DNA from: Saonia flava
GTDB taxonomy: Bacteria; Bacteroidota; Bacteroidia; Flavobacteriales; Flavobacteriaceae
Length of the DNA: 64,000 nt
Direction: 5' to 3'
Assembly: GCF_011927795.1 (NCBI RefSeq)
Contig: NZ_JAATJJ010000001.1
Location: forward strand, 1,353,397-1,417,396
Part shown: in pieces, positions 1 through 64,000 of the stretch
How positions within the stretch are numbered: position 1 is the stretch's first letter
How the letters are laid out: every line of letters begins with the position of its first letter
Made by a program: the position numbers and the translations under genes
The notes under the pieces: model-generated
Seen by the model: only the letters and a program-made list of their open reading frames with translations
Databases searched by the model: none
Told to the model about the DNA's origin: nothing

Positions 1-295
1 ACCAATATTCCTCTGGGGATCGCCGACGGTGATGACGACACGACCTATACCGCTGGCACTGGACTGACCCTATCTGCCGGTAACGAGTTCGCACTAGATG
101 CCGCAACAATAGTCGCGGACTGGGCCAACCTAACGGGAATCCCTGCCAATCTCGACCTTGACCAAACTGATGATTTCAACGGGGACTTTACCAATTTGAC
201 CAATATTCCTCTGGGGATCGCCGACGGTGATGACGACACGACCTATACCGCTGGCACTGGACTGACCCTATCTGCCGGTAACGAGTTCGCACTAG
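1..295 (+). repeat. 198-bp period tandem repeat inside the surface-protein gene
   Basis: Bases 1-97 recur exactly at 199-295. The period is 198 bp (66 codons), so the repeat keeps the reading frame. The second copy diverges abruptly after base 295. Further copies may lie upstream of the window. Perfect DNA identity over 97 bp points to recent duplication or gene conversion, and makes the locus prone to copy-number change and assembly collapse. Confidence 0.9.
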
Positions 296-900
296 GAACA
301 ATATCAGGGGGACCCTCAGGTGTAATAGCCAATAACTCAATTACTCAAGGCGATATTGCAAATGGTGCAATTGGACCAGGAGAAATACAATCCGATGCTG
401 TTTCTTCTGATGAAATTGAAGACGACAGTATTCTCAATGAAGATATAGCAGCAGGAGCAGCAATTGACGGCAGTAAGATATTGCCCAATTTTGTAGTTCA
501 AATTGATGCAGCAGCTGGTTTAACTTCAGGAGCTGATATTTTAATGAATGGAAATGCTGTAATTCCCGACTATGTTTTCCAAAAATATTTTACTGGAAAC
601 TCAAGTTTAAAAGAAAGCTACAGTTTCCTTGATTTAGAAGAAATTGAAACTTTTATCAAAAAATACCATCATTTGCCTGGAATCAAATCTGCTGAAGAAG
701 TCAAAAAAGAAGGTTTCTGGAATTTAAGCGAATCCAATATCCAAAACCTAGAAAAAATAGAGGAGCTCTTTCTTCATACCATAGAGCAGGAGAAAAAAAT
801 AAAAGCATTGCAGTCCAAAAATGAGACCCTAACCCAAGAATTGGATTCCATTAAAAAAGATTTGGCAGAAATAAAGGCCTTGTTAAAAAACAACAACTAA
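1..900 (+). CDS. Repeat-rich surface/tail-fibre-like protein, 3' part (5' end outside window)
   Basis: The frame is open from base 1 to the TAA at 898-900 (299 residues visible), so the true start lies upstream. The first ~98 residues are a 66-residue tandem repeat of the DWANLTGIP / GIADGDDDTTYTAGTGLTLS type common in Bacteroidota surface and tail-fibre-like proteins. Next comes a short-period stretch (residues ~108-160: NSITQGDIANGAIG, EIQSDAVSSDEIEDDSI). From about residue 189 (PDYVFQKYF, then HHLPGIKSAEEV) it has the C-terminal region shared by many such flavobacterial proteins, ending in a coiled coil (residues ~245-295). It probably forms an exported fibrous surface protein; this is inferred from family resemblance. 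The repeat DNA is about 57% GC over its first 60 bases against about 30% at 541-600. It ends one base before the next gene. Confidence 0.75.
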   Translation, partial: TNIPLGIADGDDDTTYTAGTGLTLSAGNEFALDAATIVADWANLTGIPANLDLDQTDDFNGDFTNLTNIPLGIADGDDDTTYTAGTGLTLSAGNEFALGTISGGPSGVIANNSITQGDIANGAIGPGEIQSDAVSSDEIEDDSILNEDIAAGAAIDGSKILPNFVVQIDAAAGLTSGADILMNGNAVIPDYVFQKYFTGNSSLKESYSFLDLEEIETFIKKYHHLPGIKSAEEVKKEGFWNLSESNIQNLEKIEELFLHTIEQEKKIKALQSKNETLTQELDSIKKDLAEIKALLKNNN

Positions 901-901
901 T

Positions 902-2059
902 ATGAAAAAGTATTTTTTTATACTCTTTTTCCTTTTGGTTTGTTCTACACACGCCCAAACTGCCCTATACAATAGTGGCAACATACAAATCCATGAAGAG
1001 GGGCAATTGGGGTTCCACACCCACCTCATCAACAATGCCCCCTTTGATGAAAATCTGGGGTTGGCAGGTTTTTATGGCAACACACCTATTGAGGTATCCG
1101 GTGCCTTTATGCCCATTTTTTATGATGTGGAAATGGCCAGCGTTGCGGGAGTAACCCTACATACAGTGGTTAGCGTGGCCAATAACTTTAATTTTATTAC
1201 CGGTAACATATATACCCCAAGGATAGACAAAGCAATTTTCTTAAGTTTTCTGGAAAACTCGTTTTATAATGGGGAAAGTGACTTCTCCTATATAGATGGG
1301 TATGCAAATATTGCCAATAGTGATTTCTTTACCTTCCCTGTGGGTGATGATGGCCGGTTACGTCCTTTAACCTTAGAATCCAGCTCTATTAATCCGCTTG
1401 CAAAATGCGCCTATTTCTTTGAAGACCCCAACATTCCCCTATTTTTTGAAAATGGATTTAATACAGATATTTCTGAAACCAATTTTTTGAGCATCAGCAC
1501 ACAGGAATTTTGGCGATTGGAAGGCTCCCAATCTGTCAAAGCAACCCTTACCTGGGATGCCCTAAGCAGTGCTATTGTATTGGGAGAAACCTTGGAGGAC
1601 CTTAAAGTGGTAGGATGGAGAAAATCCAGCAACAGCTGGGTAAACCTTGGCAATACCCGTGTAGAAGGTACCATGGAGGCTGGATCTATCACATCGGACA
1701 CCTTTACACCTAACAATTATGAAATAATTACCCTTGGGGGCACCAATAATTTATACGAGACCCTAAATTCCTCCAAACTGGACAACTATTTTATGTCACC
1801 CAATGGGGATGGCGTAAACGATACCCTTATCATAGAAGAATTGGATCTTTCACCCAACAATACTCTTTCTATCTATACCCGTGCCGGGCTCAAGGTATTT
1901 GAAATGAAAAATTACACCAACGAGTTTAACGGCTTTTCCAACATAAATAATTTAGTCATTAATAGGGAGCAAGGACTCCCAGAAGGTATGTATTTCTATG
2001 TACTCACGTTAGATGATTTAGGGCTCAACTATCAAGGGTTCCTCTATTTGGATAGATAA
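902..2059 (+). CDS. Type IX-secreted protein with gliding-motility-associated (CHU_C) C-terminal domain
   Basis: A 385-residue secreted protein with a clear signal peptide (residues 1-19, ending CSTHAQ). The middle part is not recognised. The last ~90 residues carry the CHU_C / type B type IX sorting domain signature: FMSPNGDGVNDTL (about residue 297), then LSIYTRAGLKVFE, and near the end GLPEGMYFYVLTL and the terminal GFLYLDR. In this family that domain directs export through the type IX machinery. The gene starts with ATG one base after the stop of the repeat protein, so the two are probably co-transcribed and may form one surface module; that link is inference from position. Confidence 0.85.
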   Translation: MKKYFFILFFLLVCSTHAQTALYNSGNIQIHEEGQLGFHTHLINNAPFDENLGLAGFYGNTPIEVSGAFMPIFYDVEMASVAGVTLHTVVSVANNFNFITGNIYTPRIDKAIFLSFLENSFYNGESDFSYIDGYANIANSDFFTFPVGDDGRLRPLTLESSSINPLAKCAYFFEDPNIPLFFENGFNTDISETNFLSISTQEFWRLEGSQSVKATLTWDALSSAIVLGETLEDLKVVGWRKSSNSWVNLGNTRVEGTMEAGSITSDTFTPNNYEIITLGGTNNLYETLNSSKLDNYFMSPNGDGVNDTLIIEELDLSPNNTLSIYTRAGLKVFEMKNYTNEFNGFSNINNLVINREQGLPEGMYFYVLTLDDLGLNYQGFLYLDR

Positions 2060-2102
2060 CCTATCCGTATTTTAATGACCATTCATATTGCAAAATACTT
2101 CT

Positions 2103-2110
2103 TAACTTTG
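2103..2110 (+). promoter_or_regulatory. -7 element (TAACTTTG) before the M15 peptidase gene
   Basis: TAACTTTG fits the Bacteroidota -7 consensus TAnnTTTG. No TTG lies at the usual distance upstream. It falls between two possible ATG starts (2075 and 2207) and so favours 2207. Confidence 0.45.
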
Positions 2111-2206
2111 GGGAAAACTTTTTCTAAAGAATTAGGATATAACAATATTGGCAATGTTTTTGATATTCCCAAGGTTGGAAAATATAATATCCAAAAAACA
2201 AACCAG

Positions 2207-2941
2207 ATGAAGAGACGATCATTTATACATAAAAGCAGCTTTTTTGGCATGGCACTTACCACTATGCCTCATTCCATTTGGCCAACACAAGAAGAATATA
2301 CCGTGGAAGAGCTTATGGGCAAAGCAGAAATTAAGTTGCATGGAGAGGGAATCAACTTAAGAAAAGAAGCCCATGATGCTTTTTTGGAAATGAAAAAAGC
2401 GGCCTATAGTGATGGCATTGATCTAAAAATAGTATCCAGTTTTAGGGATTTTTACAGACAAGAATCTATCTGGGAGAGAAAGTACAACCAATACACCGAG
2501 TCCGACAATATGGATCCTTTGGATGCCATTGACAAAATCATTGAATATTCCACCATTCCAGGTACTAGCCGTCATCATTGGGGTACCGACATTGATATTA
2601 TTGATGGGTATAGAAAAACCACAGGGGATGTTTTAGTGCCAGAAAAGTTTGAAGAAGAAGGACCATTTGTGGCCTTTAAAAAATGGATGGACGAGAACTC
2701 AAGGAAATATGGGTTTTATTTGGTATACACCAATGAGCCCAAAAGAAAAGGATTTAAATATGAACCCTGGCATTATAGCTATGCCCCTATTTCCATTCCT
2801 ATGCTTGCAGCTTATCGAAGCAAAAACATTCTACAATTAATACAAAAGGAAGAATTTTCCGGAAAAGAACATTTTACTGCAGGTTTTATAAGATCCTATA
2901 TAAGAAATAATATTTTGGATATTAACCCAGAACTTTTATAG
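2207..2941 (+). CDS. M15 family D-alanyl-D-alanine carboxypeptidase (VanY-like)
   Basis: A 244-residue zinc peptidase predicted to trim the terminal D-Ala of peptidoglycan stem peptides. Zinc and catalytic motifs of the VanY/M15B family are visible: SSFRDFYRQ at ~77-85, SRHHWGTDID with His123 and Asp130, and EPWH with Glu185 and His188. The N-terminus (MKRRSFIHKSSFFGMALT) looks like a signal peptide. ATG at 2207 is chosen over the in-frame ATG at 2075 because it begins with that signal sequence and because a -7 promoter element lies between the two. It probably acts in the periplasm. The next gene encodes another envelope peptidase. Confidence 0.85.
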   Translation: MKRRSFIHKSSFFGMALTTMPHSIWPTQEEYTVEELMGKAEIKLHGEGINLRKEAHDAFLEMKKAAYSDGIDLKIVSSFRDFYRQESIWERKYNQYTESDNMDPLDAIDKIIEYSTIPGTSRHHWGTDIDIIDGYRKTTGDVLVPEKFEEEGPFVAFKKWMDENSRKYGFYLVYTNEPKRKGFKYEPWHYSYAPISIPMLAAYRSKNILQLIQKEEFSGKEHFTAGFIRSYIRNNILDINPELL

Positions 2942-2982
2942 TCTTTTTTGTAAATTGAAAATCTCACTTAAACACTAAAACC

Positions 2983-3747
2983 ATGAGAAGAGGTAGTTGG
3001 AAAATTCGCATTTTTATTGGCTTGGCCATCGTGGCCTTTGCCTTTATTCAACGCTGCAGCAATAAAGAAGAAAACCCGTATACAGGTAGGACCCAGACAA
3101 TTAATATGAGTGCAGAGCAAGAAATTGCAATTGGTCTACAAAGCGCTCCAGAAATGGCACAACAGCATGGAGGGCTCTATCCGGACGAACGTTTGCAGGC
3201 TTTTGTGGATGCTGTGGGCCGCAAATTGGTACAAAGTAGCATTGCCAGGGAAACACCCTACCAATATGAATTTCATTTATTGGCAGACGATCAAACAATA
3301 AATGCATTTGCACTACCTGGAGGGCAGATATTTATTACCTATGCCCTATTTTCCCAATTAAACGAAGCCCAATTAGCAGGTGTTCTAGGACATGAAATTG
3401 GCCATGTAATTGGCAGACATTCTGCTGAACGTATTGCTGAAAGCAGTTTTTGGCAAACACTTACCATGGGTGCATCTGTTGGTGGTGACATGGGTGGTCT
3501 TGTTAGTGGAGTGGGCCAAAATACCTTATTAAAGAACGGAAGGGGCGATGAATTGGAAAGCGATGAACTTGGTGTGCTTTTTATGATTCAATCGCACTAT
3601 AATCCCAACGAAATGATTGAGGTCATGAGAATCTTGAAAGCGGCAGCTGGACCCAATAGGACACCAGAGTTTCAGAGCACCCATCCGGACCCTGAAAACC
3701 GAATTGAAAAAATAAAAGAGGCAATCAACAAATATAAAGGACAATAG
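2983..3747 (+). CDS. M48 family zinc metallopeptidase, probable lipoprotein
   Basis: 254 residues. The N-terminal hydrophobic segment ends at Cys25 (AFIQRC), a plausible lipobox, followed by an M48 domain. The zinc-binding HEIGH is at residues 137-141 and the third ligand is probably Glu192 in ELESDELG; STHPDPENRI near the C-terminus is also typical of the family. Relatives such as E. coli LoiP/BepA are envelope quality-control proteases, so a role in outer-membrane or periplasmic protein turnover is likely. The substrate cannot be told from the sequence. Same strand as the M15 peptidase, 41 bp downstream. Confidence 0.85.
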   Translation: MRRGSWKIRIFIGLAIVAFAFIQRCSNKEENPYTGRTQTINMSAEQEIAIGLQSAPEMAQQHGGLYPDERLQAFVDAVGRKLVQSSIARETPYQYEFHLLADDQTINAFALPGGQIFITYALFSQLNEAQLAGVLGHEIGHVIGRHSAERIAESSFWQTLTMGASVGGDMGGLVSGVGQNTLLKNGRGDELESDELGVLFMIQSHYNPNEMIEVMRILKAAAGPNRTPEFQSTHPDPENRIEKIKEAINKYKGQ

Positions 3748-3773
3748 AACGATAAAATCCCAATATTTAACCT

Positions 3774-3800
3774 TTGCCAAATCTTAATTTGTTATATTTG
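3774..3800 (+). promoter_or_regulatory. Promoter for the DUF6747 mini-gene
   Basis: TTG at 3774-3776 and TATATTTG at 3793-3800, separated by 16 bp. This is slightly shorter than the usual TTG-N17-23-TAnnTTTG arrangement. It would give a leader of about 75 nt before ATG 3881. Confidence 0.5.
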
Positions 3801-3880
3801 ATTCCCTCCAAATCTTAATATAAACAACCTTACATTTAGCCCTTATAGCTGTGGTCCGAACCGATTAAAGAGAACGCTAT

Positions 3881-4048
3881 ATGGGGACATTATTAAATTT
3901 TAGAAATCTATACGTAGATTCATTCAACGAATGCAAGCCAGGGTTTGCAGTAACAATCTTAAAAGCTTATTCCGTTTTTTGCGGTATTTTACTGGCAATG
4001 GCCGTATATGCATTTATGTATAGGGTTATTACAGGCTTTGATTTTTAA
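3881..4048 (+). CDS. DUF6747-like small membrane protein
   Basis: A 55-residue ORF (ATG 3881, TAA 4046-4048) not covered by longer reading frames. It starts MGTLLNFRNLYVDSFNECK, has one hydrophobic segment (about residues 28-50, LKAYSVFCGILLAMAVYAF) and ends YRVITGFDF. This pattern (MG-LL-F-NLY start, KAYSVFCG, terminal TGF-F) matches, from memory, a short flavobacterial family filed as DUF6747. The function is unknown. It has its own promoter candidate and is followed by a strong hairpin terminator, so it is probably a stand-alone transcript. Confidence 0.65.
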   Translation: MGTLLNFRNLYVDSFNECKPGFAVTILKAYSVFCGILLAMAVYAFMYRVITGFDF

Positions 4049-4100
4049 TATCAAATTACTCTTTTACCTGAACACTATTTGAAGTAATTTAGAGGATAAC

Positions 4101-4134
4101 AAAAACGCCATCGGTATTTCCAATGGCGTTTTTT
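4101..4134. terminator. Bidirectional hairpin terminator
   Basis: An 11-bp stem (4101-4111 with 4123-4133) with GC-rich core CGCCAT/ATGGCG, preceded by an A-run and followed by a T-run. It lies between the convergent DUF6747-like gene and the ankyrin gene and can serve both strands. Confidence 0.85.
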
Positions 4135-4155
4135 GGTTGATGAATAAACGTATAG

Positions 4156-4551
4156 CTATTTTTTCTTGACAGTTTCCAATAAGGCCAAAACTTCATTGGC
4201 ATTGGACATTTCAGCATATTTTTTAACTGTATATCCCTTGTCGCATTTGGTTTTTAAATTGGCACCATTCTCAATCAACAATTGTAAAATTTCTGCTCTA
4301 TTGTAGCGTGCCGCAAATATTGCCGGTGTTTTGCCCAATGATTTTTGATTTACATCCTCCCCCAGGTCAATTAATTTTCTTACCGTATCAATATCACCTT
4401 TCATAATGGCTTTGCAAAATGAATTAATGTCAACGCTTGTTAAGCTAGTTAGGTTCTCGGTCACATTAGTGACATCTTCTTTGCTTTCGGCACAAATACC
4501 GGTAGCTGCCAACATAAATGCAGCAGTTACAGTTAAAATCGTTTTTTTCAT
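4156..4551 (-). CDS. Small exported ankyrin-repeat protein
   Basis: 131 residues from ATG 4551. A signal peptide (MKKTILTVTAAFMLAATGICA) is followed by about two and a half ankyrin repeats: DIDTVRKLIDLGEDVNQKSLGKTPAIFA, then NRAEILQLLIENGANLKT, then KGYTVKKYAEM. Ankyrin repeats usually bind other proteins; the partner is unknown. An in-frame upstream ATG at 4617 would add 22 residues in front of the signal peptide and is not preferred. It is transcribed toward the shared terminator at 4101-4134. Confidence 0.8.
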   Translation of the reverse strand: MKKTILTVTAAFMLAATGICAESKEDVTNVTENLTSLTSVDINSFCKAIMKGDIDTVRKLIDLGEDVNQKSLGKTPAIFAARYNRAEILQLLIENGANLKTKCDKGYTVKKYAEMSNANEVLALLETVKKK

Positions 4552-4746
4552 GATGAATGAATTATAGTTTTTGATTATACAATAATAGACTCCAGCTATC
4601 TCAAAATGTTTCAGCATTAACAGTTAAATAACTTAATTTTAACATATTCACTTATCCTTCAGTTAAATTTTTAACAGAAATATAAAAACAATGTGAAACT
4701 TCATAAAAAGCCCAAGTAAATCTTAGCTATACTTATGAGATCGTTC

Positions 4747-4754
4747 TATTTTTG
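4747..4754 (+). promoter_or_regulatory. -7 element (TATTTTTG) of gpmI
   Basis: TATTTTTG fits TAnnTTTG and lies 23 bp before the chosen ATG at 4778. No TTG is seen at the expected -33 distance. Confidence 0.45.
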
Positions 4755-4777
4755 ATGTTGGAACAAAGATGACACCA

Positions 4778-6295
4778 ATGAACAAGAAAGTAATATTGAT
4801 GATTTTGGATGGATGGGGAAAATCTCCAGACCCAAAAGTATCTGCAATAGATAATGCCCATACTCCTTTTATAGATTCACTTTATACAAAGTATCCAAAT
4901 GCCTCTTTAAGAACAGATGGTCTGCATGTTGGTCTGCCTGAAGGTCAAATGGGAAATAGCGAAGTGGGCCATATGAACCTTGGTGCAGGACGTATAGTAT
5001 ACCAAGATTTGGCAAAAATAAATCTTGCTGTGGAAAATGATACTTTAAAAGATGAAAAAGTATTGATCGATGCCTTAAAGTATGCCACTGACAATGATAA
5101 GAACGTCCACTTTTTAGGGTTATTAAGTGATGGCGGAGTGCATTCACACACCAGTCACTTAAAGGGTTTTATAGATGCGGCCAATGCATCAGGAGTTAAA
5201 AATTCATACATTCATGCCTTTACTGATGGGCGTGACGTAGACCCAAAATCTGGAAAAGGATATGTTCAGGATATTGAAAATTATATTGCTAAAACCAATA
5301 CTAAATTAGCTACAATTACTGGCCGATACTATGCAATGGATCGAGATAAGAGATGGGAACGGGTTAAGTTGGCATATGATGCATTGGTGAATGGTGTGGG
5401 AACCAAAACAAGTAACGCTACCGAAGCTATTCAGAAAAATTATGATGTGGACATCACTGATGAATTTTTAAAACCTTTAATTCTTACAAACGGAACCGAT
5501 GAGCCCATTGCAACCATAGAAAAAGATGATGTGATTATCTTTTTCAATTTTAGAACGGATAGGGGGCGTGAGCTTACTGAAATGTTGAGTCAGAAAGATT
5601 TTCCAGAATACAACACCAAAAAATTGGACTTGTATTATGTTACCATTACAAATTACAGTGATGCTTTTCAAGGAATAAAAGTCATTTTTAACAAAGAAAA
5701 CATTACCGAAACTTTGGGAGAAGTACTTGCCAAACATGGTAAAAAACAAATACGAATTGCGGAAACAGAGAAATATCCCCATGTTACCTTTTTCTTTTCT
5801 GGTGGACGAGAAGAGCCTTTTGAAGGGGAATCCCGTATACTAAAAAACTCTCCAAAAGTGGCTACCTATGATTTGCAACCAGAAATGAGTGCATATGAAT
5901 TGCGTGATGCCTTGGTTGCCGAACTTAAAAAAGGTGAAGCTGATTTTGTATGTCTAAATTTTGCCAATGGAGATATGGTAGGCCATACAGGAGTAATGGA
6001 AGCAGCCATCAAAGCGTGTGAGGCTGTTGACGAGTGTGCAAAAGATGTTATTACAACTGGCTTGGAAAATGGCTATACAACACTCTTGATTGCCGATCAT
6101 GGAAACTGCGAAACCATGGTTAATCCAGATGGAAGTCCGCACACAGCGCATACCACCAATCCCGTTCCAATTATTTTAATAGACAAAGATCTAAAGAAGA
6201 TCAAAGGAGGTGTCCTAGGAGATGTGGCCCCAACAATTTTAAAATTAATTGGAATACCGCAACCTGAGGTCATGACACAAAAACCACTAATTTAA
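4778..6295 (+). CDS. gpmI: 2,3-bisphosphoglycerate-independent phosphoglycerate mutase
   Basis: 505 residues, the usual size for the family. It interconverts 3- and 2-phosphoglycerate in glycolysis and gluconeogenesis in the cytoplasm, using two Mn2+ ions and a phosphoserine intermediate. Visible motifs: VILMILDGWG (metal-binding Asp11), GNSEVGHMNLGAGR with the catalytic Ser61, the substrate-binding stretch GGVHSHTSHL, FTDGRDVDPKSG, and the C-terminal metal motifs DMVGHTG and LLIADHGNCE. ATG 4778 (MNKKVILMI) is preferred; ATG 4769 would add three residues. It is the only phosphoglycerate mutase seen in the window. Confidence 0.97.
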   Translation: MNKKVILMILDGWGKSPDPKVSAIDNAHTPFIDSLYTKYPNASLRTDGLHVGLPEGQMGNSEVGHMNLGAGRIVYQDLAKINLAVENDTLKDEKVLIDALKYATDNDKNVHFLGLLSDGGVHSHTSHLKGFIDAANASGVKNSYIHAFTDGRDVDPKSGKGYVQDIENYIAKTNTKLATITGRYYAMDRDKRWERVKLAYDALVNGVGTKTSNATEAIQKNYDVDITDEFLKPLILTNGTDEPIATIEKDDVIIFFNFRTDRGRELTEMLSQKDFPEYNTKKLDLYYVTITNYSDAFQGIKVIFNKENITETLGEVLAKHGKKQIRIAETEKYPHVTFFFSGGREEPFEGESRILKNSPKVATYDLQPEMSAYELRDALVAELKKGEADFVCLNFANGDMVGHTGVMEAAIKACEAVDECAKDVITTGLENGYTTLLIADHGNCETMVNPDGSPHTAHTTNPVPIILIDKDLKKIKGGVLGDVAPTILKLIGIPQPEVMTQKPLI

Positions 6296-6374
6296 AAAGT
6301 ATAAAAAACATCTATACCAATACCTATTTTAATCACTGAATTCAATAAAATCTTTTCTTTTATAGGATTCCTAG

Positions 6375-6382
6375 TATCTTTG
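6375..6382 (+). promoter_or_regulatory. -7 element (TATCTTTG) placed against the map start codon
   Basis: TATCTTTG fits TAnnTTTG and ends five bases before ATG 6388. Transcription would start at or within a base or two of the start codon, implying a leaderless mRNA. Confidence 0.55.
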
Positions 6383-6387
6383 CCCGT

Positions 6388-7206
6388 ATGGTAAAAATCA
6401 AAACTTTAGAGGAAATAGAATTGATGCGTGAAAGCGCATTGGTGGTTTCCAAAACCTTGGGCATGTTGGCATCAGAAATTAAACCTGGGGTCAATGCCCT
6501 ATACTTGGATAAGTTGGCTGAGGATTTTATACGGGAACAAGGTGCAGAGCCCGGTTTTTTGGGAATGTACGATTTCCCAAATACCTTAAATATGAGCCCC
6601 AATTCCCAAGTGGTTCATGGAATTCCTACTGCAGAACCCCTTAGAGAAGGCGATATTATTTCTGTTGATTGTGGTGCCCTAAAAAATGAATATTATGGAG
6701 ACCATGCCTATACTTTTGAGGTTGGAGAAGTAGCTGCGGAAACCAAAAAACTTTTACAGGTCACCAAGGAATCCCTTTATATTGGAATTAGAGAGTTTAG
6801 AGCTGGGAATCGTGTGGGAGATGTAGGTTTTGCCATACAAAACTATTGTGAAAATCATGGGTATGGAGTTGTTAGAGAACTTGTCGGCCATGGTTTAGGA
6901 AAAAGTCTTCATGAAAAACCAGAGATGCCCAACTATGGAAAAAGAGGAAGGGGCAAAAAATTTGTGGACGGAATGGTAGTTGCCATAGAACCCATGATAA
7001 ATATGGGGACCAAAAACATAAAACAGTTAAAAGATGGATGGACCATTCTTACCGCTGATGGAAAACCAAGTGCCCATTTTGAGCATAATGTTGCCCTTGT
7101 AAATGGCAAACCAGAACTGCTTTCCACATTTCAATATATTTATGAAGCCTTGGGTATTGAAAGTGATGAGGAAAATGAGTTTAGACAGAGTAAACTTCAA
7201 TTATAA
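6388..7206 (+). CDS. map: Type I methionine aminopeptidase
   Basis: 272 residues. It removes the initiator methionine from nascent proteins. The five metal ligands and the substrate His can be read: His78 (HGIP), Asp94 (SVDCGA), Asp105 (GDHAYTF), His168 (VGHGLG), Glu201 (AIEPMI), Glu232 (HFEHNVAL). It is about ten residues longer than the E. coli enzyme because of a polar C-terminal tail (ESDEENEFRQSKLQL). A -7 promoter element ends five bases before the ATG, so the message may lack a leader. A perfect 7-bp inverted repeat (7208-7225) follows the stop codon, before the methyltransferase gene. Confidence 0.97.
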   Translation: MVKIKTLEEIELMRESALVVSKTLGMLASEIKPGVNALYLDKLAEDFIREQGAEPGFLGMYDFPNTLNMSPNSQVVHGIPTAEPLREGDIISVDCGALKNEYYGDHAYTFEVGEVAAETKKLLQVTKESLYIGIREFRAGNRVGDVGFAIQNYCENHGYGVVRELVGHGLGKSLHEKPEMPNYGKRGRGKKFVDGMVVAIEPMINMGTKNIKQLKDGWTILTADGKPSAHFEHNVALVNGKPELLSTFQYIYEALGIESDEENEFRQSKLQL

Positions 7207-7232
7207 ATTCCTGTCTTTACAGGAATGGCAAA

Positions 7233-7997
7233 ATGAAAAAACTTTTTAAATACATCTTAAACATATTTCCACGACCCCTACTTATAAAATTAAGTTACTT
7301 GGCAAGACCTATTCTTGCATTATCATTGAAAGGGAAAAACTATACAGACCCTATTGATGGCAAACAATTTAAAAGCTTTCTTCCTTATGGATATGAAAGC
7401 CCCCGAGAAAATGTTCTCTCCCCTTCTACTCTATCATTGGAAAGGCACAGATTATTATGGTTGTTCCTTAATAAGGAAACTAATTTTTTTACAGGAAAAC
7501 ATAAAGTCCTCCATTTTGCTCCAGAACAGGCCTTTTTTAAACGTTTTAAAAAGCTGAAGAATATAGAATACATTACTACTGATTTGAACTCTCCTTTGGC
7601 AACCGTGAAAGCGGACATCTGTGATTTACCCTTTCTTGATAGTTCTTTTGATGTTATTTTATGCAACCATGTATTGGAACATATTCCCAATGACACTAAA
7701 GCTATGCAAGAACTATTTAGGGTATTAAAACCAGGAGGTTGGGGAATTTTTCAAATACCTCAAGATTTGGATAGAGAATCAACTTTTGAGGACAATACCA
7801 TAACAGATAAAAAAGAGCGCGCCAAAGTATTTGGTCAATACGATCATGTCCGCATCTATGGTAGGGATTATTTTAACAAACTTAGAAGTATTGGTTTTAA
7901 AGTGGAAGAAGTAGATTACACCTCCAAATTATCGGCAAAAGAAATTAATGAATACCGATTGGCAAAAGGAGAAATTATTCCTTTGGTCAAAAAATAG
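7233..7997 (+). CDS. Class I SAM-dependent methyltransferase
   Basis: 254 residues. Residues ~85-165 hold a Methyltransf_11-type Rossmann fold: HFAPEQAF, the acidic loop YITTDLNS, then ADICDLPFLDSSFDVILCNHVLEHI and LFRVLKPGGWG. The glycine-rich motif I is atypical (VLHFAPEQ instead of VLDxGxG). The substrate is not identifiable. The gene lies 26 bp after map on the same strand and is directly adjacent to, and convergent with, apbE (stops at 7997 and 7998). The N-terminus is basic and mildly hydrophobic, suggesting membrane association, though this is weak. Confidence 0.8.
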   Translation: MKKLFKYILNIFPRPLLIKLSYLARPILALSLKGKNYTDPIDGKQFKSFLPYGYESPRENVLSPSTLSLERHRLLWLFLNKETNFFTGKHKVLHFAPEQAFFKRFKKLKNIEYITTDLNSPLATVKADICDLPFLDSSFDVILCNHVLEHIPNDTKAMQELFRVLKPGGWGIFQIPQDLDRESTFEDNTITDKKERAKVFGQYDHVRIYGRDYFNKLRSIGFKVEEVDYTSKLSAKEINEYRLAKGEIIPLVKK

Positions 7998-8993
7998 TTA
8001 TTTTACCACTAGATTTTCAAATCCCCTTGTCATAAATTCTGTAGTTTCTCCATTCTTATCCAAATAGATAATATAAGCATCCATACCTTGTTGTTTTACC
8101 AACAATTTTATGGAATCATCTAAATCCATTGCCATAAATGCCGTTGCAAAAGCATCTGCCTCCGCACAGGTATTGGCAATTACAGTAGCTCCCAATACAT
8201 TGGAAGTCTTGGTGTAACCTGTTTTAGGATTAATGGTATGTACATACTTTTTTCCAGTAATGGAATCTATTCTGAACTTTCTGTAATTTCCGGAAGAAGC
8301 CAATGCCTTGTCCTTTAATTGAAGTAAAATTTTAGGTTCACTCCTATTTTCGCTCTGTGGGTCATCTACACCTATGGTCCATTTTTTCTCAGAAATTCTA
8401 TTCTCTCCCTTGGCCACAATCTCTCCCCCAACTTCAATTAAATAATCGGTAATTCCCTTAGCATTTAGCATAGCGGCCAATCTATCAATGGCATATCCTT
8501 TTGCAATTGCATTAAAATCAAAGTAAATATTGGGTGATAATTTATGCACAGTGTTAGCCGAAGTAATACTTACTTTATCAAACCCTACATAATTTAAAAG
8601 GCTATCAACCCTAGCGCTATCCAATAGTATTTGATTCCCAGGCCCAAAACCCCAAGCGTTAACCAAGACACCCACTGTAGGGTCAAAATAACCATTGGTC
8701 CTCTCAAATACCTTATAAGAAAGCTCAAAAACATCCTTGAACATGGCATCCACTACTATCGTAGAATCTCCTTGGTTGATTTTTGAAATATCCGACTCTG
8801 GCAAATAAGTTGACATGGATTGGTTTACAACTGTAAAAACAGAATCTATTTCATTTTGAAAATCCAATTCCCGATCAGCTAAATATGTAATGTTGTAAGA
8901 GGTCCCTAAAGCAGACCCATAATTGGTATTTTTAGTAAGTCTATTACATGAAAACATGGAAATTAGAATTCCAAGCAACAGTATCTTCTTCAT
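7998..8993 (-). CDS. apbE: FAD:protein FMN transferase, lipoprotein
   Basis: 331 residues from ATG 8993. ApbE transfers FMN from FAD to a threonine of target proteins outside the inner membrane. The lipoprotein signal MKKILLLGILISMFSC puts the lipid Cys at residue 16. Family motifs seen: STYLPESDISKIN, DPTVGVLVNAWGFGP, FDFNAIAKGYAID, EVGGEIVAKG, ASSGNYR, YVHTINPKTGY and the C-terminal ADAFATAFMAM. Upstream in-frame ATGs (up to 9041) would run into the preceding gene and bury the signal peptide. It lies just downstream of the nqr genes, whose NqrB and NqrC subunits are known ApbE substrates, so functional coupling is very likely. Confidence 0.95.
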   Translation of the reverse strand: MKKILLLGILISMFSCNRLTKNTNYGSALGTSYNITYLADRELDFQNEIDSVFTVVNQSMSTYLPESDISKINQGDSTIVVDAMFKDVFELSYKVFERTNGYFDPTVGVLVNAWGFGPGNQILLDSARVDSLLNYVGFDKVSITSANTVHKLSPNIYFDFNAIAKGYAIDRLAAMLNAKGITDYLIEVGGEIVAKGENRISEKKWTIGVDDPQSENRSEPKILLQLKDKALASSGNYRKFRIDSITGKKYVHTINPKTGYTKTSNVLGATVIANTCAEADAFATAFMAMDLDDSIKLLVKQQGMDAYIIYLDKNGETTEFMTRGFENLVVK

Positions 8994-8997
8994 TCTT

Positions 8998-9354
8998 CTA
9001 AACTTCAATAAGTCCGTCATAGTCAACAATATAATCTTCATTTAAGTACACAGGTAAATATTCATCTTTAGCGTTGGACAAACCCACTCCAGCATAATAG
9101 GTTATGGCTTTGTACCCCACCGCATGTTGTTTTATTTTTTTCATCAAATTCGCATCATATACCCTTGGGTTTTGGTCATAAGCAACATTGCGTACCACAA
9201 TAAAATAAACCTGCTTTTCTTTAATACATACAAATTGGGGATTTTTCTTTAGGGCGCTGTTTACGGCCATAAATTCATATCCCTGAGCTTCCAATTCCCG
9301 ACCCACAATATTCATTGCCAAATTATGCAATTCTTGCTCAGTTAATTCTTTCAT
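8998..9354 (-). CDS. Conserved 118-residue protein between nqrF and apbE
   Basis: 118 residues, soluble, no signal peptide. The fold looks mixed alpha/beta: a helical start (MKELTEQELHNLAMNIVGRELEAQGYEF), beta-rich QFVCIKEKQVYFIVVRNVAYDQ, and the C-terminal VYLNEDYIVDYDGLIEV. It has none of the NqrF [2Fe-2S] or FAD motifs, although relatives are, from memory, sometimes labelled as NqrF subunits because of their location. It ends four bases before apbE and is separated from nqrF by a terminator hairpin, so it is probably co-transcribed with apbE. An accessory role in flavin loading or NQR assembly is a guess from position only. Confidence 0.75.
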   Translation of the reverse strand: MKELTEQELHNLAMNIVGRELEAQGYEFMAVNSALKKNPQFVCIKEKQVYFIVVRNVAYDQNPRVYDANLMKKIKQHAVGYKAITYYAGVGLSNAKDEYLPVYLNEDYIVDYDGLIEV

Positions 9355-9372
9355 CGGTTATAACATTAAAAA

Positions 9373-9399
9373 AAACCGATATTCATAAAATATCGGTTT
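9373..9399 (-). terminator. Terminator of the nqr operon
   Basis: An 11-bp inverted repeat (9373-9383 with 9389-9399) around AACCGATATT, followed on the minus strand by a T-run (complement of the A-run at 9368-9375). It lies 50 bp after the nqrF stop codon. Confidence 0.8.
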
Positions 9400-9449
9400 A
9401 TTATTTAGACTCCTACCTTCGTAGAAATTATAATTCTTAATATATCCTA

Positions 9450-10757
9450 TTAACCACCAAAGTCATCAAAACGGATATGTTCATCTGGGATTCCAAAATC
9501 CTCTCCCATTTTTTGCACAGCTTTGTTCATTAATGGAGGACCACAGAAATATAATTCAATATCTTCTGGTGATTCATGATGATTTAAATAATTATCTATA
9601 ACACAATTATGTATAAATCCAACAAAACCATCACCTGGAGCATCTATGCTTTCCTTTACCTTCCAGTTATCCTCGGGTAAGGGCTCGGAAAGAGCTAGGT
9701 AAAAATTAAAGTTTGAAAATTCTTTTTCCAATTGATAAAAATGGTCCAAATAGAACAATTCTCTTTTAGAACGACCACCATACCAATAGGTCACCTTTCT
9801 TCCGGTTTTTAATGTTTTGAACAAATGGTATAAATGCGAGCGCATTGGTGCCATACCAGCACCACCTCCAACATAAAGCATTTCTGAATCCGATTCGTTG
9901 ATAAAGAATTCACCATAAGGCCCAGATATAACACAGTCATCACCTGGCTTTAAATTAAAGATGTAAGAAGAAGCAACACCAGGATTTACATCCATCCAAC
10001 CATTTTTAGCTCTATCCCATGGTGGTGTAGCAATACGTACATTCAACATAATTTCTCTACCTTCTGCAGGATAAGAGGCCATTGAATACGCTCTTTCTAC
10101 AGTTTCAGGATTTTTCATTACTAATGGCCATAAATTAAATTTATCCCATTCTGCTTGAAATTTATCTGGAGTTTCATGTTCCTCGGGGTGCGCTGTGATA
10201 TCAATATCGGCATATTTAACCTCACATTCAGGAATTTCAATCTGAATATAACCACCAGCCTTATATGGCATATCCTCTGGTATTTCTACAACAAATTCTT
10301 TGATAAAAGAGGCTACATTATAGTTACGAACTACTTTTGCCGGCCATTTTTTAATACCAAAAACTTCCTCTGGAATGGTAATCTCCATGTCCTGTTTCAC
10401 TTTAACCTGACAAGCTAAACGGGCTCCATGATTTAATTCTTTTTTAGAGAAGTGGGGAGTTTCTGTTGGAAGAGCTTCTCCCCCACCAGATAAAACATGA
10501 CACTCACATTGAATACATGTTCCACCACCACCACATGCAGAAGGCAAAAATACTTTTTGATTCCCCAAAGTGGTCAACAATGAACTACCTGAAGCTACTT
10601 CTATTTTTTTCTCTCCATTAATGGTAATGGTTACGGGCCCCGAAGGAGATAATTTTTGTTTAGTAAATAACAACAAGGCAACTAAAGCCATAAGCAGTAT
10701 TAAAAAAGATACTACAGTGATCAATATTGTTCCACCTGTACTTGCAACTAACATCAT
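9450..10757 (-). CDS. nqrF: Na+-translocating NADH:quinone reductase subunit F
   Basis: 435 residues. NqrF is the NADH-oxidising entry subunit. It has one N-terminal membrane helix (residues ~5-30), a plant-type [2Fe-2S] domain with cysteines in ACGGGGTCIQCECHV and a fourth in ARLACQV, then a ferredoxin-reductase domain with the FAD motif RAYSMASYP and the NADH motif YVGGGAGMAPMRSH. It ends with FCGPPLMNKAV and an aromatic DDFGG tail. Last gene of the nqrABCDEF operon; its start is one base from the nqrE stop. The start codon could be either of two consecutive ATGs (10757 or 10754). Confidence 0.97.
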   Translation of the reverse strand: MMLVASTGGTILITVVSFLILLMALVALLLFTKQKLSPSGPVTITINGEKKIEVASGSSLLTTLGNQKVFLPSACGGGGTCIQCECHVLSGGGEALPTETPHFSKKELNHGARLACQVKVKQDMEITIPEEVFGIKKWPAKVVRNYNVASFIKEFVVEIPEDMPYKAGGYIQIEIPECEVKYADIDITAHPEEHETPDKFQAEWDKFNLWPLVMKNPETVERAYSMASYPAEGREIMLNVRIATPPWDRAKNGWMDVNPGVASSYIFNLKPGDDCVISGPYGEFFINESDSEMLYVGGGAGMAPMRSHLYHLFKTLKTGRKVTYWYGGRSKRELFYLDHFYQLEKEFSNFNFYLALSEPLPEDNWKVKESIDAPGDGFVGFIHNCVIDNYLNHHESPEDIELYFCGPPLMNKAVQKMGEDFGIPDEHIRFDDFGG

Positions 10758-10758
10758 A

Positions 10759-11511
10759 CTATTTTCTTATTATGTTGTTATAAGAGACTTCTTCTTTATT
10801 GTTTTCTATCTCTTCCTTAATTTCTTTTTCCTTATTTTCTTCAATTACCTTTACAGTGGTAGTTTCCTCTTCAGCAGGTGCCTCATCGCTACCACCTGTT
10901 AACATACCACCAAAACTCTGAAAACCAATACCCATTAATCCTGTTATAATAAATGTGATTCCCAATCCCCTTAGTGGGGCGGGTACATTGGAATACCTTA
11001 TTTTCTCACGAATGGCAGCAATGGCCAAAATGGCCAAAAACCAACCAATACCAGAACTTACTCCATAATTAAAGGCCAAACCTAAAGTTTCGATCTCTCT
11101 AGCTTGCATAAAAAGAGAACCTCCTAAAATAGCACAGTTTACGGCTATTAAGGGTAAAAATATCCCCAATGAATTATACAACGAGGGAGAAAATTTTTCT
11201 ACAACAATTTCCACCAATTGCACCATAGTCGCAATGGTTGCAATAAAAAGAATAAAAGAAAGGAAGCTTAAATTATAATCAGCATATTCAGGGCCCAACC
11301 AAGCCAAGGCTCCGTCTTGCAATAAATATTTATCCAACAACCAGTTTAAAGGAACGGTAACGGCCAATACAAAGATTACCGCAGCACCTAATCCTACCGC
11401 TGTTGCAACTTTTTTGGAAACAGCCAAATAAGAGCACATTCCCAAGAAAACAGCAAACACCATGTTATCTATAAAAATGGACTTAAAAAATAATTCTATA
11501 TGTTCTAACAT
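10759..11511 (-). CDS. nqrE: Na+-translocating NADH:quinone reductase subunit E
   Basis: 250 residues, against about 200 for typical NqrE. The first ~200 residues are the expected six-helix membrane protein: MLEHIELFFKSIFIDNMVF, FLGMCSYLAVSKK with one iron-ligand Cys, and the second symmetric half AVNCAILGGSLFM with the other Cys. Together with NqrD these ligands bind an iron or Fe-S centre in the membrane. The last ~45 residues (from about GGSDEAPAEEE) form an acidic and lysine-rich cytoplasmic tail not found in the canonical subunit. It lies 23 bp after nqrD. Confidence 0.95.
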   Translation of the reverse strand: MLEHIELFFKSIFIDNMVFAVFLGMCSYLAVSKKVATAVGLGAAVIFVLAVTVPLNWLLDKYLLQDGALAWLGPEYADYNLSFLSFILFIATIATMVQLVEIVVEKFSPSLYNSLGIFLPLIAVNCAILGGSLFMQAREIETLGLAFNYGVSSGIGWFLAILAIAAIREKIRYSNVPAPLRGLGITFIITGLMGIGFQSFGGMLTGGSDEAPAEEETTTVKVIEENKEKEIKEEIENNKEEVSYNNIIRK

Positions 11512-11534
11512 AATCTTCTACTTAAATTCTATGT

Positions 11535-12182
11535 TTAGTTTTCTTCTACTAATGCAGGATTTCTTGAACGCTGTACCCAAATAATTATACCTACCACAAT
11601 TAAAGCGGCTGGTGGTATAATCATAAATCCATTGTTCTCATAACCTGTAGCGTATAATCCTGTTTTTGCGATAGGGTCTCCTAATACAGGTATTCCAAAT
11701 AAGGTTCCAGAACCCAATAATTCTCTAAAAAAACCAACAATTATTAGAATAACACCGTAACCCAAAGAGTTCCCAATACCATCCAAAAATGAACGCCATG
11801 GTCCATTTGCCAAAGCAAATGCTTCAAAGCGCCCCATGATAATACAGTTGGTGATAATCAATCCCACAAAAACAGCGAGGGTTTTACTCAATTCATAGGC
11901 AAAAGCCTTTAGTACTTGATCAACAATGATAACCAATGTTGCCACTACGATGAGCTGAACAATAATTCTGATTTTTGATGGGATAATATTTCTCATTAAA
12001 GAAATTACCACATTACCAGCCCCTAATACAAACATTACTGAAATTGCCATTACCACAGATGCTTTTAGTTCCGCAGTAATTGCCAAGGCTGAGCAAATAC
12101 CCAATACCTGTATAGTAATAGGGTTGTTATCCGCTAGTGGATCTAAAATTAGACTGGTATCTTTTTTTGAAAGTAGTCCCAT
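11535..12182 (-). CDS. nqrD: Na+-translocating NADH:quinone reductase subunit D
   Basis: 215 residues, the usual size, six predicted membrane helices. Cys ligands are in VLGICSALA and LIITNCIIMGRFEAFA, matching the symmetric pair in NqrE. It forms part of the Na+ translocation path and carries an Fe centre between NqrD and NqrE. The order nqrC-nqrD-nqrE with short gaps (2 and 23 bp) shows one transcript. Confidence 0.96.
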   Translation of the reverse strand: MGLLSKKDTSLILDPLADNNPITIQVLGICSALAITAELKASVVMAISVMFVLGAGNVVISLMRNIIPSKIRIIVQLIVVATLVIIVDQVLKAFAYELSKTLAVFVGLIITNCIIMGRFEAFALANGPWRSFLDGIGNSLGYGVILIIVGFFRELLGSGTLFGIPVLGDPIAKTGLYATGYENNGFMIIPPAALIVVGIIIWVQRSRNPALVEEN

Positions 12183-12184
12183 AA

Positions 12185-12937
12185 TTACTTAACTCTAATA
12201 GTTTCTAAATAGTCTTTATACAAATTAACGCTCTCCTTAATCATAGCAGAGACACCATTACCCGTAATGGTAGCTCCCGCCAATGCATCTACTTCATTGT
12301 CGTCTTTTGTTTTATTTAACGGATCATTATTTCCTTTTGCCACTGAAATACCAGCGTAGCGCGTACCATCCAATATGGTTTCGCCAGCAAAATCATCCAT
12401 AAAATATCTCATCTTAATATTTGCACCCAATCCAGGTGTTTCACCTTTATGGTCAAAATAAACCCCTTGCACAGTCATGGTATCATCAAGAGCAACAAAA
12501 CCCCATATAGCGTCCCATAGTCCCTTCCCGTACATAGGAATAATATAAAACTTCTTATTGTCCTTCTCTCCTATAAAAAGGGGAAGTTTATATGCTTCGC
12601 CTTTCTTTTTGGCAGCTAACTGTTTTTTAAGATCAATTAGGTAGGCTTCTTTATCTGACGTAGTTTTATCCCCTTCTATTACTAACTGTTCTTTTATATA
12701 ACTGGTAAATTCACTTTCCACCTTATCCGTAGGGATAAAATTTACACTGCCTGTATCATCACCATTCTCATTTACACCCATGGCGTAAAGAATATTCTGC
12801 TGCTTCTCAAACCTTTCATTCTCCGCAATATTCGGTCGAAGAGCGGAAGCCAAAAAGGCAAGGATTGAACCTACTATTACAACCATAACGGCTGCAAAAA
12901 TAACGGTATAACTATTTTTATCTGTATTGATTGCCAT
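12185..12937 (-). CDS. nqrC: Na+-translocating NADH:quinone reductase subunit C (FMN-bearing)
   Basis: 250 residues: one N-terminal membrane helix (residues ~10-32) and a periplasmic FMN-binding domain. The flavinylation motif is at residues 217-223 (DALAGAT); Thr223 is the expected FMN-phosphoester site, with Ala replacing the commoner Ser/Thr before the glycine. GETPGLGA at ~165-172 is also characteristic. ApbE, encoded downstream, would install the FMN. It is 2 bp from both nqrB and nqrD. Confidence 0.96.
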   Translation of the reverse strand: MAINTDKNSYTVIFAAVMVVIVGSILAFLASALRPNIAENERFEKQQNILYAMGVNENGDDTGSVNFIPTDKVESEFTSYIKEQLVIEGDKTTSDKEAYLIDLKKQLAAKKKGEAYKLPLFIGEKDNKKFYIIPMYGKGLWDAIWGFVALDDTMTVQGVYFDHKGETPGLGANIKMRYFMDDFAGETILDGTRYAGISVAKGNNDPLNKTKDDNEVDALAGATITGNGVSAMIKESVNLYKDYLETIRVK

Positions 12938-12939
12938 AA

Positions 12940-14220
12940 CTAAACTGTTTCTGCTTGAAGTTCTGCAGTTTTCCCATCTGTATCTTTAGGAATAATTACT
13001 GCGTTTTCTAATCTCTTTAATCTGCGTTTTATATTACTACGCACCACATAGTGATCAATTGTTGGTGCAAAAACATTCATTAACAATATTGCCAAGAACA
13101 CTCCTTCTGGGTACGCTGGATTAAATACTCGAATCATTACTGATAAGAAACCAATAAAGAAACCATAGAACCATTTACCTCGATTTGTTTGTGCACCTGT
13201 AACAGGATCCGTAGCCATATATACAATACCAAAAGCTAATCCACCCACTAATAGATGCTTCCAAAAATCAAAATTCATTAAGCCATAGAATTTGCTAGTC
13301 TCTGTTATCCAACCCAATTCTACAACTTGGTTAAAAACGAGCCCCATAAATAATGAACCCAAAACAGCGCTTAACATAATTCTCCAACTGGCTATTTTAC
13401 TAAATATTAAGAAAAGACCTCCTAATAATATTAATAATGTTGGTGTTTCACCAACCGAACCAGGAATAAATCCGAAAAACATATCCGAAACAGTATAACT
13501 CATTTCAGCACCTTTGTTCTGAGCTAAAAAACCAAGAATTGTTTCACCTGAAAAAGCATCAACATTGGTTGCCCCTGCAAGAATCTCTTCTGACCTTTCT
13601 CTAGCACCATGCACCCATACCTTATCCCCACTCATCCATGTAGGGTATGCAAAGAACAAGAAAGCTCTTATAGTAAGTGCTGGGTTTAAGATATTCATTC
13701 CTGTACCCCCAAACACTTCTTTACCGATTACAACACCAAAAACAACAGCTACTGCAAGCATCCAAAGTGGGGTATCTATAGGAACAATAAGCGGAACCAA
13801 AATACCGGTAACCAAATACCCCTCCTCTACTTCATGCCCCTTAATTACCGCAAAAATAAATTCCACCAATAATCCAACTCCATAGGACACAGCCAACAAG
13901 GGAAGTACTTTAACTATCCCAATCCAGAAATTATCCCAAGTAAGAAAATGTTCCATTACTGAAAAATCCTCTGGAAAACCATTAATGGCCGAAAAATGCT
14001 GATACCCTGCATTAAACATTGAAAACAACAATACTGGCACCAAAGCCATAATTACTGTATTCATTGTACGTTTTAAGTCATCAGCAGCCCTTACATGAGA
14101 ACCCGAATGGGTTGTCTCATCTGGAGTGTACAAGAAGGTATGAAAAGCATTAATGGCCGGAGCCATTTTTTTGCCCTTATACTTCATCTTCAAGTCATGC
14201 ATTTTACTTTTTAAGCTCAT
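12940..14220 (-). CDS. nqrB: Na+-translocating NADH:quinone reductase subunit B (FMN-bearing)
   Basis: 426 residues, multi-pass membrane protein and the main Na+-translocating subunit. Motifs include GYLVTGILVPLIVP, VFGGTGMNILNPALT, and YMATDPVTGAQTNRGKW near residues 335-352. The covalent FMN site should be Thr227 in the segment DAFSGET (221-227); the usual Ala before the Thr is Glu226 here. It starts 3 bp after nqrA and ends 2 bp before nqrC. Confidence 0.96.
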   Translation of the reverse strand: MSLKSKMHDLKMKYKGKKMAPAINAFHTFLYTPDETTHSGSHVRAADDLKRTMNTVIMALVPVLLFSMFNAGYQHFSAINGFPEDFSVMEHFLTWDNFWIGIVKVLPLLAVSYGVGLLVEFIFAVIKGHEVEEGYLVTGILVPLIVPIDTPLWMLAVAVVFGVVIGKEVFGGTGMNILNPALTIRAFLFFAYPTWMSGDKVWVHGARERSEEILAGATNVDAFSGETILGFLAQNKGAEMSYTVSDMFFGFIPGSVGETPTLLILLGGLFLIFSKIASWRIMLSAVLGSLFMGLVFNQVVELGWITETSKFYGLMNFDFWKHLLVGGLAFGIVYMATDPVTGAQTNRGKWFYGFFIGFLSVMIRVFNPAYPEGVFLAILLMNVFAPTIDHYVVRSNIKRRLKRLENAVIIPKDTDGKTAELQAETV

Positions 14221-14223
14221 CTC

Positions 14224-15576
14224 TTATCCTATTTCTTTTTGTAATAAATCTAGTCCTTCACGAATGATCTGTTGATGCGGTTGCTTGGATACACAAACGA
14301 ATTCTGTAAGCGAAAAATCTTCTGGAGCCACTTCATACAAGCCCAACTGTTCCATTTCATCTAAGTCCTTATACATACAAGCTTTTAATAATTGCATGGG
14401 AAAGATATCCAATGGAAAAACTTTTTCATATTGCCCTGTAAGCACAAAAGCTCTATGCTCTCCATTAGTATTGGTATTTAAATCAAACTTCTTACTGGGC
14501 ATCATCCAAGAGAAGGTCATGGCTCTTGTTGCCGATATTTTGTTAAAAATAGGCTTGTTCCATCCAAATAAATCATAATCATCACCTTCGGGTATAGCAG
14601 AAACAGTATTGTTATAAAACCCTAAAAAACCATCTTGGCTACTTTTAGAACCTGTTAAAACATCACCATTTATAACCCTAAATTTATTATCATTTACTCC
14701 ACTTGCATATAAAAAGGTAGAAGTTTCCGCCCCAATTTTTGTTTTGTAATATTTTGGTTGCTTTATCGATGAGCCAACCAATGCTATAGTACGTTCAGCA
14801 TTAAATTTACCAGTCATCAAAAGCTCGCCAATAATTACTAAATCTTGCGGCGCCAAAGTCCAAACCTTCTCTCCTTTATTAATAGGGTCTATCTTATTTA
14901 TCTGAGTACCCACCAAACCTGCAGGATGTGGCCCAGAAACTTTATGAAGCACCAATCCGTTTAAGCCCTCAAAAGGCGAGTTGGACGATCCCCCAATAGA
15001 AACATGAACTTTCCCGGGAGTTAATTTACCCAATGCCGTGATAGCTACTTGAAGTTCCTTTTCTTTTCCTTGCAATACGTAGTCCGCTTCAGCGGCCAAA
15101 GGAGCCGTAGTATATGCAGAAACAAATATTGCCTTAGGAGTGTCATTGGGATCAGCAATAATATCATATGGCCTTTGTTTGATAAATGGCCAACAGCCAG
15201 ATTTCAACAACAGTGCCATAATTTCTCTTGCAGATGCCTTTTCCACATCTATCTTTTTGTGCTCTAGTGAACTCTGTTCCTTATCAGCTAGAATTTTCAA
15301 AGTAAGAACTTTTCTCCTTGCACCTCTTTCAATCTCAACCAACTCACCACTAACTGGGGACACAAAAAGCATATCCTCATTGTTTTTGCTATAAAAAAGC
15401 GCCTCTCCAGCTTTCACCTCTCCACCCTGTTTTACCAGCATCTTAGGAGTGATTCCATGAAAATCCAAAAGATTTATTGAGTATGCGTTGCTTAATACGG
15501 CTTTAGAAGTAGTCTGTTCAGCGGCTCCAACAAGGTTAATGTTCAAGCCTTTTTTAATCCGAATGTCTTTAGACAT
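14224..15576 (-). CDS. nqrA: Na+-translocating NADH:quinone reductase subunit A
   Basis: 450 residues. NqrA is the cytoplasmic subunit of the complex and is needed for quinone interaction. Characteristic stretches: IRIKKGLNINLVGAAEQ at the N-terminus, GITPKMLVKQGGEVKAGEALFYSK (a lipoyl-like domain), VSPVSGELVEIERGARR, and SGPHPAGLVGTQI. First gene of the nqr operon, divergent from the T9SS plug gene across 148 bp that hold promoter elements for both directions. Confidence 0.97.
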   Translation of the reverse strand: MSKDIRIKKGLNINLVGAAEQTTSKAVLSNAYSINLLDFHGITPKMLVKQGGEVKAGEALFYSKNNEDMLFVSPVSGELVEIERGARRKVLTLKILADKEQSSLEHKKIDVEKASAREIMALLLKSGCWPFIKQRPYDIIADPNDTPKAIFVSAYTTAPLAAEADYVLQGKEKELQVAITALGKLTPGKVHVSIGGSSNSPFEGLNGLVLHKVSGPHPAGLVGTQINKIDPINKGEKVWTLAPQDLVIIGELLMTGKFNAERTIALVGSSIKQPKYYKTKIGAETSTFLYASGVNDNKFRVINGDVLTGSKSSQDGFLGFYNNTVSAIPEGDDYDLFGWNKPIFNKISATRAMTFSWMMPSKKFDLNTNTNGEHRAFVLTGQYEKVFPLDIFPMQLLKACMYKDLDEMEQLGLYEVAPEDFSLTEFVCVSKQPHQQIIREGLDLLQKEIG

Positions 15577-15609
15577 ATTTTGTAGACCTTAAATTATCAA
15601 AATTTGCTG

Positions 15610-15617
15610 CAAATCTA
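15610..15617 (-). promoter_or_regulatory. -7 element of the nqr operon (minus strand TAGATTTG)
   Basis: CAAATCTA on the plus strand reads TAGATTTG on the minus strand, fitting TAnnTTTG, 34 bp before the nqrA start codon. No TTG at the usual -33 spacing. Confidence 0.4.
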
Positions 15618-15700
15618 ATACTTAATCAAAAGTTTTCATAATAATTAACTAGAAAAATGGGCATTAAAACGAGGATACTATTTTAGGTACGCTTTTTGTT

Positions 15701-15708
15701 TAACTTTG
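15701..15708 (+). promoter_or_regulatory. -7 element (TAACTTTG) of the T9SS plug gene
   Basis: TAACTTTG matches TAnnTTTG and ends 16 bp before ATG 15725, giving a leader of about 10 nt. Confidence 0.5.
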
Positions 15709-15724
15709 CCAAAAAAAGGATTAA

Positions 15725-16969
15725 ATGCCTATAAAACTTAAACAAATCTTCGTTTTCCTATTTGTCCTGCCCATGTTTTCACAGGTACAAGAAGAAGTAA
15801 ATGCACCCTTAAATATTAAATCAATTGTTTTTAAAGGGCCAACGGAAGATCAATTTCCCATTGTGCAACTGGGCGAACCCATTACTTTAGAATTTGATGA
15901 TCTTTTGGCGCAAGAACAGGATTATTACTACAAAATTGTACATTGCAATTATGATTGGACACCTTCATCCCTATTAAAATCACAATATATAAATGGTGTA
16001 GACAATCAACGTATTATTAATTATGAAAATAGTTACAATACGCTACAGGCCTATTCCAATTATCAACTTACCATTCCCAACAACAATACTAAATTAAAAG
16101 TGAGTGGCAACTATGTCCTAGAAATATATAATAACAGCTATGAGCTTCAGTTTTCGAGAAGGTTTATTGTTTACAAGGATGTTGCCAAGGTAGGAGCAGA
16201 AATAAAAAGATCAAGGGATTTTACATTTCTTAATGAAAAACAAGTGGTTCACTTTACTATAAATCCTGTTGGGATTCAGTTGGTAAACCCAAAAAGAGAA
16301 GTTAAAGTTGCCATTATACAAAATTATCATTGGCCAACCACACTTTATAACATTGCTCCCCAATATACCATTGGAAGGCAATTGGTATATAAATATGACC
16401 AAGAGACCAGTTTCTATGGAGGGAATGAATTTTTGAATTTTGACACCAGTGACCTTCGCGCCCCTAGCGCGGCTATCTCTAGAATAGAATACAAAGAATT
16501 GTACCACCATATATTATTTTCCGATAGGGCACGTGCAGATAGACCATATACTTATTTTCCTGATATTAATGGAGATTTTGTAATTAGAACGCTTCAGGGG
16601 AATGACAACTCTCGAGAGGCCGAATACACCCAAGTACATTTTAGCTTACCCTATACGCCAGAAATTGGACTGGATGAAGTCTATGTTTTTGGAAAATACA
16701 ACAATTATGACCTGAATGATGAAAATAAAATGACCTATAATGAAGAATCTGGTTATATGGAAGCAATGATTAAAATAAAACAGGGCTTCAACAACTATAA
16801 ATATGTGGTTAAAAATGGGGATGGTATTATAGATTTGAATTCCATTGGCGGCAATTTTCATTTTACGGAAAACAATTACACCATAATAGTATATTACAGA
16901 AATTTTGGAGACCTTTATGATAGTGCAATAGGAATAGGCTCTGCAAACTCAAGAGATATTAGTAATTAG
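15725..16969 (+). CDS. Type IX secretion system plug protein (DUF5103)
   Basis: 414 residues with a signal peptide (MPIKLKQIFVFLFVLPMFSQ). Blocks such as IKSIVFKGPTEDQFPIVQLGEP, YYYKIVHCNYDWTPSSLL, QYINGVDNQRIINYENSYNT and DGDFVIRT-like INGDFVIRTL mark the DUF5103 family. In Flavobacterium johnsoniae the family member binds the periplasmic side of the SprA translocon and plugs it when no substrate is engaged. Here it is unlinked to sprA but divergent from the nqr operon. The DUF3667 gene begins 23 bp after its stop. Confidence 0.85.
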   Translation: MPIKLKQIFVFLFVLPMFSQVQEEVNAPLNIKSIVFKGPTEDQFPIVQLGEPITLEFDDLLAQEQDYYYKIVHCNYDWTPSSLLKSQYINGVDNQRIINYENSYNTLQAYSNYQLTIPNNNTKLKVSGNYVLEIYNNSYELQFSRRFIVYKDVAKVGAEIKRSRDFTFLNEKQVVHFTINPVGIQLVNPKREVKVAIIQNYHWPTTLYNIAPQYTIGRQLVYKYDQETSFYGGNEFLNFDTSDLRAPSAAISRIEYKELYHHILFSDRARADRPYTYFPDINGDFVIRTLQGNDNSREAEYTQVHFSLPYTPEIGLDEVYVFGKYNNYDLNDENKMTYNEESGYMEAMIKIKQGFNNYKYVVKNGDGIIDLNSIGGNFHFTENNYTIIVYYRNFGDLYDSAIGIGSANSRDISN

Positions 16970-16992
16970 CCTATATTTACTTCCTAAGGAAG

Positions 16993-18135
16993 ATGGACAA
17001 CAAACCAACCATACTGACCAAAGGGAGATACAATCTTAAATATCGGGGAACCCTGTGTTTAAATTGTGATCATCCTTTAGATATGAGCGACAAATATTGC
17101 CCCAGTTGCTCACAGGCCAACAGTACCAAAAAGTTAACTCTTAAGGATTTTTTTGATGAATTTTTTAGCAGTTTAATATCCTATGATTCCAAACTTTTAA
17201 AAACATTATCTGCCCTTGTTTTAAAACCTGGAAGAATTACCCGTGATTATATTAATGGAAAAAGAACATCTTACACCAATCCGTTTCGTTTTTTATTAAG
17301 TCTTGCCATTGTCTATTTTTTAATGGTAAACTATACTGGAGATTTTGAAAAACTAAATGAAACAATGGGTAATGATGAAAAAACAAATCAAAAAGTTGGC
17401 GCTATCAATTTCAATTTTAATGAAGCCATGGAACAGGAAAAAGAAGCAAAGGCAGCTTTGGACTCCTTGGGTCTAACAGAAACCATTAGCAAGGGGATTG
17501 AAAAAGGCATTGAAGAAGCCTCCAAAAAAGACTCGATCATCTTGGCCGACCCCACCGCGCATTTTAGTGTCATAAAAAGCAAATCTGGCTTGGAAAGATA
17601 TTTTGACAAACACGAATTTTTTAATCTCTTGCTCAACGAAGATGTAGTATCTAATTTTGACGAGGTCAAGGAAAAATATGATATAGAAGACTCCGTTGAA
17701 AATAGAAACATATTTAATATGGCCGTCAATATAGAAAAGGCGAAAACAGAACCAGGAACCTTTTTAAGCTACATTGTTTCTAAACTCCCATTTACTATAT
17801 TCTTCTTTTTACCGGTCTTTGCATTGTTCATTTGGTTGGTTTATATCAGAAAAAAATACAATTATACCGATCATCTTATCTTTAGTTTCCACAATCAATC
17901 ATTGTTGTTTATCTTGCTCATTATTAGTTTTTTAATAGATACCTTGTTTAAGGTGAGCAGTTCTGGGATTTTTCTTTTGATATTTTCCATTTATCTATAT
18001 AAAGCTATGAGAAAATTTTATGGACAAGGAAGATTTAAAACTATTGTTAAATATATGTTCCTTAACTCTATTTTCTTTATTTTAGCAACTGTTACTGTGC
18101 TCCTATTGATAACGGGAAGCGTGTTAACATTTTGA
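16993..18135 (+). CDS. DUF3667 membrane protein with N-terminal zinc ribbon
   Basis: 380 residues. A CxxC...CxxC zinc ribbon at residues ~23-41 (CLNCDHPL then YCPSCSQ) is followed by the DUF3667 signature KPGRITRDYINGKRTSYTNPFRFLL and a membrane helix at ~100-113. A long hydrophilic, helical loop (residues ~115-255) precedes three or four more membrane helices in the C-terminal third. The function of the family is unknown; the architecture suggests a membrane-anchored sensor or scaffold. ATG 16993 fits the zinc-ribbon start. apaG follows after 12 bp. Confidence 0.85.
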   Translation: MDNKPTILTKGRYNLKYRGTLCLNCDHPLDMSDKYCPSCSQANSTKKLTLKDFFDEFFSSLISYDSKLLKTLSALVLKPGRITRDYINGKRTSYTNPFRFLLSLAIVYFLMVNYTGDFEKLNETMGNDEKTNQKVGAINFNFNEAMEQEKEAKAALDSLGLTETISKGIEKGIEEASKKDSIILADPTAHFSVIKSKSGLERYFDKHEFFNLLLNEDVVSNFDEVKEKYDIEDSVENRNIFNMAVNIEKAKTEPGTFLSYIVSKLPFTIFFFLPVFALFIWLVYIRKKYNYTDHLIFSFHNQSLLFILLIISFLIDTLFKVSSSGIFLLIFSIYLYKAMRKFYGQGRFKTIVKYMFLNSIFFILATVTVLLLITGSVLTF

Positions 18136-18147
18136 GATTAAAAAAAT

Positions 18148-18534
18148 ATGATCACACAAGTAACAAAAGGCATAAAAATATCTGTGGATACTAGTTTTGA
18201 AGGCACTTTCTTCAAAAACTATAAAATGCACTTTGCCTTTGGTTACACCATCACCATAGAAAATCAAAGTAAGGATTCCGTACAACTTACATCTCGTCAC
18301 TGGCGCATCTATGATGCTTTGAACGAAATGGAAATTGTTGATGGGGAGGGAGTTATTGGCAAAAAACCCGTTATAAAACCTGGCGAATCCCACACTTATA
18401 GTTCTGGATGCCTTTTAGGCTCACCCATTGGGGCCATGAGAGGTCATTACAATATGGTAAATTTTAGCTCTACTGAAAAATTTAGAGTCTATATACCCAC
18501 CTTTAAGTTCAGCGCCCCTTTTGCTTTGAACTAG
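18148..18534 (+). CDS. apaG: ApaG family protein
   Basis: 128 residues, the normal size. A fibronectin-III-like beta domain with family motifs YTITIENQSKDSVQLTSRHW, VDGEGVIGKKPVIKPGESHTY and SGCLLGSPIGAMRGHY. ApaG proteins are linked to Co2+/Mg2+ resistance in enterobacteria and bind pyrophosphate or ATP in some studies; the physiological role in Bacteroidota is unsettled. It is probably co-transcribed with the upstream DUF3667 gene. Confidence 0.93.
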   Translation: MITQVTKGIKISVDTSFEGTFFKNYKMHFAFGYTITIENQSKDSVQLTSRHWRIYDALNEMEIVDGEGVIGKKPVIKPGESHTYSSGCLLGSPIGAMRGHYNMVNFSSTEKFRVYIPTFKFSAPFALN

Positions 18535-18618
18535 TCTTTTATTTCTCTTTCTTTTATTTTAAAACCCTTTGAGGTTTCATTACCTTTATCCCGACTAATT
18601 ATAAAAAACAATTTTATC

Positions 18619-20250
18619 ATGGGAAAAGGATTTTTTCAGGTACCTACAGCATATAACGAACCTATTAAAAGCTATGCTCCCGGCACACCGGAAAGAGACG
18701 CCGTTCTTAAGCAATATAAAGCTTATTATAATGGAAATGAGGATGTTCCACTTTATATTGGTGGGCAAGAAATACGTACGGACAAGACAAGAACAATGTC
18801 CCCTCCCCATGATCACAAACATCTTGTAGGCAAATACCATTTAGCTGAAAAGACCCACGTAGAACTTGCTATTGCAACAGCTTTAGAGTCCAGAGAAGCT
18901 TGGGCCAACTTGGCATGGGAGCAACGAGCCGCCATTTTTATGAAAGCTGCAGAACTAATTGCCGGACCTTACCGAGCTAAAATCAATGCGGCCACCATGA
19001 TTGCACAGTCCAAGACCATTCACCAAGCAGAAATAGATGCCGCCTGTGAATTTATAGATTTTCTAAGGTTTAATGTAGAATTCATGTCACAGATTTATGA
19101 AGAACAGCCTGATTCTGCAGAAGGTATATGGAACCGTGTGGAATACCGTCCCTTAGAAGGCTTCATCTATGCCATAACTCCTTTTAATTTCACTGCCATT
19201 GCAGGAAATTTACCTGCAAGTGCGGCAATGATGGGAAATGTAGTAGTATGGAAACCTAGTGACCACCAAGTCTTTTCTGCAAAAGTAATTGTAGATGTAT
19301 TTAAAGAGGCTGGCCTACCAGATGGTGTTATCAACGTTATTTATGGAGACCCAGTAATGATTACCGAAACTGTATTGGCAAGTCCAGATTTTGCTGGCAT
19401 CCATTTTACGGGATCCACCTATGTATTTAAAGAGCTTTGGAAGCAAATTGGCACAAATATACACACCTATAAAACATACCCAAGAATTGTTGGGGAAACT
19501 GGGGGTAAGGATTTTATCGTAGCTCATCCCTCTGCCAAGCCAAAACAAGTAGCTACTGCCATAACCAGAGGTGCTTTTGAATTCCAAGGGCAAAAATGCA
19601 GCGCTGCATCCAGAGTTTATTTACCAAAATCCACAGCTAATGAAATATTGGAATTGGTAAAAGCAGATATCAAATCTTTTAATAAACCTGGCTCTCCAGA
19701 GGATATGGGCAATTTCATTACAGCTGTAATCCACGAAGGTTCTTTTGATAAATTGGCAAAATATATAGATCAAGCTAAAAAGGATGAAAATGTGGAAGTG
19801 ATTGCTGGTGGTGAGTATAACAAATCCAAGGGGTACTTTATAGAGCCTACAGTATTGCTGACTACTGATCCAAGATATACTACTATGGAAACCGAACTTT
19901 TTGGTCCCGTAGTCACCATCTATATATATGAGGATAAAGATTGGGGCAAAACTCTAAAATTAGTGGACACAACCTCCGAATATGCATTAACAGGCGCTGT
20001 ACTTTCCACTGACCGCTATGCCATTGATGAAGCAACCAAAGCTTTGCAAAATAGTGCTGGAAACTTTTACATAAATGACAAACCCACGGGAGCTGTAGTT
20101 GGGCAACAACCCTTTGGGGGCGCCAGAGCTTCTGGAACAAATGACAAAGCAGGTTCTGCACAGAATTTGTTACGTTGGGTATCTCCTAGATTAATTAAAG
20201 AAACCTTGGTCACACCAGAAAATTATAGGTATCCTTTTTTAGGGGAATAG
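18619..20250 (+). CDS. pruA: L-glutamate gamma-semialdehyde dehydrogenase (P5C dehydrogenase)
   Basis: 543 residues, matching stand-alone P5C dehydrogenases (not the PutA fusion). It oxidises glutamate semialdehyde to glutamate with NAD+, the second step of proline catabolism. Motifs: AITPFNFTAIAGNLPASAAMMGN (cofactor and substrate site), HFTGST, the general base Glu in VGETGGKDF, and the catalytic Cys in FEFQGQKCSAASRVY. No proline dehydrogenase gene lies nearby. Confidence 0.96.
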   Translation: MGKGFFQVPTAYNEPIKSYAPGTPERDAVLKQYKAYYNGNEDVPLYIGGQEIRTDKTRTMSPPHDHKHLVGKYHLAEKTHVELAIATALESREAWANLAWEQRAAIFMKAAELIAGPYRAKINAATMIAQSKTIHQAEIDAACEFIDFLRFNVEFMSQIYEEQPDSAEGIWNRVEYRPLEGFIYAITPFNFTAIAGNLPASAAMMGNVVVWKPSDHQVFSAKVIVDVFKEAGLPDGVINVIYGDPVMITETVLASPDFAGIHFTGSTYVFKELWKQIGTNIHTYKTYPRIVGETGGKDFIVAHPSAKPKQVATAITRGAFEFQGQKCSAASRVYLPKSTANEILELVKADIKSFNKPGSPEDMGNFITAVIHEGSFDKLAKYIDQAKKDENVEVIAGGEYNKSKGYFIEPTVLLTTDPRYTTMETELFGPVVTIYIYEDKDWGKTLKLVDTTSEYALTGAVLSTDRYAIDEATKALQNSAGNFYINDKPTGAVVGQQPFGGARASGTNDKAGSAQNLLRWVSPRLIKETLVTPENYRYPFLGE

Positions 20251-20360
20251 TTTCTAAAATAGAACATTTTGAAAATTTCTTCTAAGTATTCTTTACTTTT
20301 AAAGTTCTTTCCAAGAGAATTCAAGGCAAGGGCATTTTCTTCATTGAAATAACCAAATTA

Positions 20361-20477
20361 ATTTCCGTTTGTCGGAAATATTACGACTTGTCGGTTTTGT
20401 GTTATTTCAATGTCGGAAATGTTATAAAATTTGCCGTTTTTGTGCCAGTCACAGAATAATACCCCCCACTACCTTTG
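20361..20477 (+). promoter_or_regulatory. Repeat-bearing regulatory region before the small secreted protein
   Basis: TGTCGG occurs three times in direct orientation (20370-20375, 20389-20394, 20411-20416; steps of 19 and 22 bp). The 10-mer TGTCGGAAAT occurs at 20370 and 20411. A perfect inverted repeat ATTTCCG-N5-CGGAAAT spans 20361-20379. A -7 element TACCTTTG follows at 20470-20477 with no TTG at the usual -33 distance. Direct repeats about two helical turns apart, upstream of a promoter lacking a -33, suggest an activator such as a LytTR-type regulator; this is inference. Confidence 0.5.
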
Positions 20478-20510
20478 CCCTCGAATTTTAAACTTTTAAA
20501 AATTAGTCTT

Positions 20511-20849
20511 ATGAAAAAAATTGTATTAACCAGTTTAATATTGGCTCTAAATGCAACCATGGCCATGGCTTCTAATTCCATGAATACGCCCAAACAAGAA
20601 TTGCGCAAACAAGTAATGGAATTATTAGATAGCCCAAACATTGAATTTAAAAGTGAATTGATTGAAGCAAAAATCACCTTTACCCTTAACAGAAAAAGAG
20701 AAATTGTGATCCTTTCAATTGACACCGAAAATTCCGCATTGGATAGTTATATTAAAAGAAAATTAAACTATAAAAAGGTTCTTTTAAATGATATAGCTGT
20801 CGGAAATAAGTTTACAGTAAATTTTAAGATAGAAAAAGTTGATATATAA
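20511..20849 (+). CDS. Small secreted protein, function unknown
   Basis: 112 residues from ATG 20511. Signal peptide MKKIVLTSLILALNATMAMA, then an ~90-residue mature domain: a helix (KQELRKQVMELLDSP) followed by alternating strands (SELIEAKITFTLNRKREIVILSIDT), a helix (ALDSYIKRKLNYKK) and a final strand (KFTVNFKIEKVDI). The pattern is reminiscent of TonB C-terminal or secretin-like alpha/beta domains, but I cannot assign it. An in-frame ATG at 20475 overlaps the -7 promoter element and is not used. Its upstream repeats suggest dedicated regulation. Confidence 0.75.
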   Translation: MKKIVLTSLILALNATMAMASNSMNTPKQELRKQVMELLDSPNIEFKSELIEAKITFTLNRKREIVILSIDTENSALDSYIKRKLNYKKVLLNDIAVGNKFTVNFKIEKVDI

Positions 20850-20984
20850 TAGTATCACTGAGTTAAGATTTTATATAAAACCTTAATAAATTCCTAAAGT
20901 TTAAGGATTTTTACAATCTACATGTTAATTTATTACTTTTAACACGACCTATTCTGGGTATTATTAATCCTAACCCTATAAAAA

Positions 20985-21497
20985 ATGAGAATTCTATTAT
21001 CTTTTCTAATGTTTATGTCCGTTTTTGCCCTTAAAGCTCAGGACAATGTTGTACAATCTACTTTGCAGGGCACCTTGGCCTACAACCAAGGACAAGTAGT
21101 TTCCTTGGCAGAGGCTTTTTCTGAGGATCAATATGATTGGAGACCTTCCGAAGGTGTTCGTTCTGTTGGAGAGTCCCTATTACACATTGCTGGAGGAAAT
21201 TATTACCTAGCATCTAAAATGGGTTTTGCGCCACCAGCAGATGTTGACATGATGAATATTGAAAAAATCGAGGGCAAAGAAAATATCATTGCTACCTTGA
21301 AAAAATCAAATGAATTTGTTCTCAAGAACATAATGCTAATTGAAAGCGATAAATTTGGAGAAGAAATTGATTTTGGTTTTGCCAAAATGAGTGCTTTATC
21401 GGGCCTTCTTACCATTTTAGAACATAATGGTGAGCATAAAGGCGGATTAATTGCTTACGCCCGATCCAATGGGGTTGTTCCTCCTTGGAGCAAATAA
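20985..21497 (+). CDS. Exported DinB-family protein
   Basis: 170 residues: signal peptide MRILLSFLMFMSVFALKAQ and a DinB/DUF664-type four-helix domain. Putative metal-ligand histidines are in SVGESLLHIAGGNYYL and ILEHNGEHKGGLIAYAR near the C-terminus, the usual third-helix HxxxH arrangement. DinB-like proteins include metal-dependent thiol transferases (bacillithiol or mycothiol S-transferases); the exported location is unusual for those, so the substrate is open. A strong terminator follows at 21522. Confidence 0.8.
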   Translation: MRILLSFLMFMSVFALKAQDNVVQSTLQGTLAYNQGQVVSLAEAFSEDQYDWRPSEGVRSVGESLLHIAGGNYYLASKMGFAPPADVDMMNIEKIEGKENIIATLKKSNEFVLKNIMLIESDKFGEEIDFGFAKMSALSGLLTILEHNGEHKGGLIAYARSNGVVPPWSK

Positions 21498-21521
21498 CGA
21501 CTAAGAAAATGCGTATACAGT

Positions 21522-21553
21522 AAAAAAGGTGCCATATTATGGCACCTTTTTTT
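21522..21553 (+). terminator. Rho-independent terminator after the DinB gene
   Basis: GGTGCCAT/ATGGCACC stem with flanking A-run and seven T residues, 25 bp after the stop codon. Confidence 0.9.
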
Positions 21554-21682
21554 GTTTTTAGAAATAGCAACTATTAATACTCTAAATCCTCCTAAGTCCC
21601 TATATACTTAACTTTATTTCATTTTTTCTTCGATAACCAGCAAAGGCAATGTTATCTTCAATGTAAATTTAATGTTAATTAA

Positions 21683-21714
21683 TTGTAAATTAAAAGATAA
21701 AAAACATACCTTTG
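21683..21714 (+). promoter_or_regulatory. Near-ideal flavobacterial promoter before a 42-codon ORF
   Basis: TTG at 21683-21685, 21 bp spacer, TACCTTTG at 21707-21714. This is one of only two promoters in the window with both elements at consensus spacing. Transcription would start near 21720, about 20 nt before ATG 21739. Confidence 0.65.
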
Positions 21715-21738
21715 TTTCTAACAAAAGACAGAAAGAAC

Positions 21739-21867
21739 ATGAAAAGGCATATATTTTTTATAAAATTTAAAGCATATTTAAGTGCAGTGTACTACCATAT
21801 TTGGTCATATTTAAAAATTTATGCCAAAAAATACAGGACAGCTTACTATAGAAGTTTAACGCTTTAG
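21739..21867 (+). CDS. Candidate 42-residue tyrosine/lysine-rich small protein
   Basis: ATG 21739 to TAG 21865-21867. The peptide begins MKRHIFFIKFKAYLSAVYY and contains 8 Tyr and 9 Lys/Arg in 42 residues, with an amphipathic, aromatic-rich character (HIWSYLKIYAKKY). A purine-rich stretch (agacagaaagaac) precedes the ATG, and a consensus promoter lies 20-50 bp upstream. Its stop overlaps the rsmG stop by 3 bp in convergent orientation. I recognise no family. The transcript could instead be a small RNA; the ORF is short enough to arise by chance, but the promoter placement supports it. Confidence 0.45.
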   Translation: MKRHIFFIKFKAYLSAVYYHIWSYLKIYAKKYRTAYYRSLTL

Positions 21868-22502
21868 TCCTTTTTAAATTTAACAGGTAGATAGACAACT
21901 TTTTTAGTCTCAAAAAAGTCTTCTTTAAAATAATTGGGCAAATCAAATATTTGTGCGGTTCGGTAATCCTTTAATTCTTCAGATAAATCCCCTCCCTTTA
22001 AGTACAGAATTCCATTTTTTCTTTCGTGTACAGATTCTTTTTTGATTTTTCCTTTTGTCCAATGCACAAAAGTAGGCATGGCGGCAACCGCCCTGCTCAC
22101 AATAAAATCAAATTGAGGCTTTAATTCCTCGACCCTTCCATGAATAGTTGTTACATTTGATAATTGCAAACCGGCCACAACTTCATCTACCACCTTTATT
22201 TTTTTTCCAATGGCATCTATTAAAGTAAAATGGGTTTCTGGAAATACTATGGCCAAAGGTATACCAGGAAAACCACCACCAGTACCAACATCCAAAACAG
22301 ATGTGCCCGGGTTAAACTTATGTATTTTGGCAATTCCTAAAGAATGCAGAACATGACGTAGGTATAATTCATCTATATCCTTTCTGGAAACTACATTTAT
22401 TTTTTGATTCCAGTCTTTGTATAGTTCTTCCAGTTTTAAAAACTGATCCTGTTGTAATTTTGTTAAATCTGGAAAATAGTTAAAAATTATGTCCGCTTTC
22501 AT
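21864..22502 (-). CDS. rsmG: 16S rRNA (guanine-527-N7)-methyltransferase
   Basis: 212 residues. RsmG (GidB) methylates G527 of 16S rRNA. Motifs: NQKINVVSRKDIDELYLRHVLHSL typical of the N-terminal part, the SAM-binding VLDVGTGGGFPGIPLAI, LIDAIGKKIKVVDEV, and FDFIVSRAVAAMPTF. Convergent with the candidate 42-codon ORF. The start codon ATG 22502 lies 12 bp from the -7 element used by the divergent desaturase gene. Confidence 0.96.
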   Translation of the reverse strand: MKADIIFNYFPDLTKLQQDQFLKLEELYKDWNQKINVVSRKDIDELYLRHVLHSLGIAKIHKFNPGTSVLDVGTGGGFPGIPLAIVFPETHFTLIDAIGKKIKVVDEVVAGLQLSNVTTIHGRVEELKPQFDFIVSRAVAAMPTFVHWTKGKIKKESVHERKNGILYLKGGDLSEELKDYRTAQIFDLPNYFKEDFFETKKVVYLPVKFKKD

Positions 22503-22513
22503 TGATATTGCCG

Positions 22514-22542
22514 TAATTTTGTAAAAATACTACTTTAGTATT
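22514..22542 (+). promoter_or_regulatory. Desaturase promoter with palindrome at the predicted transcription start
   Basis: The -7 element TAATTTTG (22514-22521) is followed by a perfect inverted repeat AATACTA-CTT-TAGTATT (22526-22542). The predicted start of transcription falls inside the palindrome, as expected for a repressor operator. The bound protein is unknown. Confidence 0.5.
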
Positions 22543-22610
22543 GTTTAGCGTTATTATCTTATAAAAGGATATCCAAAAAAAATTAATACATTCATAAAAA
22601 TATATTACAT

Positions 22611-23711
22611 ATGGAAAAAGGGCCTATCCGATTTTCTAGAAAAGATTCAACCCAATTCTTTAAAACACTTAATCAAAGAGTAAATACCTATTTCAAGGAA
22701 AACCAAGTAAAAAAAACAGGGAACTGGAAATTACATTTAAAGACCATAGTAATGTTCTCAATGTTTTTAGCTCCTTACTTTTTAATTTTAACATTAAACC
22801 TTCCTGTATGGGCGTACCTATTGTTAACAGTAGTCATGGGAGTAGGAATGGCCGGTGTTGGCATGAACGTAATGCACGATGGAAATCATGGTTCTTATTC
22901 CAACAAAAAGTGGATTAATAAATTGATGGGAGGAAGTATCTATATTCTTGCTGGCAATGTATACAATTGGCAAGTACAACATAATGTCTTACACCACACA
23001 TACACGAATATCCATAACCATGATGAGGATTTGGAAGCAGGTCGAATTCTTAGATTCTCCAAGCATGCTGAATGGCGAAAACATCACAAGTTTCAACATT
23101 TTTATTCTGTTTTCCTATATGGTTTATTAACTTTTAATTGGGCAATTACAACAGATTTTCAACAGATGTACCGGTACATGAAGCGTAAATTGTCCTATGG
23201 AAAACTACCAAACAAAGTAACCAATTGGAGCACCTTGGTCATTACCAAAATACTATATATCTCAATTTGGATAGTACTTCCTTTAATTTTTGTTGATATA
23301 GCATGGTGGAAAATACTTTTAGGTTTCTTTATCATGCATTATGTTGCCGGAGTTATTTTAAGTGTAGTTTTTCAATTGGCACATGTTGTTGATGATGCTG
23401 AAACTCCATTGCCGGATGAAAGTGGTACCATGAAGAACACTTGGGCCATACATCAATTGCTTACAACCGTAAATTTTGGCACTAAAAATAGAATTGTAAA
23501 CTGGTTTACTGGTGGGCTTAACCACCAAGTGGAACATCATATATTCCCCCACATTAGCCATATACATTACACAAAAATCTCCAAAATTGTGAAACAAACG
23601 GCCAAAGAGTTTAATTTGCCTTATAACGAATATAAAACTACAAGAAAAGCCATAATTTCGCACTTCAAACATTTAAAAGAGTTGGGTAAAAATCCAGCTT
23701 TACAGTACTAG
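22611..23711 (+). CDS. Membrane fatty acid desaturase (front-end/linoleoyl-CoA desaturase-like)
   Basis: 366 residues. A di-iron membrane desaturase introducing a double bond into acyl chains. The three histidine boxes are HDGNH (residues 89-93), HNVLHH (124-129) and QVEHH (306-310); Gln in the third box is the mark of front-end (delta-5/6-type) enzymes. Four hydrophobic segments (about 45-65, 68-87, 200-220 and 225-250) fit the usual topology. Probably adjusts membrane fluidity. The leader of ~85 nt carries a palindromic operator candidate. An aminotransferase gene follows after 15 bp. Confidence 0.9.
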   Translation: MEKGPIRFSRKDSTQFFKTLNQRVNTYFKENQVKKTGNWKLHLKTIVMFSMFLAPYFLILTLNLPVWAYLLLTVVMGVGMAGVGMNVMHDGNHGSYSNKKWINKLMGGSIYILAGNVYNWQVQHNVLHHTYTNIHNHDEDLEAGRILRFSKHAEWRKHHKFQHFYSVFLYGLLTFNWAITTDFQQMYRYMKRKLSYGKLPNKVTNWSTLVITKILYISIWIVLPLIFVDIAWWKILLGFFIMHYVAGVILSVVFQLAHVVDDAETPLPDESGTMKNTWAIHQLLTTVNFGTKNRIVNWFTGGLNHQVEHHIFPHISHIHYTKISKIVKQTAKEFNLPYNEYKTTRKAIISHFKHLKELGKNPALQY

Positions 23712-23726
23712 CAAATTATTCAACTT

Positions 23727-24914
23727 ATGAGTAACCAATTATCAGATAGGATTAATAGCCTAACACCTTCTGCTACCCTAGAAATGGCAGCAAAGGCACG
23801 AGAATTAAGGGCTTCAGGAAAAGACATTATTGGTTTAAGTTTAGGGGAGCCGGATTTTAAAACTCCCGATTATATTAAGGATGCAGCTATTGAAGCGATT
23901 AATCAAGGCTATAATTCCTATACGCCAGTTGATGGTTACGTGGAGCTTAAAAATGCCATTATCACAAAGTTTAAAAGGGATAACAACATCACCTATGATC
24001 CTTCACAAATTGTAGTTTCGACCGGTGCCAAGCAGGCACTTTATAACCTGGCCCAAGTTTGTTTAAACAAAGGAGATGAAGTGATTTTACCTTGCCCTTA
24101 TTGGGTAAGCTATAGTGATATAGTTAAATTGGCAGATGGTGTTCCTGTGGAAGTTGCAACCTCCATTGACACGGATTTTAAGATGACTCCAGAACAATTG
24201 GAAGCAGCCATAACACCAAAGACAAAAATGCTTTGGTACAGCTCTCCTTGTAATCCCAGTGGATCTATTTATAGCAAAAAAGAATTACGTGCATTGGCAG
24301 ACGTTCTTCAAAAATACCCTCAAATTATTGTTGTTAGCGATGAAATTTATGAGCATATTAACTATGGCGTTACAGAACATGCATCCATGGGAGCTTTTGA
24401 GGATATGGCTGATAGAACTGTAACTGTAAATGGTGTTGCTAAAGCATTTGCCATGACCGGATGGAGAATTGGGTACATTGGTGCTCCCACATATATTGCT
24501 AGAGCATGTAATAAACTACAAGGACAAGTGACCAGTGGAGCCAATTGTATTGCCCAAAGAGCAGTTATTACTGCTTTGTTAGAATCCCCAACCCGTATAA
24601 AGTATATGGTAGATGAATTCAAAGAAAGACGTAAACTGATTTTAGGTTTACTAAATGATATTGAAGGTTTTAAATGTAATGAGCCAGAAGGTGCATTTTA
24701 TGTATATCCAGATGTGACTCATTTTTTTGGAAAAACATTGAATGGCACTACAATCAATAATGCTTCAGATTTTGCAATGTATTTATTGGAAAAAGCCAAT
24801 GTGGCTACTGTGACCGGTGATGCCTTTGGAAATGGTAATTGCATCCGTATTTCATATGCCGCATCAGAAAAAGAAATAAAGGAAGCTATTTCTAGAATAA
24901 AAGCAGTAGTTTAA
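23727..24914 (+). CDS. Class I pyridoxal-phosphate aminotransferase, probably aspartate aminotransferase
   Basis: 395 residues, fold-type I, aspartate aminotransferase Ib-like. GLSLGEPDFKTPDYI and GYNSYTPVDGYVELKNAI are typical N-terminal motifs; the cofactor lysine is Lys239 in VAKAFAMTGWRIGY (Ala replaces the usual Ser before it). The substrate-carboxylate Arg is near the C-terminus in CIRISYAASEKEI. It would interconvert aspartate and 2-oxoglutarate with oxaloacetate and glutamate; related substrates cannot be excluded. It ends at a strong hairpin shared with trkH. Confidence 0.9.
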   Translation: MSNQLSDRINSLTPSATLEMAAKARELRASGKDIIGLSLGEPDFKTPDYIKDAAIEAINQGYNSYTPVDGYVELKNAIITKFKRDNNITYDPSQIVVSTGAKQALYNLAQVCLNKGDEVILPCPYWVSYSDIVKLADGVPVEVATSIDTDFKMTPEQLEAAITPKTKMLWYSSPCNPSGSIYSKKELRALADVLQKYPQIIVVSDEIYEHINYGVTEHASMGAFEDMADRTVTVNGVAKAFAMTGWRIGYIGAPTYIARACNKLQGQVTSGANCIAQRAVITALLESPTRIKYMVDEFKERRKLILGLLNDIEGFKCNEPEGAFYVYPDVTHFFGKTLNGTTINNASDFAMYLLEKANVATVTGDAFGNGNCIRISYAASEKEIKEAISRIKAVV

Positions 24915-24933
24915 AAAATAAATAAAATAGTAT

Positions 24934-24978
24934 AAATCGGTCATTAACTATCTTAGTAGCTAATGACCGATTTTTTTT
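24934..24978. terminator. Hairpin terminator between convergent aminotransferase and trkH genes
   Basis: A 13-bp perfect stem (24934-24946 with 24961-24973) with core ATCGGTCATTA, followed by eight T on the plus strand and preceded by A residues for the minus strand. Confidence 0.85.
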
Positions 24979-24979
24979 G

Positions 24980-26470
24980 CTATGTTGACTTCCAAAAATA
25001 AGGTGTCAACAAAATAAGTACGGTAAAAAGTTCCAATCTACCTGCCAACATTAAAAAACCACACCACCATTTCCCTGCATCTGGCAGACTATTAAAATTA
25101 CTTATAGGATTAAGGCTTCCCAAAGCCGGTCCTACATTCCCCAAGGAAGATGCCGCACCCCCGATGGCAGATTGAAAATCTAACCCTAAAAAACCGAGTC
25201 CTAATGAGCCAATTATGAACAATAACATATAAAGCACAAAAAATGCAATGATATTATAAACAATATGCTCTTGTACAGTTTTATTATTATACCTAACAGG
25301 AATAATAGCATTTGGATGCAAAGTCCTTTTAAATTCCAATAATCCATTCTTAATAATTAATAAATGGCGCATCACCTTAATACCACCTGCTGTAGAACCT
25401 GCAGAGCCTCCCAAAAAGAAAAGCCCAAAAAAGAAAACCGTTAGAAAGGGTGTCCAACTGGTAAAATCAGCACTTACAAACCCAGTTGTGGTAATAACTG
25501 CCACAACTTGAAACAATGCATGCCTAAAAGAACTTTCTTCTTTTCCCCATACCATAGGGTGGTAATCTGACAAAGGAACATTGGCATTGAAATAAATAAC
25601 CAAAGCCGAAACAATTGCAAAAAGCACAATAAATATGGTATAGTATTTAAACTCTTCATCTTTTATGATTCGTTGTATTTTACCTTTAAAAGCAAAATAG
25701 CTGAGTACGAAATTACTACCTGCTAAAAACATAAAGAATATTACAATATATTGAATGATGGGTTGGTTGTTCCAATAGGCCAAACTGGCATTTTTGGTAG
25801 AAAAACCTCCTGTGGACAAAGTTGCCAAAGAATGATTAATAGCATCAAAAAAAGACATTCCTGCCAATTTTAATAAAATAGTTTCTGCAACCGTATAACC
25901 TAAGTAAATAAACCATAGCCTTTTAGCCGTATCCGTTATTCTAGGGTGCAATTTATCACTACTTGGGCCAGGAGCTTCAGCAGCAAACAATTGCATTCCA
26001 CCAATTCCCAATAAAGGTAGGATAGCAATGGCCAAAACAATAATTCCCATACCACCTATCCAATGGGTAAGACTGCGCCAGAAAAGAATTCCTTCTGGCA
26101 TGGATTCTATATCATCCAAAATAGATGCCCCCGTTGTGGTATATCCAGAAATGGTTTCAAAAAATGCATTGGTCACATCTGGAATTGCATCAGAAAATAA
26201 GTAGGGAAACATTCCTGAAGCTGACATAACCAGCCAGCCAAAGGTGACAATAATGTATCCCTCTTTACGCTTTACCTCCTTTTTATGGCCCCTAGTATAA
26301 AACATGGCCAAAACGCCAATGAGCATGGTAACAATTGCCGCAAGGGTTATATCCAAGGTTACGCCATCTTTATATATACCACTTACAAAAGCGGCAATCA
26401 ACATAAAAAAGCCATTGCAAAGCAACAGCAATCCCATAAGGTGAATAATAATTTTGGAATTTAGACCCAT
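24980..26470 (-). CDS. trkH: Trk/Ktr potassium uptake channel subunit
   Basis: 496 residues, multi-pass, four MPM (pore-loop) repeats. Selectivity-filter-like glycines occur in SGYTTTGASIL, LSTGGFSTKN, TTTGFVSADF and SSLGNVGPALG. FFFGLFFLGGSAGSTAGGIKVMRHL is the characteristic intramembrane stretch before the last repeats. It works with TrkA, encoded immediately upstream: the trkA stop and trkH ATG share one base (TAATG), showing translational coupling. Confidence 0.95.
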   Translation of the reverse strand: MGLNSKIIIHLMGLLLLCNGFFMLIAAFVSGIYKDGVTLDITLAAIVTMLIGVLAMFYTRGHKKEVKRKEGYIIVTFGWLVMSASGMFPYLFSDAIPDVTNAFFETISGYTTTGASILDDIESMPEGILFWRSLTHWIGGMGIIVLAIAILPLLGIGGMQLFAAEAPGPSSDKLHPRITDTAKRLWFIYLGYTVAETILLKLAGMSFFDAINHSLATLSTGGFSTKNASLAYWNNQPIIQYIVIFFMFLAGSNFVLSYFAFKGKIQRIIKDEEFKYYTIFIVLFAIVSALVIYFNANVPLSDYHPMVWGKEESSFRHALFQVVAVITTTGFVSADFTSWTPFLTVFFFGLFFLGGSAGSTAGGIKVMRHLLIIKNGLLEFKRTLHPNAIIPVRYNNKTVQEHIVYNIIAFFVLYMLLFIIGSLGLGFLGLDFQSAIGGAASSLGNVGPALGSLNPISNFNSLPDAGKWWCGFLMLAGRLELFTVLILLTPYFWKST

Positions 26471-27819
26471 TACAAAAACAGCTTTTCAATTTTTGGAATA
26501 GCCCTTGGCAAACAACATACCACAACCCTATCCCCTTGCATAATCTTAAAATCACCTAGAGCGATAATTCCTTCTCCATCACGCACTACACCACCTATGG
26601 TTGCCGACCTTGGAAAATCCAGTTCACGTATGATTTTGCCATTTACAATAGAAGTTGGTTTTACAATAAACTCCAAAATTTCAGAATTTAGGTTGTTCAA
26701 TCTAGTCAAGGCAACAACTTCTCCTTTTCTAACATACCTAAAAATATTATTGGCAGCCAATAGCTTTTTATTGATAAGCGTATCTATTCCTATGGAGTGT
26801 GACAACTGAAAATAATCCATATTCTCTACCAATGCAATCGTCTTTTTAATATGCCTTGATTTTGCTACCAAGCAGGACATAATATTGGTTTCGGAGTTTC
26901 CTGTAACCGCAATAAAAGCATCCATGGATTCCAGACTCTCCTCTTCCAATAATTCCACATTACTACCATCTCCATTAATTATCAAAGCATTGGGCAATCC
27001 ATCAGCTATTTCAAAAGCCTTTTCTTTATTTTTTTCAATTACTTTTACATTAAACTTTTTGGCACATAGATCTCTGGCTGTTTTAAAACCTACCTTACTC
27101 CCACCAAGAATCATTACATTCTTAATTTCCTCTTTTTTCTTTCCTGTTAACTTATACAATTCATCCACTCCACCTTTAGATGTAACAAAATACACTTGAT
27201 CTTCTTCCTTAAAAACTGTATCACCTCTAGGAATCAATGTGTACTGGGTACCTGCTCGTTGAATGGCAATGGGCATAAAATGTAGCTCTGGAAATATCTT
27301 GGCAGCTTCTTTAACCATTTTACCTACAAATGGAGCCGATTTTGGCAAGGATACCCCAACCATTATCAAAGCACCGTCTTCAAACTCATAGGTATCATTA
27401 AAAGCTGACTGATTCAATAACAACTGAATCTCTGTTGCAGCCAATTCTTCTGGGGAAATAAGTTCGTCAATTCCCAACTCATCAAACTTAACAAGTTCTT
27501 TATAGTCAACAAATTCTGTATTGGATATTCTTGCAATGGTTCTTTTACATCCCAACTGCTTGGCCAACATACATAGTGTAATATTGGTGGTTTCGGAGGC
27601 TGTAACTCCAATCACCAAATCTGACTTCTCCGCCTGCGCATCCAATAATACAGATATTGAAGTGGCATCGCCCTTTAAAACCCTTATATCCAAATGACTA
27701 TCCGCATAGGAAAGATTTTCTTTATTAATATCAATTAAAGTAATATTTTGAGATTCGTACGATAGTAGTTTTGCCAAATGAAAACCCACTTCACCTGCTC
27801 CAGCAATTATTATTTTCAT
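26470..27819 (-). CDS. trkA: Trk potassium uptake regulator TrkA
   Basis: 449 residues with two RCK units in tandem, each an N-terminal Rossmann NAD(H)-binding half plus a TrkA_C half. MKIIIAGAGEVGFHLAKLL (first GxGxxG) and NVMILGGSKVGFKTARDL (second) are clear. It gates the TrkH channel from the cytoplasm in response to nucleotides. The genes form a two-gene operon. The 247-bp region upstream has only a weak -7 candidate (CAAAATTA at 27944-27951, minus-strand TAATTTTG). Confidence 0.95.
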   Translation of the reverse strand: MKIIIAGAGEVGFHLAKLLSYESQNITLIDINKENLSYADSHLDIRVLKGDATSISVLLDAQAEKSDLVIGVTASETTNITLCMLAKQLGCKRTIARISNTEFVDYKELVKFDELGIDELISPEELAATEIQLLLNQSAFNDTYEFEDGALIMVGVSLPKSAPFVGKMVKEAAKIFPELHFMPIAIQRAGTQYTLIPRGDTVFKEEDQVYFVTSKGGVDELYKLTGKKKEEIKNVMILGGSKVGFKTARDLCAKKFNVKVIEKNKEKAFEIADGLPNALIINGDGSNVELLEEESLESMDAFIAVTGNSETNIMSCLVAKSRHIKKTIALVENMDYFQLSHSIGIDTLINKKLLAANNIFRYVRKGEVVALTRLNNLNSEILEFIVKPTSIVNGKIIRELDFPRSATIGGVVRDGEGIIALGDFKIMQGDRVVVCCLPRAIPKIEKLFL

Positions 27820-28045
27820 TTGTTCTTAAAATTGTTCTTCATAGGGTAAGACCTATATCTTGTAGGTAATTAACATGTAGCAATCCAAAGCTTCTAATGC
27901 CCTGATAGATAATGACTAAATAAAAGAGTTCTTTATCTTGGGACAAAATTACATAAATTAATTTTCCTGTTTATATTATTCCAAGAATATGTATCCATCA
28001 AGGGATTCTCAACACATCTTTTACAAAAGAATCAATCTGTACTTG

Positions 28046-28053
28046 TATATTTG
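28046..28053 (+). promoter_or_regulatory. -7 element (TATATTTG) of ubiE/menG
   Basis: Matches TAnnTTTG and ends 14 bp before ATG 28068. Confidence 0.5.
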
Positions 28054-28067
28054 CCCAAAATAGTAAC

Positions 28068-28796
28068 ATGGCAGAGAAAATTACCCCATACAAAGATTCC
28101 CAATTGGGGAAAAAAGAACAGGTTACCAAAATGTTTGACGCTATTTCTGGAAATTATGATGGACTTAACAGAGTAATTTCTTTTGGAATTGATATAAAAT
28201 GGAGAAAGCGGGTAGTTTCCATACTTACCAAAAAACAACCACAAACTATTTTGGATATTGCCACAGGGACTGGGGATTTGGCCATTAATCTAGTAAAAAC
28301 CGGAGCTAAAAATATTATTGGTTTAGATATTTCACCTGGAATGCTAGAAATAGGCAAGAAAAAAGTGGCTGAAAAAAAGTTAGATTCAACTATTGAAATG
28401 GTTGTGGGTGATAGTGAAAACTTACCTTTTAATGAGAATACATTTGATGCCATTACCGTTGCCTTTGGAGTACGCAATTTTGAAAACCTTGAAAAAGGAT
28501 TGTCCGAAATCTATAGGGTTTTAAAGCCTTCTGGAACTTTTGTTGTTTTGGAAACCTCTGTCCCAACCAAAACCCCATACAAACAAGGTTATTCATTTTA
28601 TACTAAAAATATATTGCCCCTTATAGGAAAAATTTTTTCAAAGGATCAATCGGCTTATAGTTATTTATGTGAATCGGCCTCTGTATTTCCTCATGGCAAA
28701 GCCTTCAACAATATTTTGGACAAAATTGGGTTTATAGGTATAGAGAACAGACCCCAAACATTTGGGGTTGCATCCATTTATGTTGCAACAAAATAA
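28068..28796 (+). CDS. ubiE: Demethylmenaquinone methyltransferase
   Basis: 242 residues. C-methylates demethylmenaquinone in the last step of menaquinone synthesis (MenG activity; Bacteroidota lack ubiquinone). Family motifs: KMFDAISGNYDGLNRVISFGIDIKWRK, SAM motif ILDIATGTGDLAI, DISPGMLEIGKKK, and DAITVAFGVRNFENLEKGL. It is followed after 4 bp by porT, an arrangement I know from other flavobacteria. Confidence 0.96.
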   Translation: MAEKITPYKDSQLGKKEQVTKMFDAISGNYDGLNRVISFGIDIKWRKRVVSILTKKQPQTILDIATGTGDLAINLVKTGAKNIIGLDISPGMLEIGKKKVAEKKLDSTIEMVVGDSENLPFNENTFDAITVAFGVRNFENLEKGLSEIYRVLKPSGTFVVLETSVPTKTPYKQGYSFYTKNILPLIGKIFSKDQSAYSYLCESASVFPHGKAFNNILDKIGFIGIENRPQTFGVASIYVATK

Positions 28797-28800
28797 ATAC

Positions 28801-29496
28801 ATGAAAAATATTTTTCCCCTCTTAGCGGGATTTTTACTTTTTTTAGCCCCTGCACAAGCACAGTTTAACGAAAAGCCCATTTTAAATCTTGAAAATGAAG
28901 ACAAGCCTTTTTTAAATTTTGGCTACTTTCTGGGTTTTAATCAATATGATTTTCAGTTTGAATATAAGGATGACCTACCAGATATTTTGGTAGACAAATC
29001 TTTTGGGTTCAATGTTGGTTTAATTGGCGAGATGCGAATTAATGAATTTTTGGATGTTCGTTTTGAACCTGGCTTACATTATACCCAACGAATAATGGGG
29101 TTTCCAGGTTTTACCGCAGAAAATGATGCCATTAGAGAAGTTAAATCCACTTACATAAATTTTCCCTTGTTGTTGAAAGTTAGCGCCAAAAGATTAGGGA
29201 ATTGGAAACCTTTTTTAATTGGTGGAGCATCTTCTTCCCTAAACCTTGGAAGCAACCAAGACAGTTTGGACGATAATAGTAGCGGTACTTTTAGAATGAA
29301 AAAAATAACCTATTATTATGAACTGGGATTTGGAATTGATTTTTACACCCAATATTTTAAGTTTGCTCCTTCTATTAGAGGTGTTTTTGCCTTAAGTGAT
29401 GAATTGGTAAGAGATGTTGACCCAGACAGCCCATGGACAGGGAATATTGATGCCATGCGCACCCGAGGGATTTTTGTAAACTTTACTTTTGAGTAA
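28801..29496 (+). CDS. porT: PorT/SprT type IX secretion outer-membrane protein
   Basis: 231 residues from ATG 28801. Signal peptide MKNIFPLLAGFLLFLAPAQAQF, then an eight-stranded-barrel-like outer-membrane protein: FGYFLGFNQYDFQFEY, DVRFEPGLHYTQR, STYINFPLLLKVSAKRLGNWKPFLIGG, YYYELGFGIDFYTQYFKFAPSIRG, and a terminal Phe-containing strand (FVNFTFE). PorT is required for type IX secretion in Porphyromonas, and its flavobacterial orthologue SprT for gliding and chitinase export. Its place right after ubiE supports the assignment. An upstream in-frame ATG at 28762 lies inside ubiE and is not used. Confidence 0.9.
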   Translation: MKNIFPLLAGFLLFLAPAQAQFNEKPILNLENEDKPFLNFGYFLGFNQYDFQFEYKDDLPDILVDKSFGFNVGLIGEMRINEFLDVRFEPGLHYTQRIMGFPGFTAENDAIREVKSTYINFPLLLKVSAKRLGNWKPFLIGGASSSLNLGSNQDSLDDNSSGTFRMKKITYYYELGFGIDFYTQYFKFAPSIRGVFALSDELVRDVDPDSPWTGNIDAMRTRGIFVNFTFE

Positions 29497-29510
29497 AAAC
29501 AGATTTACTC
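29491..29510. terminator. Short hairpin at the convergent stops of porT and the TrmH-family gene
   Basis: GAGTAAA-AACAGA-TTTACTC is a perfect 7-bp inverted repeat containing or touching both stop codons. It lacks a strong T-run, so terminator function is uncertain. Confidence 0.35.
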
Positions 29511-30230
29511 ACTCCTTTTAATTTCATTCAATAAAATAGCGGTAGCAGTAGCCACATTTAAGGATTCAGCAGTTTTGCTGCCAAATTGTGGGATACTCAC
29601 TTTTCTGGTCACAAGAGCTTCTATTTCATTAGAAATACCATTAGCTTCATTCCCCATAACCAAGATTCCAAATTTTGGCATAGGTTCCTTGTAAACAACA
29701 TCACCATCCATAAAAGCTCCAAAAATTGGAACAGCAGAACCTTCAAAATAAGTTTTTAAATCAGCATACATTATATTAACCCGACTTATAGAGCCCATAG
29801 TGGCCTGAAGCACTTTTGGATTATAACAATCTACAGTATTGTGAGAGCACAACAAAGTTTTTATCCCAAACCAGTCGCATAAGCGTATTATTGTTCCTAA
29901 ATTTCCAGGATCACGCACATCATCCAAAGCCACGGTCCAATCAGCAGTATCAATTTGCTGGGGAGTTGGAATATTAAAAATTCCAACAACTTTATTGGGA
30001 GTATGTAGGGAGCTTATTTTTTTTAAATCAGCTTCCGAAATCAATTCGGCCACATCCTTATGCTTTTCAACAAATTCAACATCTGTACTATAAACAACCT
30101 CTGCATTAATATGCGAAGCCATAAGCTCCTTTACAACCTTAATACCTTCTACAACAAACTTACCATGTTGATTTCGGTACTTTTTTTGCTGTAAGCTTTT
30201 TATAAACTTTATCTGGCTTTTAACAACCAT
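29505..30230 (-). CDS. TrmH/SpoU family RNA 2'-O-methyltransferase
   Basis: 241 residues. N-terminal RNA-binding part (KSQIKFIKSLQQKKYRNQHGKFVVEGIKVVKEL, the SpoU substrate-binding pattern) and a SPOUT knot: motif 1 ALDDVRDPGNLGTIIR, motif 2 ILVMGNEANGIS, motif 3 VSIPQFGSKTAESLNVATATAILL. It probably 2'-O-methylates a nucleotide in rRNA or tRNA; the site cannot be deduced. Divergent from tamL with only 23 bp between start codons. Confidence 0.92.
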   Translation of the reverse strand: MVVKSQIKFIKSLQQKKYRNQHGKFVVEGIKVVKELMASHINAEVVYSTDVEFVEKHKDVAELISEADLKKISSLHTPNKVVGIFNIPTPQQIDTADWTVALDDVRDPGNLGTIIRLCDWFGIKTLLCSHNTVDCYNPKVLQATMGSISRVNIMYADLKTYFEGSAVPIFGAFMDGDVVYKEPMPKFGILVMGNEANGISNEIEALVTRKVSIPQFGSKTAESLNVATATAILLNEIKRSE

Positions 30231-30240
30231 ACAAATAATG

Positions 30241-30248
30241 TATTTTTG
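30241..30248 (+). promoter_or_regulatory. -7 element (TATTTTTG) placed against the tamL start codon
   Basis: Fits TAnnTTTG and ends five bases before ATG 30254, implying a transcript with almost no leader. It lies in the 23-bp gap between two divergent start codons. Confidence 0.5.
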
Positions 30249-30253
30249 ATTTC

Positions 30254-32842
30254 ATGAATACCCAAAAGAGTCTTACTGAATACATAGCAAAAATAGGTTT
30301 ATTATTACTATGTGCTATCATTGCCTCATGCAATACTCTCAAAAGGGTTGGGGAAGACGAGCTTTTACTTACCAAAAATACCATTTACGCTGATGGTGAA
30401 AAAGTAACAAACGATGATATAAAAAGTTTAATTGTTCAAAAACCCAACAGTACGCTATTAGGCTATCCATTAAGGCTTAATTTATACAATTTGGCCAAAC
30501 AAAACCCAGACTCATCTTACCAAGACTGGTTACATAAAAAAGAAAAAAGAGAGCAACGCCTTACCAATTGGCTATCAACAAAACAAGTGGATAGATTAGG
30601 GGAGTCCTTTTTGGTAAAAGGATATAGTGAATGGCTCAAAAATATTGGCGAACCTCCTACTGTAATAGACACATCAAGAACGACCAAATCCTTAAATAGG
30701 CTGGAGGCCTACTATGGTAGTAAAGGTTATTTTAACAACAAAACAGATTACCACATTGTAAATAGCAATAGAAAGCAACGAGCCCAAATAGATTACAGCA
30801 TAGACTTGGGAAAACCCTACATAATAGACTCTATCACCAGTGATATCAGTTCAAAAGCTATTGATTCAATTTATAAAAGTCAAACAGATGAGTCTCTTAT
30901 TGTTTCTGGAAATCAATTTGACCTAAACAATTTTACTTATGAAAGGGAAAGGCTTACATCTCTTTTTAGAAATTCTGGTATTTATAATTTTCAGGAAAGC
31001 TCCATAAAATACACAATTCTTAGGGACACCACAACAACCCATGATGATCAAAAAATGGATATTGAGCTCAATATTGACAATCTAAAATCAAGAAGTGAAA
31101 ATACTTTAACAACATCCGAATATAAGGTCCATAAGTTTAACAAAATTAATATTTACACCGATTATTTATTTAACGAAGAGAAAGACTCGCTTCAATCGGT
31201 AGATTATGAAAATATCACTATTTACCATAAGGGCAAATTACGTTATAGACCTAAGGCCCTTGTCAATTCTGTTTTTTTGGAAAAAGACAGCATCTACAGA
31301 GACATAGATAGATTGCGAACCTATAGACAAATAACCAATCTAAATACTTTTAAATATCCCAGTATAGACCTTATTCAAGATAGCACCCATACTAAACTTA
31401 CATCCAACATTTATTTAGCGGCACGACCAAAATATTCATCGGAAACAAATTTTGATGTTACACATTCTGATATTCAACGCTTAGGATTTGCCTTTAGTCA
31501 ATCTCTGGTTATAAGAAATGTGTTTAGAGGTGCAGAAACCTTAAGTTTTTCAGCTAGGGGAACTTTTGGTCTTTTAGCTGACCGTTCATTGTCCGAGGAT
31601 TTTTTTTCAGAAATAGGTGGCGACATCAATTTGACATTCCCTAGAATTTGGATGCCTCTGTTCAATACAGAAAAAATCATCCCATATTATATGCTACCAC
31701 AGACAAGAATGTCCATAGGTACCAGTTTTCAAAAAAACATTGGATTAGATAAGCAAACTTTTAATAGTATACTCAGCTATAATTGGGCGCCCACTAATTT
31801 TAAAAAAAACAATATTGAATTGTTGAACCTTCAATTTGTAAGAAATTTGAATACGAGTAGGTATTTTGTTGAGTACCAAAATTCGTATAGAAGATTGGAT
31901 GAAATTGCAAATGGCTATGATAATCCCATTGAATACCCAGAGCTTATTCCTTTATTTGATGATAACACAGACCCAGCTTTAACAATACCTGATGGCACAA
32001 CTGGATTTATAGATGAGGCACTGAACAATGGTCTAATTTCACCGGGCACAGAAGGTTATAATGAAGTTAGAAGTATTGAGGAACGTAGAGAAAGGCTTAC
32101 GCAGGATAATCTTATTTTTGCAACCAATTATTCCTATACCAAAAACAATAAAAATGGAATAAATGATAATGATTTTTACCAATTTAGATTTAAACTGGAG
32201 AGCGCTGGCAATCTTTTATCGGCCATGTCCAATATTGTCACTTTTAATCAAGATGAAAATGCCAATCTACTTGTTTTTGATGTTCCCTACTCCCAATATG
32301 TAAAAACAGAATTTGATTATATTAAACATTGGGACCTTACGGGCTCAAATGTATTGGCAATGAGAAGTTTCTTTGGCATCGCCATACCCTATGGAAATTC
32401 TAACAACATACCATTTACCAGAAGTTATTTTGCCGGTGGATCTAACGATAATAGAGCTTGGAATGTCTATTCCCTAGGTCCTGGCAAAACACAAGAAGTC
32501 AATGATTTTAATGAAGCCAACCTTAAATTGGCCCTTAATATGGAATACCGTTTTCCTATCGCAGGTGACATAAAGGGAGCTTTATTTGCCGATGCAGGAA
32601 ATATTTGGAATGTTTGGGACAATGTGGACGACACAGATGCCACTTTCAATGGTTTTAGTTCTCTAGCAGATATAGCTCTGGGAACAGGTTTTGGTCTTCG
32701 TTATGATTTTACATATTTTGTTATTCGCCTAGATACAGGATTTAAAACCTACAACCCTGCAAAAGTAACTTCCCAAAGATGGTTTAGTGAATACAATTTT
32801 GCCAATGCTGTTTTTAATATAGGTATAAATTATCCTTTTTAG
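30254..32842 (+). CDS. tamL: TamL-type BamA/TamA family outer-membrane lipoprotein
   Basis: 862 residues. Lipoprotein signal ending at Cys26 (LLCAIIASC). The N-terminal ~380 residues contain POTRA-like repeats (for example GESFLVKGYSEWLKNIGEPPTVIDTSRTTKS region and LEAYYGSKGYFNN); the C-terminal ~450 residues form an Omp85 barrel with the lid-lock-like FTRSYFAGGSNDNRAWNVYSLGPG and a terminal aromatic strand (AVFNIGINYPF). Lipidated TamA relatives with this layout are called TamL in Bacteroidota. It presumably takes part in outer-membrane biogenesis. Confidence 0.85.
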   Translation: MNTQKSLTEYIAKIGLLLLCAIIASCNTLKRVGEDELLLTKNTIYADGEKVTNDDIKSLIVQKPNSTLLGYPLRLNLYNLAKQNPDSSYQDWLHKKEKREQRLTNWLSTKQVDRLGESFLVKGYSEWLKNIGEPPTVIDTSRTTKSLNRLEAYYGSKGYFNNKTDYHIVNSNRKQRAQIDYSIDLGKPYIIDSITSDISSKAIDSIYKSQTDESLIVSGNQFDLNNFTYERERLTSLFRNSGIYNFQESSIKYTILRDTTTTHDDQKMDIELNIDNLKSRSENTLTTSEYKVHKFNKINIYTDYLFNEEKDSLQSVDYENITIYHKGKLRYRPKALVNSVFLEKDSIYRDIDRLRTYRQITNLNTFKYPSIDLIQDSTHTKLTSNIYLAARPKYSSETNFDVTHSDIQRLGFAFSQSLVIRNVFRGAETLSFSARGTFGLLADRSLSEDFFSEIGGDINLTFPRIWMPLFNTEKIIPYYMLPQTRMSIGTSFQKNIGLDKQTFNSILSYNWAPTNFKKNNIELLNLQFVRNLNTSRYFVEYQNSYRRLDEIANGYDNPIEYPELIPLFDDNTDPALTIPDGTTGFIDEALNNGLISPGTEGYNEVRSIEERRERLTQDNLIFATNYSYTKNNKNGINDNDFYQFRFKLESAGNLLSAMSNIVTFNQDENANLLVFDVPYSQYVKTEFDYIKHWDLTGSNVLAMRSFFGIAIPYGNSNNIPFTRSYFAGGSNDNRAWNVYSLGPGKTQEVNDFNEANLKLALNMEYRFPIAGDIKGALFADAGNIWNVWDNVDDTDATFNGFSSLADIALGTGFGLRYDFTYFVIRLDTGFKTYNPAKVTSQRWFSEYNFANAVFNIGINYPF

Positions 32843-32857
32843 ACCTAATAATTTTAG

Positions 32858-32865
32858 TACATTTG
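32858..32865 (+). promoter_or_regulatory. -7 element (TACATTTG) of fbaA
   Basis: Fits TAnnTTTG, 43 bp before ATG 32909. Confidence 0.5.
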
Positions 32866-32908
32866 TGCCGATATTTTTAACACAACTAACAGATAACAGA
32901 CCAAAATT

Positions 32909-33976
32909 ATGTCCCACAATATCAAAGCAGGAGTTGCCACAGGAGATGAAGTTCAAGAAATTTTTAATTATGCAAAAGAAAAGGGATTTGCCCTTCCTGC
33001 TGTAAATGTAATAGGCTCCAACACTATCAACGGGGTACTGGAAACTGCGGTTAGCTTAAATGCTCCCGTCATTATACAGTTTTCAAATGGCGGCGCCCAA
33101 TTCAATGCAGGAAAAGGATTGTCCAATGAGGGGCAAAAAGCAGCTATTGCAGGTGCTGTCGCTGGAGCAAAGCATGTACATCAATTAGCTGAAGCCTATG
33201 GCGCAACTGTTATTTTACATACCGATCACTGTGCAAAAAAGTTGTTACCTTGGATAGATGGTCTTTTAGATGCCAGTGAAAAGCATTATGCGGAAACTGG
33301 AAAATCACTTTTCAGTTCACATATGATAGATTTATCAGAAGAGCCTATCGAAGAAAATATTGAAATCTGTAAAGAATATTTGGCAAGAATGGCCAAAATG
33401 GATATGACATTAGAGATTGAGCTTGGAATTACGGGTGGCGAAGAAGATGGTGTTGACAATTCTGATGTGGATGATTCTAAATTGTACACTCAGCCCGAAG
33501 AAGTGGCCTATGCATATGAAGAACTATCTAAAGTAAGTCCTCGATTTACCATTGCAGCAGCTTTTGGAAATGTACATGGAGTTTACAAGCCGGGCAATGT
33601 AAAATTGACGCCAAAAATTCTCAAAAATTCTCAAGAATATATTTCAGAAAAATATGGTGTGGAGCATAATCACATAGATTTTGTTTTCCACGGTGGCTCT
33701 GGATCTACTGTAGAAGAAATTAGAGAAGGCATTAGCTACGGAGTTATCAAAATGAACATTGATACAGATTTACAGTATGCTTTCCTTGCAGGTGTAAGAG
33801 ATTATGTTCAAGATAAAAAAGACTATTTACAAGGGCAAATAGGAAACCCAAATGGAAGCGATGAGCCTAACAAAAAGTATTATGACCCACGAGTATGGTT
33901 GCGCGAAGGGGAAAAAACTTTTGTGGAGAGATTAAAGAAAGCCTTTGAAGACCTTAACAATGTAAATACATTATAA
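32909..33976 (+). CDS. fbaA: Class II fructose-1,6-bisphosphate aldolase
   Basis: 355 residues, zinc-dependent type A. Cleaves fructose-1,6-bisphosphate in glycolysis and forms it in gluconeogenesis. Zinc ligands and substrate residues: ILHTDHCAKK, MTLEIELGITGGEEDG, FGNVHGVYKPGNVKL, and FVFHGGSGSTVEEI followed by KMNIDTDLQYAF. Own -7 promoter element upstream. Same strand as accD, 34 bp away, but accD has its own promoter candidate. Confidence 0.97.
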   Translation: MSHNIKAGVATGDEVQEIFNYAKEKGFALPAVNVIGSNTINGVLETAVSLNAPVIIQFSNGGAQFNAGKGLSNEGQKAAIAGAVAGAKHVHQLAEAYGATVILHTDHCAKKLLPWIDGLLDASEKHYAETGKSLFSSHMIDLSEEPIEENIEICKEYLARMAKMDMTLEIELGITGGEEDGVDNSDVDDSKLYTQPEEVAYAYEELSKVSPRFTIAAAFGNVHGVYKPGNVKLTPKILKNSQEYISEKYGVEHNHIDFVFHGGSGSTVEEIREGISYGVIKMNIDTDLQYAFLAGVRDYVQDKKDYLQGQIGNPNGSDEPNKKYYDPRVWLREGEKTFVERLKKAFEDLNNVNTL

Positions 33977-33998
33977 TTTAACAACATCCTTCTAATAT

Positions 33999-34006
33999 TA
34001 TTTTTG
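33999..34006 (+). promoter_or_regulatory. -7 element (TATTTTTG) placed against the accD start codon
   Basis: Fits TAnnTTTG and ends four bases before ATG 34011, so the accD mRNA made here would be leaderless. Confidence 0.5.
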
Positions 34007-34010
34007 ACGT

Positions 34011-34871
34011 ATGACAGCATGGTTTAAGAGAACGGAAAAAGGAATCCAAACAGCAACAGAGGAAAAAAAAGACACACCAAAAGGGCTTTGGTATAAGTCT
34101 CCCACAGGAAAAATTGTTGAATCGGAAGAATTAGCAAAAAACTTTTACGTTAGTCCAGAGGACGACTACCATGTTAGAATAGGAAGCAAGGAATATTTTC
34201 AGATTTTTTTTGATGATAATAAATTTAGGGAATTGGATGCCAAGTTAACATCCAAAGATCCCTTAAAATTTGAAGACACCAAAAAATATACGGATAGACT
34301 TAAAGCAGCGGAGAAGAAAACAGGATTAAAGGATGCTGTTAGAACCGCTGTTGGAAAATCATTGGGCAAAGATTTGGTTATTGCCGCAATGGATTTCAGT
34401 TTCATTGGAGGTTCTATGGGAAGTGTAGTTGGAGAAAAAATTGCTAGGGCAATTGATTATTCAATTAAAAAGAAAATCCCTTTTTTAATGATATCCAAAT
34501 CTGGTGGCGCAAGAATGATGGAGGCTGCTTTGTCTTTGATGCAACTGGCAAAAACATCTGCTAAATTGGCCCAACTTGCCGAAGCTAATATTCCTTACAT
34601 ATCTTTATGCACGGACCCAACTACAGGTGGCACAACTGCTTCTTACGCAATGCTTGGCGACATTAATATAGCAGAACCTGGGGCATTGATTGGTTTTGCA
34701 GGGCCCCGTGTTGTAAAAGATACCACTGGAAAAGAATTGCCAGAAGGTTTCCAAACTTCAGAATTCCTTAAAGAACATGGTTTTTTGGATTTTATCTCCC
34801 ACCGAAGAGACCTTAAAAAGAAAGTAAACCAATACATAGATTTAATACAGAACAATCCTATTAGAAAATAA
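34011..34871 (+). CDS. accD: Acetyl-CoA carboxylase carboxyltransferase subunit beta, lacking the zinc finger
   Basis: 286 residues. Beta subunit of the carboxyltransferase that makes malonyl-CoA for fatty acid synthesis. The crotonase-like core is intact ([68 protein letters not shown]). The N-terminal domain aligns with the canonical C-x2-C-x14-C-x2-C zinc ribbon, but the four cysteine positions hold Ser30, Gly33, Ser48 and Asp51, so it cannot bind zinc. From memory this loss is general in flavobacteria. A -7 element ends 4 bp before the ATG. Confidence 0.96.
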
Positions 34872-34874
34872 TAG

Positions 34875-35630
34875 TTACTGACCTCTAGATATCTTAAAAA
34901 TACCGGTAATTAATTTTGACCCTTTTTCGCTATAAAATTTTCCATTGAGAATTTTAAGATTGCGATAGTCTTTTAAGGCAGGGAGTAATTCTTTTTTTGA
35001 AAGTTTTATTTCTTCTTTCAGATTCCTTTTATTTATCTCAAATTCATCAGGTCTCAACATTATAAATCCTAATGAATCCAGAGCAATATAATTCAATTCA
35101 AAATCAATACTAGAAGCTCGAAAATATAAATTAGGTTCATATTTTACAATGTGACCGTTCACATCAGTCACTGGATCCACTTCCAAAACCTTAAAAGTGT
35201 ATACATCACCTATCTGGGGATCATTAGCATAAAGCTCTTTCTTATCTATCCTTTCCTCCTTTTTCCTCCATTTGGAAAAATTATCTTTGGACACATCAAA
35301 TGTTCCATAAAGGACATAGAACAAACCAATTAAAATGGGAAACGCCAATATCAATGTCCCTGAAAATGACCATAGAGGGCTTTTAGTCTTTAAAAGGGCC
35401 ATATCCAACTTATTCCTAATTTCTGGAGTAGAATCCAAGAATTTTTCTTTTGTTCCCTTTTTAAATATTGCCCAATACTTTTCAACGGGAAAAAGAGGGA
35501 TGTACCAAAAATGAAATACTTTTTGATGAAAAGAAAAATCCAAATGATCATAATTTCCCATAAGGTTCAAATCATTCTTAGTCAATGATTTAATTTTAAT
35601 AGAATAGGTGCCAAACTTGAAAATTCTCAT
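34875..35630 (-). CDS. Uncharacterised membrane protein
   Basis: 251 residues, no recognised family. The N-terminal ~85 residues (MRIFKFGTYSIKIKSLTKNDL; then FHFWYIPLFPVEKYW) resemble the opening of flavobacterial proteins that carry a conserved WYIPLFP-type segment. A membrane helix lies at residues ~88-112 (FSGTLILAFPILIGLFYVLYG), followed by a basic linker and a beta-rich C-terminal domain (GDVYTFKVLEVDP, PNLYFRASSI, YIALDSLGFIMLRPDEF). The final 130 residues may lie outside the cytoplasm. Convergent with accD, three bases between stops. Confidence 0.65.
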   Translation of the reverse strand: MRIFKFGTYSIKIKSLTKNDLNLMGNYDHLDFSFHQKVFHFWYIPLFPVEKYWAIFKKGTKEKFLDSTPEIRNKLDMALLKTKSPLWSFSGTLILAFPILIGLFYVLYGTFDVSKDNFSKWRKKEERIDKKELYANDPQIGDVYTFKVLEVDPVTDVNGHIVKYEPNLYFRASSIDFELNYIALDSLGFIMLRPDEFEINKRNLKEEIKLSKKELLPALKDYRNLKILNGKFYSEKGSKLITGIFKISRGQ

Positions 35631-35726
35631 AATAATTTATCGCTGTAGGTAAAGCTTTAACGTTTTCAGAAAAATGATATTGCAACATATTAAGTTATAT
35701 ACCAAAACAATATTATAAATTAATTG

Positions 35727-35734
35727 TATATTTG
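35727..35734 (+). promoter_or_regulatory. -7 element (TATATTTG) of rpsO
   Basis: Fits TAnnTTTG; a leader of about 50 nt precedes ATG 35789. Confidence 0.5.
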
Positions 35735-35788
35735 CGCCCTGATTGAAAATCAATCATATACATAAAAATCATTTAAAATAATATTGGA

Positions 35789-36058
35789 ATGTATTTAACA
35801 AAGGAAGTAAAAGCCGACATTTTTAAAAAGCACGGCGGTTCTGAAAAGAACACAGGTTCTACAGAAGGACAAATTGCATTATTCACGCACCGTATCAATC
35901 ACTTAACCGGGCACTTAAAAAATAATCGTAAAGATTATAACACAGAGCGTTCTTTGGTTAAATTGGTAGGTAAAAGGAGAAGCCTTTTAGATTATTTAAA
36001 GAAGAAGGATATTGAAAAATATCGTGCTGTAATTAAAGAATTGAATATTAGAAAATAA
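35789..36058 (+). CDS. rpsO: 30S ribosomal protein S15
   Basis: 89 residues, the standard length. Binds 16S rRNA in the platform of the small subunit. Diagnostic stretch: TGSTEGQIALFTHRINHLTGHLKNNRKDYNTERSL region, then LVGKRRSLLDYLKKKD. In many bacteria rpsO and pnp are adjacent and share transcripts; here a terminator and structured leader separate them. Confidence 0.98.
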   Translation: MYLTKEVKADIFKKHGGSEKNTGSTEGQIALFTHRINHLTGHLKNNRKDYNTERSLVKLVGKRRSLLDYLKKKDIEKYRAVIKELNIRK

Positions 36059-36060
36059 AA

Positions 36061-36091
36061 AAAAAAGGGGAAGCTAAGCTTCCCTTTTTTT
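36061..36091 (+). terminator. Terminator after rpsO
   Basis: GGGAAGCT/AGCTTCCC stem (36068-36075 with 36077-36084), flanked by an A-run and a T-run, directly after the rpsO stop. Confidence 0.85.
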
Positions 36092-36102
36092 CAACATAAA
36101 GT

Positions 36103-36230
36103 CCTAATTATAAAATTAGGCAACACAAAAAGCTGCATTTAGTTTTTCATTGGTCAACACAACAACACAACCCGACCGTCAGGAAGACGGTAGACCAAAT
36201 GTTTAACAGACCTATTAAGATAAAATAGGT
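36103..36230 (+). promoter_or_regulatory. Structured leader of pnp with three hairpins
   Basis: Three perfect inverted repeats lie in tandem between the rpsO terminator and pnp: CCTAATT/AATTAGG (36103-36120), ACCGTC/GACGGT (36175-36191) and ACCTATT/AATAGGT (36210-36230). The last ends 14 bp before ATG 36245. In enterobacteria pnp expression is autoregulated through a leader stem-loop cut by RNase III; a comparable mechanism here is inference. Confidence 0.5.
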
Positions 36231-36244
36231 TGTAACAATTATTT

Positions 36245-38467
36245 ATGATTCCGAAAACTTTTAAAGAGGTCATAGACCTCGGTGACGGTAGAGAAATTTC
36301 TATCGAAACCGGAAAATTGGCAAAGCAGGCCCATGGTTCTGTTGTTGTTCAATCTGGAAAATGTATGTTATTATGTACAGTAGTTTCCAATTACAAACAA
36401 AGCGATGTAGATTTTCTACCCTTAACGGTAGATTATCGTGAAAAATTTGCTGCTTCTGGCCGTTATCCTGGAGGTTTCTTCAAAAGAGAAGCAAGACCAA
36501 GTGATGGCGAAGTATTGACCATGAGATTAGTGGACAGGGTTTTACGACCATTGTTCCCAAAAGATTATCATGCAGAAACGCAAGTAATGATTCAATTAAT
36601 GTCCCATGATGATGAAGTAATGCCAGATGCAATGGCTGGTTTAGCGGCATCCGCTGCTATTCAACTATCAGACTTTCCTTTTGAATGTGCTATTTCAGAA
36701 GTGCGTGTGGGTCGCGTAAATGGTGAATTCATCATTAACCCAAGTAGAGCACAATTGGAAGAGAGCGATATTGACATGGTCATTGGAGCTTCTGCAGATT
36801 CTGTAATGATGGTAGAAGGTGAAATGGATGAAATTTCCGAAGAAGAAATGGTAGAGGCAATTAAAGCCGCTCATGAAGCCATTAAAATACAGTGTGCTGC
36901 ACAAATTAAGCTAGCTGAAGCTTTTGGAAAGAAAGAAGTTCGCGAATATGAGTCAGAAAGAGAAGATGAGGAGCTTGCCAAGAAAATTCATGATATGGCA
37001 TATAATAAAGTTTATGCCATTGCAAAAGCAGGTTCAGCCAAACATGAAAGAAGCACTGCATTTTCTGAAATAAAAGAGGAAATTAAAGCTTCTTTTTCTG
37101 AAGAAGAAATAGAAGACTTTGGTGATTTAGTTTCAAAATATTACTACAAAGCGGAAAAAGCCGCTGTTCGTGACCTTACATTAAATGAAGGTTTGCGTTT
37201 AGACGGAAGAAAAACAGATGAGATACGTCCTATCTGGTGTGAAGTTGACTATTTACCTTCCACACATGGTTCCGCAATATTTACAAGAGGGGAAACCCAA
37301 GCTTTGGCAACTGTGACTTTGGGTACTTCAAGAGAAGCCAATCAAATAGATATGCCATCTTACGAAGGTGAAGAAACATTTTATTTACATTACAACTTCC
37401 CTCCTTTCTCAACAGGTGAAGCAAGACCTATTAGGGGAACATCCCGTAGAGAAGTTGGGCATGGTAACTTGGCACAGCGTGCATTAAAAGGAATGATTCC
37501 CGAAGACTGTCCATATACCGTTCGTGTTGTTTCAGAAGTATTGGAATCTAACGGATCCTCATCAATGGCAACTGTTTGTAGTGGTACTATGGCATTAATG
37601 GATGCCGGTGTGCAACTTAAAAAACCTGTTTCTGGTATCGCTATGGGATTAATCTCTGACGCGGATAGTGGAAAGTATGCTGTTCTTTCGGACATCTTGG
37701 GTGATGAAGACCACTTGGGGGACATGGATTTTAAAGTAACCGGTACTGATGACGGAATTACGGCTTGTCAAATGGATATTAAAGTAAAAGGGCTTTCTTA
37801 TGAAATCCTAGTAAATGCTTTAAAACAAGCTCAAGCTGGTCGTATTCATATTCTTGGTAAGTTGACCGACACTATAGCAACTCCAAATATAGATGTTAAG
37901 GCACATGCACCAAAAATGGTCACTAGAACCATTCCAAATGAGTTTATTGGTGCGTTAATAGGACCTGGTGGGAAAGTAATCCAAGAATTACAAAAAACTA
38001 CCAAGACCACTATAGTAATCAATGAAGACCCTGTTACAGAAGAGGGTATTGTTGAGATTTTGGGAACAAATCAAGAAGGTATAGATGCGGTTTTGGCCAA
38101 AATAGATTCTCTCTTGTTTAAACCAGAAGTTGGTAGTGTTTATGAAGTAAAAGTAATTAAGATGTTAGATTTTGGGGCTGTGGTAGAATATATGGAAGCT
38201 CCAGGAAATGAGGTTTTATTGCATGTTTCAGAATTGGCGTGGGAACGTACAGAAAATGTTTCTGATGTGGTGAACATGGGAGATGTTTTTGATGTGAAAT
38301 ACTTTGGAATCGATGCTAGGACCAAAAAAGACAAAGTATCAAGAAAAGCGTTGTTGCCAAAACCTGAAGGTTACAAAGAAAGACCACCTAGAACCGATAG
38401 GGACAATAATCGCGGTAGAGGAAACGATAGAAATAGAGATAGAGATCGTAAACCAAGAAGGGATTAA
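36245..38467 (+). CDS. pnp: Polyribonucleotide nucleotidyltransferase (PNPase)
   Basis: 740 residues. Trimeric 3'-5' phosphorolytic exoribonuclease. Domain order: RNase PH 1 (residues ~1-220, [15 protein letters not shown]), helical linker, RNase PH 2 (~310-530; [30 protein letters not shown] and the catalytic-site [35 protein letters not shown] region), KH (~565-625, [11 protein letters not shown]) and S1 (~630-700). It ends in an Arg/Asp/Asn-rich tail ([19 protein letters not shown]), a low-complexity RNA-binding extension. Confidence 0.98.
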
Positions 38468-38490
38468 AACTTCTTAATTACAGAAACTGC

Positions 38491-38525
38491 AAAGCCTTCA
38501 AAATCATTTTTGAGGGCTTTTTTTA
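38491..38525 (+). terminator. Terminator after pnp
   Basis: AAAGCC...TCAAAA / TTTTGA...GGGCTTT stem with a T-run, 24 bp after the pnp stop. Confidence 0.8.
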
Positions 38526-38632
38526 TACTATTTATCCAAAAAAATAAAAATTTGATAACACTTTTGTAACATTTCTTCTTTTTCTACGTATAAGTATATG
38601 CAGTCTATGCAAATTGAACTTAATTTATTTTA

Positions 38633-39496
38633 ATGAGACAGCTTAAGATTACAAAACAGGTTACCAATAGGGAAACCGCATCTTTGGATAAGTACTTGCA
38701 AGAAATTGGCAAAGTGGATCTTATTACCGCAGACGAAGAAGTAGAATTGGCACAACGAATCAAGGCAGGCGACCAGATCGCTCTTGAAAAACTAACAAAA
38801 GCCAATCTAAGATTTGTGGTGTCCGTGGCCAAGCAGTACCAAAACCAAGGGCTTACTTTACCGGATTTAATTAACGAGGGCAACCTTGGCCTAATTAAAG
38901 CTGCACAACGTTTTGATGAAACAAGGGGGTTTAAATTTATCTCTTACGCCGTATGGTGGATTCGTCAATCTATATTACAAGCATTGGCCGAGCAATCGCG
39001 TATTGTTCGTTTGCCATTGAATAAAATTGGTTCTATTAACAAGATTAATAAAACCTTCGCTTTCTTGGAGCAAGCTCATGAGCGTATGCCATCAGCAGAA
39101 GAAATTGCCAAGGAATTGGACATGACAGTTGACGATGTAAAACAATCCTTAAAAAACTCTGGACGCCATGTATCCATGGATGCGCCCTTAATTGATGGAG
39201 AGGACTCCAACCTATATGATGTACTTCGTAGTGGTGAGTCTCCTAATCCAGATAGGGAGTTGTTGCACGAATCGTTAAGAACAGAAATAGAAAGAGCTTT
39301 AGAAACATTGACTCCTAGAGAGGCAGATGTTATTCGTCTATACTTTGGTTTAGCCGGACAACATTCGATGACTTTGGAAGAAATTGGTGAGACTTTTGAC
39401 CTAACAAGAGAAAGAGTCCGTCAAATTAAAGAAAAAGCCATTAGAAGGTTAAAGCATACTTCTAGAAGTAAAATTTTAAAGACATATCTTGGTTAA
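38633..39496 (+). CDS. rpoD: Primary sigma factor RpoD/SigA (short form)
   Basis: 287 residues, much shorter than E. coli sigma-70 because region 1.1 and the non-conserved insert are absent, as usual in Bacteroidota. Region 1.2 starts at [25 protein letters not shown]; region 2 has [32 protein letters not shown] and [21 protein letters not shown]; region 3 [13 protein letters not shown]; region 4.2 [28 protein letters not shown]. It would read the TAnnTTTG promoters seen across this window. A terminator follows. Confidence 0.97.
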
Positions 39497-39608
39497 CCAA
39501 GAAAAAATTACAAGTTAAATTTAACCTAAATTGGAAATTTGGCATATTAATTGTAATTTTAACAGTAACAACAGTTTATCATGACTGTTCGTTTTTTGAT
39601 TGATGAAT

Positions 39609-39636
39609 AAACTCCGGCTGATTACCGGAGTTTTTT
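39609..39636 (+). terminator. Terminator after rpoD
   Basis: AAACTCCGG/CCGGAGTTT stem (39609-39617 with 39625-39633), six T at 39631-39636. Confidence 0.9.
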
Positions 39637-39700
39637 CATTTATAGAATTTTACCAAATAAATGGAACGAAATTCCGTTAATACCCAACAAACCATACAGC

Positions 39701-40327
39701 ATGAAAAAACCATTTTTTTTATTCTTATCAACCTTAGTACTAACATTTGGAAAGGGTTTTTCCCAAGAATCTGGAAACTACTTATTAATTATTAACAATG
39801 ACACCACAAAAATTAATTTAAAACAGGCATTTGAGTATAAGGCAAAAAAAGGTGAACTATTGACCATCATTGTAGATCAACCAGCAATACAAACCTATTC
39901 GGATGAAATGATTTCTTTTCAATATGACAAAGCATACGGCGCGTCCAAAACCAAAATTGACATGGGAATTGAACAGATTATGGTAATGAGCTCTGATGGA
40001 AATGGTTTTATTGTCCAAAAATATTCCTCGATGGATCCAAGTGGCCTAATAAATCTAATGATGAGTGAATTAATTAAAGAAAGTATTACCTACGGCTACA
40101 AAAAAACTGAAGAACCCTATACCAAAGAGCTTAAAAGTGGGCAAACTATAAAGGGAATAAAAAATACCCTTGAATACAAGGGTGAAGAAATTGTGTATAT
40201 GGTGGGAGCCCATGGTGGTAAAGATGAGGGGGTTTTAATAGTTACCATGCTCCAAGACGCAAGCTATACGCAAAATGGCCTACCTATGATCAACCTCTTT
40301 TTGGACTCTCTTCAAATAAAAGAATAG
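39701..40327 (+). CDS. Secreted protein of unknown function
   Basis: 208 residues. Signal peptide MKKPFFLFLSTLVLTFGKGFSQ, then a soluble domain beginning GNYLLIINNDTTKINLKQ, with a central segment IMVMSSDGNGFIVQKYSSMDPSGLINLMMSELIKES and a beta-rich end (EIVYMVGAHGGKDEGVLIVTML). No family recognised; the folding pattern and the Sec signal suggest a periplasmic or outer-membrane-associated protein. It stands between the rpoD terminator and the rpe promoter, so it is probably transcribed alone. Confidence 0.7.
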   Translation: MKKPFFLFLSTLVLTFGKGFSQESGNYLLIINNDTTKINLKQAFEYKAKKGELLTIIVDQPAIQTYSDEMISFQYDKAYGASKTKIDMGIEQIMVMSSDGNGFIVQKYSSMDPSGLINLMMSELIKESITYGYKKTEEPYTKELKSGQTIKGIKNTLEYKGEEIVYMVGAHGGKDEGVLIVTMLQDASYTQNGLPMINLFLDSLQIKE

Positions 40328-40375
40328 GCCATTATTCTATTGTAGGTCCAATACCATTAACCATTACATTTTCAC

Positions 40376-40383
40376 TATTTTTG
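40376..40383 (+). promoter_or_regulatory. -7 element (TATTTTTG) of the rpe operon
   Basis: Fits TAnnTTTG; 27 bp before ATG 40411. Confidence 0.45.
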
Positions 40384-40410
40384 TATACCTATCCATAGAG
40401 AGCAGAAATA

Positions 40411-41070
40411 ATGAGTAAAAAGATTATTGCACCTTCGCTTTTGGCAGCCAATTTTGCCAACTTACAGCATGATATAGAAATGGTGAATCAAAGTGAGGCA
40501 GATTGGTTTCATTTGGATATTATGGATGGTGTCTATGTACCCAATATTTCCTTTGGAATGCCAGTGGTAAAAGCAATTGCCAAATATGCCAAAAAAATAT
40601 TGGATGCACACTTAATGATAGTAGAGCCTGATCGTTACATACAAACTTTTGCAGACTTAGGAGTCAACAATCTTACAGTTCACTATGAGGCTTGCACTCA
40701 TTTACATAGAACTATACAAGCAATAAAAGATGCTGGAATGAAAGCTGGTGTAGCATTAAATCCACACACGAATATAGATTTATTGGAAGATACAATATCA
40801 GATATTGACATAGTCTGCATTATGAGTGTTAATCCAGGTTTTGGCGGTCAATCCTTTATTGAAAACACCTATGACAAAGTAAAAGATCTTAAATCCTTGA
40901 TAAAAGCTAAAAAAACAAAAACTTTGATTGAGATTGATGGTGGTGTTACTTCAAAAAATGCCAAAAAATTAGTTGATGCTGGAGCAGATATCTTGGTAGC
41001 GGGTAGTTTTATCTTTAAAAGTGAAAATCCGCCCCAAACCATTATAGAACTTAAAAATACTATTTCATAA
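40411..41070 (+). CDS. rpe: Ribulose-phosphate 3-epimerase
   Basis: 219 residues, TIM barrel. Interconverts ribulose-5-phosphate and xylulose-5-phosphate in the pentose phosphate pathway. Motifs: APSLLAANFANLQ, FHLDIMDGVYVPNISFGMPV, DAHLMIVEPDRYI, CIMSVNPGFGGQSFIENTYDKV and IEIDGGVTSKNAKKLVDAGADILVAGSFIF. Its stop shares one base with the ypdA start (TAATG), so the two are translationally coupled. Confidence 0.97.
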   Translation: MSKKIIAPSLLAANFANLQHDIEMVNQSEADWFHLDIMDGVYVPNISFGMPVVKAIAKYAKKILDAHLMIVEPDRYIQTFADLGVNNLTVHYEACTHLHRTIQAIKDAGMKAGVALNPHTNIDLLEDTISDIDIVCIMSVNPGFGGQSFIENTYDKVKDLKSLIKAKKTKTLIEIDGGVTSKNAKKLVDAGADILVAGSFIFKSENPPQTIIELKNTIS

Positions 41071-42041
41071 TGGAACATTTTGATGTTGCCATTATTGGCG
41101 GGGGACCCATTGGGATTGCCTGTGGTCTGGAAGCCAAAAAAAAAGGACTGACATATGTTATACTTGAAAAAGGCCCAATTGTAAACTCTTTGTTCAATTA
41201 TCCTGTGAATATGCAATTCTTTTCCTCTTCAGAAAGATTGGAAATAGATGATGTTCCTTTTATCAGTAAAGAAGCAAAACCTAAAAGAAGTGAGGCACTG
41301 GAATATTATAGAAGAATAGCAACTTCAAATGAATTAAATATCAAACTATTTGAAAAAGTAGAATCGGTGTCCAAAACCAATCAAAATTTCACAATAGTTT
41401 CAAATAAAAACAAGTACAATTCCCAGAATGTAATTGTAGCTACAGGTTTTTATGATTTGCCCAATTTACTGAAGGTTCCTGGAGAAAACCTGGCAAAAGT
41501 ATCCCACTACTATAAAGATCCCCATTTTTACGCAGGTCAAAAATTGGCTGTAATAGGGGCAAGCAATTCCGCGATTGATGCGGCATTGGAATGTTGGCGT
41601 AAGGGTTCGGACGTAACCCTTATTATTCGTGGGCCAGAAGTAGGGAAGCGTGTAAAATATTGGGTGCGCCCTGATATTATTAATAGAATTGAGGAAGAAA
41701 GCATAAAAGTGTTCTACAATTCCACAGTAAAAGAAATAACCGAGAATGAAATATTAATAGATTCTCCCAAAGGTCCCATTAGATTGGAGAATGATTTTGT
41801 TTTAGCCTTGACGGGTTATATGCCCAATTTCAATTTTTTGAAAAAAATAGGGATAGAACTATCTAAAGACGATAAAAAATTACCCAAATATAATCCAGAA
41901 ACAATGGAAACCAATGTGGAAGGAATTTATCTAGCTGGAGTAATTTGCGGTGGTATGGAAACCCATAAATGGTTCATAGAAAATTCCCGAGTACATGCTC
42001 CCATGATCATGGCCAATATTGTATCAAAAAAGAAAGCCTAA
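41070..42041 (+). CDS. ypdA: YpdA-family bacillithiol disulfide reductase (putative)
   Basis: 323 residues. FAD/NAD(P)H flavoprotein of the YpdA/Bdr family: FAD motif VAIIGGGPIGIACGLEA at the N-terminus, MQFFSSSERLEI, and the NADPH motif LAVIGASNSAIDAALECW at residues ~165-182. Family members reduce bacillithiol disulfide in Firmicutes, and many Bacteroidota make bacillithiol. No thioredoxin-reductase-type CxxC is present, in line with this family. It is coupled to rpe, whose pathway supplies NADPH; that link is suggestive only. Confidence 0.88.
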   Translation: MEHFDVAIIGGGPIGIACGLEAKKKGLTYVILEKGPIVNSLFNYPVNMQFFSSSERLEIDDVPFISKEAKPKRSEALEYYRRIATSNELNIKLFEKVESVSKTNQNFTIVSNKNKYNSQNVIVATGFYDLPNLLKVPGENLAKVSHYYKDPHFYAGQKLAVIGASNSAIDAALECWRKGSDVTLIIRGPEVGKRVKYWVRPDIINRIEEESIKVFYNSTVKEITENEILIDSPKGPIRLENDFVLALTGYMPNFNFLKKIGIELSKDDKKLPKYNPETMETNVEGIYLAGVICGGMETHKWFIENSRVHAPMIMANIVSKKKA

Positions 42042-42054
42042 GATTTTTTATCAG

Positions 42055-43476
42055 ATGAAAACCGATTCCCCAAAAATAAAAAATCCCTATCAAGACCTTT
42101 TTGATTTACAAAAAGAGAATCAGTACAATGTAGCAAACACTGCCTATAAAGAGCGTAAAGCCAAACTGAATGCTTTAAAATATGCACTGGAAAAAACATA
42201 CAGAAGCAAGCTGCAAAAGGCGATGTATGACGATTTTAAAAAACCAATTTTAGAGACCGATTTAACAGAAATATACCAGGTCGTTGGAGAAATAAAGTAT
42301 GCCAAAAAGCATTTAAAGGAATGGATGTGGAACCAATATGCAAAAACTCCCATTACGTTACTAGGGTCATCCTCTTGGGTAAAATATGAACCAAAGGGCG
42401 TATGTTTAATCATTTCTCCGTGGAATTTCCCAATAAACTTAACTTTTGGACCTCTTGTATCTGCCATAGCCGCGGGAAATACCATAATTCTTAAACCTTC
42501 TGAAATGACATCCCATACATCTTCTGTTATGGGTGAAATTATCGAGGAACTCTTCCCAAATAATGAAGTTGCCCTAGTTGAAGGTGGAGCAAATGTTTCA
42601 AAAGAATTATTAGAACTGCCCTTTAACCATATTTTTTTTACAGGCTCTCCGTCCATAGGAAAACTGATTATGAAATCGGCTGCCGAGCATTTAACATCTG
42701 TCACTTTGGAATTGGGCGGTAAATCGCCAACAATAGTGGACAAAACTGCCAATTTAAAAATGGCAGCACAAAGAATTGTCTGGGGTGCCTTTTTAAATAA
42801 TGGCCAAACCTGTGTTGCTCCTGATTATGTTCTTGTTCATGAAAACAGAAAAGAAAAGTTGGTGGAAGAGATAAAAAAACAACTAGAAAAATTTTACTCT
42901 AATAATCCATCGACTTCCGAATCCTACTCCAGAATTGTAAATAAACACCATTTTAATAGGTTGGTCAATTATATTGAAAACGCAAAAGAAACAGGAGGGA
43001 TTATTGAAATAGGAGGGGATTTTAATGAAAAGGATAATTATTTAGCACCAACAATTATTTCCAATTTGCCCAATAATGCCAAATTGCTTCAAGAAGAAAT
43101 TTTTGGCCCCATTTTACCTATCGTAACGTACAAGACTATTGATGAGGCCATACAATATGTTAATTCCCATGAAAGACCTCTAGCCCTATATATTTTCAGT
43201 ACCAATCGTAAAACAATGAACCACATACTCACCCATACGAGAGCAGGAAGTACTGGAATAAACAACAGTGTGCTACAATTTACAAATCATAACTTACCAT
43301 TTGGAGGCGTAAATACCAGTGGTATTGGAAAATCTCATGGGTTTTACGGCTTTCAGGAATTCTCCAACATAAGATCGGTTTTAAAACAACATACTATAGG
43401 ACCCACAAGTTTCTTGTTTCCTCCTTACAACAAGCTAAAACAAAAGCTGGCAAATATTACCATAAAATGGCTCTAG
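42055..43476 (+). CDS. Aldehyde dehydrogenase (class 3/fatty aldehyde type)
   Basis: 473 residues from ATG 42055. NAD(P)+-dependent aldehyde oxidation. Motifs: PKGVCLIISPWNFPINLTFGPLVSAIAAGNT, the general-base Glu in TLELGGKSPTIV, catalytic Cys in FLNNGQTCVAPDYVLV, and EEIFGPILPI. Like class 3 enzymes it ends with a hydrophobic/basic tail (FLFPPYNKLKQKLANITIKWL) that may bind the membrane. A TTG at 42019 in the same frame lies within ypdA and is not used. It follows ypdA by 13 bp and is convergent with the next gene, their stops sharing a CTAG. Confidence 0.9.
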   Translation: MKTDSPKIKNPYQDLFDLQKENQYNVANTAYKERKAKLNALKYALEKTYRSKLQKAMYDDFKKPILETDLTEIYQVVGEIKYAKKHLKEWMWNQYAKTPITLLGSSSWVKYEPKGVCLIISPWNFPINLTFGPLVSAIAAGNTIILKPSEMTSHTSSVMGEIIEELFPNNEVALVEGGANVSKELLELPFNHIFFTGSPSIGKLIMKSAAEHLTSVTLELGGKSPTIVDKTANLKMAAQRIVWGAFLNNGQTCVAPDYVLVHENRKEKLVEEIKKQLEKFYSNNPSTSESYSRIVNKHHFNRLVNYIENAKETGGIIEIGGDFNEKDNYLAPTIISNLPNNAKLLQEEIFGPILPIVTYKTIDEAIQYVNSHERPLALYIFSTNRKTMNHILTHTRAGSTGINNSVLQFTNHNLPFGGVNTSGIGKSHGFYGFQEFSNIRSVLKQHTIGPTSFLFPPYNKLKQKLANITIKWL

Positions 43477-43883
43477 TTTTGACCTTCAATTAAATCTATT
43501 AAACAATAGCAAAAACTTAAAACGGCCATAATTAAGAACACATAATAGGTCCAATCCTTTTTATAGGTCGGTGTATTATTTATAAGCTTCATCTTACTAT
43601 TTGATATTTTTGGTTCCTGAAGCAATTTTCTAAAAAGTAAACTCCATTCAATTTCTTCATTTTTATGAATCTCCAAAAAAACTCCTTGGTTTAAAAAAGC
43701 TCTTGCTCCCGGTCTAGAACATAGTAAAAATATATTAGTTCCATTGCCATCAAGGTTATCCAACAAATTTGGATTAAAGTCAATTATTTTCTGTACCATC
43801 TTATTGAGCTCCCACTCTTCACATACCACTCCTGTATATCTTTTGAGAAGTTCTTTTACCCTAAAATAATAAGGTCTGTCCAA
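43473..43883 (-). CDS. Small C-terminally anchored membrane protein, unknown
   Basis: 136 residues. The only start that includes the whole conserved-looking N-terminus is TTG at 43883; an in-frame TGA lies 27 bp upstream and no ATG comes between. The next ATG (43799) would remove 28 residues. A soluble helical domain (FRVKELLKRYTGVVCEEWELNKMVQKIIDF) is followed by a single hydrophobic segment at ~113-131 (YYVFLIMAVLSFCYCLIDLI), so it is a tail-anchored type. Nothing is known of its function. Confidence 0.55.
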   Translation of the reverse strand: MDRPYYFRVKELLKRYTGVVCEEWELNKMVQKIIDFNPNLLDNLDGNGTNIFLLCSRPGARAFLNQGVFLEIHKNEEIEWSLLFRKLLQEPKISNSKMKLINNTPTYKKDWTYYVFLIMAVLSFCYCLIDLIEGQN

Positions 43884-44026
43884 AGAATAACCGAAAAATG
43901 TGCCTTGATTTCAGCTCATAATCTTTGGTCCATATAATTCTTAGAATTCGAAAGAAAGTTAAACCAATGACCAAAAAAGTGCCATCAACTAGCTATGAAG
44001 AAATTGTTGGGTAAAGATTAAACATA

Positions 44027-44057
44027 AAAAGCAAGCCTTATACTTATGCCTGCTTTT
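44027..44057 (-). terminator. Terminator after the tRNA-Arg gene
   Basis: AAAAGCA/TGCTTTT stem (44027-44033 with 44051-44057), with a run of T on the minus strand after the stem, eight bases past the tRNA 3' end. Confidence 0.65.
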
Positions 44058-44064
44058 ATATTAG

Positions 44065-44138
44065 TGACCGCGGAAGGATTCGAACCCTCAACCCTCAGAG
44101 CCGAAATCTGATATTCTATCCAGTTGAACTACGCGGCC
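44065..44138 (-). tRNA. tRNA-Arg, anticodon UCG
   Basis: Folds as a full 74-nt cloverleaf on the minus strand: 7-bp acceptor stem (GGCCGCG/CGCGGTC, one G-U pair), D arm GTTC/GAAT, anticodon stem TCAGA/TCTGA with loop TTTCGGC (anticodon TCG, G37), 5-nt variable loop, T arm with loop TTCGAAT, discriminator A. CCA is not encoded. It reads CGA and probably other CGN arginine codons. Confidence 0.95.
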
Positions 44139-44154
44139 TATGAATGTATATTTT

Positions 44155-44604
44155 TTAGGAAAGTTTTGCTTTTACAATTGTGGAGATTGTCTTACCATCG
44201 GCTTGGCCGGCCAATTCTTTCGATACCATGCCCATTACCCTGCCCATGTCCTGCATGCCAGAGGCTCCAATAGCATCAATGGTCTGCACTACAACTTTCT
44301 CTATTTCTTCCACGGATAATTGTTCTGGCAAAAACTTTTCTATTACGGCAACTTGTGCCAATTCTGGTGCTGCCAAATCTTCTCTTCCTTGTTCTGTAAA
44401 AATTGCCGCACTATCTTTTCTCTGCTTAACCAATTTTTGAACTAATTTAACCTCATCTTCTTCTGACAATCCGCCACCAGCACCACTTTCTGTCTGTGCC
44501 AACAATAAAGCGGATTTAATTGCGCGAAGGGATTCTAAAGCAACTGTATCTTTGGCCTTCATTGCGGCTTTCATCTCTTCCATTACTTGTTGCTGTAAAC
44601 TCAT
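44155..44604 (-). CDS. GatB/YqeY domain protein
   Basis: 149 residues, full length for the stand-alone YqeY family. Helical domain related to the tRNA-binding tail of GatB and GlnRS: MKAAMKAKDTVALESLRAIKSALL, LVQKLVKQRKDSAAIF, EKFLPEQLSVEEIEKVV, GMQDMGRVMGMVSKELAGQADGKTI. Its exact role is not established; the domain binds tRNA in amidotransferases. It lies beyond the ftsZ terminator and before the tRNA-Arg gene on the same strand. Confidence 0.93.
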   Translation of the reverse strand: MSLQQQVMEEMKAAMKAKDTVALESLRAIKSALLLAQTESGAGGGLSEEDEVKLVQKLVKQRKDSAAIFTEQGREDLAAPELAQVAVIEKFLPEQLSVEEIEKVVVQTIDAIGASGMQDMGRVMGMVSKELAGQADGKTISTIVKAKLS

Positions 44605-44642
44605 AATTCAGTATTTTTTGCGGCACGAAGATAAAAAAATAA

Positions 44643-44671
44643 ACCCGAAAATAGATGAACTATTTTCGGGT
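44643..44671 (-). terminator. Terminator at the end of the dcw cluster
   Basis: A 12-bp perfect hairpin ACCCGAAAATAG / CTATTTTCGGGT with a 5-nt loop, 39 bp after the ftsZ stop and followed on the minus strand by a T-rich run. Confidence 0.85.
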
Positions 44672-44709
44672 ATGCTAATAGCTTTTATAACCCTAATTAT
44701 AAAAAAACA

Positions 44710-46638
44710 CTAATCCACATTATCGTGTAAAAAAGAGTTATTGGAGCGCAACTGTATTTCATCATTGCTGTCCTCGCTCAATGTTGTCCTTGAGACTTTA
44801 TTTTCATTGGGCTTATCATTAAGGTTTACTCCTTGTCTTTTATAGGCAGGTTCCTTTTCTATTTCATCCACATTATTAATGTTATTCTGAAACTTATAAT
44901 TAAAGTCCTTTAATTTTCTTCTTCTCTCATCGGCCCTATTGCGCAAGATATCTTCAATAGAACTGTTCATTGGGTCGGCTTCACCCCCCAAACTTGCTTC
45001 TGTTTTATTCTCTTTTTCCTTTAAGGTAATTTTTTCAAAAACCAATTCTTCTTCCACAATTTTAGGAACGAACTCTTCTGCCTTAGATTTAGCTCCTGTC
45101 AATTTTTCTTCCAATTCCATATAATCATCAAGACTATATCTTGTCTCACCTTCTTTGTTGTATTCTAATACTGGAACAACTTCTATATGGTCGTTTACAT
45201 CAATATCATTCACTTCGTCGCTTAAATCAAACGTAATTACATGCTCCTGCTCATCCTCTTCCTCAATATCATCATTAAATAATGGTAGATCGAAACTCAA
45301 AGCTGTTTGGTCTTCCTCCTTTTTGGAAGACACCACGACAGGGTCAATTACTTCAATATCATTTATTAAATCTTTAGCATCAATTATAATAAAATCATCT
45401 TCAGCAACATTGTCGGCAACTACTTCCTCATAAAAAACATTGAAGTTTCTAATATAATTGGTTGTTGGAATTAAATCATCATCAAGCTCAATATCCATAA
45501 GCGTATGCTTAATGACCGGTTCTGGAGTCTCTTGTTCTTCCAAAACAATTTCCTCTATAGCTTTATTTTCCTGTATTGCCTGTTCCCCTTTTTTTTCATC
45601 CTCCAATGTATGGATAATCTTCTTTGTTTCGGTATTTACAATATCGTCTTGTTGTTCTATATTAAAACCTGTTGCGATAACAGTAACTGCAATGGCTTCT
45701 CCCAAAGAATCATCCTCACCAACACCCATAATAATATTGGCTCCAAAACCAGCTTCTGTTTGGATATGATCATTAATTTCCCCTATTTCATCTATTGTGA
45801 TTTCTTGAGAACCAGAAACAATGAGCAACAATACATTTTTAGCGCCAGAAATTTTATTATCGTTCAATAATGGAGAATCCAAAGCCTTCATAATAGCCTC
45901 ATTGGCCCTTGAGGAACCCGATGCTGTAGAAGAGCCCATAATGGCCGTACCACTATTGGAAAGCACTGTCTTAGCATCTCGTAAATCTATATTCTGGGTA
46001 TAATGATGGGTAATTACCTCTGCAATACCCCTTGCGGCCGTGGCCAATACTTCGTCTGCTTTGGAAAAACCAGCTTTAAAACCTAAGTTGCCATATACCT
46101 CCCGTAATTTATTATTATTGATGACAATTAAAGAATCAACATTCTCACGTAACTTCTCTATTCCTTCTTGTGCCTGTTGACATCTCATTTTACCTTCAAA
46201 CTGAAATGGCATAGTGACAATTCCTACTGTCAAAACATCCATTTCCCTAGCTTGTTTTGCTATGATGGGAGCAGCACCAGTTCCTGTTCCCCCACCCATA
46301 CCAGCAGTAATAAACACCATTTTTGTACTATGTCCCAGCATGTTTTTTAAATCTTCCATACTTTCAATAGCCGCCTGTTCACCAACTTCAGGATTTGCAC
46401 CAGCACCCAATCCCTCTGTTAATGAAACGCCAAGTTGTATTTTCTTTGGAACCGGGCTATTTTCCAATGCCTGGGAATCGGTATTGCAGATTACAAAGTC
46501 CACCCCATTGATTCCTGCCTGGAACATATGATTTATAGCATTACTACCGCCACCGCCAACGCCGATAACTTTAATTACGTTACTTTGATTCTTAGGTAAA
46601 TCAAAGGAGATATTATCAAATTCGGTGCTCTTGCTCAT
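44710..46638 (-). CDS. ftsZ: Cell division GTPase FtsZ with long C-terminal tail
   Basis: 642 residues. Tubulin-like GTPase that forms the division ring. The core (~1-320) has IKVIGVGGGGSNAINHM, the tubulin signature FITAGMGGGTGTGAAP, the T7-loop region GFKAGFSKADEVL and NIIMGVGEDDSLG. The C-terminal ~310 residues are acidic, low complexity and probably disordered (runs such as EEQETPEPV, DDDIEEEDEQEHV), ending in a short conserved-looking peptide (LRSNNSFLHDNVD). FtsZ of E. coli has 383 residues; a tail this long is usual in flavobacteria. Last gene of the dcw operon, 48 bp after ftsA. Confidence 0.98.
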   Translation of the reverse strand: MSKSTEFDNISFDLPKNQSNVIKVIGVGGGGSNAINHMFQAGINGVDFVICNTDSQALENSPVPKKIQLGVSLTEGLGAGANPEVGEQAAIESMEDLKNMLGHSTKMVFITAGMGGGTGTGAAPIIAKQAREMDVLTVGIVTMPFQFEGKMRCQQAQEGIEKLRENVDSLIVINNNKLREVYGNLGFKAGFSKADEVLATAARGIAEVITHHYTQNIDLRDAKTVLSNSGTAIMGSSTASGSSRANEAIMKALDSPLLNDNKISGAKNVLLLIVSGSQEITIDEIGEINDHIQTEAGFGANIIMGVGEDDSLGEAIAVTVIATGFNIEQQDDIVNTETKKIIHTLEDEKKGEQAIQENKAIEEIVLEEQETPEPVIKHTLMDIELDDDLIPTTNYIRNFNVFYEEVVADNVAEDDFIIIDAKDLINDIEVIDPVVVSSKKEEDQTALSFDLPLFNDDIEEEDEQEHVITFDLSDEVNDIDVNDHIEVVPVLEYNKEGETRYSLDDYMELEEKLTGAKSKAEEFVPKIVEEELVFEKITLKEKENKTEASLGGEADPMNSSIEDILRNRADERRRKLKDFNYKFQNNINNVDEIEKEPAYKRQGVNLNDKPNENKVSRTTLSEDSNDEIQLRSNNSFLHDNVD

Positions 46639-46686
46639 GTTTTAAAAATTACTGGTTGTATACTGATTTTTTTTTGAATGATTTAT

Positions 46687-48009
46687 TTATTCTGCGTTAT
46701 CTAAAAAGTCTTTCAACTTTTCAGACCATTTATCAAAAACAGACTTTCGTTCTTTTTTGACCGCTCCAGTGGTCGCAGTTTCCATATGCTGCTCATCATA
46801 TATACCCTCTTCCAATTCACCTTGCTCATCAACAACTCTATTCTTATCTTTATTTTTTACTGCGTTCATTAATAGTCCCACGGCAGTTGCATACATTGGG
46901 CTAGCTATTTCTTCATCAGAATCACCCGCCAAATGCTCATTTGGAAAACCAATCCTTGTATCCATTCCCGTGATATATTCTACCAACTGTTTTAAATGCT
47001 TTAACTGGCTACCTCCTCCTGTTAGAACAATACCTGCAATCAACTTTTTCTTTTGGTCATCGTGACCATAGTTCTTTATTTCCACATATACCTGCTCTAC
47101 AATTTCCACTACTCTAGCATGTATAATCTTAGAAAGGTTTTTAAGTGTAATCTCTTTTGGCTCCCTTCCTCTTAACCCAGGAATGGAAACAATTTCATTA
47201 TCCTTATTCTCTCCTGGCCAAGCTGAACCAAATTTCATTTTTAGCAGTTCCGCTTGCTTTTCTATAATGGAGCAACCCTCTTTAATATCCTCTGTAATTA
47301 CATTTCCACCAAAAGGAATAACCGCGGTATGCCGAATGATTCCATCCTTAAAAATGGCCAAATCTGTTGTTCCTCCTCCTATATCTATAAGCGCCACACC
47401 TGCTTCTTTTTCTTCCTGACTCAGTACTGCATCAGAAGATGCCAAAGGCTCCAATGTTATGTTTCCTAAATCCAGTCCAGCACTTTTAATACACCTTCCA
47501 ATATTTTTAATTGAAGTAACTTGGCCAACAACAACATGGAAATTGGCTTCCAATCTCCCACCGTACATTCCCATGGGCTGTTTTATCTCTGCCTGTCCAT
47601 CAACCTTATATTCTTGAGGCAATACATGGATTATTTCCTCTCCGGGAAGCATTATTAATTTATACACCTGATTACATAACTTATCCAAATCCTCTTCATT
47701 GATAACTTCTTCTGAATTGATTCTAGTTATATAATCACTATGCTGCAAACTTCTTATGTGCTGACCAGCTATACCAACAACCACGGAACCAATTTTTAAT
47801 CCAGCATCTGCTTCTGCCTGCTCCACAGCTTGTTGAATAGACTTTATGGTTTGGGTAATATTGTTTACCACCCCACGATGAACACCCAAACTTTTAGATT
47901 TACCAATACCCAAAACCTCAATTTTGCCGTATTCGTTCTCTTGCCCAATAATGGCTACAATCTTTGTGGTCCCTATATCTAACCCAACTGAATAATTACC
48001 TTGTTCCAT
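46687..48009 (-). CDS. ftsA: Cell division protein FtsA
   Basis: 440 residues. Actin-like ATPase that tethers FtsZ to the membrane. Phosphate 1 motif YSVGLDIGTTKIVAIIG, the 1C subdomain (VVVGIAGQHIRSLQ), phosphate 2 VALIDIGGGTTDLAIF and adenosine motif GIVLTGGGSQLKHL. The C-terminus (FDKWSEKLKDFLDNAE) forms an amphipathic membrane-targeting helix after a charged linker. Three bases separate it from ftsQ. Confidence 0.97.
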   Translation of the reverse strand: MEQGNYSVGLDIGTTKIVAIIGQENEYGKIEVLGIGKSKSLGVHRGVVNNITQTIKSIQQAVEQAEADAGLKIGSVVVGIAGQHIRSLQHSDYITRINSEEVINEEDLDKLCNQVYKLIMLPGEEIIHVLPQEYKVDGQAEIKQPMGMYGGRLEANFHVVVGQVTSIKNIGRCIKSAGLDLGNITLEPLASSDAVLSQEEKEAGVALIDIGGGTTDLAIFKDGIIRHTAVIPFGGNVITEDIKEGCSIIEKQAELLKMKFGSAWPGENKDNEIVSIPGLRGREPKEITLKNLSKIIHARVVEIVEQVYVEIKNYGHDDQKKKLIAGIVLTGGGSQLKHLKQLVEYITGMDTRIGFPNEHLAGDSDEEIASPMYATAVGLLMNAVKNKDKNRVVDEQGELEEGIYDEQHMETATTGAVKKERKSVFDKWSEKLKDFLDNAE

Positions 48010-48012
48010 ATT

Positions 48013-48732
48013 TTATATTTTGGTGCAAACTACCTGATTATCAAACTCTAAGCTTACCATGTTATATTCTTCTAGCGTTTTGTCCTTATTAGCTTTGGTA
48101 TAAAACGCCTTAAAATTGTTGAACTTTTCCGTTAAACTGTCAACCCCTCCAAGATTCACCACAAAATTTTCCATTCGGAATTTAAGTTGGTACTTATCCA
48201 CATCATCAATGTGTATACCAATCACATTTTTACGTAAAAATTCATCAGAATTTATGTGTTTTAGAATAACATAAACATCCTCCAAACTTTCACCTGTGAT
48301 TTTCCCAGTAATTATAGGAACCCTTGCTGAATGATATTTGGATAACGGCATGCGTTTTCCTTCATCATCCACATAAAATTTTGTAATCCCCTCAACTCTT
48401 CCGATTGGTCGCCTTTGAACAATTTTTGACGTAAGTTCACCATCCACAGTAAGATAAACTTGGGCACTTTTCACCATTTCATTGGCCTCTATGACCTTTT
48501 CTATAGTATTCAAAACTAATTTTTCTTTGGTGATGTTTTTAAGGCTCCCATAATTTTGTATTAACAATTTATTAACCGACTCATTTGTTAGGTATAAATT
48601 ATCAATTCCAACAAACTCTATTTTTAAGTCCTTGATTTCCTTGTTTTTACTTCTATTATTGGTAAAGGCATAAAGACCACTTACAATAATCAGAAGAAAT
48701 ACCATTTTAAAAATGTTCCAATTAAATCGCAT
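48013..48732 (-). CDS. ftsQ: Cell division protein FtsQ
   Basis: 239 residues from ATG 48732; a TTG two codons upstream is a less likely start. Bitopic protein: N-terminal membrane helix (residues ~8-24, FKMVFLLIIVSGLYAF), a POTRA-like domain (LKIEFVGIDNLYLTNESVNKLL; VKSAQVYLTVDGELTSKIVQRRPIGRV) and a beta domain, KFYVDDEGKRMPLSKYHSARVPIITG. It links early and late divisome proteins. Position between murC and ftsA supports the call; sequence conservation of FtsQ is low. It overlaps the murC end by 11 bp. Confidence 0.9.
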   Translation of the reverse strand: MRFNWNIFKMVFLLIIVSGLYAFTNNRSKNKEIKDLKIEFVGIDNLYLTNESVNKLLIQNYGSLKNITKEKLVLNTIEKVIEANEMVKSAQVYLTVDGELTSKIVQRRPIGRVEGITKFYVDDEGKRMPLSKYHSARVPIITGKITGESLEDVYVILKHINSDEFLRKNVIGIHIDDVDKYQLKFRMENFVVNLGGVDSLTEKFNNFKAFYTKANKDKTLEEYNMVSLEFDNQVVCTKI

Positions 48733-50074
48733 TTTCAAATTCTTTTTTTATTAGTGATACTTCCAACCCAATATCGCCAGCCCCCATAGTGACCAGAACG
48801 TCTGGTTTTTGTTTTTTTATTTCTTCAATTAAGTCCTTTTTAAGGACAAGCTTTTTATTCTTGTTATCAATTTTATCTAATAACCATTTTGAGTTAACCC
48901 CTTCTACTGGCAGCTCCCTTGCAGGATAAATATCTAATAATAGAACACTATCAAATTTTGCCAAACTCAAGGCAAAATCAGCTACAAAATCCTTAGTTCT
49001 AGAGAATAAATGAGGTTGAAAAATAGCCAACACTTTCTTATTGGGGTGCATTTCTGAAATAGCCTCATAAACGGCATTGATTTCTGTAGGGTGATGCGCA
49101 TAATCATCTATAAAAATGAAGGCATCATCCTTAATTTGATAAGAAAACCTACGTTGCACTCCTTTGAAGGATTCCAAGGCATCTACAAGACGATTCAAAG
49201 GGGAACCAGCTTGAATCGCCATTGCAAAAGCTACTAAGGCATTCAACAAATTATGCCTTCCTGGCTTATTGAATTTAACCCCATTAAGACTAGTTTCTGG
49301 GGTTTCCAAATCAAAAATGTAGGTGCCATGTTCTATTTTCAAATGTCGAATACAATAATCCGAATCATCTTCTATTCCATATGTTATTCCTTTCAATGGC
49401 AATCCTTTTCTAATAAAAAGCTTCCCATTTGGCTTTATTTTACCTGCAAAATCCTCGAAAGATTTCTTTAATTCATCGGAATTACCATAAATGTCCAAAT
49501 GATCGGCATCCATAGAAGTTATACATGCAACATTTGGAGATAGCCTTAAAAATGAACGGTCGAATTCATCTGCCTCCACAACAGAATATTCATTTCCTTC
49601 AAATAAAAAATTACTATTAAAATCTTCCGAAATCCCCCCCAAAAATGCCGTTAATGGAGTTCCTGTTTCCTTAAGCAAATGTGCCAAGATGCTAGAAGTG
49701 GTAGTTTTTCCATGCGTTCCTGCAACCGCAAAGCAAAATGTATCCTTGGTAATAATTCCCAAAACTTCTGACCGTTTTTTGACCTTAAACCCATTTTTCA
49801 AAAAATAGCAAAGCTCGCTATGCTCTTTTGGAACCGCTGGCGTATAAACTATAAGTGTGTTCTTTGGATTTAAATATTCTTTGGATACCGACCCCATATA
49901 ATCATTATAATGAATATCAATTCCAATACTCTCTAAACTTTCCGTTAACGGGGTTTTAGTCTTATCATAGCCTGCAACATTCTTCTCAATAAATTTAAAA
50001 TATTTGGCCAGGGCGGACATACCAATACCTCCTATACCAATGAAATAGACGCTATGTATATCTTTTAAGTTCAT
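48722..50074 (-). CDS. murC: UDP-N-acetylmuramate--L-alanine ligase
   Basis: 450 residues. Adds L-Ala to UDP-MurNAc, the first peptide step of peptidoglycan synthesis, in the cytoplasm. [17 protein letters not shown] (nucleotide-sugar binding), ATP loop [33 protein letters not shown] and [17 protein letters not shown] are the family motifs. It overlaps murG by 4 bp (ATGA). Confidence 0.97.
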
Positions 50075-51165
50075 GATGCCTTTAGCAATTTCTCTATTTG
50101 ATCTACAATATGTTTTGTAGCCCTTGGCAATGCCAGTCGTTTTATATTATTAGCTAATTCCTCTTGTTTGCTTTTTGATATATATACATCCGAAAAAAAA
50201 GGTTCGAACTCATTTTCCAAATCCTTTTCCTTAATCATTAATGCCGCATTTTCTTTAACTAGAGCTTCAGCATTTTTTGTTTGATGGTCTTCCGCTACAT
50301 TGGGAGACGGTATAAAAATTGCCGGTTTCCCAGCTATACAAAGTTCAGAAACGGAACCTGCCCCTGCTCTTGAGATAATAATGTCGGCAGCAGAATATGC
50401 ATAATCCATTCTGTCCAAAAAAGGCAAAACTTTTATCTTATTTGAGTCATATTTTTTATAAGACTCATAATATAACTTACCACATTGCCATATAACTTGT
50501 AGGTCAAAAGTTTCAAAAAATTCTAGCTTTTGCTCTATCAATTGATTAATTCTCCTTGCGCCAAGACTACCTCCCAAGACCAATAAGGTTGTTTTATTTA
50601 CATCCAAGCCAAAGAATTCAACAGCTTCTTTCGCAACACTCCTATTTTCAACCAAATCGGATCTAACAGGGTTTCCTGTCTTAACAATTTTATCAGCAGG
50701 AAAAAACACCTCCATTCCGTCATAGGCCACACATATTGTCTGTGCTTTTTTTGAAAGTAGCTTATTGGTAATTCCTGCGAAAGAATTCTGTTCCTGTAAA
50801 ATACAGGGAATTCCTTTTTGAGAGGCTACTTTTAAAAGAGGTCCACTGGCAAAGCCCCCAGTGCCAATTACAGCATGCGGTTTAAACTTTGCTACTATGT
50901 TCCTTGCCTTTATCAAACTACTTATTAATTTTATTGGAAACATTATATTTTTTAGGGTTAGTTTCCTTTGCAACCCACTAATCCACAAACCCTCTATCTT
51001 ATAACCTGCTTGGGGCACTTTCTCCATTTCCATTCTATCCTTTGCTCCAACAAATAGAAATTCAGCCTCCGGATATCTCTCTTTTAACTCATTTGCTATG
51101 GCAATGGCAGGATAAATATGTCCGCCAGTACCTCCTCCAGAGAGTATAAACCTATAATTGCCCAC
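50071..51165 (-). CDS. murG: UDP-N-acetylglucosamine transferase MurG
   Basis: 364 residues, GT28 family. Adds GlcNAc to lipid I to give lipid II at the inner face of the membrane. [64 protein letters not shown] and [22 protein letters not shown] are typical. The start is GTG at 51165 ([12 protein letters not shown]), inside the last 14 bases of ftsW. Confidence 0.97.
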
Positions 51166-52351
51166 TCAAAACTTCTAAAGGGTTCGTCTCATCCATCTCC
51201 ATACTTTGTATTTCAGAAGATGTTCTTTTAATACTGGCACTTAAAACAACTCCAATAGCCAAACAGGTCATCCAAATCGATGTGCCACCCATACTAATCA
51301 GTGGCAAGGGTTGACCCGTTACCGGAAAAAGTTGAACAGCTACCGCCATATTAATCAATGCCTGAAAGACAATAGGAAGGCCTACACCCACAACCAACAA
51401 CTTACCAAAAATGGTCTGGTTTGCATTGGCAACCACTACAATTCTAAACAACAACAACAAATAGAAAAACATGAGTGTAAACCCTCCAATTAGTCCGTAT
51501 TCTTCAACAATTATGGCATATATAAAATCCGATGAACTCTGCGGCAGAAAGTTTTTCATGACACTCTTCCCCGCTCCATTCCCTATTAAACCCCCGCTTG
51601 CTATGGCTATTTTTGCCCTTTCAATTTGATAATCCGCCTCAGTATCTTCAGAATTTGAAAAACTTTCAATTCTGCTCATCCAGGTATCCACTCGGTTCGG
51701 AAATAAATCTGGTAAAGCTTTCGCTGTCAACACAAACAAGGTCAATCCCAACAACCCAGCACCAACTATTCCCATTAAATATTTTATGGGATATCCACCT
51801 AAAAAGCACAATACCAACACCATAAAAAAGATTATGGCAGCTGTGGAAAAATTTGCTGGTAAAATCAAAACAATTACTAAAAAAACCGGAATCCATAGAG
51901 GCAGTATACTTTCTGAAAAAGTAATTACTTTATCTTTTATTTTGGTTAAATACCTGGCCACATAAATCATTAATACAACGGAAGCCAATGTTGATGCTTG
52001 AAATGTAAATCCCACTATAGGCAAACGTATCCAACGACTGGTATTGGTAGCACCCGAGCTAGAACCCTGTGCCAATGTGTAGACTAATAATATTAAAACA
52101 ACGGGCATTGCTATTAAGGACAGTCCCTTAAAAAAATGTGTGGGAACTTTATGTACACCATAAATAATTCCAAAACCCAAAAACAAAAACAAGGCATGCT
52201 TTACCAAATAACCCATGGTAGTACCATTGCCCACAACATAGACTAAATTGCTACTTGCACTATAAACAGGCAAAAAGGAAAACAATGCCAAAAGGGCAAC
52301 CACACCCCATATAGCCTTATCCCCTTTTATATTTTTAAAGAATTTCATCAT
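51152..52351 (-). CDS. ftsW: Peptidoglycan glycosyltransferase FtsW
   Basis: 399 residues, ten-helix SEDS protein. Polymerises lipid II at the septum with the class B PBP encoded upstream. Motifs: [29 protein letters not shown] ([12 protein letters not shown] region), [24 protein letters not shown] with SEDS Asp replaced by Asn-rich context, [33 protein letters not shown], and [18 protein letters not shown]. Two consecutive ATGs begin it (52351, 52348). Starts 3 bp after murD. Confidence 0.96.
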
Positions 52352-52354
52352 TCC

Positions 52355-53689
52355 TTATAAACTTTTTACTGCCTCTTTAAATTGGTCCCCTCTGTCCTCG
52401 TAACTATTAAAGAGGTCAAAACTTGCACATGCTGGTGACAACAATACGGTGTCCCCTCTTTCTGCTATTTTATATGCAACTTTTATAGCCTCTTCCATTG
52501 CATAGGTTTCCACAATTAAATCCACCACATTTCCAAAAACGTCCACTATTTTGGAATTATCCATGCCTAAACAAATAATTGCTTTCACTTTCTCGCGGAC
52601 CAATGGCATTAATTCCATATAATTATTGCCCTTATCCACACCTCCAACAATCCAAACAGTAGGAGAACTCATACTATCCAAAGCATAATATGTCGCATTT
52701 ACATTTGTTGCTTTAGAATCGTTTATATATTGAACATGATGTATTTTTAAAACTTTCTCCAACCTATGTGGCGCTCCTTGAAAATTTTCAATACTCTGGC
52801 GTATGGTTTCTTTTCTAATGCCTACCAATTTAGCCGCCATTGATGCTGCCATCGTATTTTTAAGGTTATGTCTTCCTTCTAAAGCCAATTTGTCCGTAGT
52901 CATCATTGTAGTCTCTCCTTTAATATTAATTCTAATTTCATTGTTTACTAAACATGCTCCTTCTCCTACTTCCTTCTCAATAGAAAAAGGCAACAATTTT
53001 GATTGAATAGGGTTTTCGTCCAACCATTTTACCAACACCTCATCATCTGTATCATAAATAAGATAATCATGGTTATCTTGGTTTTTTGTTATCAAAAATT
53101 TGGATTCAATATAGTTTTCAAACTTATAGCCATATCTATCCAAGTGGTCCGGCGTTATGTTGGTAATAATGGCTATATGGGGCTTAAAATCTACTATACC
53201 ATCCAGTTGAAAACTACTGATTTCCAAAACATAGAAATCAAAATTGTTTTCTGCCACCATCTTGGCGTAACTATCACCAATGTTACCTGCCATACCTACA
53301 TTAAAACCACCTTCTTCCAAAATATGGTTCGTCAACATAGTTGTGGTGGTTTTTCCATTACTCCCTGTAATTCCTATAATAGTGGCATCCGTATATTTGG
53401 ATGCAAACTCTATTTCAGAAATAACGGGAATTCCTTTCTCAATAATTCTGAGAACCAAAGGGACTGTGTCCGGAATTCCAGGGCTTTTCATAACAACATC
53501 AGCATTCAATATTCTATCTTCCGTATGCTGTTGTTCCTCCCAATCAATCTCAAAATGTTCAAGAACTTTTTTGTACTTATCTTTTATTTCTCCTTTATCA
53601 GAAACAAAAACCTCAAATCCTTTGTTCCGTCCTAAAATAGCTGTACCAACACCACTTTCTCCACCTCCCAATATTACCAACCGAGCCAT
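52355..53689 (-). CDS. murD: UDP-N-acetylmuramoyl-L-alanine--D-glutamate ligase
   Basis: 444 residues. Adds D-Glu to UDP-MurNAc-L-Ala. VILGGGESGVGTAILG, VMKSPGIPDTVP, ATP loop IGITGSNGKTTTTMLTNHIL, LEISSFQLDGI, NITPDHLDRYG and INDSKATNVNATYYAL are diagnostic. It abuts mraY directly (no bases between stop and ATG). Confidence 0.97.
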   Translation of the reverse strand: MARLVILGGGESGVGTAILGRNKGFEVFVSDKGEIKDKYKKVLEHFEIDWEEQQHTEDRILNADVVMKSPGIPDTVPLVLRIIEKGIPVISEIEFASKYTDATIIGITGSNGKTTTTMLTNHILEEGGFNVGMAGNIGDSYAKMVAENNFDFYVLEISSFQLDGIVDFKPHIAIITNITPDHLDRYGYKFENYIESKFLITKNQDNHDYLIYDTDDEVLVKWLDENPIQSKLLPFSIEKEVGEGACLVNNEIRINIKGETTMMTTDKLALEGRHNLKNTMAASMAAKLVGIRKETIRQSIENFQGAPHRLEKVLKIHHVQYINDSKATNVNATYYALDSMSSPTVWIVGGVDKGNNYMELMPLVREKVKAIICLGMDNSKIVDVFGNVVDLIVETYAMEEAIKVAYKIAERGDTVLLSPACASFDLFNSYEDRGDQFKEAVKSL

Positions 53690-54910
53690 TTATCTCACTT
53701 TTAATGTCACAAATGTCACAATGGCCAATAGGATTCCAACAATCCAAAATCGTACAACTATCTTACTTTCGTGATATCCCTTTTTCTGATAATGGTGATG
53801 AAGTGGTGCCATTAAAAAAATACGCTGCCCTTCACCTAATTTTTTCTTTGTATACTTAAAATACCCAACCTGTAGCATCACAGAAATAGACTCAGCGAAG
53901 AAAATCCCACACAAAACAGGTATCAATAATTCTTTTCTAACAATTATAGCTATGACCGCAATGATTCCTCCAATTGTCAAACTCCCCGTATCTCCCATAA
54001 ACACCTGTGCCGGAAAAGCATTGTACCATAGAAAACCCACCAATGCTCCAACAAAAGCCGTAATAAAAACAACCAATTCCCCGGCCATTGGTATGTAAAA
54101 AATATCGAGATATTCGGAAAAAATAACGTTACCTGAGACCCACGCAAAAATACCTAGGGTAAGAACTATAATTGCGGATGTTCCAGCAGCCAGCCCATCA
54201 ATGCCATCGGTTAAGTTGGCTCCATTTGAAACTGCCGTTATAATTATGATTACTATCGGAATAAAAATCAGCCAGGCATACTTTTCTAGACCATCCCCTG
54301 CCCAGGAAATTAAATCTGCATAATCAAATTCATTGTTCTTAAAAAATGGAACTGTCGTTTTTGTAGATTTCACCTCTTGACCAGGAATTTCTTCCACGGT
54401 AAATTCTTGTGTGATTATAGTCTTACTTTGCTCTTTCATTGTCACCTGCGGATGAAGGTAAAGCGTTGCGCCAACCATTAATCCCAAGACCACTTGACCC
54501 ATAATCTTAAAGCGACCTTTAAGACCTTGTTTATCCTTTTTAAACACTTTTATATAATCATCAACAAAACCGATAATACCCATCCAAACGGTAGTAATAA
54601 TCAATAAAACCACATATACATTATCCAGTTTGGCAAATAAAAGCACCGGAATCAAAGTTGCCATGATGATTATTAAACCCCCCATTGTTGGGGTCCCTGC
54701 TTTTTGTTTTTGACCTTCCAATCCAAGGTCTCTAACTGTTTCCCCAATTTGTTTACGTCTTAGGAAAAGAATTATTTTTTTTCCAAATACTGTTGCAATT
54801 ATTAATGACAATAACACAGACAAGGCGGCCCTAAATGTTAAGAACTGGAAAAGTCCAGCTCCTGGCAGCTGATATTGTTTTTCCAAATATTCAAATAAGT
54901 AGTATAACAT
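53690..54910 (-). CDS. mraY: Phospho-N-acetylmuramoyl-pentapeptide-transferase MraY
   Basis: 406 residues, ten predicted membrane helices. Transfers phospho-MurNAc-pentapeptide to undecaprenyl phosphate to give lipid I. Motifs: [38 protein letters not shown] (catalytic Asp pair), [38 protein letters not shown], and [12 protein letters not shown]. It is longer than the E. coli enzyme (360) because of a loop at ~160-205 with a basic/acidic segment ([18 protein letters not shown]), also common in Bacteroidota. Confidence 0.97.
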
Positions 54911-54929
54911 AATTGCTAACCTGTCAAGG

Positions 54930-56390
54930 TCATTTATTTAAACTAGTCAATAATTCCTTTACAATCTTAAAATCATCAAAATCCGTTCGTTCACCGTTTG
55001 TTTCCTGATAGGTCTCATGCCCTTTTCCGGCCACAAGAATAATATCATTGCCAACTGCCAATTGACAGGCTGTTTTTATGGCCTGTTCGCGATTCTCGAT
55101 GGAGAGTATTTTTTTTATATTTTGGGGCTCTACACCTGCTTCCATTTCTTCAATTATCAGGGCTGCAGATTCCGTACGGGGGTTATCTGATGTGAAAATT
55201 GTCTTATTGCTCATTTCTGAAGCGATATGACCCATAACCGGGCGCTTAGACTTATCTCTGTCACCACCACACCCCACTACGGTGATAACATTTTCATTTC
55301 CAGTCCTCAATGCATTGATAGTATCAAGTACATTTTTAAGCGCATCCGGCGTATGGGCATAATCAACAATTGCCGTTATTTTTTCTTTAGATATATAATA
55401 TTGAAATCTTCCGTCCACATTTTCCAATTCACTCAGAAGGCGGAGTGTTTCCATTTTTTCCAACCCCAACAAATCAGCCGTTGCATAAATTGCCAACATG
55501 TTATAGGCATTAAAGTCTCCTATTAATTTTGACCATAATTCATTGTCATCAATCTTTAAAAGTTGACCATGAAACTGATTTTCCAAAATATTTGCCCTAT
55601 AATCTGCATAGGTCTTTAAAGCATAGGTATACTTCTTGGCCTTGGTATTTTGCAACATTACCAAACCATTCTTATCATCAATATTGGAAAGGGCAAACGC
55701 CTTTTTTGGAAGATTATCGAACAATTTTTTCTTGGTATCCCTATACTCAGCAAAGGTCTTATGATAATCCAAATGATCATGGGATAGATTTGTAAAAATT
55801 GCCCCTTCAAAGACCAAGCCCTCTGTTCTTTTTTGGTGGATTCCATGCGAGCTCACCTCCATAAAACAAAATTCCACGCCTGCATCATTCATTAAACTTA
55901 AATGTTTGTTTATAACCAATGCATCTGGAGTAGTGTGGGACGTAGCATATTGTTCATCGTCCACCATAATTTTTATTGTGGAAATTAATCCAACCTTATA
56001 CCCAGCCCTTTTGAACAATTGATACAAAAGGCTACTGACAGTAGTTTTTCCATTGGTACCGGTAACAGCCACCAGCTTCAAATTTTTAGATGGATTTCCA
56101 TAGAAATTTGAAGCCATAATAGCTAAAGCTTTTGCTCCATTATCAACCTCAAGATAGGTAACACCATTTACCATGTTTTTGGGCAATTCTTCACATACAA
56201 TGGCCTTGGCTCCTGCATCAACGGTTTTGGCTATGTACTTATGGCCATCTGTAACTGTTCCTTTTATAGCCACAAAGACATCGTCCATTCCTACTTTTCT
56301 AGAATCAAAGCATATGGTATTTACCATTGTATTTGTAGTTCCACTTACTGCAGAAAGACCAACTCCATATAATATGTCTTTAAGCAACAT
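54930..56390 (-). CDS. murE: UDP-N-acetylmuramoyl-L-alanyl-D-glutamate--diaminopimelate ligase
   Basis: 486 residues from ATG 56390, which overlaps the ftsI stop (TGATG); a GTG one codon upstream is also possible. Adds the third stem-peptide residue. [18 protein letters not shown] is the ATP loop, [17 protein letters not shown] and [10 protein letters not shown] follow. The DNPR motif is the hallmark of meso-diaminopimelate-adding enzymes (lysine-adding ones differ here), so the wall should contain meso-DAP. Confidence 0.97.
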
Positions 56391-58396
56391 CACGATAGTT
56401 CCAATACTATTTTTTTAACCTTATTCAAATCTGTTCCCTGGGATATAGATTGTTCTTTTACTTTTCCGTTTCCTTTGACCTCAACTTTTAATCCTAAATT
56501 TTCAAGAATGGAAACAGCATCCATTCCGCTCATACCTTTTACATTGGGCATAGTGCTGTACTTTTTTTGAGCTTCCGCATAGTATCCCTCATACTTTAAT
56601 TCCAACTCATTGTTTTGGGGCTTTAGAAACTCCACTTCATCTGTCTTTGGAGAAATAGTATATATTTTCTGGGCAATTGATTTAAAAACCGGACCGGAAA
56701 CATCGGCACCATAATATCCAACGCCCCTATCGGGCTCATGAATCACTACAATGCAAGAATATTTTGGATTGTCTGCTGGAAAATACCCAGCAAAAGATGA
56801 AATGTATTTTAACTTATCCGGATCCTTAGAAACATAGTTTTTCTGCGTAGTGCCTGTTTTTCCTGCCATTGAAAAATTTTCAGTATACAATCCATGCCCA
56901 GTTCCATGTTTTTTTTCGACCACATTCTTTAGCAACTGCTTTACCTTTCCAGCCGTTTCTTTGGAACAAATAGATGAATTGATAACCTCCTTATCAAACT
57001 TCAGAATGGTCTTGTTCCATTCCTTGACCTCTTTAATCAATCGAGGTCTTAACATTTCACCATCATTGGCAATGGCATTATAAAAAGAAAGTGTTTGCAA
57101 TGGGGTTAAGGACACTTCATAGCCATGGGACATCCAAGCCAAAGAAATACCGGACCATCCCTTATCTCCTGGATATCTTATAACTGGCGCACCCTCCCCT
57201 TTAATGGGCATTCCCAATTCTTTATGAAGACCCATATTCATTAGCCTATTCACAAACTTTTCTGGGTTCTCCTTATAATTATTATGAATCATTTTAGCAA
57301 AAGCCGTGTTAGAGGATACTTCAAAAGCTTTAGAAAGAGAAATCTCTCCATATCCTCCCCATTTAGAATCTCTTACAGTTCTATCATACACCTTAAATCT
57401 TCCTTTTTCGGTATCAAGTACAGTACTGGTATCCACTACTTTATCCTCTAAAGCGGCAACCATGGACATTAGCTTAAATGTTGAGCCGGGTTCATGGGAT
57501 TCTCCTACCGCATAGTTTAGCCTTTCATAATATTTACCCTCTGCCGTTCTTCCTAAATTGGAAATAGCCTTTACTTCTCCTGTTTTAGTCTCCATGACAA
57601 TGACACAACCATGGTCTGCTTTATAATGTTCCAATTGCCTCAACAAAGCGTGATGTGCAATATCCTGAATATTAATATTAATAGTAGAAACCACATCATA
57701 GCCATCCTTAGGTTCCACAATATTGTCCAACCCAATAGGCTTCCATTGTCCTTTAGCAATTTTCTGCTTTAAACGTTTACCCTCAACACCTCTTAAGTAT
57801 TGCCCAAAAGCCCCTTCCAGTCCAACTCTGGTATAATATCCATTTTCATCCACGCGTTCATAGCCAACACTACGTTCAGCAATTTTTCCCAAAGGATGCT
57901 CTCGAACGATTTTTTGCTCCGCAATAAAACCCCCTCTATTAGGCCCCTTCTTAAAAAGAGGAAATGTTTTCACTTTTATATAGTCAGAATAGTCAAGATT
58001 TCTAGCAATAAGGGCGTATCTATTTTTGTTGACTTTTGCTTTTCTTAAAATTTGTTCGTAATAAGAAGACGGTTTACTTAGCAATTTGGAGAGCTCATTG
58101 GAAAGCGGTCTGATGTTTTCCTCAAAATCAACATCTTTAACAGTTTCAGCATCAAAACGAATTGTATATCTGGATACCGAAGTTGCCAATAGGCTACCAT
58201 CATCTGAATACAGATTACCCCTATTGGGTTCTATGGTAAACATCCTTTCTGTACGCTGCATGGCCAAATTCTTGTACTTATCACCATCCACCATTTGTAT
58301 CCTCGTCATTTTAAATACCACAGCAAAAGCAAAGACAAAAAGAAATCCTGCCACTATATATAATCTGGTCAATATTTTTTTTTCTGTTACTGCCAC
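56390..58396 (-). CDS. ftsI: Division transpeptidase FtsI/PBP3 with a PASTA domain
   Basis: 668 residues, GTG start at 58396 overlapping the ftsL stop (TAGTG). N-terminal membrane helix (~9-29), PBP dimerisation domain, then the transpeptidase: active-site Ser in EPGSTFKLMS, second motif SSNTAFA, third motif GKTGTTQKNY. One PASTA domain at the C-terminus (TMPNVKGMSGMDAVSILENLG to the end), an extra common in Bacteroidota and Firmicutes PBPs and absent from E. coli FtsI. It cross-links septal peptidoglycan together with FtsW. Confidence 0.95.
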   Translation of the reverse strand: MAVTEKKILTRLYIVAGFLFVFAFAVVFKMTRIQMVDGDKYKNLAMQRTERMFTIEPNRGNLYSDDGSLLATSVSRYTIRFDAETVKDVDFEENIRPLSNELSKLLSKPSSYYEQILRKAKVNKNRYALIARNLDYSDYIKVKTFPLFKKGPNRGGFIAEQKIVREHPLGKIAERSVGYERVDENGYYTRVGLEGAFGQYLRGVEGKRLKQKIAKGQWKPIGLDNIVEPKDGYDVVSTININIQDIAHHALLRQLEHYKADHGCVIVMETKTGEVKAISNLGRTAEGKYYERLNYAVGESHEPGSTFKLMSMVAALEDKVVDTSTVLDTEKGRFKVYDRTVRDSKWGGYGEISLSKAFEVSSNTAFAKMIHNNYKENPEKFVNRLMNMGLHKELGMPIKGEGAPVIRYPGDKGWSGISLAWMSHGYEVSLTPLQTLSFYNAIANDGEMLRPRLIKEVKEWNKTILKFDKEVINSSICSKETAGKVKQLLKNVVEKKHGTGHGLYTENFSMAGKTGTTQKNYVSKDPDKLKYISSFAGYFPADNPKYSCIVVIHEPDRGVGYYGADVSGPVFKSIAQKIYTISPKTDEVEFLKPQNNELELKYEGYYAEAQKKYSTMPNVKGMSGMDAVSILENLGLKVEVKGNGKVKEQSISQGTDLNKVKKIVLELS

Positions 58397-58713
58397 TATT
58401 CTATTGCCTTAACCTTTATTTTTTTTGGTGGAGTTTCTGACGGGTACAAACCCTTTGCCTCCACAACTTGCATTACTTTGGATTCCAATTTTAATCTTTG
58501 AACATCACCACGGGTATCCACAAACTCACTTCGTAATTCTTTCACCTCTTCATTTAATGCCGCTATTTGATGTACTTTTTTATCTGCACTATGGGAACTT
58601 GCAATCATCACCACTGCCAAAAAGGAAAAGAAAAAAATGAACAGCCAATTTTTTGGGGCATCTCCACTTATTAAAAACTTTCCTTTTAATATGTCCAATA
58701 GTCCTTTTTTCAT
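58396..58713 (-). CDS. ftsL: FtsL-like division protein
   Basis: 105 residues, bitopic: cytoplasmic start MKKGLLDILKGKFLISGDAPKN, membrane helix ~24-41 (WLFIFFFSFLAVVMIASS), periplasmic coiled coil (VHQIAALNEEVKELRSEFVDTRGDVQRLKLESKV). FtsL forms a complex with FtsQ and DivIC/FtsB in the divisome. The sequence is poorly conserved across bacteria; the assignment rests on topology and on the position between rsmH and ftsI. Confidence 0.85.
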   Translation of the reverse strand: MKKGLLDILKGKFLISGDAPKNWLFIFFFSFLAVVMIASSHSADKKVHQIAALNEEVKELRSEFVDTRGDVQRLKLESKVMQVVEAKGLYPSETPPKKIKVKAIE

Positions 58714-58716
58714 TTT

Positions 58717-59613
58717 CTATATTCTTTCAGCTATTCTCAGTTTAGCACTTCGAGCTCTATTATTTAATTTTATTTCTTCAGCTGATGGAGTAACCAACCC
58801 TCCTACTTTTTTAAAGGGCACATTAACATTACCATAAAAATCTTTCTCAGCCTCTCCCTCAAATTTACCTTCCCGAACAAATCTTTTTACCAACCTATCT
58901 TCCAAGGAGTGATAGCTTAAAATGCTCAATCTCCCTCCTTTATTAATTAAATCCGGTGTCTGTAGCAAGAATTCCTTTATTACCTGAATTTCTTGATTTA
59001 CCTCAATACGAATGGCCTGATATATCTGGGCCAAAATTTTATGCTCTTTAAACTTTGGCAAAAACCTTTGCAACACCTTTTTTAATTCCTCAGTAGTCTT
59101 TATTGGGGACTCTTCCCTGTACTCCACTATTGTTTTTGACAAAGCATTGGCATTTCTTAAATCCCCGTACTCAAAAAAAACCTTTCTTAAATCATCATAG
59201 GAATATTGGTTTACCACTTGAAAAGCGGAAACACTATTTTTTTTACTCATTCTCATATCCAAATCAGCATCAAACCTTGTGGAAAAACCACGTTCCGCTT
59301 TATCAAATTGATGAGAAGAAACCCCAAAATCTGCTAGGATTCCATCTACTTTCCGAATGCCATAGAACTTTAAAAACTGAGTTATGTACCTAAAATTTTC
59401 ATTAATCAGGGTAAACCTTTCATCTTTCAAGGCATTTTGCAACGCATCTTCATCTTGGTCAAATGCATATAGCTTGCCTTCATTGCCCAGCCTTTTCAAT
59501 ATTTCTTTAGAATGCCCTCCACCGCCAAAGGTCACATCCACGTACACTCCATTTTGCTTTATGCCTAGACCATCTACAGTCTCTTTGAGCAATACTGGAC
59601 TATGGTAACTCAT
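58717..59613 (-). CDS. rsmH: 16S rRNA (cytosine-1402-N4)-methyltransferase
   Basis: 298 residues. N4-methylates C1402 in the 16S decoding centre. MSYHSPVLLKETVDGL, SAM motif YVDVTFGGGGHSKEIL, FDQDEDALQNAL, GILADFGVSSHQFD, ERGFSTRFDADLDMRM and SILSYHSLEDRLVKRF are family hallmarks. Its start overlaps the end of mraZ by 14 bp. Confidence 0.97.
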   Translation of the reverse strand: MSYHSPVLLKETVDGLGIKQNGVYVDVTFGGGGHSKEILKRLGNEGKLYAFDQDEDALQNALKDERFTLINENFRYITQFLKFYGIRKVDGILADFGVSSHQFDKAERGFSTRFDADLDMRMSKKNSVSAFQVVNQYSYDDLRKVFFEYGDLRNANALSKTIVEYREESPIKTTEELKKVLQRFLPKFKEHKILAQIYQAIRIEVNQEIQVIKEFLLQTPDLINKGGRLSILSYHSLEDRLVKRFVREGKFEGEAEKDFYGNVNVPFKKVGGLVTPSAEEIKLNNRARSAKLRIAERI

Positions 59614-60073
59614 CGGCTTCTGTCTTCTTACTTCCCATGGACTCCTCTGCCATTTTAGCTACCTCCTCATCTGACACATTTATGGTTTCTTCATATCCAT
59701 CCTTGTCCCAAACTTCAATAAAACCAACAGAACAGGTCAAAACCACTTCTTTACTGATACCAGCAAATTCTACTAAGTTTTTTGGGATTTGCAATCTTCC
59801 CGTACCATCTATTTCAACAGGTGCCAAACCAGCCGTATAAATCCTAAAAAAAGTATTGTTTACTTTATCAAAACTATTCTGCTCCCTTAACTGCTTGCTT
59901 ATATCGTTCCAGTACTCCATTGGATGTAGTTCCAAACAACGTTGAAACATTGATCTCTTAAGAACAAAGCCGTCATTAAGCACAGGTGCCAGCTGTTTTT
60001 TTAGCACAGTTGGCAACATAATCCTACCTTTGGTATCGGCTTTACAATTAAATTGTCCTATGAGATTAATCAC
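59600..60073 (-). CDS. mraZ: MraZ transcriptional regulator
   Basis: 157 residues from GTG 60073 (MINLIGQFNC; no in-frame ATG upstream). Two SpoVT-AbrB-like halves, each with the DxxxR motif of the family: KADTKGRIMLP near residue 12 and EIDGTGRLQIP near residue 88. MraZ forms a ring that binds direct repeats in its own promoter and regulates the dcw operon. Its binding repeats are visible just upstream (60124-60202). The C-terminal ~15 residues (SMGSKKTEADELP) are polar and unstructured. Confidence 0.96.
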   Translation of the reverse strand: MINLIGQFNCKADTKGRIMLPTVLKKQLAPVLNDGFVLKRSMFQRCLELHPMEYWNDISKQLREQNSFDKVNNTFFRIYTAGLAPVEIDGTGRLQIPKNLVEFAGISKEVVLTCSVGFIEVWDKDGYEETINVSDEEVAKMAEESMGSKKTEADELP

Positions 60074-60103
60074 TGAATATGAATGGCTTTAGCTTTAATA
60101 ACT

Positions 60104-60111
60104 CAAATATA
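60104..60111 (-). promoter_or_regulatory. -7 element of the dcw operon (minus strand TATATTTG)
   Basis: Minus-strand TATATTTG fits TAnnTTTG, 30 bp before the mraZ GTG. The region where a -33 element would sit (about 60130-60140) is occupied by MraZ boxes. Confidence 0.5.
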
Positions 60112-60123
60112 TAGAAATTATTA

Positions 60124-60202
60124 CCACATTTTTCCACTTTTCTCCATAATTTACCACTTTGTTGATAAATTTTTCCACTTTCGCATGCCTAAAACCCACT
60201 TT
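60124..60202 (-). promoter_or_regulatory. MraZ operator: six phased repeats
   Basis: On the minus strand AAAGTGG occurs exactly four times (60134-60140, 60154-60160, 60175-60181, 60196-60202) with two degenerate copies (AATGTGG 60124-60130, ATTATGG 60144-60150). The four proximal copies are spaced exactly 10 bp apart and the outer two follow at 21-bp steps. MraZ sites described in E. coli (TGGG-type) and Mycoplasma (AAAGTG-type) are direct repeats with about 10-bp period. The array sits over the -33 region of the mraZ promoter. Confidence 0.75.
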
Positions 60203-60291
60203 AATGAAGAAAAGCACGGCTGATATTTGACCTATTTCCACAAAAAAATCAATGGTTTATGAGGTATAGATTACATGTGCTGACAATACTT

Positions 60292-60324
60292 TTGCATGGT
60301 ATTATATGGAAATGTATATATTTG
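60292..60324 (+). promoter_or_regulatory. Promoter of the alpha/beta hydrolase gene
   Basis: TTG at 60292-60294, 22 bp spacer, TATATTTG at 60317-60324: both elements at consensus spacing. Leader about 20 nt before ATG 60351. The 277-bp gap between the divergent mraZ and hydrolase genes thus holds both promoters and the MraZ boxes. Confidence 0.6.
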
Positions 60325-60350
60325 TCACAATTGACCGGAACTAGCCTTTA

Positions 60351-61115
60351 ATGGAAGAAAAAATTATTACAGATGGAAAATACCGATATATAGAAATAGG
60401 GGATGGAACCCCTATTATTATATTACATGGTTTGATGGGGGGATTGAGTAATTTTCAAGGAGTTACGGAGTATTTTCCAGAAAAAGGCTATAAGGTCTTA
60501 ATTCCTGAACTACCCATCTATGACATGCCGTTATTAAAAACCAATGTGAAATTTTTTGCAAAGTTTTTAGAGAAATTCATTGAGCATAAAGGTTTAAAGG
60601 ATGTTATCCTATTGGGAAACTCCTTGGGTGGCCATATTGGGTTATTGCACACCAAACTATATCCTGAAATGGTAAAAGCATTAGTAATTACAGGAAGTTC
60701 TGGCCTTTATGAAAGCGCCATGGGTGATGGATATCCCAAGCGAGGTGATTATGAGTTCATAAAAAAGAAGGCACAGGATGTTTTTTATGATCCCGAAGTG
60801 GCAACAAAAGAAATAGTTGATGAAGTTTTTGCAACGGTTAACGACCGAATGAAGCTTGTAAAAACATTGTCCATTGCCAAAAGTGCCATACGTCATAACA
60901 TGTCCAAGGATTTGCCGCATATGCACACTCCAACCTGTATTATATGGGGCGAGAATGACTCTGTTACTCCGCCTAATGTAGCAAAGGAATTTCATGAACT
61001 TCTACCGGATTCCGACTTGTTTTGGATTGAAAAATGTGGACACGCACCTATGATGGAACATCCGAAAGAGTTTAATGAGTTATTGGATGCTTGGCTTACA
61101 GAACGTAAATTCTAA
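60351..61115 (+). CDS. Alpha/beta hydrolase
   Basis: 254 residues. Oxyanion motif LHGLMGG at ~25-31, nucleophile elbow GNSLGG with Ser91, acid Asp in WGENDSVTPP, and His in CGHAPMMEHP near the C-terminus, giving a complete catalytic triad. The substrate is unknown; it could be an esterase or C-C bond hydrolase. It is divergent from the dcw operon and 14 bp before engB, an arrangement I know from other flavobacteria. Confidence 0.9.
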   Translation: MEEKIITDGKYRYIEIGDGTPIIILHGLMGGLSNFQGVTEYFPEKGYKVLIPELPIYDMPLLKTNVKFFAKFLEKFIEHKGLKDVILLGNSLGGHIGLLHTKLYPEMVKALVITGSSGLYESAMGDGYPKRGDYEFIKKKAQDVFYDPEVATKEIVDEVFATVNDRMKLVKTLSIAKSAIRHNMSKDLPHMHTPTCIIWGENDSVTPPNVAKEFHELLPDSDLFWIEKCGHAPMMEHPKEFNELLDAWLTERKF

Positions 61116-61129
61116 ATAATACTTTTCTG

Positions 61130-61747
61130 ATGAAAATAAAGTCTTCCGACTTTGTAATGAGCAACTCCAGTGTGGAAAAATGCCCCAATGAACCCATTCC
61201 AGAATATGCGTTTATAGGAAGGTCCAATGTAGGGAAGTCTTCTTTAATTAATATGCTTACGCAAAGAAAAGGATTGGCAAAAACATCCGGCAGACCAGGG
61301 AAAACCCAGCTTATCAATCATTTTAAAATTAACGGCAATTGGTTCTTGGTTGATTTACCTGGTTATGGGTATGCAAAAGTCTCCAAAAAAGAGAAAAAAA
61401 CATTTCAAAAATACATTACGGATTATTTTTTAAAAAGAGAACAGCTGGTATGTGCCTTTATTTTGATTGATATTAGGCACGAACCGCAAAAAATTGATAT
61501 GGAATTTATGGAGTGGATGGGTGAAAACCAAATTCCTTTTTCCATTATTTTTACCAAAGCGGATAAACTTAAACCCAAAACAATTGAACAACATGCCAAT
61601 GGCTATCTCAATGAATTACTAAATGGTGTTTGGGAAGAAGCTCCAAATCATTTCATTACTTCCTCATCTAAAAATATTGGAAGAGAAGAAGTTCTGGATT
61701 ATATCGATTCTATAAACACAAATTTTTTTAAACAGGTTCAAGATTGA
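61130..61747 (+). CDS. engB: Ribosome biogenesis GTPase EngB
   Basis: 205 residues. TRAFAC-class GTPase (YihA/YsxC) needed for 50S assembly. G1 GRSNVGKSS, G2 around GLAKTSGRPGKTQLINHF, G3 DLPGYGYAKVSK, G4 FTKADKL, G5 TSSSKN. Probably co-transcribed with the hydrolase. Its TGA and the stop of the next, convergent gene are one base apart. Confidence 0.96.
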   Translation: MKIKSSDFVMSNSSVEKCPNEPIPEYAFIGRSNVGKSSLINMLTQRKGLAKTSGRPGKTQLINHFKINGNWFLVDLPGYGYAKVSKKEKKTFQKYITDYFLKREQLVCAFILIDIRHEPQKIDMEFMEWMGENQIPFSIIFTKADKLKPKTIEQHANGYLNELLNGVWEEAPNHFITSSSKNIGREEVLDYIDSINTNFFKQVQD

Positions 61748-61748
61748 T

Positions 61749-62162
61749 TTATATCTTAAAAAACCTCTTTTTTTTCACCTCAATAAGTTCTATTAGTTCC
61801 TCGGAAGTTTCTACAACATTTAATATTTCAGTATGTATAAAAACTTCCATATACCCATTAATAATTGCAAATACTATAGGATATGAATAGGGATCATCGT
61901 CTTGATGGTCAAACTTCTTTATAAATTCGTTCTTATGTAAAAACTGCATTTCAAGACCCTTGGGGTTATGAGCCTTAACCATATTTTTATTGCTCTTCCT
62001 ATATTTTCTCCAAATCTTATCTTCCTTAATAGTTCCATAAGTTATATCGCAAAGATTACAGGCATAGGTTTCTGGGCTTAACATTTTATGGGCACTATCC
62101 AAAATAGCATTATGTATTCCAGAATTGGCATTGTAAACAAAAATTAACTTGTTGTTTGCCAT
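61749..62162 (-). CDS. Uncharacterised CxxC protein in the gldBC operon
   Basis: 137 residues, soluble. It starts MANNKLIFVYNANSGIHNAI, has a CxxC pair in YACNLCDITYG (about residues 34-40), a basic stretch (WRKYRKSNKNMVK), and ends SEELIELIEVKKKRFFKI. I recall similar uncharacterised proteins in flavobacteria but no function. It follows gldC after 3 bp on the same strand, so it is the third gene of the gldB-gldC operon. A link to gliding or to metal/redox handling is possible but unproven. Confidence 0.75.
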   Translation of the reverse strand: MANNKLIFVYNANSGIHNAILDSAHKMLSPETYACNLCDITYGTIKEDKIWRKYRKSNKNMVKAHNPKGLEMQFLHKNEFIKKFDHQDDDPYSYPIVFAIINGYMEVFIHTEILNVVETSEELIELIEVKKKRFFKI

Positions 62163-62165
62163 GAA

Positions 62166-62501
62166 TTATTTTTTCAACTCCAACTTCTCAGCAAAATATT
62201 CACAAAAATCCTTCATAGTGGCAGTCATTTTTTCATCTTGGGTTGCTTTCATAAAGGTATCGGAAAGAGATACCAAAGTCTGGTGAAAGAAAATTTTCAT
62301 TTCATCAACAGGCATATCCTTTGTCCATAAATCTATCTTGAGGGACTCTTTATTTTTGCTATCCCAAACAGACAACAACATAGCTTTAGCTTCCTCATTG
62401 TCTATACCACCATCTTGTGCGGACCAAGTTAATTTCTCTGGAACTCTGTTTTCATCCAAGCCTACCGTCAATGTAATTTCTGATGTATGCAATTCTGCCA
62501 T
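62166..62501 (-). CDS. gldC: Gliding motility protein GldC
   Basis: 111 residues, cytoplasmic. HTSEITLTVGLDENRVPEKLTWSA, LLSVWDSKNKESLKIDLWTKDMPVDEMK and MKDFCEYFAEKLELKK are typical of GldC. In F. johnsoniae gldC mutants glide poorly; the molecular role is unclear. It starts immediately after the gldB stop (adjacent, no gap). Confidence 0.95.
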   Translation of the reverse strand: MAELHTSEITLTVGLDENRVPEKLTWSAQDGGIDNEEAKAMLLSVWDSKNKESLKIDLWTKDMPVDEMKIFFHQTLVSLSDTFMKATQDEKMTATMKDFCEYFAEKLELKK

Positions 62502-63467
62502 TTATTTTGTGGGTTTATAATTTGATTCTTTAAATATTTCCTCCTCAGGTAAATTTAGTAACTGTTCAAGGGTCACATCATTATCATCCATGAATGCCCT
62601 AACTATTTGCCAACCCATATATCGACCTATTCTTCCTGGGGATTCATTGTCAATTATTTCCAATTGAAACTTGGAAAATGGTGCCGGATCCAAAAATCGA
62701 GGCCCCAGTTTACTGTCCGTACTGTATAGCAACTCTCGCTCTATAAAATATCTCCATGTTTGTTCTTCATTTGCTTTGGCCCAATCCAATTGCTCTTCCG
62801 TATAACCTATTTTCTGGGCATCCGTCTTAAAAGGAATCAATTTATCCTTTAAATAAAGTTCTTTTCCATAAAATATCATTTGAGATAAAAAAGAGCGGTC
62901 TTTTGATGGCTTCACCACTATTTTGGCAAAAGCACTCGCTACATCGCTTATGATATATTCTTTGTCCAATCCTTGAGCTATATACCGTTGAATACCAGTA
63001 TAGAATTTATGTGAACCTCCCAAATAATTATCCAAACCTATCAATAACAAGGAATCTGCCAACACTACCCTATTTTGATATTGCACGTCAGAAATTACAG
63101 TAACAACTTTTGGGGTTTCAAAATGAGGAAAATAATATTTAATATGTTTAAACAATAATTCCAAATCAGCAGATTCCTGCTCAAAATCACCAAAAGTAGT
63201 ATTGACTTCACTTAACAATTCTATTTGCAAGGTGTCCGTCATTTTAGATATCCATACACTATCAGGGTATTGTTTGGGAAATAGATATAGGTATTTATTC
63301 TTTAAATCTGCTAACTGTTCGGGGGTAGTTTCTGCAAACTCTCGGTCAAAACGACTTATTTGTAGATTTAAGGATATGTTTTCTATCTCTTTAGCTATCT
63401 TATCATTATCATTACAGCTTGTTAAAAACAAAAAAAGCAAGAAAACTATAAAAAAAGGCTTATACAT
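62502..63467 (-). CDS. gldB: Gliding motility lipoprotein GldB
   Basis: 321 residues from ATG 63467. Lipoprotein signal MYKPFFIVFLLFLFLTSC gives lipidated Cys18. The GldB domain follows: NLQISRFDREFAETTPEQLADLKNKY, VISDVQYQNRVVLADSLLLIGLDNYLG, YFIERELLYSTDSKLGPRFL and SPGRIGRYMGWQIVRAFMDDND. GldB is required for gliding and type IX secretion in F. johnsoniae. An upstream in-frame ATG (63542) overlaps or precedes the -7 promoter element at 63524-63531 and is rejected. First gene of a gldB-gldC-unknown operon, divergent from nadE. Confidence 0.95.
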   Translation of the reverse strand: MYKPFFIVFLLFLFLTSCNDNDKIAKEIENISLNLQISRFDREFAETTPEQLADLKNKYLYLFPKQYPDSVWISKMTDTLQIELLSEVNTTFGDFEQESADLELLFKHIKYYFPHFETPKVVTVISDVQYQNRVVLADSLLLIGLDNYLGGSHKFYTGIQRYIAQGLDKEYIISDVASAFAKIVVKPSKDRSFLSQMIFYGKELYLKDKLIPFKTDAQKIGYTEEQLDWAKANEEQTWRYFIERELLYSTDSKLGPRFLDPAPFSKFQLEIIDNESPGRIGRYMGWQIVRAFMDDNDVTLEQLLNLPEEEIFKESNYKPTK

Positions 63468-63523
63468 AATAAGTAATTGGAAATCAATTTTATTTTTAAG
63501 CGTATACACTTTATTTTTACAGG

Positions 63524-63531
63524 CAAAGTTA
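63524..63531 (-). promoter_or_regulatory. -7 element of the gldB operon (minus strand TAACTTTG)
   Basis: Minus-strand TAACTTTG fits TAnnTTTG, 57 bp before ATG 63467, in the short gap to divergent nadE. Confidence 0.5.
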
Positions 63532-63559
63532 ATTGATTTCATTCTAATAAAGTACCACT

Positions 63560-64000
63560 ATGCACACAGAAAAAGTTACGGACTATATAGTGAATTGGTT
63601 AAAGGATTATGCAACCAATGCAAATATTAAAGGTTTTGTAATTGGAGTTTCTGGCGGAATTGATTCCGCTGTGACCTCAACATTATGTGCCAAAACTGGT
63701 TTAGACCTTTTGGTTTTAGAAATGCCCATTCACCAAGCTGAGAGTCAGGTATCAAGAGCTTCGCGACATATCGATTGGTTAATGGATAATTTTAAGAATG
63801 TGAACAGACAAATGGTAAATCTTACGCCAGTTTTTGACAGTTTAGTAGCAACTTTACCGAAAGTTGATAATGAGGAAGAGCGTTTTATGTCACTTGCAAA
63901 TACGCGGGCAAGATTGCGGATGACGAGTCTCTACTATTTTGCCGCTCTTAAAGGATATCTTGTGGCCGGCACAGGAAATAAAGTAGAGGATTTTGGAGTT
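63560..64000 (+). CDS. nadE: NH3-dependent NAD+ synthetase (3' end outside window)
   Basis: 147 codons are visible from ATG 63560 to the window edge with no stop. Adenylates and amidates nicotinic acid adenine dinucleotide to NAD+. The ATP pyrophosphatase P-loop is FVIGVSGGIDSAVTSTL; ANTRARLRMTSLYYFAA and LVAGTGNKVEDFGV follow at the positions expected for NadE. No glutaminase domain precedes it, so it is the ammonia-dependent short form. Its position divergent from gldB-gldC is the same as in other flavobacteria. Confidence 0.95.
   Translation, partial: MHTEKVTDYIVNWLKDYATNANIKGFVIGVSGGIDSAVTSTLCAKTGLDLLVLEMPIHQAESQVSRASRHIDWLMDNFKNVNRQMVNLTPVFDSLVATLPKVDNEEERFMSLANTRARLRMTSLYYFAALKGYLVAGTGNKVEDFGV

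Follow-up and report, generated by a model that had tools for sequence, protein, structure and literature searches.

The dcw promoter in the window (the whole 64,000-nucleotide stretch of Saonia flava DNA that was analyzed) is probably repressed by MraZ, the product of its own first gene, at the -33 region, and a lineage-specific DnaA site would provide a second input. From the comparison of sequences, we assign this reading a probability of about 0.62. The six-box count is a genus-level variant of the operator; the DnaA-like site fused to the array is its more interesting content.

The genes and promoter elements of the region are as follows. The names of the first three ORFs are based on sequence and synteny.

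54930-56393: murE-type ORF
56390-58396: FtsI-type penicillin-binding protein
58396-58713: small ORF at the ftsL position
58717-59613: rsmH/mraW, the next gene after mraZ (PF01795, E = 2e-93)
59600-60073, minus strand: mraZ, GTG start, 157 amino acids, first dcw gene (PF02381 in two stretches, E = 2.8e-21)
60104-60111, minus strand: TATATTTG, -7 element of the Bacteroidota promoter type (TAnnTTTG), 12 nt beyond the last MraZ box
60124-60130, minus strand: MraZ box 1 (numbering starts at the promoter), AATGTGG, covering the -33 position
60134-60140, minus strand: MraZ box 2, AAAGTGG
60144-60150, minus strand: MraZ box 3, degenerate (ATTATGG; unchanged in the sister genome)
60154-60160, minus strand: MraZ box 4, AAAGTGG, distal end of the 10-bp-phased core
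60160-60168, minus strand: TTATCAACA, candidate DnaA box of a lineage-specific form, overlapping MraZ box 4 by 1 bp
60175-60181, minus strand: MraZ box 5, AAAGTGG, located 21 bp upstream of the core and also present in the sister genome
60196-60202, minus strand: MraZ box 6, AAAGTGG, 42 bp upstream of the core, in this genus only

The protein carries a DXXXR motif in each half, D13-TKG-R17 (DTKGR) and D89-GTG-R93 (DGTGR), and D13, K15, G16, R17, D89 and R93 are invariant in an alignment of 18 MraZ sequences. Its profile matches solved MraZ structures, for example 1n0e and 9qlg. With the PF02381 domain, one DXXXR motif per half and a place at the head of the dcw genes followed by rsmH/mraW, it fits the MraZ family. 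The genome belongs to Flavobacteriaceae, and its nearest named relative by MraZ is the metagenome-assembled genome NORP20 (85% identity). The mraZ promoter has a good -7 element (TAnnTTTG) and no consensus -33 element.

All six boxes given in the preliminary description were found on the minus strand, and their steps of 10, 10, 10, 21 and 21 bp were reproduced. At 10.5 bp per turn, all six boxes keep to one helix face within roughly 50 degrees, in agreement with the claim that they face nearly the same side of the helix. Single heptamers are nothing unusual in the window (19 matches versus 12.4 expected). Five boxes of the form A[AT][ATG]GTGG lie inside 80 bp, whereas the maximum in 60 first-order Markov simulations of 64 kb was two boxes in 51 runs, one in eight runs and three in one run. 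Thus, the significance rests on clustering and not on the heptamer, which is common in the AT-rich window, and a chance origin of the cluster is excluded.

To define the conserved part of the operator, mraZ upstream regions from 126 Flavobacteriales (loci L003 to L139, one genome per species) were compared. A 10-bp-phased core was present in 125 of them, although promoter counts in this sample are phylogenetically non-independent, since 80 of the 126 belong to the closest MraZ relatives. This comparison of relatives had been suggested as a check of the array, and an absence of the boxes from related genomes was not what we found. The core consists of three boxes in 120 promoters, two boxes in three and four boxes in two. 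In the consensus AAAGTGG, the first three bases show A/T freedom and GTGG is nearly invariant. At least three AAAGTGG-like direct repeats about one helical turn apart stand upstream of mraZ, as in an MraZ operator. The TAnnTTTG element follows the last core box by 10-12 nt in 113 of the 125 promoters; the -33 position is thus covered by the last box, and the earlier proposal that boxes take the place of the -33 element holds beyond the window. A strict triple box was also searched in 31 whole genomes. It gave 13 matches, every one immediately upstream of mraZ, and the reversed-pattern control gave none in the same genomes. The operator thus shows specificity for the mraZ promoter.

Outside the core, an extra box was found 20-21 bp upstream in 40 of the 125 promoters (38 at 21 bp and two at 20 bp), and the histogram of upstream-box offsets has a sharp peak at 21 bp and almost nothing elsewhere. 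Most relatives have three boxes in total and 38 have four. Six boxes occur only in the window (L003) and in L004, the sole other available genome of the genus, which bears out the remark that so many are unusual; a four-box core with a second upstream box at 42 bp is likewise confined to these two. L004 keeps all six positions with identical spacing, box 6 being represented there by TAAGTGG, and both 14-bp upstream spacers have diverged. Thus, the conserved unit is the 10-bp-phased core, and the six-box array is a genus-level elaboration of an order-wide operator. A reading in which only the core is important, and the added upstream boxes are neutral remnants or arose by chance, would fit the restriction of boxes 5 and 6 together to one genus. 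We consider this quite improbable, because the sister genome has both boxes at the exact spacing despite divergence of the intervening spacers, and because 38 of the 125 promoters also have a box at -21.

By analogy with MraZ of other bacteria, we infer that MraZ binds the array and represses transcription. An MraZ ring along the phased core would occupy the -33 region and repress the dcw promoter. Since the core covers the -33 region of a promoter without a consensus -33 element, the bound ring would exclude the sigma factor of RNA polymerase. In this genus, a fourth, degenerate box has been added to the core and two further boxes, two helical turns apart, lengthen the array upstream; the added boxes probably give tighter or more graded cooperative binding of MraZ.

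The six GTGG units on one strand also raise the idea that a G-quadruplex on the G-rich strand regulates mraZ, as has been claimed for the S. aureus mraZ promoter (PMC11796246). Only two-G tracts are present here, with loops of eight or more AT-rich bases, and a quadruplex needs neither the conserved A-rich half of the box nor the exact 10-bp and 21-bp spacings. This explanation is highly improbable.

The preliminary description thus identified an MraZ-type operator at the dcw promoter correctly, as the identity of mraZ, the conservation in 125 of 126 promoters and the restriction of the triple box to mraZ indicate. It read the 79 bp as MraZ boxes alone, however, and overlooked TTATYAACA. In 97 of the 125 promoters, TTATYAAC adjoins the first core box with no gap, and in seven more it lies 1 bp away. 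The 9-mer TTATYAACA was found in 112 of the 126 mraZ upstream regions, versus 2.95 matches expected by shuffling, and the element is lost in about 10-15% of Flavobacteriales. Promoters in which the 9-mer is shifted by 1 bp from the MraZ box still have it in full, and where the two abut, the base of the box that serves as its ninth letter (the first of the box) is A in 120 of 122 cases. Therefore, TTATYAACA is an element in its own right.

The element resembles the E. coli DnaA box TTWTNCACA in being a 9-mer with a TTAT half and an ACA end. It differs in having A instead of C at position 6, so that TTATCAACA fails the E. coli consensus. The protein differs as well: in an alignment of the S. flava DnaA with domain IV of E. 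coli DnaA (1J1V), T435 and P423 are both replaced by Ala, while D433, H434, T436, H439 and R399 are conserved in Flavobacteriales DnaA. T435 and P423 are base-contact residues of DnaA (PMC7561715), and the E. coli T435M protein is defective in DnaA-box binding (PMC5742627).

We compared 53 genomes for which both DnaA and mraZ-upstream sequences were available. TTATYAACA was present near mraZ in 31 of 35 genomes with A435 and in one of 18 with S or T435 (Fisher p = 3e-9, uncorrected for relatedness). TTATNCACA showed the reverse trend (1/35 versus 8/18), with p-values that likewise ignore relatedness. An Ala at position 435 needs only three changes on the DnaA tree, so that few independent changes underlie the correlation. 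The 9-mer thus covaries with the recognition helix, as a lineage-specific DnaA box would, with one exception, G074, which has A435 yet carries TTTTCCACA at the slot. Many genomes with S435 have no DnaA-type site near mraZ.

The most telling case for a link to DnaA is G082 (L134). This genome is nested in Flavobacteriaceae (clade support 100/99), and its DnaA has S435. The slot beside the array holds TTATCCACA, the MraZ boxes keep their form, and a second TTATCCACA copy lies further upstream; the pair at hup described below is absent. In six of the seven genomes of family f15, whose DnaA has T435, plus-strand TTATCCACA was found upstream of mraZ, at a distance of about 180-205 nt from where the match starts. 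Only plus-strand copies were counted, since minus-strand matches beside mraZ can be MraZ boxes read backwards (TGTGGATAA). In six f15 loci (L155, L151, L152, L148, L149 and L158), the distance from the canonical TTATCCACA to the MraZ boxes downstream of it is about 90-120 bp.

Direct pairs of TTATYAACA were found in 24 of 31 relatives, most with a 20-bp period and upstream of hup, the gene for HU (PF00216). Such hup-upstream pairs occur in about two thirds of the 31 genomes, without MraZ boxes. In four genomes (L235, L240, L245 and L251), a pair lies between accA and dnaB (PF03796), directly upstream of dnaB. Pairs also stand upstream of genes for XerD-like recombinases, and in one genome a pair is located about 0.6 kb upstream of dnaA. 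Thus, the 9-mer is found at replication genes, again as would be expected of a lineage-specific DnaA box. Canonical pairs (TTATCCACA-N1-30-TTATCCACA) gave one match in the 31 genomes, and inverted TTATYAACA pairs were not enriched, being as rare as controls in most genomes.

The hup site of S. flava itself has the form TTATYAACA-N11-TTATYAACA (L247, 1501-1529; G000:C1:687335-687363) and is a second, independent conserved promoter element. This pair had been considered as an origin candidate and was rejected, as it is the hup promoter. Tandem copies with a 12-bp period were also seen: three in a complete genome (L376, 2012-2044; G015:C1:3873311-3873343), inside an ORF resembling phosphohistidine phosphatase, and two in G017 (L236).

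Two explanations without DnaA have to be weighed against these results. If the array were purely an MraZ operator, TTATYAAC would either lengthen the MraZ recognition sequence on its upstream side or provide a DNA shape that the MraZ ring needs. Its position against the array in most Flavobacteriales, beside an A-rich stretch, agrees with this idea. However, the 9-mer can be displaced by 1 bp from the box and still be intact, its pairs at hup and dnaB are not accompanied by MraZ boxes, the slot becomes TTATCCACA in G082 while the MraZ boxes are unchanged in form, and in family f15 the site is well upstream of the boxes. An explanation by MraZ alone is therefore distinctly unlikely.

Alternatively, TTATYAACA may be the site of another cell-cycle or nucleoid regulator acting on hup, dnaB, xerD and mraZ, and its likeness to a DnaA box accidental. 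The searches for an origin are in line with such a regulator, because no oriC-like cluster was found. In the dnaA regions of 30 Flavobacteriales, DnaA-like 9-mers were no commoner than the reversed control and TTATYAACA was not enriched; an origin near dnaA was rejected on this ground. In the 460 kb around the GC-skew minimum of S. flava (near G000:C1:2,158,000), where the skew would place the origin, neither TTATYAACA nor DnaA-like 9-mers formed a cluster, and no 9-mer was convincingly repeated. G074 also breaks the correlation with DnaA. On the other hand, the set of genes is replication-centered, the C-to-A difference at position 6 accompanies the replacement of a DnaA residue that contacts bases, the two revert together in G082, and canonical TTATCCACA is found near mraZ in relatives with T435. 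We regard a different regulator as unlikely, though it deserves some weight.

DnaA thus remains the preferred reading of the element. That DnaA binds TTATCAACA, and that TTATYAACA is the candidate DnaA box of Flavobacteriales, appears likely. Since TTATCAACA shares a base pair with MraZ box 4, DnaA is predicted to compete or cooperate with MraZ, and at this site it would feed the replication status into transcription of the division genes. Of the two directions, repression by DnaA is slightly favored; this preference comes from work on the B. subtilis ftsL operon, which is said to favor repression. A wider proposal, for which we see about even odds, is that an order-wide composite MraZ/DnaA switch exists. 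The DnaA specificity would have shifted from TTATCCACA to TTATYAACA via T435 and P423, with control of mraZ-dcw and HU and also, in certain lineages, of the replicative helicase, and sites overlapping the MraZ array would couple replication initiation to the division operon.

Both parts of the operator have counterparts in other bacteria. In Mollicutes, AAAGTG[T/G] direct repeats are located upstream of mraZ (Fisunov et al. 2016, as cited in PMC8475190), and the motif stated in the preliminary description to resemble that of Mycoplasma indeed matches them. According to the same source, M. genitalium has this motif at the mraZ promoter and nowhere else, and dcw expression rises when MraZ is lost (PMC8475190). 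The operator of the window is similar in its direct AAAGTGG-type repeats and in its specificity for mraZ. In contrast to Mollicutes, its promoter is of the Bacteroidota TAnnTTTG type, the boxes number up to six and fall into two classes by spacing (10 bp or 21 bp), and a DnaA-like site lies directly against them. The MraZ boxes of E. coli are of the TGGG type, from which those of the window differ in both sequence and copy number. E. coli MraZ is described as an autorepressor of dcw that acts on boxes in the mraZ upstream region (Eraso et al. 2014, as cited in PMC8475190). Within the literature searched, nothing relevant was found on MraZ in Bacteroidota, nor was a link between DnaA and MraZ found in this phylum.

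The nearest precedent for the DnaA input is the promoter region of ftsL in B. subtilis, where this gene belongs to the operon that mraZ heads. DnaA binds the ftsL promoter region in vivo, and it acts as a transcription factor at division genes, namely ftsL in B. subtilis and ftsZ in C. crescentus (PMC8203912). The dnaB gene of C. crescentus also has predicted DnaA boxes (PMC8203912). As in those two bacteria, a predicted DnaA site lies in a division-gene control region of Flavobacteriales; unlike them, Flavobacteriales would use TTATYAACA, a DnaA with Ala435 and a site fused to an MraZ array.

How the start of replication is coordinated with division in bacteria is poorly understood. Here, a site resembling that of the replication initiator is fixed against the repressor array of the division operon across a whole order, and the apparent natural switch in DnaA specificity acts as a built-in control. 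The sites offer precise targets in tractable strains, for example Flavobacterium johnsoniae. Moreover, if TTATYAACA is the DnaA box of Flavobacteriales, origin finding with the E. coli consensus would be misdirected in this order.

Several features of the neighborhood of mraZ were also noted. A TAnnTTTG-type -7 element, TACTTTTG (window 60287-60294, plus strand), serves the divergent alpha/beta-hydrolase gene (60351-61115, plus strand) and is separate from the mraZ promoter. In family f34 (G056, G088, G115, G130, G134, G142, G165 and G173), all eight sampled members were without an MraZ match, suggesting that mraZ was lost throughout this lineage. By mechanical assignment, the nearest in-frame start of mraZ among the 126 Flavobacteriales is GTG in 58, TTG in 31 and ATG in 37. 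Non-ATG starts are thus unusually frequent for one gene, and the window is among these cases (60071-60073). The GTG start codon of mraZ lies in an AAAGTGG-like box (AAAGTGGTAAAT) in 14 of the 126 Flavobacteriales, as seen in L045, L046, L047, L056, L059, L061, L073, L075, L079, L089, L123 and others. This box is possibly an extra operator inside the translation start.
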